This document shows positions 1-31,374 of a stretch of 31,374 nucleotides of DNA, piece by piece. The stretch lies in the IMG/VR virus record IMGVR_UViG_3300001242_000069, positions 1 to 31,374 of that record. The stretch is one strand, 5' to 3'. The DNA comes from a virus. The notes under the pieces are model-generated. The model was given only the letters and a program-made list of their open reading frames with translations, was not told the origin of the DNA and did no database searches. How positions within the stretch are numbered: position 1 is the first letter of the stretch; every line of letters begins with the position of its first letter. The position numbers were made by a program, and so were the translations under genes.

Positions 1-772
1 GCCGCTCGTGCAGGCTCCGGTTCACGCCGTAGAAGCTCGTGGCGAGGCCGGTGCGGACGATGGGCAGCCACGCGCCGAACCCGCTGATCTTGGCGTTGTA
101 GTCGCCCTGGACCTGGAGGTAGTCCAGGGCGGCCCAGGCCGTCGGCTCGCCCGCGGCGCCGCCGCGAGTGGTGCTCACGGTGATGCTGCCGCTGGCGACG
201 TTCACCGCGAGGACGTAGCCCACGCCCGCGCGCACCGTGCCGCTGCCGTCGCCGCTGGAGGCGGTGATGGCCATGCCGACCTCGAACTGGAGCGCCTGCA
301 CGGCCTCCGCCAGCTCGAAGACGCCGTCGTTGCCGTCGGTCCAGTCCGCGTGGATCTGGCCGATGGTGCCGGTGCCCGCGCGAAAGATGCCGCTGGCCGC
401 CGACGCGACGATGGTGTGGTAGGCGGCGTCGATGTGCAGCTCGCTCGCCTTGATGAAGGCCTCCACGTCGTTCTGCGTGGCCTCCAGGGTCTGGTTGTCG
501 ATGGTGGCGAGCGAGTAGTCGCTCTTGCGGGTGAGCATGAACTTCGCCAGCACCGGAGCGGTCTGGTTGGCCTGCGCCGTGGCGAAGTCGCCGCTGCGCC
601 CCTGGCTCTTGCCGTACATCACGGGGACGGGGATGACCTCGCCGCCCGCCTTGGTGTCCTTCTTGAGCAGGGCCAGGGTGGGGTTCTTCTTGAAGGTCAG
701 GTCGGTGACCTTCTGGCCGTGGTAGTACTCCTTGAGAGCCGCCGACATCGCGGTCAGGTCGAGATTCGCCAT
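1..772 (-). CDS. Major capsid protein, C-terminus outside window
   Basis: An open frame runs from an ATG at 772 to the left edge without a stop, giving the first 257 residues. The protein begins MANLDLTAMSAALKEYY. It has the feel of phage major capsid proteins: an N-terminal helix, a stretch with KKNPTLALL then VIPVPVMYG, the motif ATAQANQTAPVLAKF at about 66-80, then Ser/Gly/Thr-rich beta-type sequence. It lies directly downstream of scaffold and portal, the usual order for coat protein. A ribosome binding site AAAGGATC sits just before the start. I infer the shell-forming role from sequence style and position. I did not resolve whether the fold is HK97-like. Confidence 0.8.
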   Translation of the reverse strand, partial: MANLDLTAMSAALKEYYHGQKVTDLTFKKNPTLALLKKDTKAGGEVIPVPVMYGKSQGRSGDFATAQANQTAPVLAKFMLTRKSDYSLATIDNQTLEATQNDVEAFIKASELHIDAAYHTIVASAASGIFRAGTGTIGQIHADWTDGNDGVFELAEAVQALQFEVGMAITASSGDGSGTVRAGVGYVLAVNVASGSITVSTTRGGAAGEPTAWAALDYLQVQGDYNAKISGFGAWLPIVRTGLATSFYGVNRSLHER

Positions 773-820
773 GATCCTTTGTCCTTCCTGCCGCTTGGCG
801 GCAGCACTGCGGGGGAGGTA

Positions 821-1774
821 CTAGGCCGGAGTGTTCTTGGCCTTCGCCGCTTCGAATGCAGCCTTCACCCTGGCCATCGTCTCTTCCCGCGTCTCGTTCT
901 TCTTCGGCACGGGGACTTTGGTGGTTGCGGTGAGGTCGTTGTTCAGGGTAGGCCGCTTCGCTTCGACCGGCTTCTCTTCCCCCTTCTTGGCGGCCGGGGG
1001 CGTGGCCTTGGCTGCTTTCTCCGCTTGCAGGCGCTTCCACTTCTCGCTGGCCACCGACTTCTCAACCCGCTCGACGAAGTACGCCTCGATGCGCTCTGCG
1101 GCTTCTTCCTTCGTCAGCAGGTTGCCCGTCTTCTTGTGAACCGCCTCGATGAGCTTGGGCACTTCGCCCTGGGCATCGTTGAGGTTCGTCAGTTCATACT
1201 GTACTGCATTCGCCTTGACGAATGCAACCGTGCCCGCCACCCAGCGGTCATACTGCGCCTGGAACTGCTGCTGCGCCGCCTGCTTCCGCGCCTCCTTGGC
1301 CCGCTCGGCCGCCGTGGCGTTCTCCTTCTTCATCTCCTCAAGGTCCGCCGCCGCCTTGCGTGCGAGGTCCTTCGCCTCCTCGATCTCCGCCTTGGTCCTC
1401 AGCTCCGGGGTGAGCTGGTTGTTGTTGGCGATGACGTTCGTCAGCTCGTCGTAGCTGAGACCCAGGGCGGCCAGCGCCTCCAGGGGCTTGGCCTTGGCGG
1501 CGGCGAGCGCGGCCTTGTGCGCCGCCACCGCCTCGCGGTCCTTGGCCAGCTCCGCGCGCTCGGCGCTGAGCTTGCGGCTCTCCTCCACGAGCTGCTTCTC
1601 CTTCTTGCTCATGGCGCCGAACGCCTTGGCGATGCGCTCCGCCGCGTCGTCCTTGGCGGGAGCGGCGGGGGGAGGAGCGGCGACGGGCGGGGCTTCGGTC
1701 TTGACCGGCTCGGTCTTCGGGGCTTCGACCTTCGGGGCTTCGACGACGGGGGCGACTGGGGTTGCCTCGGGCAT
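821..1774 (-). CDS. Probable scaffolding / capsid assembly protein
   Basis: This 317-residue protein has very low sequence complexity. Residues 1-45 are Pro/Ala/Val/Glu-rich. Residues about 45-170 are Lys/Glu/Ala-rich and strongly predicted by eye to be coiled coil, including EAKDLARKAAADLEEMKKEN. The C-terminal 60 residues are basic with many Lys. That build, and the place between portal and coat genes, is typical of internal scaffolding proteins that organise coat subunits and bind them through a basic C-terminal segment. No protease motif is seen. The function is inferred mainly from composition and gene order, since scaffolds share little sequence. Confidence 0.68.
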   Translation of the reverse strand: MPEATPVAPVVEAPKVEAPKTEPVKTEAPPVAAPPPAAPAKDDAAERIAKAFGAMSKKEKQLVEESRKLSAERAELAKDREAVAAHKAALAAAKAKPLEALAALGLSYDELTNVIANNNQLTPELRTKAEIEEAKDLARKAAADLEEMKKENATAAERAKEARKQAAQQQFQAQYDRWVAGTVAFVKANAVQYELTNLNDAQGEVPKLIEAVHKKTGNLLTKEEAAERIEAYFVERVEKSVASEKWKRLQAEKAAKATPPAAKKGEEKPVEAKRPTLNNDLTATTKVPVPKKNETREETMARVKAAFEAAKAKNTPA

Positions 1775-1807
1775 GATCTACTCCTTGCTACGGGTGAGCT
1801 GCGAGAA

Positions 1808-3751
1808 CTACTGCTGCATCCCCGGCACGTTGGGGATGATGTCGCTGGTGGGCGGGGGCTCGGGCTCCGCCTGGGGCTGCACCCCCGCCTGGGCCTGCTG
1901 CATCTGCTGCGCGGTCTGCTGCTCCTGGAGCTGCTTCTGGGCAGCGGCCTTGCGCGCGTCGATCTGGCCGACGAACCGGATGAGCATCTCCAGCTTCTCC
2001 TCCTCCAGATCGCTAGCCTTGCCGCGCTGGTAGTACTCCAGCGCCATCACGCGGCCGAGCTCCAGGTCGTCGAACTGGTCGGGCGGGGTGTAGACTCCCT
2101 CGTCCAGGATCAGGTCCAGGATCTTGGTGAGATAGTCCTCGCTGGCGGCCTGCAAGCCCTCCGCCGCCTCCAGGTCCGGGAAGTCCATCAGCTTCTTTCC
2201 CTGGCGCGGGGTGAAGAAGCCTGCCTGGATGTACTCCTGCACCGTCTCCAGTCGCCCGGCTGGGTCGTTGGGCAGGGAGCTGATGGGCATCACCTGCATG
2301 ACGAAGCAGTCCTCCTCGAGATCGACGTCGCTCCAGTCCAGGTCCTCGAAGTAGACTCGCCCCGGCACCTTCACCATGTAGTGGCCCTTGTGTCGAGCCG
2401 CGATCTCCTTGGCCGTCTCGATGCTCAGCGCCGCCGCGTCCATGTAGAAGCGCTCGTAGGCGTGGCCGATGCTGATGAAGCGCTCAGACTCGATGTTGTT
2501 CAGGGTCCGCATCGCCTTGCCCGACTCCACGCCCTGCGGAAGCTGGCTGCTCGCGCTGAGTTGGCTGATGCCCGCCTGCTCGTACGCCGCATCGCGGAGG
2601 GTCTGGAGGTGCCGGTAGATCTCCGGCGGGACCAGCGGGGGGACGATGTAGTCGGGCTTGGTCCCGCTGTACATCACCAGGGCGCCGACGTCGTTGTTCA
2701 GGTGCTCCTTGACGATCTTGCTCCCGTTCTCCAGCAGGACCTTGAAGGTGCCTCCCAGGTGAAAGCTCCGCTGGATGATGGTCATCAGCTTGTTGACTTC
2801 GAGCTGGATGGGCTGGAGCTGCTCCGCCAAGCCCTGCCCCCAGTACCCGTGCCGCCGCCGCGACCACGTGAACTTGGTGAAGGGGAACCTCCGCCGCTTC
2901 CACTCCTCCGCGAAGAGCGTCGCCCCCTCGATGGTGAGGACGTGCCTGCCGTCGCCGGTGTCCTTTCCGCTGGGGAGGTGCCACGACTCCCGGATGGTGA
3001 TGAGGTCGCTCACGGTGCCGTAGGTGCCGTGAGCGTCCGGGCGGGCGGCGGGGGCCTGGGCCACGGCCTTCAGCAGCTCCTTGAGCAGCTTGGGGCTGCC
3101 CTTGTGCAGCTTGGTCACGAACGCGGAGGCCACCTCCCGGTCGACGTCCTTGCAGCGGTGCAGGTTGCGCGGCTCGCCGTAGAAGGCCTCCAGCTTGTCC
3201 ACCCACAGCTCGTGGGGGAGGACGCGCTCCCAGCCCACCCGGTCCTCGTCGGTAGCGTAGACGTGCATGGGGCCGTCGCCCCAGATGCAGCCGTCCAGCA
3301 TCTGTACTTCGCCCTTCTCGTACGCCTTCTGCTCGTAGAACACGCCCTCCGTGAAGCGGTTCAGCTTCTTGGCCTTGCGCTGCTCCTTGTAGCTGCCGCC
3401 GTTGGTGAGGGCCAGGGGCTTGGGGCGGTTCTTCGTGGTCTTGCTGACGATGGTGTCCACCGCGCTCTGCACCACGTTGTAGCTGATCTTGTCCTTGAGA
3501 ACCGGGTGCGTGGAGCTGAGCTTGCTGAAGCTGGTTCCGCTGGGCCCGCTCACGCCCAGGTTGCCGTACAGCCGCGTGCTGATGAGGTACTGCTTCAGCC
3601 GCTCGTTCTGGTCCTTGCTGATGACCTCCAGGGCAGCGCTCACCGACTGTGCGATCTTGAGGTTCTCCTCCTCCAGCCACCAGCGGGGTCGCGCCTCGAG
3701 CTCCTTGTTCGGGCGCTTCTCGCCCTTGACGTGGAAGTCGCGGAAGTCCAT
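1808..3751 (-). CDS. Portal protein
   Basis: This 647-residue protein forms the dodecameric channel at one capsid vertex, binds terminase during packaging, and joins the head to the tail. The size is in the usual portal range. The N-terminal third has the portal-like stretch KDKISYNVVQSAVDTIVSK, then RFTEGVFYEQKAYEKGEVQMLDG at about 131-153. The middle has the typical QPIQLEVNKLMTIIQRSFHLGG segment. The C-terminus turns Gln/Pro-rich. The start at 3751 has AGAGGAAAG upstream and overlaps the stop of the preceding gene as TGATG. It lies between terminase and scaffold, as expected. Recognition is by general similarity and gene order. Confidence 0.85.
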   Translation of the reverse strand: MDFRDFHVKGEKRPNKELEARPRWWLEEENLKIAQSVSAALEVISKDQNERLKQYLISTRLYGNLGVSGPSGTSFSKLSSTHPVLKDKISYNVVQSAVDTIVSKTTKNRPKPLALTNGGSYKEQRKAKKLNRFTEGVFYEQKAYEKGEVQMLDGCIWGDGPMHVYATDEDRVGWERVLPHELWVDKLEAFYGEPRNLHRCKDVDREVASAFVTKLHKGSPKLLKELLKAVAQAPAARPDAHGTYGTVSDLITIRESWHLPSGKDTGDGRHVLTIEGATLFAEEWKRRRFPFTKFTWSRRRHGYWGQGLAEQLQPIQLEVNKLMTIIQRSFHLGGTFKVLLENGSKIVKEHLNNDVGALVMYSGTKPDYIVPPLVPPEIYRHLQTLRDAAYEQAGISQLSASSQLPQGVESGKAMRTLNNIESERFISIGHAYERFYMDAAALSIETAKEIAARHKGHYMVKVPGRVYFEDLDWSDVDLEEDCFVMQVMPISSLPNDPAGRLETVQEYIQAGFFTPRQGKKLMDFPDLEAAEGLQAASEDYLTKILDLILDEGVYTPPDQFDDLELGRVMALEYYQRGKASDLEEEKLEMLIRFVGQIDARKAAAQKQLQEQQTAQQMQQAQAGVQPQAEPEPPPTSDIIPNVPGMQQ

Positions 3752-4044
3752 CAGCTTTCCTCTTTCTCAGGGGCACAGGTCCCCAGGGGGCAGCCGTGGA
3801 GGCAGCCCATCTCGTTGTGCTCGTCGTAGGGGTGGCCGCAGCGACAGGTGACTTCCTTGCGCGCGGCCTCCAGGGCCTTGACCACGTCGTCCGGATTGGC
3901 GGGCGTGGGGAGGGGCGCGAACGCGGACGGGTCGAGCTCCACTTCCAGCTCACCGCAGCGCAGGCGCCGCGCCTTGTGCTTCAGGGCCAGCTTGAGCAGA
4001 CGCTCCAGGTCGTCGGCCACCTCGCGCTTCGTCTTCTTCACCAT
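3751..4044 (-). CDS. Small Cys/His zinc-binding-like protein
   Basis: This 97-residue protein lies between terminase large subunit and portal. The first 65 residues are charged and helical. The end holds CRCGHPYDEHNEMGCLHGC and a last Cys in LGTC, a Cys/His cluster that looks like a zinc knuckle. The start overlaps the terminase stop by seven bases and the stop shares one base with the portal start, so the three genes are translationally coupled. I do not recognise a named family. Its position hints at a packaging or head-assembly accessory, which is inference. Confidence 0.75.
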   Translation of the reverse strand: MVKKTKREVADDLERLLKLALKHKARRLRCGELEVELDPSAFAPLPTPANPDDVVKALEAARKEVTCRCGHPYDEHNEMGCLHGCPLGTCAPEKEES

Positions 4045-5576
4045 GACCAGTCCCTTTCCATGACCTTCTCTTCCTCAAGACGGGCGAGCTCCATCGCTTC
4101 CATCTCCGCCGCCTCCGCGTCAAACCACTCCTTGGTGCCGGGCTTGGGGGCGCTCTGCGGCTTCGTGCTCAGATACTGATAGCACTTGCGCCACGCATAC
4201 AGGGTAGCGTCAGTACAGTGATTGGGGCAAGCGGGGTGCTCCTCACGCTTGATGCTGTGCTCGTTCCAGATGAGGCTGCCGTACTCCACGGTCAGGTCGT
4301 ATGCCTGCGTCTCGTGGACCTTGATCTTCCCCATGATGAAGTCGCCGTTCATCAGCTCGATGAAGTCGGACTTGCCCGTCTTCATGGTGGCCTGAACCGG
4401 CAGGTCGTGGCGGCGGCGCATCTCCTCCACGGCCTGCTTGTTGCTGCCGTCCACCACCATCGCCTCGATCGTCTGCTTGAACTCGTGCTGGACGCGGTAT
4501 TGGTAGATGCGGATGCGCTCCGCCACCTCGGTGATGTCCATCTTCGCCTTGGCTTCGCAGTAGACCACGTAGAGGCAGGGGTCGTTGTCGTGGTAGGCGC
4601 AGAGGCTGAAGGCGGAGGGGTCGTTGTAGCCGAGGTCCACCCCAAGGATGAAGTGCCAGTCACCCTTGTCGTACTTGGGGAGGGCGCCAGACCACAGGTT
4701 CCTCTCCCGGTTGAAGCGGTACACCAGGGCGCTCTCGTTGATGCACCAACGCCCGTAGTAGTTCTGCTGGAAGAGGGGCGTCTCGTCGATGAGCGGGTTC
4801 GCCAGCTTCAGGTCGTCGATCTCGGCCTGCCACTTCTCCGCCATGTACGGATTGTGGAAGGCGCTCCAGGCGTGCCCAGACCAACCCTTCGCCTTCCAGG
4901 TGTGCGGCGTGGTCGGGTCCTGGCCCTGCGTCAGCTCGTAGTAGAGGCCCTTGTGGATATCGCTGGGGGTGCCGATGAGGTAGATGTCGCCACGGTAGTC
5001 GGCCACGCTGGGCTTGAGCGTGCCGTAGACGAGCTCCTCCAGGTTGATGGAGTACTGGCTCGCCTCGTCGATGACGATGCGCCGATACTTCTGGCCAAGC
5101 ATCTTGGCCTTCTCCTTCTCGCTGCTGTCGGCGCCCAGCAGGTAGATGACGCTGTTGATGGGGTCGGGGAGGGTGCAGGTCAGGTCGTTCTCGTGGAACT
5201 TGCAGTTCAGCCCCTCCTCCTTGTCGATGACCTTGAGCACGTCCTTCCACATGATCTTCTTGGCGGAGTCGCGTGTCAGGGCGACGTAGAGGCAGTTGCA
5301 GCCGGGGGTGTAGTACGCCGCCCGGAGCAGCCCCAGCCCCATCCCAAAAGACTTCCCCGCTCGGCGGGTGCAGAGACCCACCTTGAGCGGGGAAGTGTCG
5401 TTGAGGAAGCGGGTCTGCGCGGTGAAGTCTAGGTCGAGGAACGATGGCCTATGCCTCTTCTGCGCCTCCCGAATCGTCAGGATCAACTGAGCCCTCTCCA
5501 GATCGCTCAGCTTCTTCTGCAGACTTGCGGGCAGAGCGCCGGAAGACGGCTTCGGCCTTCTTGACGAGTTCTTCAT
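4038..5576 (-). CDS. terL: Terminase large subunit (ATPase and nuclease)
   Basis: This 512-residue protein is the packaging motor that pumps DNA through the portal and cuts concatemers. Walker A is CTRRAGKS at 69-76, and Walker B with the catalytic Glu is RIVIDEA at 166-172. A coupling-like IGTP is at 201-204. The RNase H-like nuclease half begins at LGVDLGYNDPSAF (Asp314), followed by MVVDG (Asp376) and CTDA (Asp456), a plausible metal-binding triad. The ATG start has GGAGAAGC upstream but lies 128 bases inside TerS. No later ATG precedes the ATPase, although a TTG shortly downstream is possible. Identification is firm. Confidence 0.95.
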   Translation of the reverse strand: MKNSSRRPKPSSGALPASLQKKLSDLERAQLILTIREAQKRHRPSFLDLDFTAQTRFLNDTSPLKVGLCTRRAGKSFGMGLGLLRAAYYTPGCNCLYVALTRDSAKKIMWKDVLKVIDKEEGLNCKFHENDLTCTLPDPINSVIYLLGADSSEKEKAKMLGQKYRRIVIDEASQYSINLEELVYGTLKPSVADYRGDIYLIGTPSDIHKGLYYELTQGQDPTTPHTWKAKGWSGHAWSAFHNPYMAEKWQAEIDDLKLANPLIDETPLFQQNYYGRWCINESALVYRFNRERNLWSGALPKYDKGDWHFILGVDLGYNDPSAFSLCAYHDNDPCLYVVYCEAKAKMDITEVAERIRIYQYRVQHEFKQTIEAMVVDGSNKQAVEEMRRRHDLPVQATMKTGKSDFIELMNGDFIMGKIKVHETQAYDLTVEYGSLIWNEHSIKREEHPACPNHCTDATLYAWRKCYQYLSTKPQSAPKPGTKEWFDAEAAEMEAMELARLEEEKVMERDWSW

Positions 5577-5949
5577 CGCTGAGCTTCTCCAGGCCGGTGA
5601 CGTTGACGTCCACCTTATTCGGCACGTCCAGGCCCAGGAGCTTGGAGCGCCGGTCCATCAAGCGCAGGATGGTGTCCGCCGTGCGCGGGTCCTTGCGGCG
5701 GGGGTAGAGCTTCTCCAGCATCCCGTCGAGGCGGTTGACCTCCATGTCGCGGACCTGCTCCACGTCCTCCGCCAGGGCCTTGCGGTGCTCCTCCATCGCC
5801 GACTTGACGTGCTGCCACGCGGAGACGTGGCTGATCTTGAGCCGCTTGCCGATTTCGTGGTAGGTGTAGCCCTGCAAGCGGAGGGCGAGGGCGATCTCCC
5901 TCCGCTTGAGGGACAGGACCCGCTTCGGACTGGTGAGCTTTCCAACCAT
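5449..5949 (-). CDS. terS: Terminase small subunit
   Basis: This 166-residue protein is the probable DNA-recognition partner of TerL. Residues about 15-45 form a helix-turn-helix with KRREIALALRLQGYTYHEIG then KRLKISHVSAWQHVK, as in small terminases. The middle is helical and charged, suitable for oligomerisation, including TADTILRLMDRRSKLLGLD, a stretch common in TerS proteins. The tail is acidic and low complexity. It sits immediately upstream of TerL with an unusually long 128-base overlap in a different frame. The assignment rests on the HTH, the length and the neighbour. Confidence 0.85.
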   Translation of the reverse strand: MVGKLTSPKRVLSLKRREIALALRLQGYTYHEIGKRLKISHVSAWQHVKSAMEEHRKALAEDVEQVRDMEVNRLDGMLEKLYPRRKDPRTADTILRLMDRRSKLLGLDVPNKVDVNVTGLEKLSDEELVKKAEAVFRRSARKSAEEAERSGEGSVDPDDSGGAEEA

Positions 5950-5977
5950 CTTCGTGCTCCTTGCGGGCGGGGAGGGG

Positions 5978-6298
5978 CTACTCCTTCTCGACGTCGACGA
6001 CCTCGACCGCCAGCTCGGCGTGGGCGATGATGGAGAAGGGGACCAGGAACTCGCGCTCCTTGCCGTTGAAGTTGGCGCAGACCAGCACGCCGCCCAGGTC
6101 GGGGCGCAGCTCCATCTTGAGGTTGTTCTTGCTGGCGTCCAGGCTGCTGCCGAACGCGCCGATCTGCGTGGTGACGTGCGTACGGACGTGGATCACCGTC
6201 CGCGCCTTGGGGGCCTTGAAGAAGCCGGTTGGGTTCTCGGTGACGATCTCGGGCTCTTCGGACTCGACGACTTCGTGCTTCGGGAGACGCCTGGGCAT
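5978..6298 (-). CDS. Hypothetical protein upstream of TerS
   Basis: This 106-residue protein has no family I recognise. The N-terminal 30 residues are acidic (VVESEEPEIVTE). The rest alternates hydrophobic and polar residues in a beta-like pattern (ARTVIHVRTHVTTQIGAF, then LVCANFNGKEREFLVPFSI). It ends in an acidic tail. The leader carries one copy of the repeated junction element with CCTAGGAG as ribosome binding site. It is co-oriented with and 28 bases from TerS, so it probably shares the late transcript. A small virion or assembly factor is possible but not shown. Confidence 0.65.
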   Translation of the reverse strand: MPRRLPKHEVVESEEPEIVTENPTGFFKAPKARTVIHVRTHVTTQIGAFGSSLDASKNNLKMELRPDLGGVLVCANFNGKEREFLVPFSIIAHAELAVEVVDVEKE

Positions 6299-6332
6299 CG
6301 TGGGCTCCTAGGACTGCGGGGTGAACTTCCGA

Positions 6333-6575
6333 TTACTTTCCGGCGGGGCGCTTGTCCAGGCCCTTCTCGGCCAGGACCGCGTCGACGTCGTCGACGTGCA
6401 GGCAATCGCACATGCAGGCGTAGTCGTTGGGCGGCTGGATGGTGGCGATGTTTCCGTTGCAGAAGTCGTTGCCGGGGACGGCGCTGTGCAGCACCCCGAA
6501 GGCGACGACCTTGCCGCCCTCCAGCTTCACGATCTTGTCGCCGTTCTTCGCTTCACGTCCGTTGCGGTAGTGCAT
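6333..6575 (-). CDS. Conserved small phage protein
   Basis: This 80-residue protein begins MHYRNGREAKNGDKIV and continues with GGKVVAFGVLHSAVPGNDFCNGNIA. That wording is familiar from small phage proteins of unknown role with a beta-barrel-like (SH3/KOW-style) pattern. Three further residues, Cys-Met-Cys-Asp-Cys near 54-58, could bind metal. The ribosome binding site AGAGGAGAAG is strong. It lies in the run of small genes separated by the repeated junction element. Function unknown. Confidence 0.7.
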   Translation of the reverse strand: MHYRNGREAKNGDKIVKLEGGKVVAFGVLHSAVPGNDFCNGNIATIQPPNDYACMCDCLHVDDVDAVLAEKGLDKRPAGK

Positions 6576-6605
6576 GGTTCTTCTCCTCTAGGACTGCGGG
6601 GTGAA

Positions 6606-6953
6606 CTAGATGAAGCTGCGGACGACGTTCTGGAACAGCGTGTCCTTGAGCTTCTGATCCTCGGGAAGCTCCTCGTAGGGCACGAAGCAGGGGTGCTCTT
6701 TCTTCTCCGGATCCTTGACGGGTCCGTACTTCCACCCCGCCGCTTTCTTCTCGGCGAGCCAGGAGTCGTGAGAGACGGAGGGCGGAGCGCTCGGGTGCTC
6801 CAGGGTGTGTCGCACACCGTTGATGGCGGAGTCGCGCTGCCACTGCGGCGCTTCGTCCCACGGAAGCTGGCTCTTGTCCCCCAGGGCGAGGCAGTAGGCG
6901 CGGTTCGCTTCGTGAGTGATGCGAGCGATGTTCTCGACGAGTAACTTGGCCAT
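6606..6953 (-). CDS. RyR-domain protein
   Basis: This 115-residue protein is a single ryanodine receptor repeat (RyR) domain. The pattern is IARITHEANRAYC near the start, then WDEAPQWQRDSAINGVRHTL, then HDSWLAEKKAAGWKYG, and a closing PYEELPEDQKLKDTLF with a terminal helix. These are the standard RyR blocks seen in bacterial and phage stand-alone copies. In bacteria such domains are proposed to bind nucleotide-like or NAD-derived ligands, so a role in host-signal interference is possible. It sits beside an Acb2-like gene. Domain recognition is strong. The biological role is inference. Confidence 0.82.
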   Translation of the reverse strand: MAKLLVENIARITHEANRAYCLALGDKSQLPWDEAPQWQRDSAINGVRHTLEHPSAPPSVSHDSWLAEKKAAGWKYGPVKDPEKKEHPCFVPYEELPEDQKLKDTLFQNVVRSFI

Positions 6954-6989
6954 GCGGTGCTCCTAGGACTGCGGGGTGAACTGGGAGTT

Positions 6990-7211
6990 CTACTTCGTCT
7001 GGTTCTCGAGCTGGTTGGCCATCGCCTTCTTGGCGAAGAACGCGGCCTCTTCGAGCTTCGTCTTGACGAGCGAAAACTCTCGGCTTTTGACGCCGCCGTC
7101 GCCGAGGATGATTTGCAACTTCGACACGAGAGCACTGAAGTCCTCGGCCATCGCCCTCGCCTTGTTGATGCCGTCGTCGTTCAGCGTGTGGACCTGGAAT
7201 AGCGGGTTCAT
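6990..7211 (-). CDS. Acb2/Tad1-type hairpin protein, candidate anti-CBASS sponge
   Basis: This 73-residue, nearly all-helical protein has the motif REFSLVKTKLEEAAFFAKKAMA at about 44-65. It resembles the second helix of the Acb2/Tad1 hairpin family, where R-(E)-x-x-L-x-x-T-K-L-E-E-A-x-x-W/F-A-x-x-A-I/M is conserved. Known Acb2 proteins form hexamers that sequester cyclic oligonucleotides made by CBASS and related defences. The first helix (INKARAMAEDFSALVSKLQ) and the length fit. I matched this from memory of the family, so a profile search is needed. Alternative: an unrelated helical hairpin protein. Confidence 0.58.
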   Translation of the reverse strand: MNPLFQVHTLNDDGINKARAMAEDFSALVSKLQIILGDGGVKSREFSLVKTKLEEAAFFAKKAMANQLENQTK

Positions 7212-7220
7212 GCGGTGCTC

Positions 7221-7712
7221 CTAGGACTGCGGGGTGACCTGCAAGTACGGATCGTAGCGGAGGCCGGACCACTTGACGTGAGCCCAGGGGTGGATGGCGC
7301 TGGTCCAGTGGGAGTGGCAGCAGGCGGAGGGGGAGAGTTGCCCGAGAAGCCGAGTGGCCACGCCCATCCGCCGCCACGCGCGCTTCACGTAGACCCAGTG
7401 GATGACGGGAGGCGCCGGAGCGGGCGGTGGGAGAGAGGAGGTGTTCAGCAGGGCCGGGGGCAGCTCCAGCGCTGCGAAGCCGATGATCACAGCGGGTGAA
7501 TCAGGGAGGCAGGCGACTGGGAGGGCGCAGCGGTCACGCAGCCGGGCAATCACCTCGTGGTGTTTGCGGTAGTAGAGCTCGGCCGGGACGCGGGAGACGT
7601 CCTGGTTGTTGTACCGGTAGCTCTTCAGCCAAGTGGAGAAGATGAAGGCGAAGTCGTCCGGCTCAGCGGGCCTGACGAGGAACTTGGCTTCTACAATGAC
7701 GTCTTGATCCAT
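7221..7712 (-). CDS. GNAT-family acetyltransferase-like protein
   Basis: This 163-residue protein begins with FLVRPAEPDDFAFIFSTWLKSYR, a common opening of phage GNAT proteins. The acetyl-CoA binding motif A is VIHWVYVKRAWRRMGVATRLL at about 103-123, with the R-x-x-G-x-A/G signature. A Pro-rich insertion (LPPPAPAPP) precedes it. The C-terminal part is shorter than in typical GNATs and contains several Cys/His/Trp. It is the first gene of the leftward late transcript and its end supplies the repeated junction element. The substrate is unknown. Acetylation of a host or virion protein is speculation. Confidence 0.75.
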   Translation of the reverse strand: MDQDVIVEAKFLVRPAEPDDFAFIFSTWLKSYRYNNQDVSRVPAELYYRKHHEVIARLRDRCALPVACLPDSPAVIIGFAALELPPALLNTSSLPPPAPAPPVIHWVYVKRAWRRMGVATRLLGQLSPSACCHSHWTSAIHPWAHVKWSGLRYDPYLQVTPQS

Positions 7713-7898
7713 GCGCTACAAGCTAGCACCGCTGACGGACGAGGTGCAAGGGGCTTGGCTGGGAGGTCTGGGCTCGGGGCTCGGGGCTCGGGGAAGGTTC
7801 CTCGGTCTTCGTTCTCGGGACTTCGTCCATAGAACTCCTCTCCAATAAGCCGGAGAGTGAGCAGGTGTTGTGCCAAACCAAAAACGGGCACAAAAAAA
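7713..7898. promoter_or_regulatory. Leader region of the leftward late operon
   Basis: This 186-bp gene-free stretch contains a 7-bp direct repeat GGGCTCG three times in tandem (7770-7793). It also contains an inverted repeat CTCTCC/GGAGAG with an 8-nt loop (7838-7857). No convincing -35/-10 pair was found, so the late promoter may need a phage-encoded factor. Confidence 0.4.
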
Positions 7899-7926
7899 GC
7901 CCGGCCCCCTGGGCAGGGGGCCGGGC
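7899..7926 (-). terminator. Intrinsic terminator of the GA-free unit
   Basis: A perfect 12-bp GC-rich stem with a 4-nt loop is followed on the minus strand by seven T residues (A-run at 7892-7898 on the plus strand). It closes the leftward transcript of the two genes at 7943-8831. Confidence 0.9.
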
Positions 7927-7942
7927 AGCTACGCACTACGCG

Positions 7943-8251
7943 CTACGGGGCGCTACAGCCGCAACACCCGTGGTGCCCCAGGTGGCAAAGGGGGCAGGGG
8001 CCCGTGTGGCACTGCGGGGCGTTGGGCTTGGGGCCCGTGCCCAACAACCAGGGGCACTGCGGGGGCCACGGGTTGCTGTTGGGGTAGCGGCAGGTGGGGC
8101 AGCCGCCCGCTATGGGGCAAACGCCGTAGGGTATGGCTTGCGCGGGGTGGTAGTGTGGTGCTTGGCAGGTGGGGCAGGCGGTACAGGTGGGGCAGCCGGG
8201 GGCCGTGGTGCCGGGCTGGTGGGGGCCAGGGTGGCAAGTGCATTGGGCCAT
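7943..8251 (-). CDS. Cys/Pro/His-rich protein of the GA-free unit
   Basis: This 102-residue protein of unknown family starts at ATG 8251 (MAQCTCHPGPHQPG). It has repeated C-P-T-C and C-x-x-C pairs (CPTCTACPTC, GGCPTC, GPCPLCHLG) and ends in CCGCSAP. The spacing suggests several zinc or other metal sites in a small, otherwise unstructured protein. It contains no Asp, Glu or Phe, because GAN and TTC codons are excluded by the GA/TC avoidance of this region. The ribosome binding site is TTAGGT, also without GA. A longer frame to 8296 runs through a terminator hairpin and is not preferred. Confidence 0.6.
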   Translation of the reverse strand: MAQCTCHPGPHQPGTTAPGCPTCTACPTCQAPHYHPAQAIPYGVCPIAGGCPTCRYPNSNPWPPQCPWLLGTGPKPNAPQCHTGPCPLCHLGHHGCCGCSAP

Positions 8252-8266
8252 GGGGTACCTAACAAA

Positions 8267-8294
8267 GCGCCCCGGCCAGTGTTGGCCGGGGCGC
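8267..8294 (-). terminator. Hairpin between the two GA-free genes
   Basis: A perfect 12-bp stem with a 4-nt loop is followed on the minus strand by TTTGTT. It has the same geometry as the terminator at 7899-7926. It lies between the genes at 8310-8831 and 7943-8251, so it may act as an attenuator or processing site. Confidence 0.75.
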
Positions 8295-8309
8295 ACTAGG
8301 GGTTAACCG

Positions 8310-8831
8310 CTACTTGCTGGGCAGGGTGCGGGGGGCCGCGCCGCCCAGGGCAACCAGCCCGTGGGCCGCGTCCCACGCCAAGTTGGCGTTGGCGTTGGTG
8401 CAGTGGCCCAGCAAGGGCATGGCGCCGCTGGCCACGTACGCCTGCACGGCCGCGCGGTAGGCGCCCACGGTGGCGCACCCGGCGTACAGCAACCACGCCT
8501 GTTGGCTGGCGCTGCGGGGCTGGCCGGGCTTGGGGTTGCCGCGCTTGGGGTTGCCCCCGCTGTACAACACGGCCAGGGCCACGTCCCCGGCCAGGGCCGC
8601 CACGCCCGCCAGCGCCAAGTACCGGGGGGCGGGGCTGGCCTGCGGGGCCACGCTGGCGGGCGGCTGCCCCAGGGGCGCGTTGCCCAGCGCGGCGGCCGTG
8701 CTGGGGCTGGCCGGGGCCACGGGCGCGGCGGCCGGGGCCTGCTTGGCGGGCGCCTGGGGCTTGGCGTTGGGCACGGGCACGCGCTTGCCCTTGCCAGTGG
8801 TGGTGGTGGTGGTGGTGGTGTGCTTGGCCAT
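8310..8831 (-). CDS. Ala/Pro-rich protein with hydrophobic segments, GA-free unit
   Basis: This 173-residue protein of unknown family starts MAKH followed by eight Thr (an 8-unit trinucleotide repeat), then a Pro/Ala/Gln-rich linker to about residue 68. Two hydrophobic Ala/Leu/Gly segments follow, YLALAGVAALAGDVALAVLY at about 70-89 and WLLYAGCATVGAYRAAVQAY at about 112-131. They may be membrane or helical-bundle segments. It has only two Asp and no Glu, Ile or Phe. The ribosome binding site AAAGGT before ATG is consistent with GA avoidance. Transcription is leftward, supported by two minus-strand terminators. No function can be assigned. Confidence 0.6.
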   Translation of the reverse strand: MAKHTTTTTTTTGKGKRVPVPNAKPQAPAKQAPAAAPVAPASPSTAAALGNAPLGQPPASVAPQASPAPRYLALAGVAALAGDVALAVLYSGGNPKRGNPKPGQPRSASQQAWLLYAGCATVGAYRAAVQAYVASGAMPLLGHCTNANANLAWDAAHGLVALGGAAPRTLPSK

Positions 8832-9027
8832 GTTGTTACCTTTGTATGGTACGGGTTAACTGCAAGTGGGGTGGCACGCCCCTAGGCCGGGGCGCGTTGC
8901 TGCAACGTTGCCGGGCTGTAGTGCAGCCGGGGTGCCAAGTGCCAAGCACCCTGCCCCACGGGCCGCTTGCTAATGGTAGTGCGCGGGCAAAGCAGCCTAG
9001 CACACACCTTGCTTACACACTACTTTA

Positions 9028-9046
9028 GGTGCGTAAAGTACGCACC
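9028..9046. repeat. Perfect 19-bp palindrome in the desert
   Basis: GGTGCGTAAAGTACGCACC is an 8-bp perfect inverted repeat around a 3-bp centre, about 200 bp upstream of the gene at 8831. It looks like an operator for a dimeric repressor. It shares GTAAAG with the palindrome at 9537-9555. Confidence 0.7.
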
Positions 9047-9080
9047 CACCCCGCGCACTACATTACGCACCCCCGATTCT

Positions 9081-9374
9081 GACGAATTTGGAACTTAGAT
9101 CTTAGATCTTATCGCATCCGGCTGTCAACTTTCCCGGATCTTCAGATTCGACGACCCGAGAACTGAGATCCCGCCAACCAAGAGCCAAGATCTCCGCTCC
9201 CAGGTCCCAAGATCCTCGAACCACGAGCCAAGATCTACGATCAGTCGAGGAAACGACGAATTCGGACCTGGGAATGTAGATCTACGCTCTCAGACTGTCA
9301 AACTCGTCCGCGATCGTATGAGGAAATGACGAATTCAGATCTTGGAGTCCAAGAACTCAGGATCTGACTGTCAA
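9081..9374 (-). repeat. Three copies of GACGAATTY-N-CTGTCAA with 40-41 base pitch
   Basis: The first half-element starts at 9081, 9255 and 9328 (plus strand GACGAATT then T or C). CTGTCAA starts at 9122, 9295 and 9368, so start-to-start spacing is 41, 40 and 40. The sequence between is not conserved. On the minus strand CTGTCAA reads TTGACAG, a -35-like box. Two more copies lie at 11862 and 11911. Confidence 0.85.
9273..9301 (-). promoter_or_regulatory. Candidate leftward promoter
   Basis: Minus strand TTGACA (9296-9301), a 17-bp spacer, then TACATT (9273-9278). It points toward the GA-free genes about 440 bp away. The motif copy at 9081-9128 gives TTGACA with an 18-bp spacer and TAAGAT. The third copy lacks a clear -10. 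Confidence 0.45.
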
Positions 9375-9536
9375 GTTCGTGTTTCCCGGACACTTCGAGC
9401 TCTGGCGGAGGGAGATGGGACTCGGCTCTTCGCACTTCGCTCTTGGATGGACGAGGATTGATCGTCGTACCTCGTTCACTCGTATGATCGATACGTCGAG
9501 CTCGGGTGGCGGATCGTCGATCGGGCTTTAGGATCA

Positions 9537-9555
9537 GTGTAAAGGAACTTTACAC
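9537..9555. repeat. Perfect 19-bp palindrome
   Basis: GTGTAAAGGAACTTTACAC is an 8-bp perfect inverted repeat around GAA, operator-like, in the gene-free island. Confidence 0.7.
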
Positions 9556-9586
9556 GCAAACTCGACGAATCTGCTTAATGACTGGA

Positions 9587-9614
9587 GTAGCACGATTGTC
9601 AAGAATCGTGCTAC
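9587..9614. repeat. 11-bp perfect inverted repeat with 6-nt loop
   Basis: The arm GTAGCACGATT and its exact complement flank GTCAAG. No T-run follows on either strand, so it is not a typical terminator. It lies just beyond the terminator at 9629-9656. Confidence 0.7.
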
Positions 9615-9628
9615 GCGAGCAAAGAAAA

Positions 9629-9656
9629 GCCCCGCCCCTGTGCTAGCGGGCGGGGC
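9629..9656 (-). terminator. Terminator of the leftward early operon
   Basis: A 9-bp GC-rich stem (GCCCCGCCC and its complement) with a 10-nt loop is followed on the minus strand by TTTTCTTT. It lies 22 bp past the stop of the gene at 9678. Confidence 0.88.
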
Positions 9657-9677
9657 AGTCCTAGCGTCGGCCGGGCG

Positions 9678-10007
9678 CTAGGACTTGGTGTTGGTGAGCT
9701 GCCCACAGGTCGGGCAGACGTCGGTGTGTCCGCGGTAGGGGGCCAGCCCCTCGGAGAGCTGCCCCTCCAACGAATTGCAGAGGATTTCGTTGCTGGCATC
9801 CAGCATGTGGTAGAGACACCACCATACGATGTCCGCTTCCCATCGTGTGAAGCTAACCGTCTCGTCGCCTTTGACCGCCGCCAGCTTAGCCAGCGCGCCA
9901 TCCACATCGGTCTGCTTGTAGCCCTCAGGCTTCATGTCTTGTATTGCTTCCTTGATGTAGCCGATGGTGTACTGCGCTTCCGTCTTGTTGGTCTTGGCGG
10001 TAATCAT
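9678..10007 (-). CDS. Small hypothetical protein with C-terminal CxxC
   Basis: This 109-residue protein begins MITAKTNKTEAQYTIGYIKEAIQDM. The start at 10007 has TAGGAGG seven bases upstream, which decides it over longer in-frame extensions. The first two thirds are helical. DETVSFTRWEADIVWWCLYHMLD in the middle is aromatic-rich. The end has VCPTCGQL, a single CxxC that could bind zinc with a partner. Last gene of the leftward early operon, followed by a terminator. Function unknown. Confidence 0.72.
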   Translation of the reverse strand: MITAKTNKTEAQYTIGYIKEAIQDMKPEGYKQTDVDGALAKLAAVKGDETVSFTRWEADIVWWCLYHMLDASNEILCNSLEGQLSEGLAPYRGHTDVCPTCGQLTNTKS

Positions 10008-10017
10008 TGCTTGCCTC

Positions 10018-10308
10018 CTAGCGGTAGTGGGCGGCGGTGCTGAAGGTGGACACGGGGCAGTCGGTGGTGTGATCGTTGTACTTGCGGCAGGTGCAGGCAA
10101 CTTCGGGGATGCACCAGTCGGCCGGCTCCACAGTGGGGTTTCCGTCATCGGCCTTGATGTGGAGCTCCAGCTCACCTGAACCGCTGTAGCTGCCCCTGGG
10201 GTCCAGGCGCGTAATCACACCACGCGCTTCCGGGTGGTCGCAGTCCGTATCGCCCAGGCTTACCTGTATGACAATTACCCGCTGCCCCACCGCAAAGTCA
10301 AACGCCAT
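10018..10308 (-). CDS. Small hypothetical beta-rich protein
   Basis: This 96-residue protein begins MAFDFAVGQRVIVIQVSLGD and continues with alternating beta-like strands (RGVITRLDPRGSYSGSGELELHI). It resembles small phage proteins with an SH3/KOW-like barrel. Four Cys in CIPEVACTCRKYNDHTTDC could form a metal site. It has its own promoter-like sequence 46 bp upstream and is ten bases from the next gene. Function unknown. Confidence 0.72.
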   Translation of the reverse strand: MAFDFAVGQRVIVIQVSLGDTDCDHPEARGVITRLDPRGSYSGSGELELHIKADDGNPTVEPADWCIPEVACTCRKYNDHTTDCPVSTFSTAAHYR

Positions 10309-10353
10309 GTTGTGCCCCTTGTGCGTTCTTGGCGGCGCCGTTACCGCACCTTA

Positions 10354-10381
10354 ATAGTAGTGTGCCGGGTGGTGATTGCAA
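10354..10381 (-). promoter_or_regulatory. Promoter for the 10308 gene
   Basis: Minus strand TTGCAA (10376-10381), a 16-bp spacer, then TACTAT (10354-10359), 46 bp before the start codon. The -35 context CACTTGCAATC is nearly the same as CACTTGTAATC in the promoter at 11695-11722. Confidence 0.6.
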
Positions 10382-10392
10382 GTGGCTTGGGC

Positions 10393-10833
10393 CTAGCTCT
10401 CCAGGACATCCAGCGGCAGCTTCAACTCGTCGGCGAGGCTGCGGTAGACGGAATCGAACACGGTGTTCAGCCACTCCGCGCACTCGTCGTCCTCCGGCTG
10501 CTTCGCGTTGACCTCGTTCATCGGATCATCGGCGAACTTGAAGGCCTCGTCATCCACGAACTCATCCCAGGACATGATGCTGACATCCTGGCACCAGAGC
10601 TGGTCGCCCCAGAAGTAGCGCAGGTCGTGCTTCTGCGCGGCGCGCCGGATGGGGCGCACGTTCTTGGCGACCTCGATCGTCTTGTTGAACTGCTCGGTCT
10701 TGGCTCGTATCATCTTGGAGAGGAACTCCCGGTACTCAGCTTCCATGCTCTTCATGTGGTCGATCAGCTTCATGGGCTTCGGCTCCTTCGTGGGGGTGGG
10801 CAGCCCCATCTTGGACCAGTGGGAGGCGGACAT
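10393..10833 (-). CDS. Hypothetical helical protein
   Basis: This 146-residue protein begins MSASHWSKMGLPTPTKEPKPM and then forms long charged helices (KLIDHMKSMEAEYREFLSKMI). An acidic C-terminal half follows, with FVDDEAFKFADDPMNEV and a closing helix. The start overlaps the upstream stop as TGATG, so translation is coupled. A second Met at residue 21 could also serve. No family recognised. Confidence 0.7.
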   Translation of the reverse strand: MSASHWSKMGLPTPTKEPKPMKLIDHMKSMEAEYREFLSKMIRAKTEQFNKTIEVAKNVRPIRRAAQKHDLRYFWGDQLWCQDVSIMSWDEFVDDEAFKFADDPMNEVNAKQPEDDECAEWLNTVFDSVYRSLADELKLPLDVLES

Positions 10834-11177
10834 CAGTCGTCCTGCCGGCAGCGATCCGGCTGCACGATGCTGTCAGGCGGCTTCTCGTCCTCCTTCGCTT
10901 CGGTGACAAAGATGTCGCACGGGTCGCCTTCGCCGGACTGGATGAAGTAGCCGTGCTCTTCGGCCTCTTCATGCAGCGCATCGTAGAACTCTTCGTCCTT
11001 CGCGGCCTCCTCCTCGGTGACGTTGCTGCGCGCCCACGGCATGTAGAACTTGCCGGACGGCGACAGCGTGAAGACGGTGCCCAAGTAGACGCGGCGGAAG
11101 CTGCCGTCCTCTTCCTCCTCAAACTTCTCGCTCTGCATCCACTGCTTCACATCGTCCCACTTGATACCGGTCCTCAT
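10833..11177 (-). CDS. Small acidic hypothetical protein
   Basis: This 114-residue protein begins MRTGIKWDDVKQWMQSEKFEEEE, is strongly acidic, and ends with a basic-acidic mix. The start at 11177 follows GGAGGAG with good spacing. A longer frame upstream belongs to the neighbouring gene. A beta-like middle (RRVYLGTVFTLSPSGKFYMPW) separates two acidic helical parts. The acidic character recalls DNA mimics, but that is only a thought. Function unknown. Confidence 0.7.
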   Translation of the reverse strand: MRTGIKWDDVKQWMQSEKFEEEEDGSFRRVYLGTVFTLSPSGKFYMPWARSNVTEEEAAKDEEFYDALHEEAEEHGYFIQSGEGDPCDIFVTEAKEDEKPPDSIVQPDRCRQDD

Positions 11178-11179
11178 GT

Positions 11180-11418
11180 TCACTCCTCCTCGCTCAGCTT
11201 CTTGGACAGGATGGTGACGGGGCAGTGGTCCGCGTGGCCGTGGTCGCCGACGGTGGGGCAGTGGCAGTTGATGTGCGTGAAACCTTGTTCTTGTACTCCT
11301 CATCGGTGAGGACGTCGAGCTCCGCCTTGCAGTAGGGGCAGCGCGGCGCGTAGTTGTCGGGGCCCTCGTTCGGGTGCTTGAAGGTGAAGTTGCCCAGGTA
11401 GCCCAGCTTGGTCTTCAT
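11180..11418 (-). pseudogene. Zinc-ribbon protein gene with a -1 frameshift
   Basis: The frame opens MKTKLGYLGNFTFKHPNEGP and has CPYC at about 28-31. After YKNK (near 11290) the zero frame turns into low-complexity Thr/Ala/Ser sequence. The -1 frame from there reads THINCHCPTVGDHGHADHC, then ends in KKLSEEE at a TGA two bases before the next ATG. Joined, the two parts make a coherent zinc protein (CPYC plus CHCP and HADHC). Either this is an indel or sequencing error, or a programmed -1 shift around AACAAGGTTTC. No classic slippery heptamer is seen. Confidence 0.7.
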
Positions 11419-11419
11419 C

Positions 11420-11659
11420 CTACCCTCCCTTCGTCACGTTGTAGGGGTTGAAGCCGTGCGCGGCCAAGAAGGCGTTGGCCGCCCGGTCCAGCACCTTGGC
11501 CTGCCGCGCGTACTCCTCACGGCCTTCCGCTTGGCAGTGGGGGCACTTGGCGGGGGTGCATCGGGCGCAGCCCCGGTGCCCGACGGTGTGGCAGTCCCGG
11601 TAGTGCTGGGCCATCTTAATCATCACTGCCAGGGGCACTTCACGGCGTTGGTCCTTCAC
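11420..11659 (-). CDS. Small Cys/His zinc-binding-like protein
   Basis: This 79-residue protein starts at GTG 11659, seven bases after AAGGAGG. The longer frame to 11704 would begin upstream of that site. It contains CHTVGHRGCARCTPAKCPHC at about 24-43, a dense Cys/His cluster typical of zinc ribbons, followed by a helix (REEYARQAKVLDRAANAFL) and a short tail. It is the first gene after the promoter-like site at 11695-11722. Role unknown. Confidence 0.7.
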   Translation of the reverse strand: MKDQRREVPLAVMIKMAQHYRDCHTVGHRGCARCTPAKCPHCQAEGREEYARQAKVLDRAANAFLAAHGFNPYNVTKGG

Positions 11660-11694
11660 GTTTGGCCTCCTTGTGTGCGCTGCCTTGCACCTAC

Positions 11695-11722
11695 AAGGTA
11701 GCACGCCGCACTACGATTACAA
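11695..11722 (-). promoter_or_regulatory. Promoter for the 11659 gene
   Basis: Minus strand TTGTAA (11717-11722), a 16-bp spacer, then TACCTT (11695-11700), 36 bp before the GTG start. Spacer length and -35 context match the promoter at 10354-10381. Confidence 0.55.
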
Positions 11723-11861
11723 GTGCCCGGCTGCCTGCTCCGGCCCATCAAGCCCGACTTGATCAAGAATCTAGCGGAGGGAGATCACACCGGCCGCCGG
11801 GCAGCTATGTAATGGTAGCGCGCTGCGACTCGCTTCATGAGCTGAGCCCCACCCCGCCGCA

Positions 11862-11957
11862 AACGAATTCGGCACTTTCCCACAGCGACGGCGCGAGGGA
11901 GCTGTCAACTTACGAATTCGCAACCAACGGGAGGGGCTGATCTGAACGGGCTGTCAG
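11862..11957 (-). repeat. Two further copies of the 40-base two-part motif
   Basis: ACGAATTC half-elements start at 11862 and 11911 (counting the variable first base). CTGTCA starts at 11902 and 11951, so both have exactly 40 bases start to start. The copies are adjacent, nearly head to tail. The -35-like TTGACA/CTGACA on the minus strand has no good -10 here, which argues against a simple promoter. Confidence 0.8.
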
Positions 11958-11963
11958 AAACGA

Positions 11964-11993
11964 AACCGGGCCCGTCGCTCCACGGGCCCGGTT
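11964..11993 (-). terminator. Terminator after the RHH genes
   Basis: A 12-bp stem (AACCGGGCCCGT and complement) with a 6-nt loop is followed on the minus strand by T-rich TTCGTTTC. It lies just past the stop at 12007. Confidence 0.85.
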
Positions 11994-12006
11994 CGAAGTT
12001 GTCAGG

Positions 12007-12192
12007 TCATGGTCCGTAGTGGTCCTTGATCCCGGCCATCAGCTCGTCGTCGGACACGCGCGGGATACCCAGCTTCAGGTACACCACCAAGACCTGTGTG
12101 ATGTTGATGCGCTTGCGCGGCGTGTCGTCCCTGCGGTTGAGCCTGTAGACCACGTCGTGAATTGAAAAGAGTCTAGAAAGAAGTCCGGTCAC
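12007..12192 (-). CDS. Small RHH-like protein
   Basis: This 61-residue protein is preferred from GTG 12192, which overlaps the upstream TGA as GTGA. A start at 12216 would overlap by 28 bases. Its second half, RINITQVLVVYLKLGIPRVS then DDELMAGIKDHYG, lines up with RMNVANLIRAFCYQGLKKVS then LPDIMAAVDK in the protein at 12992. This suggests a shared helix-helix fold of the ribbon-helix-helix type. The N-terminal strand is less clear. Likely a regulator paired with its neighbour. Terminator follows. Confidence 0.65.
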   Translation of the reverse strand: MTGLLSRLFSIHDVVYRLNRRDDTPRKRINITQVLVVYLKLGIPRVSDDELMAGIKDHYGP

Positions 12193-12530
12193 TTTCGGCC
12201 TCGCTGCGCGTCCCACGCTCTGAGCGCTTCGTCAACCTCTGCTGCGGTCATGCGCTTCAAGTTCAGGCGAGTTATCCGCGCCACGATGTAGCTCTTTTCC
12301 TCCTCGGTCTGGATTCGACGGAACGGGCGCTTGCCGCACCGCACTCCCTCCTTGTCGATGGCCTTCTTCACATCCTCCGTCGACAAAGTGGCCAAGCCCA
12401 ACGCCAGAACAACCCTGGTCACGCTGCTGGGGTTGTACTTGACCGCGCCTCCGTTCTCCATGCGGAGGCGGGCCGCCAAATCCAGGATTCCTTGATGAAC
12501 CTTGTCCGGCAACTCCATCGTGCGTTTCAC
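12189..12530 (-). CDS. Ribbon-helix-helix-like DNA-binding protein
   Basis: This 113-residue protein starts at a GTG at 12530, chosen because AAGGAG lies five bases upstream. An in-frame GTG at 12536 abuts the AGGAG. It opens KRTMELPDKVHQGILDLAAR, a beta strand and first helix of RHH type, then SSVTRVVLALGLATLS as second helix, then DVKKAIDKEGVRCGKRPFRR. The last block matches a similar block in the divergent gene at 12992, so the two are paralogues. It probably represses the divergent control region. It could bind the GTTACTAC-like repeats there. Confidence 0.75.
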   Translation of the reverse strand: MKRTMELPDKVHQGILDLAARLRMENGGAVKYNPSSVTRVVLALGLATLSTEDVKKAIDKEGVRCGKRPFRRIQTEEEKSYIVARITRLNLKRMTAAEVDEALRAWDAQRGRK

Positions 12531-12991
12531 ATTCACTCCTTACTCTGCACTTGCGAGGAACCAACACCCGCCATACTACCCCCACTAACCACTCCACGCA
12601 AGCCCGCCGAGCCCCGTTACTGCTTCAGGTTTACACGGGCCAAACCGCATATAGGCAAGTTGGCACCCAGTCTTACCACACCTTCTAAGCACCCCTTACT
12701 ACTCTTTCTATAAGGAAGTTGTAACAGTAGTAACAGAGTATAGAGGTGAAGCCTGGATTTTACCCCCTCCCCATAGGTAAAACCGCCGCCATCGTAGTGC
12801 GAAGAGCGACGTTACTACCGCCGTTGCAGGCCCCGTTACGCGCCCCCTCAAAACACGTCCTGCAACGTGAGTCCCAAGCCCCTTCGTCAGATGAATCGCA
12901 CTACGATGCTTGCCAACCCGCCAAACAGGCGCTAGGCTGCCCAACTAGCAACACTACCTTACCGCCAACAACCAACCGAGGAGCGACGCAA
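12531..12991. promoter_or_regulatory. Divergent control region between paralogous RHH genes
   Basis: This 461-bp gene-free region separates leftward and rightward transcription. GTTACT-type repeats occur at about 12614, 12717-12735 (as GTAACAGTAGTAACAG) and 12810, with a related GTTACG at 12834. Candidate boxes include TTGCGA, 17 bp, TACTAC (plus strand, from about 12548). GAATCGCACTAC is at 12893-12904. The layout is that of a phage decision or early-expression switch. The sites themselves are inference. Confidence 0.6.
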
Positions 12992-13246
12992 ATGCACCAG
13001 GTTCAGAGCCTGAAGATACCGGAAGAGCTGCGAAAAGCTCTTAACGACTTGAACACGAAGTGCCGCGCCCGAAGCGCCAAGGACCCCGAGAGGCAGCGCC
13101 GCATGAACGTCGCCAACCTCATCCGCGCGTTCTGCTACCAGGGGCTGAAGAAGGTGTCCCTCCCCGACATCATGGCCGCCGTGGACAAGACGGCGCTCAG
13201 GCGCGGCAAGCCCTTCCGCAGGACTGAGAACGACGACGTGGAGTAG
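12992..13246 (+). CDS. Ribbon-helix-helix-like DNA-binding protein, divergent paralogue
   Basis: This 84-residue protein begins MHQVQSLKIPEELRKALNDLN, a strand then helix as in RHH regulators. A basic stretch (RARSAKDPERQRR), the second helix MNVANLIRAFCYQGLKKVS, and DKTALRRGKPFRR follow. It aligns with the leftward proteins at 12189 and 12007. The start has GAGGAG eight bases upstream. It is the first gene of the rightward arm, so it likely regulates the early switch. The target site is not known. Confidence 0.75.
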   Translation: MHQVQSLKIPEELRKALNDLNTKCRARSAKDPERQRRMNVANLIRAFCYQGLKKVSLPDIMAAVDKTALRRGKPFRRTENDDVE

Positions 13247-13348
13247 CCGGCCCTACCTTTATATAGCGCCCCCACAAGCGCCCGAGAACGACGATGCCAA
13301 GCGCCCTGGCAAGGCGGAGTAACCCCCACCCCACAAGGAGCTGAGTAC

Positions 13349-14248
13349 ATGGACCCCATCAACCTGAAGGAAGTGCTGGAGCTGCACGCCAAGTATCTGC
13401 GCGGAGATCAAGACGGCAAGCGCGCCGACCTGCGCAGCGCCAACCTGCGCAGCGCCGACCTGCGCAGCGCCAACCTGAGCGACGCCAACCTGAGGAGCGC
13501 CAACCTGCGCAGCGCCAACCTGCGCAGCGCCGACCTGAGCGGCGCCGACCTGAGCGGCGCCGACCTGAGCGATGCCGACCTGAGCGATGCCAACCTGCGC
13601 AGCGCCGACCTGCGCAGCGCCAACCTGCGCAGCGCCAACCTGCGCAGCGCCGACCTGCGCAGCGCCAACCTGAGCGACGCCAACCTGAGCGATGCCGACC
13701 TGAGGAGCGCCAACCTGCGCAGCGCCGACCTGCGCAGCGCCAACCTGAGCGATGCCAACCTGCGCAGCGCCGACCTGAGCGGCGCCGACCTGAGCGATGC
13801 CGACCTGAGCGGCGCCAACCTGAGGAGCGCCAACCTGCGCAGCGCCGACCTGCGCAGCGCCAACCTGCGCAGCGCCGACCTGCGCAGCGCCGACCTGAGC
13901 GGCGCCGGCCTGCCTCACTTCCAGCTCCCTCCGCAAGAGGGGGAGTTCATCGCGTGGAAGTCCGTCCTGCACGGCCACGAGCACACGACGCTCAAGCTGC
14001 TCATCCCCGCCGATGCCAGGCGGACCAGCAGCCTCGTCGGACGCAAGTGCAGGGCGAGCAGGGTGAAGGTGCTGGAAGCCCTCGGCACGGAGGCCAAGGA
14101 GTTCACCTCCCAGTACGCGCCCACTTGCACCTACCGCGTGGGCGAGGTGGCTGAGCCCGACGGCTACAGCGACGACATCCGCGTGGAGTGCGCCCAAGGC
14201 ATTCACTTCTTCATGACGCGCGCAGAGGCCGACGAGTTCAGGATGTAG
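13349..14248 (+). CDS. Pentapeptide-repeat protein with DUF5758-like C-terminus
   Basis: This 299-residue protein has an N-terminal 27-residue helix, then about 32 A(D/N)LxS/G pentapeptides (to about 187). These predict a right-handed quadrilateral beta helix about 32 rungs' worth of side strands long. The C-terminal domain has LKLLIPADARRTSSLVGRKC, then RASRVKVLEALG, and ECAQGIHFFMTRAEADEF, as in DUF5758. Pentapeptide proteins can mimic DNA and shield gyrase (MfpA/Qnr), but many do neither. The coding DNA is a 15-bp near-tandem repeat and prone to length change. The start follows AAGGAGCTGAGTAC. Confidence 0.9.
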   Translation: MDPINLKEVLELHAKYLRGDQDGKRADLRSANLRSADLRSANLSDANLRSANLRSANLRSADLSGADLSGADLSDADLSDANLRSADLRSANLRSANLRSADLRSANLSDANLSDADLRSANLRSADLRSANLSDANLRSADLSGADLSDADLSGANLRSANLRSADLRSANLRSADLRSADLSGAGLPHFQLPPQEGEFIAWKSVLHGHEHTTLKLLIPADARRTSSLVGRKCRASRVKVLEALGTEAKEFTSQYAPTCTYRVGEVAEPDGYSDDIRVECAQGIHFFMTRAEADEFRM

Positions 14249-14259
14249 AGGAGGGTGTG

Positions 14260-14574
14260 ATGCGAAGGGACAAGCCCAAGATAGCTGACTTGCTCTTGGC
14301 ACGACTGCGGCAAGATGGGCTGGCGCTGCCAGAGGGCTCTTATCTGACGCGCCTCTATACTGGCTACTGGCAGCGGTGCAGCGGCGCGTGGTCGTGGTCC
14401 GGGGCTGGAACGTGTGTGGCAACTACCGTCGGGAGTCAGTTTTCAATGTGGGACTGCCTGAGAGCTGAGAAGCTGAACTTCTTCGAGCACTACTACGGCA
14501 TGACAGATATCGATCCAAGCGACGAAGACCTCCGGCGTTGGAAAGAAGAGGGCAAGCGTGTCACTCGCAAGTGA
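14260..14574 (+). CDS. Small hypothetical protein upstream of primase-helicase
   Basis: This 104-residue protein begins MRRDKPKIADLLLARLRQDG. The ATG at 14260 has GAGGAGGGTG upstream, which decides the start over a longer frame. The centre is Trp/Tyr/Gly/Ser-rich (TGYWQRCSGAWSWSGAG) and the end is charged (DPSDEDLRRWKEEGKRVTRK). The stop overlaps the primase-helicase start by 17 bases. No family recognised. Coupling to replication is suggested by the overlap only. Confidence 0.7.
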   Translation: MRRDKPKIADLLLARLRQDGLALPEGSYLTRLYTGYWQRCSGAWSWSGAGTCVATTVGSQFSMWDCLRAEKLNFFEHYYGMTDIDPSDEDLRRWKEEGKRVTRK

Positions 14575-16549
14575 TAAGTGGAAGTCCTCAGGCATCACAG
14601 ACCAACAGGCCAAGCATCTGGGCTACAAGGAGCTGAGCCCGATGGAGACGGCCGCTAAGGTGGGCGCCCTCCGCACCGGGCTGCTGCTCCCATACTTCAC
14701 TCCTACGGGGCAGCAGTCTAGCTTCTACAGGGTTAGGTTCCTGGGGGACGCTCCAGGCGGCTTCGCGATGGAAAAGCCCCAGCGGTACGCCCAGCCCAAG
14801 GGCTCGCTGAACGAGGTCTACCTCCCCCCGCTGCTCCCCAAGCCCTGGGCTGCCGTGTTCAAGGAAGTGGACGGGAACGCGGTACTCATAACGGAAGGGG
14901 AGCTCAAGGCCGCTGCCGCCTGCGCCGCTGGGTTCAACTGCATCGGGCTGGGAGGCGTGGACGTGTGGCGCAGCGGCAAGCGGGGTATGTCCCTGCTCCC
15001 CCAGCTCGAGGCCGTGGACTGGAGAAGCCGGGACACGACGATTGTCTTCGACAGCGACGCGGCCACCAACCCCAGCGTGGTGAGTGCGCAGGTCAGGCTG
15101 GCGCGGGAGCTCACTGCCAGGGGCGCGACGGTCAAGGTGGCATCCCTTCCGCCCACCCCCGACGGTAAGAAGCAGGGCCTCGACGACTTCTTGGTGGCGG
15201 GGGGCGACGTGGCGGCGGTGCTGACGTCAGCGGTGCCCTTTGCCGAGGGGGTGGCGCTGTGGGAGCTGAACAAGGAGATTGCCTACATCCGCGAGCAGGG
15301 GGTGGTGCTGGTCCAGGCGAACGGGCGGCGCATCCGCCCCAACGACTTCGTCCATCACAGCTACAGCAACCGCTACTTCAACATGGTGAAGATGCTGAAG
15401 GGCGTGCCGGTGCCGGTGAAGACGAAGATTGCCCAGCCCTGGCTCGACTGGGAACGACGATTCGAGCTGGACAGCATCACCTACGACCCCGGCAAGCCGC
15501 AGTTCCACAACAACAACTGGAACGACTGGAAGGGCTGGGGCGTGGAGCCCAAGCGCGGCGACATCAAGCCCTGGCGCTGGCTGCTGGACTTCGTCTTCAA
15601 GGAGAAACACAAGGAAAAACAGTGGTTTGAGCGATGGCTAGCCTATCCGCTCCAGCACCCTGGAGCCAAGCTGTTCAGCGCAGCGTGCATCTGGGGAGTG
15701 GCCCAAGGCACCGGCAAGACGCTGATAGGCCACACCATGCTCCGCATCTACGGGGAGAACGGCGAGGAGGTGAAGCCGAAGAACCTCAAGGGGAACTTCA
15801 ACGGGTGGGCGAAGAACAAGCAGTTCGTACTCGGGGACGAGATCACCGGCACGGACCAGCGTGACCACGCCGACATGCTGAAAAGCATGATCACGCAGCA
15901 GAAGCTGAGCATCAACATCAAGTACCTGCCTGAGTACAGCGTGCCGGACTGCGTGAACTACCTCTTCACCAGCAACCACCCGGACGCCTTCTTCATGGAG
16001 GACGGAGACCGGCGCTTCTTCATCCACGAACTGGTCGGCGCCCCGGCCAAGCGAGAGGAGTACGCTGCCTACGACAAGTGGTACAAGTCCCCAGAGGGCG
16101 CGGCGGCGCTGTTCCACCACCTCCTCAACTTGAACCTTGGGGACTTCGAGGCTATGGACGCGGCCATGGACACCGGTAGCAAGCGCGCCATGATCCTCGA
16201 TAACAAGAGCGACGTGGGGGCCTGGGTGGCGGGGCTGCTGGAGGACCCCGTGAGCGTCCTGCGCCTGCTGGGGGAGCGGCAAGCCAAGGAGTGCGACCTG
16301 TACACGAACAAGCAGCTACTCAGGGCGTACGACCCCGAGCATGCGGGGCGGGTGACGGCCTGCGGCCTGGGGCGTGAGCTGAAGAAGGCGGGGCTGCGAC
16401 AGGTGAACGGCGGCGGCCCCATGCGCTTGAACGGCGGCTTGGACCGGCTGTACGCCGTGCGGAATGTGGAGCGGTGGGTTGGGGCAGGAGTGAAGGAGTT
16501 GTCGGACCACTGGTCTCGGTACTTCGGACCGGGGAGCGCGAAGTTCTAG
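14558..16549 (+). CDS. Primase-helicase (TOPRIM-like plus SF3-type helicase)
   Basis: This 663-residue protein starts at GTG 14558. The N-terminal half looks like DUF3854/TOPRIM: ITEGELKAAAACAAGFNCIG at 111-130 (Glu113), then VFDSDAA (Asp165, Asp167), the metal-binding pattern of DnaG-type primases and nucleases. The C-terminal half is a DUF5906-like superfamily 3 helicase: Walker A GVAQGTGKT at 380-388, a QFVLGDE Walker B region, and NYLFTSNHPDAFFMEDGDRR as sensor. It should unwind and prime phage DNA for the polymerase at 27425. Fusion of the two activities is common in phages and plasmids. Confidence 0.88.
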   Translation: MSLASDKWKSSGITDQQAKHLGYKELSPMETAAKVGALRTGLLLPYFTPTGQQSSFYRVRFLGDAPGGFAMEKPQRYAQPKGSLNEVYLPPLLPKPWAAVFKEVDGNAVLITEGELKAAAACAAGFNCIGLGGVDVWRSGKRGMSLLPQLEAVDWRSRDTTIVFDSDAATNPSVVSAQVRLARELTARGATVKVASLPPTPDGKKQGLDDFLVAGGDVAAVLTSAVPFAEGVALWELNKEIAYIREQGVVLVQANGRRIRPNDFVHHSYSNRYFNMVKMLKGVPVPVKTKIAQPWLDWERRFELDSITYDPGKPQFHNNNWNDWKGWGVEPKRGDIKPWRWLLDFVFKEKHKEKQWFERWLAYPLQHPGAKLFSAACIWGVAQGTGKTLIGHTMLRIYGENGEEVKPKNLKGNFNGWAKNKQFVLGDEITGTDQRDHADMLKSMITQQKLSINIKYLPEYSVPDCVNYLFTSNHPDAFFMEDGDRRFFIHELVGAPAKREEYAAYDKWYKSPEGAAALFHHLLNLNLGDFEAMDAAMDTGSKRAMILDNKSDVGAWVAGLLEDPVSVLRLLGERQAKECDLYTNKQLLRAYDPEHAGRVTACGLGRELKKAGLRQVNGGGPMRLNGGLDRLYAVRNVERWVGAGVKELSDHWSRYFGPGSAKF

Positions 16550-16560
16550 GAGGTGAGTAC

Positions 16561-16824
16561 ATGAAGATGAGAACGCTGGCGGCGATGTCCTGCTTCTGCT
16601 TCGCCGCTGCTGGAGTGGGGTACTTGGTGGAGTGCCGCAAGGACGACGAAGTGCGAAGACGCATACACATCTTCTGCGGCACGATGGGCAAGACCTGGGA
16701 TGGGAAGTTCATCCAGGTTGAGAACGGCTGGATACGAGGGAAGAACGGCGAAGGGGCCTGGGTCGGGCGAAACGACACGCTCGTAGTGGACCACGCGCTG
16801 AGTCTGGCGTTCTACTGTAGGTAG
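16561..16824 (+). CDS. Small exported or membrane-anchored protein
   Basis: This 87-residue protein begins MKMRTLAAMSCFCFAAAGVG, a basic start plus hydrophobic stretch consistent with a signal or anchor, followed by YLVECRKDDEVRRR. The rest is soluble-looking with a Gly/Trp pattern (VENGWIRGKNGEGAWVG). The ATG has AGGAGGTGAGTAC before it, a phrase that recurs at 16823 and, in part, 17020. It sits just after the primase-helicase. Function unknown. Confidence 0.68.
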   Translation: MKMRTLAAMSCFCFAAAGVGYLVECRKDDEVRRRIHIFCGTMGKTWDGKFIQVENGWIRGKNGEGAWVGRNDTLVVDHALSLAFYCR

Positions 16825-16835
16825 GAGGTGAGTGC

Positions 16836-17027
16836 ATGAAGAAGCAACCGAAGTGCGGAGAGTGTGGGGGTGACACGAGCAAGTCGGGCTATAGCCACGA
16901 CGGCAAGGACATCGAGTGTGGTGTCTGCGGCATGTCGCTCTGCGACTACTGCGCGGGGAACATTCACGAGAAGAAGCGCGGACATGACCCCGAAGACTGT
17001 GCCCCTCCCGCCAAAGTGAAGGGGTGA
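16836..17027 (+). CDS. Zinc-ribbon-like small protein
   Basis: This 63-residue protein has CGECGG near the start, ECGVCGMSLCDYCAGN in the middle and H/C residues to the end (HDPEDC). The pattern of C-x2-C pairs with C-x2-C resembles a B-box or LIM-like double zinc site. The start follows AGGAGGTGAGTGC. It is one of several small zinc proteins in 16836-18174. Function unknown, possibly nucleic acid or protein binding. Confidence 0.7.
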   Translation: MKKQPKCGECGGDTSKSGYSHDGKDIECGVCGMSLCDYCAGNIHEKKRGHDPEDCAPPAKVKG

Positions 17028-17031
17028 GTAC

Positions 17032-17268
17032 ATGGGAATAACGCTAGGATTCACTACGGTGAAGGCCGCGCGAAAGGAGCACACCTGCACCTACTGCGGG
17101 GAGCTCATCTTGCGCGGGTCGTCCTACAAGCGGTGGTTCTGGGCGGAGGGCTACGACAGCGGGCCGGGGACCATGCACCCGGAGTGCTTCGCTGCTTTTG
17201 AAGACAGCGGTGAGGAGTATTACGAACTGTACGGACAGCAGCGCCCCGCGTACGAGGAGCAACCATGA
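17032..17268 (+). CDS. Zinc-finger-like small protein
   Basis: This 78-residue protein has HTCTYCGELILRGSSYKRW at about 17-35 and TMHPECFAAFEDS further on. This is a C-x2-C ... H-x2-C zinc pattern recalling PARP-type or similar fingers frequent in phages. The stop overlaps the next start as ATGA. Function unknown. Confidence 0.75.
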   Translation: MGITLGFTTVKAARKEHTCTYCGELILRGSSYKRWFWAEGYDSGPGTMHPECFAAFEDSGEEYYELYGQQRPAYEEQP

Positions 17269-17786
17269 GTCTCTTGTGCGAGCAGTTGACACACCTGTCG
17301 CGGCAGGTGAAGGCGCTGGAGCGCGAGTTGGAACGCCACCGGCATGGCGTGACGCTGGAGGGCGATTTCATCTGCCCCGACTCGCCGGCGCTGACGGAGG
17401 CGCTCGGGCGCGTGAAGGCGCTGGAGGGGGCGCTGCGAGCCGCTTACGCAAACGAGTCCCGCGCGTGTCGTTGCGATGACCCTGGTTACATCGCCCAGTC
17501 CGACAGCATCAGCAAGTGCTGGCTGTGCGCCGCCCGCGCTCTACTCCCCGCGCCGGCAACCTCGCTGACGGCTGGCTACACGACGACCAGCAACGCCCCT
17601 CTGTTGTTCGACGCCTTCTGGACCGCCTTCCGCGCCGAGTTGGACGGCCGGTGTTTCACCGACAAGGAGCGCGCGGACGGGCACAAGAGCGTCAACTTGA
17701 TCGGGTCGCTCAAATCACACGAGGAGATCGCACGGGCAGCCTGGAGCAAGACCCTGCTCCCCGCGCCGGCTAAGGAGACGCCATGA
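17265..17786 (+). CDS. Coiled-coil protein, unknown
   Basis: This 173-residue protein begins MSLLCEQLTHLSRQVKALER with a leucine-spaced coiled coil to about residue 26 and again at 43-60. A Cys-rich part follows (ACRCDDPGYIAQ, KCWLCAAR), then a helical C-terminal half (FDAFWTAFRAELDGRCF) and KSHEEIARAAWSKTLL. LLPAPA occurs twice, at about 93 and near the end, hinting at an internal duplication. It overlaps both neighbours as ATGA. Confidence 0.68.
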   Translation: MSLLCEQLTHLSRQVKALERELERHRHGVTLEGDFICPDSPALTEALGRVKALEGALRAAYANESRACRCDDPGYIAQSDSISKCWLCAARALLPAPATSLTAGYTTTSNAPLLFDAFWTAFRAELDGRCFTDKERADGHKSVNLIGSLKSHEEIARAAWSKTLLPAPAKETP

Positions 17787-17947
17787 GCATCGACCACGAC
17801 GAGATCCGCGAGCTGCGCGCCCGCGTTCGACTACTGGAGCAGAAGGTGGAGGCGCTGGAAACCGCGCTGGAAACCGCGCTGGAGCGGGTGGCCGCCGCCC
17901 TCGCCACCGACTCCGGCGCGGCGCTAAAGATGGGGGGCGGGCCGTGA
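17783..17947 (+). CDS. Short coiled-coil protein
   Basis: This 54-residue protein begins MSIDHDEIRELRARVRLLEQ, with an almost continuous heptad pattern through KVEALETALETALERVAAAL. The coding DNA contains a direct repeat that duplicates the ETAL unit. It is overlapped by ATGA at the front and by GTGA at the end, which supports translation despite the short length. Likely a small oligomerising protein. Function unknown. Confidence 0.65.
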   Translation: MSIDHDEIRELRARVRLLEQKVEALETALETALERVAAALATDSGAALKMGGGP

Positions 17948-18174
17948 GCTGGCGCTGCTCCTGCGGCAAGGAGTACAAGACCTGCGAGTCTTTCCTCCAT
18001 CACTTGGGAATGCGCGGCAACATGCGACACCACGAGGCGGGGCGCGCTCCCTACAAGCGAAAGAAGCGTCTCCCGCCCGAGCCCACCGCCCCCACCACGA
18101 CCATCAAGTACGCGAAGGAAGAGCTCAAGCGGCTGAAGGCTGAGTTCCCAAAGTTCCACAAGACCAAGCGTTAA
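17944..18174 (+). CDS. Small zinc-finger-like basic protein
   Basis: This 76-residue protein starts at GTG 17944 (GTGA overlap). It contains RCSCGKEYKTCESFLHHLGM then RGNMRHHE, a C-x-C-x6-C ... H-x-H region reminiscent of a C2H2 finger. A basic, Pro-rich C-terminus follows (YKRKKRLPPEP) and a Lys-rich helix. This composition suits nucleic-acid binding. It ends in TAA that also starts the TAATCGCACTAC motif. Confidence 0.7.
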   Translation: MSWRCSCGKEYKTCESFLHHLGMRGNMRHHEAGRAPYKRKKRLPPEPTAPTTTIKYAKEELKRLKAEFPKFHKTKR

Positions 18175-18183
18175 TCGCACTAC
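18172..18183 (+). promoter_or_regulatory. TAATCRCACTAC motif copy 1
   Basis: TAATCGCACTAC includes the TAA stop of the preceding gene. It lies 123 bp before the start at 18306. The intervening leader has a 6-bp hairpin GCTTGC/GCAAGC. Copies 2 and 3 are at 21314 and 30252. A related GAATCGCACTAC is at 12893. Confidence 0.5.
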
Positions 18184-18305
18184 CGCACCCCCTTGTGTTC
18201 TGGGCCAAGTGCCTGCTAGCTTGCTTTGCAGGTTGGCAAGCAACGCAGCCTGGAGCACAGTGCCACTTGCCATATGGTGGGTGGAATTGCAAGAGGAGGC
18301 AGCAC

Positions 18306-18527
18306 ATGAAGATGGACGACAGGAAGAGCCTGGACTACGACGGTAAGCCCGAGGACGTGGAGAAGGCGATGGCTGCCGTGACCAAGGCCACCAAGGGGGA
18401 GCACAACATCAGCGGCGCCATCAACTGCCCCGTCTGCGGGCAGGCCAAGGCGCTGAGCTTTGTGGTGTACGCCACGGGTCGCAGCTCCGCTTCGTGCAAG
18501 AACCCGAAGTGCGTGAGGTGGCTCTAG
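18306..18527 (+). CDS. Small zinc-ribbon-like protein
   Basis: This 73-residue protein begins MKMDDRKSLDYDGKPEDVEK. CPVCGQAKALSFVVYATGRS then ASCKNPKCVRW form a clear C-x2-C ... C-x4-C zinc ribbon at about 41-71. The pattern is common in small phage zinc proteins. The ribosome binding site is AGAGGAGG. Possible nucleic-acid binding. Confidence 0.75.
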   Translation: MKMDDRKSLDYDGKPEDVEKAMAAVTKATKGEHNISGAINCPVCGQAKALSFVVYATGRSSASCKNPKCVRWL

Positions 18528-18529
18528 CC

Positions 18530-18781
18530 ATGAAGCTAAGCGAACTGGTTGGGATGTTGACTAAGCTGGGCTACCCCCTGGACGCAGTGGAGGTGCCGGT
18601 GGAGGACGGGGTGGTGCGCGTGACGCAGGCTAAGCTCGCGGAGATGGCGGGCTGCAACCGGAGCTTTACCAGCACCATTATCAACAGATAGCGTGCCGAG
18701 GGTGTGCTGGGGCCCTGCAAGGCTTACGGGGTCATCCAGGTGCTGGACCGCAAGCGGCTGTCGGCGCTCAAGGAGGCGTGA
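18530..18781 (+). pseudogene. Winged-HTH-like gene broken by an in-frame amber
   Basis: An open frame from ATG 18530 gives 53 residues ending TSTIINR, then TAG at 18689-18691. The same frame continues for 29 codons (RAEGVLGPCKAYGVIQVLDR, ending KEA) to a TGA. Together they read like a Crp-type winged HTH: VTQAKLAEMAGCNRSFTSTI, then N-R-[stop]-R-A-E-G-V-L and a VIQVLDR wing. The stop takes the place where such HTHs usually have Leu. Other genes here end in TAG, so TAG is a normal stop. A nonsense mutation or readthrough is possible. Confidence 0.75.
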
Positions 18782-18783
18782 CA

Positions 18784-19213
18784 ATGAACTGCAAGGACTG
18801 CGATGGCGGATGCAGCGCGGCCGGCGAGGACAGGGTGCCGATTGGCAGTGCCGGAAGGGGAACCTGCCAGGGCTTCAAGCCGCGCCCGAAGGTGCAGGGT
18901 GTGAAGTACGACATGAACTTCGAAGGGCTGAAAGCGGAGGTCGTGCGGCTGCGCGAGGAGGCGAAGCTGCTGAAGCAGCAGCTCGCGACGCAGAAGCGCG
19001 TGGCGCAGGAGGCGTTGGAGGACGCACAGTACGCGAAGAAGGACGCCGACCGCCTGCGCGGCGGACGCGTATTGAAGCGCCGCGTGGTGGAGGTTCGCCC
19101 GGTGGCCGCCTTGATCTTGCGCGGCCCAGCCGCGCAAGATCAAGGCGATGATAGCGAAGCAGAAGGCGCGGGGCTATGCGTGGCGCGCGTCGTACCCGAA
19201 GGGAGGCAAGTGA
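18784..19213 (+). CDS. Cys-rich/coiled-coil protein with disturbed reading frame
   Basis: ATG 18784 opens MNCKDCDGGCSAAGEDRVPI (a Cys cluster with a fourth Cys in GTCQG), followed by a coiled coil EVVRLREEAKLLKQQLATQK. As it stands, the frame runs into the dCMP deaminase at 19213 and would make a 312-residue fusion. Removing 22 nt (one arm plus loop of the inverted repeat at 19107-19147) restores a coherent end, RPVAPRKIKAMIAKQKARGY, to a TGA at 19211-19213 that overlaps the next ATG. The restored protein would be 135 residues. Function unknown. Confidence 0.65.
19107..19147. repeat. 19-bp perfect inverted repeat, 3-nt loop, inside a gene
   Basis: The left arm is 19107-19125, the loop CCA and the right arm 19129-19147, with every base paired. 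It lies about 65 bp before the deaminase start. It looks like a foldback (templated inverted) duplication because deletion of 22 nt restores the frame of the host gene. Confidence 0.95.
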
Positions 19214-19719
19214 TGCTGAAGAGCAAGCTGGGCGTGCCGGAGTCGGTGATGGCCATCTGCCGGTTGTGGGCGGAGAGCCGGAGCAAGGACCCCTCGACCA
19301 AGGTGGGGGCGGCCATCTACGACGCCGCGACGGGCAGCGTTCACCTCGGCTACAACGGCTTCCCGCCTGGGGTGGAGGAGGACGAGTCGCTGTGGAACAA
19401 CCGCACGGGCGAGGTGGACGACAAGCTGGGGCACATGTTCTACCTCACCAAGTACGACCTCGTCATCCACGCGGAAGTCAACGCCGCCCGCAAGGCGCTG
19501 CTGGCCGGGGTCAACATGGGCAGCATCAACACTGCCCTCATCTGCACGCACATCCCCTGCCCGCAGTGCTTCAAGGACGTGGTGCTGGCCAACGGCATCA
19601 ACACGGTGCTCTACGCGGAGGACACCTACGCCAGTCGCAGCCCCCGCGACAAATGGCTGATGGAGCAGCTCATCCACCTTGGGCGCGTGGACGTGGCGAA
19701 GCTGGAGGAGGTGCTATGA
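19213..19719 (+). CDS. dCMP deaminase
   Basis: This 168-residue zinc enzyme converts dCMP to dUMP, feeding thymidylate-type synthesis. Zinc and catalytic motif HAE at 86-88 (VIHAEVNAARKALL) and PCPQC at 115-119 (Cys116, Cys119) match the dCMP/CMP deaminase family. A substrate-side GYNGFPPGVEE is also typical. The ATG has GGGAGG seven bases upstream and overlaps a TGA. Upstream DNA carries the inverted repeat that may fuse it to another protein. It sits first in a nucleotide-metabolism island with a TS-family enzyme, which suggests dUMP supply. Confidence 0.88.
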   Translation: MLKSKLGVPESVMAICRLWAESRSKDPSTKVGAAIYDAATGSVHLGYNGFPPGVEEDESLWNNRTGEVDDKLGHMFYLTKYDLVIHAEVNAARKALLAGVNMGSINTALICTHIPCPQCFKDVVLANGINTVLYAEDTYASRSPRDKWLMEQLIHLGRVDVAKLEEVL

Positions 19720-20366
19720 AGTACGACGCCTACAAGACTTACTGGGTCCGTCCCGGTACGATGGACAAGTACGTCATCAACGAGCTCAAGGGCTACCAGC
19801 GCCTCCCGCTGGGCAAGTCCGACGTGGTGCTGGACATCGGCGCCAACATCGGCAGCTACGCGCAGTGGGCGGGGGAGCAGTGCAAGTCCGTGACGGCGGT
19901 GGAGCCCGAGCCCGAGAACTACGCGCTGCTCAAGCGGAACATCGGCCACAACGTCCGCCCCATGAACTGCGCGGTGGTGGGTGACAGCTACCAAGGGGCG
20001 ACCATCCCCCTGTGGACCAGCCCTGGCCCGAACAAGGGGAGCCACAGCACGGTCCCCACGCGCGGGCGGGAGCCCGTGCCGGTGACGGTGGTCCGCATGG
20101 GGGCGCTGCTCAAGCTGTGTAGCTTCACCGTGCTCAAGATGGACTGCGAGGGCGCCGAGTACGACCTGCTGTTGGGCCGGGCGCTGCCCAAGCGGCTCCA
20201 GGCGGTGCTCATCGAGTACCATCTACAGAAGAAGGGGCAGTGGGAGGCGGCCAACCTGTTGGACGTGGAGTTGCAGGAGCAGGGCTTCAGGTGGCTCAAG
20301 CCGCCGAAGCTGGACAACGAGAAGTTGTGGCACACGACGGCCATCTACGTACGAGGTGAGCGATGA
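19716..20366 (+). CDS. FkbM-family methyltransferase
   Basis: This 216-residue class I SAM methyltransferase has motif I VVLDIGANIGSYA at about 38-50, a second block AVEPEPENYALLKRNI, then VLKMDCEGAEYDLL, the FkbM signature. FkbM enzymes usually methylate sugar or amino-sugar hydroxyls. Placed next to a glycosyltransferase and a thymine pyrophosphorylase-like gene, it might act on modified DNA or a phage glycan. Overlaps: ATGA at both ends. Confidence 0.85.
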   Translation: MKYDAYKTYWVRPGTMDKYVINELKGYQRLPLGKSDVVLDIGANIGSYAQWAGEQCKSVTAVEPEPENYALLKRNIGHNVRPMNCAVVGDSYQGATIPLWTSPGPNKGSHSTVPTRGREPVPVTVVRMGALLKLCSFTVLKMDCEGAEYDLLLGRALPKRLQAVLIEYHLQKKGQWEAANLLDVELQEQGFRWLKPPKLDNEKLWHTTAIYVRGER

Positions 20367-21316
20367 AGGCTAGCAGCGAAGGCATCAAGAAGTTCCTCTA
20401 CTACATCCACGAGCGCGAGAACATCCGGCTCAAGAAGGAGAGCGGGGCGCCGTGGCCCTGGACCAAGGATGAGATCCTGCAGAAGTACAGCTTCACCAAT
20501 GTCCGCCGCGTGAACGACCGCACGACGCAGGCCTTCCTCGCCATCTACAAGGCCAACGTCAAGCCGGGGAAGTACGAGCAGGCGTTGCTCAACTGCGCTA
20601 CCTTTAGGTACTTCGGAACGGCAGGGTTCGCACAGGCTGTTGGCTGGCAGGCAAGGTGGCAGGCTGCCCGCGTGCTGCGCGTGGCCAAGGAGCGCCTCCA
20701 GAGCCCTGTGGAGCGGGTGCGCGGGCCCCACAAGCGGGTGCGCGTGCGGCAGGAGGTGTTCACCGGAGCCTACGTCATAACCAACGGCGGCCGGAAGGAG
20801 CCCAAGGAGGATGTGGTGGTGGACTACCTGAGCGGCTTGGCGGCGGCCTACAAGGAGCGGCTGGCTCCGCTGCTCAAGTTCAAGAGCCCGAGCTGGGCGG
20901 CGCTGGGGGAGGAGATGATGAAGCTGGAGGGGTTCGGTGGCACCGGCTTCATGGTGAAGGAGGTCCTCCAGGACTTCATCCTCTGTTACCCCGGTCTGTT
21001 CTGGGACGAGGAGACCTGGACCCCGGTGGGGCCGGGGGCGCGGCGTGGGCTCAACTACATCGCGGGCCGCGACCCGGACTTCACGCTCAACTCGCACACG
21101 TGGCTGGAGGAGGTCGTGGCCCTCCGCGTGCTGGTGAACCAGAACTGGACGAAGTGGTTCCCGAACAGCGGCACGCTCAGCGCTCACGACGTCCAATTCT
21201 GTCTCTGTGAACACGCAAAGCGAATGAAGGTGGTGACTGGCGTGGGCAAGCCGCGCTCCACCTACCTCCCGCCCCATCAGCGCCCCCATGAGCGCAACGG
21301 TATCGAGATAGCCTAA
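20363..21316 (+). CDS. Alpha-glutamyl/putrescinyl-thymine pyrophosphorylase-like (HMUDK helical family)
   Basis: This 317-residue protein has an N-terminal block, FLYYIHERENIRLKKESG then PWPWTKDEILQKYSFTNVRR, NDRTTQ. I recognise it from the 5-hmdU kinase helical / alpha-glutamyl/putrescinyl-thymine pyrophosphorylase family. That family builds hypermodified thymine in phages such as phiW-14 and SP10 by acting on phosphorylated 5-hydroxymethyluracil in DNA. The middle has LEGFGGTGFMVKEVLQDF, typical of the helical part. No separate P-loop kinase is visible, so the activated intermediate source is unclear. Confidence is on family, less on reaction. Confidence 0.72.
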   Translation: MKASSEGIKKFLYYIHERENIRLKKESGAPWPWTKDEILQKYSFTNVRRVNDRTTQAFLAIYKANVKPGKYEQALLNCATFRYFGTAGFAQAVGWQARWQAARVLRVAKERLQSPVERVRGPHKRVRVRQEVFTGAYVITNGGRKEPKEDVVVDYLSGLAAAYKERLAPLLKFKSPSWAALGEEMMKLEGFGGTGFMVKEVLQDFILCYPGLFWDEETWTPVGPGARRGLNYIAGRDPDFTLNSHTWLEEVVALRVLVNQNWTKWFPNSGTLSAHDVQFCLCEHAKRMKVVTGVGKPRSTYLPPHQRPHERNGIEIA

Positions 21317-21325
21317 TCACACTAC
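21314..21325 (+). promoter_or_regulatory. TAATCRCACTAC motif copy 2
   Basis: TAATCACACTAC begins with the TAA stop of the pyrophosphorylase-like gene and lies 36 bp before the next start at 21362. No clear -35/-10 pair. Confidence 0.45.
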
Positions 21326-21361
21326 CGGTCATCCCACACTCAAAAAGCCGGGGAACGAAGA

Positions 21362-21517
21362 ATGAACGAAGAAAGTTTGGAAAAGCTCGGCCGCGCAGCC
21401 CATCGCGCCTACTGCCAGGGTGCTCAGCGGTGGCTGGACCTCACCGTGCGCGAGCGGGCGCAGTGGATAGCTGCCGCCCGCGCGGCCGTCGCGGCGGCAA
21501 GGAACGTGTACCGATGA
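21362..21517 (+). CDS. Short helical protein
   Basis: This 51-residue protein is MNEESLEKLGRAAHRAYCQG continuing to AAARAAVAAARNVYR. It is below usual size limits, but its end overlaps the next start as ATGA and the codon style matches its neighbours. Sequence is helical and Ala/Arg-rich. No function assigned. Confidence 0.6.
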   Translation: MNEESLEKLGRAAHRAYCQGAQRWLDLTVRERAQWIAAARAAVAAARNVYR

Positions 21518-21717
21518 AGTGCGAAGTTGCCAAGTGCGAGGAGAAGGAAGCCCGGCAGCGCGTCTTCATCCTTGACGTGGAGGAGCAGGTGAGCTACCTT
21601 TGCCGGAAGCATTTCACCGAGTTCATGAAGGAGGCTCGCAAGGCGGAGAAGACGGGCAGCAGGATCTGGATCAAGGAGTGGTTGCAACAGCTCAACGTGA
21701 AGGAGGCAAGCAAGTGA
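21514..21717 (+). CDS. Small Cys/His-containing protein
   Basis: This 67-residue protein begins MKCEVAKCEEKEARQRVFIL, with C-x4-C then LCRKHFTEF later, a C-x2-H site that may complete a zinc knuckle. The C-terminus is basic and ends in KEASK. The last 20 bases belong to a 23-bp repeat also present at the end of the next gene. The end overlaps the next GTG as GTGA. Confidence 0.68.
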   Translation: MKCEVAKCEEKEARQRVFILDVEEQVSYLCRKHFTEFMKEARKAEKTGSRIWIKEWLQQLNVKEASK

Positions 21718-21911
21718 TCACCATGCAAGAGCAGATGTTGGACGAGGTCATCAAGATGCGGCAGAGCACCGACGCGGCGCAGCGCCACGCGCTGGAGGCG
21801 GAGCTGGCTGATAGGCGACAGCACTTGGCGGCGGGCGAGGCCAGCTTGGTCAAGACGAGGGAGCGGATACAGGAACTGGAGGCGCAGTTGAAGGAGGCAA
21901 GCAAGTGATCA
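21698..21911 (+). repeat. 23-bp direct repeat at two gene junctions
   Basis: Identical 23-bp copies lie at 21698-21720 and 21889-21911. Each encodes the C-terminal KEASK, a stop and the next gene's GTG start with AGGAGG as ribosome binding site. Confidence 0.92.
21714..21908 (+). CDS. Short coiled-coil protein
   Basis: This 64-residue protein starts at GTG 21714, seven bases after AGGAGG. ATG 21723 is less well placed. It is MITMQEQMLDEVIKMRQSTD, then a heptad-rich, Ala/Glu/Arg-rich coiled coil ending in KEASK. The same KEASK end and ribosome binding junction occur one gene earlier. No function assigned. Confidence 0.62.
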   Translation: MITMQEQMLDEVIKMRQSTDAAQRHALEAELADRRQHLAAGEASLVKTRERIQELEAQLKEASK

Positions 21912-22675
21912 ACGTATTCATCCCGACGATGAACCGAGTGGACCGGCAGTGGACCTACGACCGACTGCCCGACGCCGTGAAGAGGCACACGAAGCTGGTG
22001 TGCCCGCCCAGCGAGGCGCCCAGCCACCAGAGCAGGGGGCGCAACGTGCTCTGGTGCAAGGCCAAGGGCATCACCGCCACGCGCGACTACATCCTGCGCT
22101 ACTGCGCGGAGCAGGATATCCAGAAGTTCGTCATGCTGGACGACGACCTGACCATCCAGGTGCGACGCGCCGACATGAAGATCAAGAACGCCACGGACCA
22201 GCAGATGGTGGGCGCCTTCAACTGGCTGGAGAAGACGCTCGACGTGCGCGCCCACTGCGGCTGGATGGTGCGGACCGCCTATTGGGCCAGCACGGAGATG
22301 TGGCTGGAGTGCAAGCGGATGATGTACGCGCTGGCCTACAACGTGCCGATGGTGATGGACGCCAAGGCCACCTTCGGCAAGGGGCTGGCCAAGGACGTGG
22401 CCACGATGGAGGACTTCAACATGACTCTGCAGCTCCTGTCCGCCGGGCTGCCCAACCGCCTCAGCCTGGAGTACCGACTGAACGCAGGCCCGAGCAACGT
22501 CCAGGGCGGGTGCTCCACCTGGAGGACCACCCCCTGCCAGACGGACAGTGCCCGCAGGCTGGCTGCGATGTACCCCCACGCCGTGACGGTGCGGGAGAAG
22601 AAGGCGTGGACCGGCATGGAGGCTGGGATGATGGACGTGAGGGTGCAGTGGGCCAAGGCGCTGAAGAAGGGGTGA
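21905..22675 (+). CDS. Glycosyltransferase, GT-A-like
   Basis: This 256-residue protein begins at GTG 21905 with MINVFIPTMNRVDRQWTYDR, a strand start typical of GT-A folds. RNVLWCKAKGITATRDYILR precedes KFVMLDDDLTIQ (residues 75-84). The DDD at 79-81 fits the DxD metal/nucleotide-sugar motif. A later FGKGLAKDVATMEDFNMTLQ looks like the acceptor/catalytic ED region. Position in a modification island suggests sugar transfer to modified pyrimidines (TAGT-type), but transfer to a phage glycan is possible. Confidence 0.72.
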   Translation: MINVFIPTMNRVDRQWTYDRLPDAVKRHTKLVCPPSEAPSHQSRGRNVLWCKAKGITATRDYILRYCAEQDIQKFVMLDDDLTIQVRRADMKIKNATDQQMVGAFNWLEKTLDVRAHCGWMVRTAYWASTEMWLECKRMMYALAYNVPMVMDAKATFGKGLAKDVATMEDFNMTLQLLSAGLPNRLSLEYRLNAGPSNVQGGCSTWRTTPCQTDSARRLAAMYPHAVTVREKKAWTGMEAGMMDVRVQWAKALKKG

Positions 22676-22679
22676 AGTG

Positions 22680-23138
22680 ATGGAGATGAACGAAATGAAG
22701 CTGTGCAAGCAAGCTGAGGTTGGCCGCGAAGTCATCAAGAAGGCTCACATCCTGCTGAGGAAGGACGACAGCGCGACGGGCGTGCTGATCGGAACGGCGG
22801 CGCTGTGGATGTTGGGGTTCGACGTCATCCCGGGCGACATCGACTTCCTGGTGACCAAGGCCCCGAGTGGCGAGGGCATCGAGGCCAAGTTGGCGAAGGG
22901 CTCCACCGAGGGCAGCGCGACAACGGAGATCGACGGCATCAAGGTGGACTACATCCCCGCGAGCGGGCTGCGCCAACGCTATCTCAACGCCGGCAGGGCG
23001 TACATGATCGATGGCGTGCCGGTGGCCGCGCTGGATGACATCCTCGGGCTGAAGCGGCTGGCCGACAGGGCGCAGGACAGGCACTTCTTCGGGCTGTGGA
23101 ACTACGGAATGGTCGGCATTCGCAGGGAGGTGAAGTGA
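22680..23138 (+). CDS. Nucleotidyltransferase-like (minimal NTase fold) protein
   Basis: This 152-residue protein has LIGTAALWMLGFDVIPGDID at about 36-55, with GTA (38-40) and the DxD pair (Asp53, Asp55) of the minimal nucleotidyltransferase fold. A KVDYIP strand with a further Asp, then LDDILGLKRLADRAQDRHF, resembles other predicted NTases. The start at 22680 is used rather than the GTG at 22677 because ATG is standard here. It overlaps the TS gene as TGATG. Substrate unknown. A role in nucleotide or sugar activation is inferred from context. Confidence 0.62.
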   Translation: MEMNEMKLCKQAEVGREVIKKAHILLRKDDSATGVLIGTAALWMLGFDVIPGDIDFLVTKAPSGEGIEAKLAKGSTEGSATTEIDGIKVDYIPASGLRQRYLNAGRAYMIDGVPVAALDDILGLKRLADRAQDRHFFGLWNYGMVGIRREVK

Positions 23139-24226
23139 TGGAGATCCACGCACGAGGTGTCAACGACGCGCTGCGGAAGGTGCTGTTCATGCTGCTGGAG
23201 TACGACGAGGGTGAGGACAAGGGCGAGGGTACGAGCTGGCACCGGCAGACTAGCCGCAACGGGGACACCCTGGAGTTCGACGAGCCGGTGGCCACGTACT
23301 ACGAACGCCCCCTGGAGCGGGTGCTGTTCTACAAGGAGCGGGATGCCAACCCCTTCCTCCACCTGTTCGAGTCTCTGTGGCTCCTCGCCGGTCGCGACGA
23401 TGTGCGGTTCATGGAGTACTTGGTCCCCAAGTTCCGCAACTACAGCGACGACGGCCACAGGATGCAGGGGAGCTACGGCTACCGTTGGCGCAAGGCGTTC
23501 GGGGTGGACCAGCTCGACTTCCTGGTGAACCACCTGAAGCAGAAGCCCGACAGTAGGCGCGCAGTGCTCCAGATGTGGCGCCCCCCGTACGACCTGCACG
23601 GAGTGGACTACGGGACGCACGTGGAGGCGGGGATCGACAGCACTGACATACCCTGCAACACGAACGCCTACTTCAAGGTGAGGGACGGGCGGCTTAACAT
23701 GACCGTCTGCAACCGCAGCAACGACCTCATCTGGGGCGCCTACGGGGCCAACGTCGTCCACTTCTCCATCCTCCAGGAGTACATGGCCGCCCGCCTGGGC
23801 TTGGAGGTGGGCACCTACGTCCAGTTCTCGGACAGCCTCCACGTCTACACCGGGGGCGAGGGCGGCAAGGTGTGGGAGCGCATCAAGGCGGGGTGGAGCC
23901 CGAGCGTCTACCAGGAGCGCAGCCCCTACGCGCTGGGGGCGGTGAAGCCGCAGCCCATGTTCGTCGACCCGGACAACTCCTGCCACCGCCAGGACCAGCT
24001 CCACTACTGGCACCAGGACCTGGAGACGTTCTTCCTGCTGTTTGACGGCGGGCAGGAGGTGCAGGTCAGCAGCTTCACGCACCCGTGGTGGAAGTTCGTG
24101 GCCGCGCCCCTGTGGAACGCCTGGAAGAACCGGGACGCGGGCTACCTGGAGGGCTGCATCGCCACCGACTGGAAGCTGGCGGCGGCGACGTGGCTGGCGG
24201 CGCACCCGAAGAAGGAGGCCAAGTGA
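23138..24226 (+). CDS. Thymidylate synthase-family protein
   Basis: This 362-residue protein matches the TS/dUMP hydroxymethylase family. The catalytic Cys is in TDIPCNTNAY (Cys173), the phosphate-binding Arg pair at 140-141 in SRRAVLQMW, and CNRSNDLIWGAYGANVVHFS is the conserved dUMP-contacting block. Active sites look intact. Classic TS has PCH after the Leu/Pro, but here it is PCNTN. Whether it makes dTMP or 5-hydroxymethyl-dUMP cannot be told by eye. A hydroxymethylase role would suit the pyrophosphorylase-like gene. ATG start overlaps a TGA. C-terminus is unusually long. Confidence 0.88.
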   Translation: MEIHARGVNDALRKVLFMLLEYDEGEDKGEGTSWHRQTSRNGDTLEFDEPVATYYERPLERVLFYKERDANPFLHLFESLWLLAGRDDVRFMEYLVPKFRNYSDDGHRMQGSYGYRWRKAFGVDQLDFLVNHLKQKPDSRRAVLQMWRPPYDLHGVDYGTHVEAGIDSTDIPCNTNAYFKVRDGRLNMTVCNRSNDLIWGAYGANVVHFSILQEYMAARLGLEVGTYVQFSDSLHVYTGGEGGKVWERIKAGWSPSVYQERSPYALGAVKPQPMFVDPDNSCHRQDQLHYWHQDLETFFLLFDGGQEVQVSSFTHPWWKFVAAPLWNAWKNRDAGYLEGCIATDWKLAAATWLAAHPKKEAK

Positions 24227-24441
24227 TGAAGTGGCTCAAGTGGAAGTTGTGGGAGGCAGGCGCCTTGCGGCGGCGCCTTGTCCAGAGGGCGACCATCTGG
24301 ATCGCGTGGCACCTGCCAAAGTCGCTGGTGATGTGGTGCTGGTATCGCGTCGCTGCACACGCCACACAGGGTCAGTGGGGTCACGAGAGCCCGTGCGACG
24401 TGAAGATGATGGACGCAATTCAACGCTGGGGTGTGAAGTGA
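24226..24441 (+). CDS. Small Trp-rich phage protein
   Basis: This 71-residue protein begins MKWLKWKLWEAGALRRRLVQ with RATIWIAWHLPKSLVMWCWY, a Trp-rich helix that could sit at a membrane, then HATQGQWGHESPCDVK. The sequence style recalls a small conserved phage protein of unknown function. ATG overlaps the previous TGA and the stop overlaps the next GTG. Confidence 0.7.
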   Translation: MKWLKWKLWEAGALRRRLVQRATIWIAWHLPKSLVMWCWYRVAAHATQGQWGHESPCDVKMMDAIQRWGVK

Positions 24442-24650
24442 GTGCAGAACTGGAACCCGCGCGGCTGGGCAAGGCACGCCCCGTCCGCGAGACGGCCAAG
24501 GCCCTGCTCGTCTACCTGGAGTCAGACGGGGAGGAGCACTGGATCCCGAAGTCAGTCATCCACGACGACAGCGAGGTGTACAGCATGAAGGCTGGTGACG
24601 GAGAGCTCATCGTTGAGGGCTGGTGGGCGGAGAAGGAGGGGCTCTCGTGA
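24438..24650 (+). CDS. Small conserved phage protein
   Basis: This 70-residue protein starts at GTG 24438. It contains ETAKALLVYLESDGEEHWIP then KSVIHDDSEVYS, a pattern I know from small phage proteins (HWIPKSVIHDDS) of unknown role. It sits between the Trp-rich protein and the HD hydrolase with GTGA overlaps. May act with nucleotide metabolism by position only. Confidence 0.7.
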   Translation: MSAELEPARLGKARPVRETAKALLVYLESDGEEHWIPKSVIHDDSEVYSMKAGDGELIVEGWWAEKEGLS

Positions 24651-25162
24651 ACTTCAAGCGCCTGGAGGCCCTGCGCGAAGCAGGCCACGTGAAGCGGCTG
24701 CACGCCGTCCCCACGCTCTACAACCACACCATCGCGGAGCACGTCTACGGGGCGCAGTGCATCGCCATGGAGCTGATGTACGCCCTGCCCGCCGCCAGGA
24801 TGGAGGTGGTGCTGTATGCCCTCCTTGTCCACGACGCGCCGGAGGTGTGGACCGGCGACGTGCCTGCCCACATGAAGAAGCGACACCCCACGATGAGTCA
24901 GGACCTGGAGCTGGAGGAAGTGGAGTGGAGAATCAGCAACAGCGTGCTGATGCCCGACATGAACAAGTGGGAGAGGCTGGTCGTCCAAGCCGCTGACCGC
25001 CTGGACCTCGCCATGCACCTCTTGTACGAGCGGCAGATGGGCTGCCGCCACCCCCGCCACACGGAGGTGTTCAACCGAGTGCTGGACTACGTGGTGCAGG
25101 AGTGTGGGGAGCTGAAGGGCGTGCCGGAGCTGGTGGACTACCTGAAGGGAGAGTGGCGATGA
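24647..25162 (+). CDS. HD-domain 5'-deoxynucleotidase-like hydrolase
   Basis: This 171-residue protein starts at GTG 24647. The HD motif residues are His32 (AEHVYGAQ), HD at 62-63 in LLVHDAPEVWTGDVP with Glu66 and Asp71, and Asp in QAADRLDLAMHL. This is the YfbR-like 5'-deoxynucleotidase pattern. It would remove phosphate from dNMPs, possibly clearing the normal dTMP pool or tuning dUMP. It overlaps both neighbours. Confidence 0.83.
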   Translation: MNFKRLEALREAGHVKRLHAVPTLYNHTIAEHVYGAQCIAMELMYALPAARMEVVLYALLVHDAPEVWTGDVPAHMKKRHPTMSQDLELEEVEWRISNSVLMPDMNKWERLVVQAADRLDLAMHLLYERQMGCRHPRHTEVFNRVLDYVVQECGELKGVPELVDYLKGEWR

Positions 25163-25506
25163 AGGCGAACGACATGCAGGTCGGCGGGAAGCACTACCAG
25201 AAGCCCATCCAGCACTGGGACTGGGCGGGGGCGCTGGGCCTGGACTACTTCCAGGGGGCCATCACCAAGTACATCGCGCGGTGGAAGGAGAAGAACGGCC
25301 TGGAGGATCTGAAGAAGGCCCAGCACTACCTGACCAAGTACATCGAGCTGGTGGAGGCGGGCGTCATCCAGGACCCGAAGGCGGCGAAGGATGTGACGCC
25401 CATGTCCTACCCCATGGGCACGCTCTGCGCCACCTGCGGAGCGACGTGGGGAGACCACGACAATCTGGACTGCCCGACTGGTGGCGGACAGTTTCGCAAG
25501 AAGTAG
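25159..25506 (+). CDS. DUF3310 protein (SaV-like)
   Basis: This 115-residue protein begins MKANDMQVGGKHYQKPIQHW, then DWAGALGLDYFQGAITKYIA, the clear signature of DUF3310. GLEDLKKAQHYLTKYIEL follows. The C-terminus adds CATCGATWGDH then CPTG, a possible zinc site not found in the shortest members. Family role is unproven, although it is often annotated as a nucleotide kinase. It closes the nucleotide island. Confidence 0.85.
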   Translation: MKANDMQVGGKHYQKPIQHWDWAGALGLDYFQGAITKYIARWKEKNGLEDLKKAQHYLTKYIELVEAGVIQDPKAAKDVTPMSYPMGTLCATCGATWGDHDNLDCPTGGGQFRKK

Positions 25507-25620
25507 TTCAACGCTTGCCCGTCTGCCCGCCGCCCGTGTAGGGTGGCGGGCAGTTACGGGTAGGCAACTTGACAGCGAATGGCGGATGAAGGCCGTTCGC
25601 GTAGCGAACTGGAGGCACAC

Positions 25621-26010
25621 ATGGAAGCGAAGTATCCGAAGACCCTCGGCGCCTGCATCGACAAGCTGTACCAGATGCGAGCCAAGCGCCTGGAGGAAGA
25701 GAAGCGCATCGGCACGCTCAAGGCGCAGGAGACTGCCCTCAGCGACCACATCCTCAACAGCTTCAGCAAGGGCGACGTGGAGGGGGCGCGCGGCAAGGTG
25801 GCCACCGCCAGCGTCAGTCGCCAGACCGTGGCCCAGGTGCAGGACTGGGAGGCCTTCTACAAGTACGTGGCGAAGGAGGGGGCGTTCGACCTGCTCCAGC
25901 GCCGCGTGAACGACAGCGCCTACAGGGCGCGCCTGGATGACCAGATCAAGGTGCCGGGCGTCGAGCCGTTCGGCGTGGTCAAGCTCAGCATCACCAAGAG
26001 CGGCAAGTGA
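25621..26010 (+). CDS. Helical protein upstream of SSB-like gene
   Basis: This 129-residue protein starts at ATG 25621 after TGGAGGCACAC. A longer frame to 25579 starts in the leader. The first half is a coiled coil (RLEEEKRIGTLKAQETALSD). The second has WEAFYKYVAKEGAFDLLQRR then KVPGVEPFGVVKLSI, a tail I have seen in phage proteins next to SSBs. A role in DNA end handling is possible but not shown. Confidence 0.7.
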   Translation: MEAKYPKTLGACIDKLYQMRAKRLEEEKRIGTLKAQETALSDHILNSFSKGDVEGARGKVATASVSRQTVAQVQDWEAFYKYVAKEGAFDLLQRRVNDSAYRARLDDQIKVPGVEPFGVVKLSITKSGK

Positions 26011-26123
26011 GCAACTGGAAAGCAAGCCTCGGCGAAGCCGAGAAGTAGTCTTCCCCGCTGTACAGGCCCCCGTCAGGCGCGGGCGGGGTGGCCAGTTCTC
26101 TACGCGCACAAGGAGCAGTTCAG

Positions 26124-26879
26124 ATGGCGAAGAACGTGAAGAAGGCGACGACGACCGCGCTGGCCAACTGGGACGAGGATCTGGCGAAGTACGCCAAGGA
26201 GGCCAGCGACAAGGAGCAGACCCCGGCGGGCAGCTTCATCAGCGTCAAGAGCGGCGTGCTCACCGTGGCGGGGCAGCCCGTCAAGGACAACAAGGCGGTG
26301 GTCGTGGTGCTGCACAGCATCTACGAGAACGCCATGTACGACGGGAAGTTCGACCCGGACAACCCCCGGCCGCCGTGCTGCTACGCCTTCAGCGAGGACG
26401 AGGAGGGCCTGAAGCCGCACGAGAAGTCCTCCGAGCCCCAGCACGAACAGTGCCGGGGCTGCCCCAAGAACGAGTTCGGCACGGCCGACACCGGCAAGGG
26501 CAAGGCGTGCAAGAACATCCGCCGGCTGGCGCTCATCAGCAGCAACGGCCTCACCGCCGACAACATCAAGGACGTGGAGGCCTTCTTCTTCAAGCTGCCC
26601 GTGACGAGCGTGAAGGCGTGGAGCCTCTACGTGAAGAACATCGCCAACGTGCTCAAGCGCCCGCCGTTCGGCGTGCTGACGGAGATCGCGGTGGTGCCGG
26701 ACGCCAAGACGCAGTTCAAGGTGACGTTCAACGAGGTCGGCACCGTGGAGAGCGAGCTGATGGCGGGCATCATGGCCAAGCGGGCGGAGGTGGCCGAGTC
26801 CATCGCCTTCCCGTACCCGGAGGCGCGCGCGGAGGAGGAGCCGGCCAAGCCCGCCAAGGGCAAGGGCCGGAAGTTCTAG
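26124..26879 (+). CDS. SSB-like phage protein with Cys cluster
   Basis: This 251-residue protein begins MAKNVKKATTTALANWDEDL. PPCCYAF, EQCRGCPKNEFGTA and KACKN form a four- or five-Cys zinc-like set at about 90-135. The rest alternates strands (VVVVLHSIYENAMY, RRLALISSNG, TEIAVVPDAKTQFKVTFN). The C-terminus is acidic then Lys-rich and ends KGKGRKF, not the usual acidic SSB tip. The build and place before polymerase suggest ssDNA binding. I cannot confirm the OB fold. Confidence 0.6.
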   Translation: MAKNVKKATTTALANWDEDLAKYAKEASDKEQTPAGSFISVKSGVLTVAGQPVKDNKAVVVVLHSIYENAMYDGKFDPDNPRPPCCYAFSEDEEGLKPHEKSSEPQHEQCRGCPKNEFGTADTGKGKACKNIRRLALISSNGLTADNIKDVEAFFFKLPVTSVKAWSLYVKNIANVLKRPPFGVLTEIAVVPDAKTQFKVTFNEVGTVESELMAGIMAKRAEVAESIAFPYPEARAEEEPAKPAKGKGRKF

Positions 26880-26887
26880 GCTAGGTT

Positions 26888-27034
26888 GGTGAGGAGGTGG
26901 TCGTCCAATGAGACTAGGGCACTCGGACGCTGGCGCCAGACTGGGGAAAAGCGCGGGGTCGCGCCCCGTAGCTCCCGGTCAATGACAGCTACAAGCCGAG
27001 AAACTCCGGTGCAAGTCCGGTCCGCCTCCTCACC
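26888..27034 (+). ncRNA. Candidate structured RNA, closed by a 13-bp stem
   Basis: A 13-bp stem (26888-26900 with 27022-27034, one G-U) closes a 147-nt element. Inside are CTCGG/CCGAG (26922-26926 with 26996-27000), CTGGCGCCAG self-pairing (26930-26939), CGGGG/CCCCG (26954-26958 with 26964-26968), and a hairpin CCGG/CCGG with loop TGCAAGT (27006-27020). Two six-bp helices, ACTGGG/CCCGGT and GTAGCT/AGCTAC, cross each other, so a pseudoknot is possible. TTTTGTTT then a terminator follow. I match it to no known riboswitch, ribozyme or tRNA. Confidence 0.68.
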
Positions 27035-27042
27035 TTTTGTTT

Positions 27043-27067
27043 GCCGGGCCCCGCTTGGGGGCCCGGC
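27043..27067 (+). terminator. Terminator after the structured RNA
   Basis: A perfect 10-bp stem GCCGGGCCCC with a 5-nt loop GCTTG, then TTTGGCTT. It either ends the upstream transcript or works with the RNA element to control the downstream polymerase genes. Confidence 0.75.
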
Positions 27068-27085
27068 TTTGGCTTGGGAGCACGC

Positions 27086-27256
27086 ATGGCAAGGCCTCGA
27101 GAGCCCTTGGACACGGCCCGGCGGGCAGGGTGGCGCACCTACAGCGCCCGCTATTATGCGAAGAACCGAGAGTTGGTACTTGAGCGCCGCAAGTGGGCGC
27201 GGGAGGACAAGGCAAATGAAGATACCAGGAACGCACCATCACGCGTCGATCGCTAG
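27086..27256 (+). CDS. Small basic protein
   Basis: This 56-residue protein begins MARPREPLDTARRAGWRTYS. ARYYAKNRELVLERRKWARE is a basic helix seen in several phage small proteins. The start at 27086 follows GGGAGCACGC. The last 40 bases overlap the next gene's start. Function unknown. It might bind nucleic acid. Confidence 0.5.
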   Translation: MARPREPLDTARRAGWRTYSARYYAKNRELVLERRKWAREDKANEDTRNAPSRVDR

Positions 27257-27428
27257 CATCCCCACGAGCAAGGAGTACAAGGAGGGGTGGGAGAGGACGT
27301 TTCACAACAGGGCGGACGAGAAGGAGTTGTACTGGGTGAGCTGCCCCGGCTGCGGGATGACCATCAAGCTGGGCGAGAAGCTGTGCCACGAGTGCGCGCA
27401 GTTGGCCGGCATGTTGGAGCACGCATGA
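27216..27428 (+). CDS. Small zinc-ribbon-like protein upstream of polymerase
   Basis: This 70-residue protein begins MKIPGTHHHASIASIPTSKE. It ends with VSCPGCGMTIKLGEKLCHEC, a C-x2-C ... C-x2-C zinc ribbon, then AQLAGMLEHA. The start at 27216 has GGGAGGACAAGG upstream. Its stop overlaps the polymerase ATG (ATGA), so translation is coupled. May associate with the replication proteins. Confidence 0.72.
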   Translation: MKIPGTHHHASIASIPTSKEYKEGWERTFHNRADEKELYWVSCPGCGMTIKLGEKLCHECAQLAGMLEHA

Positions 27429-29263
27429 AGAAGCCCATCACGGTCGACTTCGAGAGCGAAGCCATCCAGCCCCGTCCTGAGTACCCGCCCAAGCCCGTGG
27501 GGGTGGCCATCAAGTATCCGGGACGGAAGGGCCGGTACTACGCCTTCGGCCACCCGACGGAGAACAACTGCACCGAGGCCCAGGCGCGTGGAGCCTTGAA
27601 GGACGTCTACGACAGCGGCGCCCCACTGCTCTTCCAGTACGGCAAGTTCGACGCGGACGTGGCGGAGGTGCGGTGGAAGCTGAAGATGCCAAGCTGGGAG
27701 CGCATTCACGACACCCTCTACGCCATCTTCCTCAAGGACCCCCACGCCTCCACCTTCAGCTTGAAGCCCAGTGCCGAGCGCATCCTGGGTATCAAGCCCG
27801 AGGAGCAGGAGCGTGTCCGCGACTGGCTCATCGCCAAGGGCATCGTGGCCAAGAACGACAAGAAGTGGGGCGCCCACATCTGCAAGGCCCCCGGCAAGCT
27901 GGTCGGCGAGTACGCCATCGGCGACGTGGACAGGACGGACCTGCTGTTCAACCACATCGTGCCGGAGTTCGACAAGGGGATGCGCCAAGCCTACGACCGC
28001 GAGCGCAGGCTGATGCCCATCCTGTTGGAGAACGAGCGCACCGGGATGCGGGTGGACGTGGAAGGGCTGGAGCGCGACATTCCCCTGTTCGAGAAGGCCG
28101 TGGCCAAGGCCGATGCGTGGCTGCGAAAGCGGCTGAGGGCCCCAGGGCTGAACCTGGACAGTGACGAGGACGTGGCGGCGGCGCTGGACAAGGCGAACAT
28201 GATCACCGAGTGGCGGCTGACGCCCAAGAAGCAGGAGAAGAGCGTCAGCAAGAAGTACCTGACGGTGGACAAGTTCCGCGACCCCAAGGTCGCCAGCGTG
28301 TTCGGCTACCGCAACCGGATGTGTACCGTCCTCAGCATGTCCATGCGGCCCTGGCTGGAGATGGCCACGCGGCTCGGGGGCTACATCGCCACCTCCTGGA
28401 ACCAAGTGCGCCAGGAGCATGGCGGCGGGCTGGCAGGCACCCGCACGGCCCGCCTGTCGTGCAGCTACTTCATGAACATCACGAAAGACTACATGGACAA
28501 GGACGACGGCTACGTCCATCCCAAGTTCCTGGGGGTGCCCGAGCTGCCGCGCGTGCGGTGCTACATCCTGCCGGACGAGGGGGCGCAGTTCTGCCACCGA
28601 GACTACAGGCAGCAGGAGCTCCGCATCTTGGGGCACTACGAGGACGGCGCCCTGTGCCGGGCCTACAACGCCGACAACAACGTGGACGTCCACGTCCTGG
28701 TCCACGACCTCATCCGCGACATCACCGGCTTGGACCTGCACCGTAGGCAGGTGAAAATCATGAACTTCCTCCAGGTGTACGGCGGCGGGGTGCCCGCCAT
28801 CATGGAGAAGCTCAAGTGCGACAAGGCTCAGGCCACCCGCATCCGTGGCGCGCACAAGGCCGCCCTGCCGGACGTCCAAGCCCTGGACGCTGAGCTCAAG
28901 GCACGCGGGCGCAGGGGCGAGCCGGTGCGGGAGTGGGGCGGGGGCCTCATCTACTGCGAGGCGCCGCGCCCCATCAACGGGAAGATGAGGACCTTCGAGT
29001 ACAAGATGTTGAATTACCTCATCCAGCGCAGCGCGGCGAGCTGCACGAAAGAGGCCGTCATCCGCTACAACGAGGCCAAGAAGAACGGACGCTTCCTGGT
29101 CACCGTCCACGACGAGATCAACATCAGCGTTCCCAACAAGGCGGTGGAGAGTGAGATGAAGATCCTCAACGACGTCATGGCCAGCGCGAAGTTCGACGTC
29201 CCCATGCTCAGCGACGGCAAGGTAGGCCCCACTTGGGGTGAGCTGAAGAAGTACGAGGACTGA
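27425..29263 (+). CDS. DNA polymerase, family A, with 3'-5' exonuclease
   Basis: This 612-residue replicative polymerase has exonuclease motif I at TVDFESE (Asp8, Glu10). Motif II is FQYGKFDADV (a Tyr replaces the usual Asn before the Lys/Phe/Asp), and motif III lies in YAIGDVDRTDLLF. Pol motif A is CHRDYRQQELRILGH (Asp393) with DYRQQELR in place of DYSxIELR. Motif B is RRQVKIMNFLQVYGGG (Lys444). Motif C is VTVHDEI (His562, Asp563). ATG overlaps the previous TGA. A small family A polymerase is common in such phages. The changed motif A might reflect acceptance of modified dNTPs. Confidence 0.93.
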   Translation: MKKPITVDFESEAIQPRPEYPPKPVGVAIKYPGRKGRYYAFGHPTENNCTEAQARGALKDVYDSGAPLLFQYGKFDADVAEVRWKLKMPSWERIHDTLYAIFLKDPHASTFSLKPSAERILGIKPEEQERVRDWLIAKGIVAKNDKKWGAHICKAPGKLVGEYAIGDVDRTDLLFNHIVPEFDKGMRQAYDRERRLMPILLENERTGMRVDVEGLERDIPLFEKAVAKADAWLRKRLRAPGLNLDSDEDVAAALDKANMITEWRLTPKKQEKSVSKKYLTVDKFRDPKVASVFGYRNRMCTVLSMSMRPWLEMATRLGGYIATSWNQVRQEHGGGLAGTRTARLSCSYFMNITKDYMDKDDGYVHPKFLGVPELPRVRCYILPDEGAQFCHRDYRQQELRILGHYEDGALCRAYNADNNVDVHVLVHDLIRDITGLDLHRRQVKIMNFLQVYGGGVPAIMEKLKCDKAQATRIRGAHKAALPDVQALDAELKARGRRGEPVREWGGGLIYCEAPRPINGKMRTFEYKMLNYLIQRSAASCTKEAVIRYNEAKKNGRFLVTVHDEINISVPNKAVESEMKILNDVMASAKFDVPMLSDGKVGPTWGELKKYED

Positions 29264-29266
29264 CCT

Positions 29267-29458
29267 ATGGCAACCCTGACGAAGTTCTTCACTATCAGTG
29301 TGCAGATCACCAAGGGCGACAAGCGTCACTGGACGCGCATCGGCAGCGCGGCCCTGCTGCCGGACGGCTCCATCGGTTGCACGCTGGACACCACTCCCCT
29401 AAACTGGACCGGCGAGATGCGACTGTTCCCCGTGACTGAAGAGAAAGAGAGCGAGTAA
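29267..29458 (+). CDS. Small hypothetical protein
   Basis: This 63-residue protein, MATLTKFFTISVQITKGDKR then IGSAALLPDGSIGCTLDTTP, is beta-rich. It sits between polymerase and nuclease and overlaps the latter as TAATG. Similar small proteins with a W-R/DGS-G-x-x-x-x-L pattern occur in phage replication regions, function unknown. Confidence 0.7.
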   Translation: MATLTKFFTISVQITKGDKRHWTRIGSAALLPDGSIGCTLDTTPLNWTGEMRLFPVTEEKESE

Positions 29459-30240
29459 TGAAGAAGCAAGGGTTCGACGTCATTCGGAAGCACAACTCCT
29501 GGGCGCCGTCCAAGCTGGGCTGCTACGAGGAGTGTCCGGCGAAGGCGAGCTACAAGTACCTCCACAAGCTGCCCGACCCCGGAGGCCCCGCGCTGGTGAG
29601 GGGCAGCTTCATCCACGAACAGTGCGAGCACTTCGTGGCCAACCGCATCAAGGTGCTGGCCACCATCTTCCAGGGGGAGGAGGTGGTGTGGCACCCCGCC
29701 ACCGTCGCCAAGCTCAAGGCGCTGCGCGCCACCTACAAGAAGGGCAAGGTCCGCACCGAGCTCGACGCGGCCTTCACCGCCGCCTGGAAGCCCTGCGAGT
29801 GGATGGCCCGCGACGTGTGGGTCCGCCTCAAGCTGGACCTCGTGGAGATAGGGGTGGAGGTGCGGGCCGGGCCGGGTGGCATCCTGGACGACGGCGTCCG
29901 CAAGGTGAACAAGAAGTGCGTCCACATCACGGACTGGAAGACCGGCCGCTACAAGCCCGACGGCGAGTACGACGATCAGCTCCGCTGCTACTGCGTGGCG
30001 ATGCTCACCTCCATGCCGGAGATGGAGCTGGCCACCGCCAGCCTGTGGTTCACGGACGTGGGCAAGGAAGTGACTAGGGAGAACGGCGTGCTGACGCGGG
30101 CGGAGCTGGAGGCAGAGCAGAAGCGGTGGACCAAGAAGGTGCAGCCCATGTTCACCGACACCGTTCACGCCCCCACCCCGAACCCGACGTGCCGCTACTG
30201 CCCCTACAGCGTCCAGAAGAACGGCATCTGCAAGTTCTAG
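29458..30240 (+). CDS. PD-(D/E)XK nuclease, RecB/Cas4-like
   Basis: This 260-residue protein has WAPSKLGCYEECPAKASYKY at about 15-34, His53 in GSFIHE, Asp127 in RLKLDLVE, the core motif ITDWKTG (Asp159, Lys161) and QLRCYCV (Gln174). Cys22/Cys26 near the start and C-x2-C-x9-C at the end (245, 248, 258) could hold an Fe-S cluster as in Cas4/AddB. It likely cuts or resects DNA during replication or recombination. It is found with polymerase and VRR-NUC. Confidence 0.88.
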   Translation: MKKQGFDVIRKHNSWAPSKLGCYEECPAKASYKYLHKLPDPGGPALVRGSFIHEQCEHFVANRIKVLATIFQGEEVVWHPATVAKLKALRATYKKGKVRTELDAAFTAAWKPCEWMARDVWVRLKLDLVEIGVEVRAGPGGILDDGVRKVNKKCVHITDWKTGRYKPDGEYDDQLRCYCVAMLTSMPEMELATASLWFTDVGKEVTRENGVLTRAELEAEQKRWTKKVQPMFTDTVHAPTPNPTCRYCPYSVQKNGICKF

Positions 30241-30251
30241 AGGTTCGCAGT

Positions 30252-30317
30252 TAATCACACTACAAAGCGTTTGTGCGCCTGCCTGCTTTGTGCCACGGTA
30301 GGCGCTGGCAGGCAGGC
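30252..30317 (+). promoter_or_regulatory. TAATCRCACTAC motif copy 3 and leader hairpin
   Basis: TAATCACACTAC is at 30252-30263. A 10-bp hairpin (GCCTGCCTGC at 30277-30286 and GCAGGCAGGC at 30308-30317) follows before the gene at 30336. The layout recalls the leader at 18172-18305. Confidence 0.5.
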
Positions 30318-30335
30318 AACGTTAGGAGGCACGCA

Positions 30336-30647
30336 ATGAGGAACAAGGCAAACGACGAGGCGAAGGAACTCCGCAGCATCCGCAAGGCGGGGGACAACAG
30401 CATTCGGTTCTACAGCGTGAGCCAGTACCGGAAGACCAACGACAAGGTCATTCGGAGCAAGTGGCTGGAGCGGTTCGACAGCCACAAGGACGCGGCAGCG
30501 GCCCGAGCCGCCGAGCAGCAGAAGCAGGGCCTCCGCAACTTGGTGAGCCGCTTCTTCAACTTCACCGGCTACATCGCCCGCGCCGCCGCCAAGCGCAAGG
30601 CCCGGCAGGCGGAGCAGGCGAGCAACCCGCCGTCCAAGGGAGCGTAG
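30336..30647 (+). CDS. Small basic hypothetical protein
   Basis: This 103-residue protein begins MRNKANDEAKELRSIRKAGD. It has RFYSVSQYRKTNDKVIRSKW then a helical Ala/Arg-rich end. Net charge is clearly basic. Ribosome binding site TTAGGAGG decides the start. It lies right before the VRR-NUC gene and might support it. No family recognised. Confidence 0.68.
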   Translation: MRNKANDEAKELRSIRKAGDNSIRFYSVSQYRKTNDKVIRSKWLERFDSHKDAAAARAAEQQKQGLRNLVSRFFNFTGYIARAAAKRKARQAEQASNPPSKGA

Positions 30648-30649
30648 TG

Positions 30650-30979
30650 ATGGCCCCCCGCAAGCGCTTGGAGGCGAGCATCGAGCAGGCCGTGGTGGAC
30701 CACGCCCGGAAGATGGGGGTGGTCTGCCGCAAGATGAACGGCCTGGGAAACCGAGCATGGCCGGACAGGATGTTTCTCCACCAGGGCAAGGTGCTGTTCA
30801 TCGAATTCAAGCGCGAAGGGCTGAAGCCGACGCCCTTGCAGGCCAAGTTCCACGCGATGCTGCAGAAGCACGACTTCGCCGTGCGCGTGGTGGACAACGT
30901 CGCGCTGGGGAAGGTGGTGGTCAACGACTGGTTGAGCGGCCACAGCGTCAACAACTGGCCAAACACGAACGTACACTAG
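30650..30979 (+). CDS. VRR-NUC-domain nuclease
   Basis: This 109-residue protein has Glu12 in SIEQAVVDHARKMG, NGLGNRAWPDRMF (Asp39), LFIEFKREG (Glu52, Lys54) and PLQAKFH (Gln64). This is the PD-(D/E)XK order of stand-alone VRR-NUC Holliday-junction-resolvase-like proteins. It probably resolves branched DNA before packaging. Full domain length fits. Confidence 0.9.
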   Translation: MAPRKRLEASIEQAVVDHARKMGVVCRKMNGLGNRAWPDRMFLHQGKVLFIEFKREGLKPTPLQAKFHAMLQKHDFAVRVVDNVALGKVVVNDWLSGHSVNNWPNTNVH

Positions 30980-30988
30980 GAGGCGAAC

Positions 30989-31252
30989 ATGTATCTCAAA
31001 GGCTGGCAGGCCAACGCAACTGGCGAAGACGTTGAGAGCGTCTTATCGGAGAACCGAGCGATAGACATCAAGAAACACGAGGGCCAGGAGGCTGCTGAGT
31101 TCACTTGGACCAGTTACGTCGACACTGACGACGATATCCTAGACGTGCTCTCCATCGCGCTGTGGTACAACGACAGGACAGAAGACAGCATCCGAGAAGT
31201 AAGGGCCGAGCTGAAGAGTTTGCTGGCCCGCCACCGCAGGACTGGCCACTAG
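30989..31252 (+). CDS. Small hypothetical protein
   Basis: This 87-residue protein begins MYLKGWQANATGEDVESVLS and is acidic in the centre (YVDTDDDILDVLSIALWYND). The start follows TAGGAGGCGAAC, the same phrase used at 31250 for the next gene. Function unknown. Confidence 0.68.
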   Translation: MYLKGWQANATGEDVESVLSENRAIDIKKHEGQEAAEFTWTSYVDTDDDILDVLSIALWYNDRTEDSIREVRAELKSLLARHRRTGH

Positions 31253-31261
31253 GAGGCGAAC

Positions 31262-31374
31262 ATGAGCCACGGCAACGACTGGTGCCCGGAGTGCGAGCGC
31301 AATCACCTGGGCGGCACGGACAGCGAAGGGTGCCCGCCCCACTGGCTGGCACAGGCCAAGGCCCGCAGGGCGGG
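31262..31374 (+). CDS. Zinc-ribbon-like small protein, cut by window
   Basis: The opening ATG at 31262 gives MSHGNDWCPECERNHLGGTD then GCPPHW, with CPEC as the start of a zinc site. At least 37 residues remain open to the window edge. The AGGAGGCGAAC leader is shared with the previous gene. Confidence 0.6.
   Translation, partial: MSHGNDWCPECERNHLGGTDSEGCPPHWLAQAKARRA

Follow-up and report, generated by a model that had tools for sequence, protein, structure and literature searches.

Introduction

Thymidine-hypermodified phages of the M6, ViI, phiW-14 and SP10 type have a dUMP hydroxymethylase and a PF18723 gene in common. For M6, ViI and phiW-14, the hypermodified T was placed in TG or TC by inference from restriction data (PMC6449724), and after kinase treatment, 5hmdU DNA was protected only against enzymes whose sites contain TG or TC (PMC7653180). 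Bulky or charged modifications in the major groove can stop transcription, which 5hmdU itself does not do (PMC11550810), and E. coli RNA polymerase reportedly transcribes less when 5hmdU is phosphorylated (PMC7653180).

The GA-motif 7-deazaguanine phages (CAjan, Iggyvirus) likewise have a dinucleotide modification motif, spelled with the same letters as the sequence considered below. Restriction-site avoidance is also selection against short DNA words, usually genome-wide and directed at words of 4-6 bp. High GATC density in non-coding DNA is typical of Dam/GATC regulatory clusters such as oriC and phase switches.

Here we describe a phage locus that resembles each of these systems in part. 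The window, that is, the whole stretch of DNA that was analysed, comprises 31,374 nucleotides (positions 1 to 31,374 of IMG/VR virus record IMGVR_UViG_3300001242_000069). No GA/TC desert is present in M6, ViI or phiW-14, whereas this phage combines a glycosyltransferase with a putative transcription unit purged of TC. Unlike the CAjan/Iggyvirus type, it has no DpdA/TGT, and CAjan has no comparable desert. In contrast to restriction-site avoidance, a single dinucleotide has been removed almost completely from a single unit. Unlike Dam/GATC clusters, the GATC excess beside this unit lies within promoter-like repeats, in a phage that has no Dam-family gene. We found no prior description of such deserts in the open-access papers searched.

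Results

Genes for thymidine hypermodification

The genome, joined from two IMG/VR contigs, is a closed circle of 60,189 bp; genes beyond the window were called by a simple codon-usage script. As judged from domain matches, it encodes thymidine hypermodification, with a thymidylate-synthase-like dUMP hydroxymethylase (23138-24226; PF00303, E = 2.2e-20), a protein with the helical domain of the 5-hmdU DNA kinase (20363-21316; PF18723, E = 1.8e-27) and a TET-associated glycosyltransferase (21905-22675; PF20691, E = 5.4e-12). The PF18723 family is also present in M6, ViI and phiW-14. A dCMP deaminase domain protein (18784-19719), an FkbM-type methyltransferase (19716-20366) and an HD/YfbR-like nucleotidase (24647-25162) lie on the same plus strand. 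A simple motif scan recognised no separate P-loop kinase.

A desert of GA and TC with two genes

The desert covers 1,215 bp (7860-9074), in which the plus strand has no GA and two TC, compared with about 150 GA/TC expected. Its depletion score is 118.7, and the maximum across sixty simulated genomes is 11.6. Since TG/CA is not depleted, the avoidance is specific to TC/GA. The second IMG/VR contig has an identical desert, and an assembly slip of one contig is thus no explanation; the samples may be related, so the second contig is not independent biological evidence. Mutational TC-to-TT decay (DddA-like) was ruled out by the GC content of 71.5% and the preserved coding. The desert is also no general intergenic trait of the kinase phages, as GA/TC in this genome is somewhat lower between genes (0.82 versus 1.11) and yet far above zero.

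Two genes on the minus strand occupy the desert. Gene A (8310-8831), an ORF with a GC3 of 0.98, encodes 173 aa with two Asp and no Glu, and gene B (7943-8251) encodes a Cys/Pro-rich protein of 102 aa with CxxC motifs and neither Asp nor Glu. Both exceptions to the desert fall in gene A, as GAC codons with an identical CGTCCC context. Even the putative ribosome sites are GA-free, with AAAGGT at gene A and TTAGGT in place of AGGA. Gene A is followed by an intrinsic-terminator-like hairpin (8267-8294, minus strand) and gene B by a predicted intrinsic terminator with a 12-bp stem and a T7 tail (7899-7926, minus strand); the desert ends 31 nt beyond this tail. Searches of Pfam, PHROGs, phages and IMG/VR found no relatives of genes A and B outside the same phage, and the desert proteins belong to no recognised family. 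The AlphaFold models were not used, with a mean pLDDT of 51 for gene A and 40 for a paralog family of the relatives. The terminase large subunit gene (terL; 4038-5576), on the minus strand like genes A and B, is located downstream of the desert at a distance of 2.3 kb.

Immediately downstream of the desert is a GNAT acetyltransferase gene (7221-7712). Thymidine hypermodification pathways are known to include acetyltransferases, and one is annotated next to the kinase in phage Ab18.

A GATC-dense island with repeats and predicted promoters

The desert has an abrupt edge at 9075, exactly where the GATC-dense island starts, as the initial annotation of this DNA had pointed out. Its count of 17 GATC in 9098-9535, six of them as AGATCT, is reproduced; these 438 bp would hold 1.2 at the genome average, and 438-bp windows taken elsewhere in the closed genome, away from the island area, hold at most 6. 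Since dinucleotide-preserving shuffles of 9075-9560 reach only 7.2 ± 2.1 GATC (17 in 0 of 5000), the excess goes beyond GA/TC richness. The same shuffles gave 0.5 AGATCT and 0.01 CCAAGATC against 6 and 3 present. GA+TC is about doubled in 9075-9522 (109 vs 55 expected), and the GA/TC-rich segment score of 21.5 is the highest among the genomes compared at that stage, followed by 8.7. The island was also described as gene-free and low in GC, which agrees with our finding of no ORF longer than 50 aa and a GC content of 51.6% versus 65%. Its extent had been given as 9075-9628; we keep the GATC-dense left part, 9075-9560, and leave out 9561-9628, an ordinary hairpin/terminator stretch that is not rich in GATC. 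A terminator-like hairpin predicted at 9631-9650 (minus strand) ends the operon upstream of the island. Rfam gave no match.

On the minus strand, the island has three imperfect copies of a repeat of about 73-80 bp, built from the blocks TTGACAG, AGATCT-like and AATTCGTC. Copy 1 (9071-9150) has TTGACAG, AGATCT and AATTCGTC, copy 2 lies at 9245-9324, and copy 3 (9318-9397) is without a -10 match. Two of the three form sigma-70-like promoters by pattern match, TTGACA-17-TACATT (9273-9301) and TTGACA-18-TAAGAT (9099-9128), where 0.3 would be expected; the -10 of the latter ends 24 bp before the desert. Both are on the minus strand and aimed at the desert genes, and their -35 elements and -10-adjacent sequences contain TC sites. 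Three CCAAGATC sites with spacings of 22 and 21 bp were counted at 9185-9235. Since the repeats and promoters point at the desert genes, we read the island as probably the control region of the desert transcription unit.

This reading upholds the general suggestion of the initial annotation that the island is regulatory, and its more specific proposals fared less well. For a Dam-type methylation switch, the phage lacks the expected gene (MethyltransfD12, PF02086), leaving only a host enzyme as a candidate. For an origin, the island does contain direct repeats in AT-richer DNA, as iteron origins do; GC skew is uninformative, and its cumulative local maximum near 9 kb tracks gene strand and desert composition. 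A terminase site finds little correspondence in the relatives, only some of which have the desert upstream of terL. Nor is the island conserved among related phages, an outcome that the initial annotation had itself set as speaking against its reading: we found no counterpart, the island is unique to this phage, and it is the desert beside it that recurs.

Deserts in related phages

In each contig we searched every dinucleotide class for its most depleted segment, taking a score of at least 20 as a desert. GA/TC deserts were found in 18 of 43 kinase contigs and in none of the 10 long controls or the 77 shorter ones (portal-relatives), a comparison in which most kinase contigs exceed the short controls in length, the long controls number only 10, the desert genomes are related rather than independent, and the comparison genomes are mostly metagenomic contigs. 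Among 74 kinase loci recruited by alignment, GA/TC reached a score of at least 20 in 8 loci and every other class in at most 1. In one kinase-free control (G048, 3507-4419, L333), AG/CT is depleted over 913 bp (28 seen, 105 expected), possibly low-complexity sequence or another avoided motif.

Nine strong deserts, including that of this phage, hold together 49 GA/TC against about 1,050 expected. The numbers seen and expected are 4 and 167 in G023, 1 and 153 in G027, 11 and 154 in G038, 1 and 102 in G026, 11 and 106 in G034, 7 and 81 in G033, 1 and 65 in G028, and 11 and 74 in G030. Each of the nine includes one small gene whose product has 0-3 acidic residues, and a hairpin usually follows the gene stop, the desert ending soon after it; in G038 and G023, the desert runs well past the hairpin. 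The weaker deserts are for the most part intergenic. Candidate promoters lie inside the desert in some relatives, and the best matches of this phage lie in the TC-rich island.

A glycosyltransferase (TAGT or GT4-type) is present in all nine strong-desert genomes versus 15 of the 34 other kinase contigs (P = 0.0025), a link that is suggestive only, since the genome set is phylogenetically non-independent. The TAGT/GT4-type models found no glycosyltransferase in M6, ViI and phiW-14. These three kinase phages and Ab18 have no desert, and G021, G022, G024 and G025 possess both kinase and glycosyltransferase, yet have none either; a desert is therefore not obligatory. The terminase relatives L003-L006, which are too distant, also have none. 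No strong desert was seen in the whole record of MW202897 or in the terL regions of HTVC027P, HTVC023P and DSL-LC04, in the last of which GA/TC is weakly depleted over a stretch upstream of terL.

Some observations concern the gene content of these genomes. MW202897 (L361, 1-2694) encodes a pyrimidine hydroxymethylase and a TAGT-like glycosyltransferase and has no GA/TC desert. The hypermodification cluster includes a radical SAM/SPASM gene in G026 (32262-33281, L274), G033, G034, G038, G014 and G016, within the examined set only in GA/TC-desert contigs.

Graded purging and the avoided context

One gene family of the group made up of G025, G036, G030, G028, G026 and G034 (the G025-G036 group) has a terL-proximal copy with graded GA+TC contents per 100 bp of 9.6 in G025, 7.4 in G036, 1.6 in G030, and 0 in G028, G026 and G034, to which G009 adds a value of 4.0; the upstream paralogs of this copy have 9 to 13. 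Since the protein motif is mostly kept in G030 and G028 and partly in G026 and G034, the gene has been maintained through the removal of its GA/TC. G030 has such a pair upstream of terL (L306:13933-14352 and L306:14800-15246), one copy normal and one purged of GA/TC, with the family motif LGHSxKxP...GGYSPSS.

The few dinucleotides left also differ between phages. TCG accounts for 10 of the 11 exceptions in the G038 desert (P = 7e-8), and GTCCC is enriched among all desert exceptions (5 seen, 0.29 expected). Such phage-to-phage differences in the avoided context would be the trace expected of enzyme sequence specificity.

Discussion

We consider it fairly probable that the desert is a transcription unit purged of, and hence free from, TC-targeted hypermodification. 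The phage's own thymidine hypermodification would target T in TC on either strand, and the purge would keep this unit without the bulky, probably glycosylated, T that the rest of the genome carries. The likely gain is that RNA polymerase could read the unit on fully modified virion DNA and so provide the small proteins early. The desert with its gene layout, the pathway genes, the recurrence among relatives and the graded purging are shown; the identity of the modified base as T in TC, the polymerase that would benefit and the roles of the proteins are inferred from sequence. The island, with its tandem repeats and sigma-70-like promoters, would serve as the control region of the unit, and the TC sites in these promoters may let them respond to modification. 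If TC is modified, the island would be the most densely modified DNA of the genome, and its promoters would thus be modification-sensitive.

The main rival keeps the same modification logic and differs in the benefit: the unmodified unit would outlast the attack of host modification-dependent (type IV) nucleases on the modified genome and still be expressed, with anti-restriction factors as its products. The units do appear self-contained, each with its own terminator, and the desert proteins diverge strongly between phages, like arms-race proteins. No similarity to anti-restriction proteins was found, however, and the conserved family of the G025-G036 group is also present as copies of normal composition, which makes this reading rather unlikely.

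Somewhat less likely still, the desert may be needed unmodified as DNA, as a packaging (pac/cos) or replication-start site, with the genes as passengers. Upstream of terL, it is no more than about 3 kb away in this phage, in G026, G028, G030 and G034, in G038 and in G009, but its distance from terL is about 10 kb or more in G027, G033 and G035, and this varying position makes packaging or origin roles less likely. Moreover, a packaging site needs less than a kilobase complete with terminator and maintained gene.

Avoidance at the transcript level is improbable. The avoidance might be directed against an mRNA-modifying enzyme such as CmdT (PMC11618068). CmdT reportedly acts at GA, and selection against such an enzyme would fit a desert that, in this phage, starts about 24 bp downstream of a predicted -10; against it, avoidance of TC on the sense strand is just as strict as that of GA, and the deserts of several relatives extend beyond promoter-like sites, to 220-390 bp upstream of the gene. 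Least probable of all is that the modified base is the G of GA, as a 7-deazaguanine, for although strand-symmetric avoidance is compatible with either base and GA-motif dPreQ0 phages have been published (Olsen 2023, as cited in PMC11780129), the TGT/DpdA family (PF01702) is absent from this phage and from the 12 relatives tested, and the best GA/TC segment of CAjan is weak (14.6).

Returning to the purged, hypermodification-free unit, we tentatively extend it, at somewhat less than even confidence, to a wider proposal: many phages with TC-targeted, glycosylated T may keep one TC-purged unit that is read first, despite the acid-free protein this imposes, and the TC-dense promoter array of the present phage may act as a hypermodification-sensitive switch. 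If so, part of the DNA of a hypermodified phage would have to go without the protection that the phage gives itself, and sequence alone would suffice to read, for uncultured viruses, which context their DNA-modifying enzymes target. Deserts would also single out small proteins of rapid divergence with a likely role early in infection or in countering defence, and the handling of heavily modified templates by host RNA polymerase would become testable.

Elsewhere in the window, an RyR-domain protein (6606-6953; PF02026, E = 5.5e-12) is encoded near the terminase genes. Several PHROGs match a repeat-rich gene of 299 aa (13349-14248) with a 720-bp TA-free run, and phage contig G001 both starts and stops within this gene.
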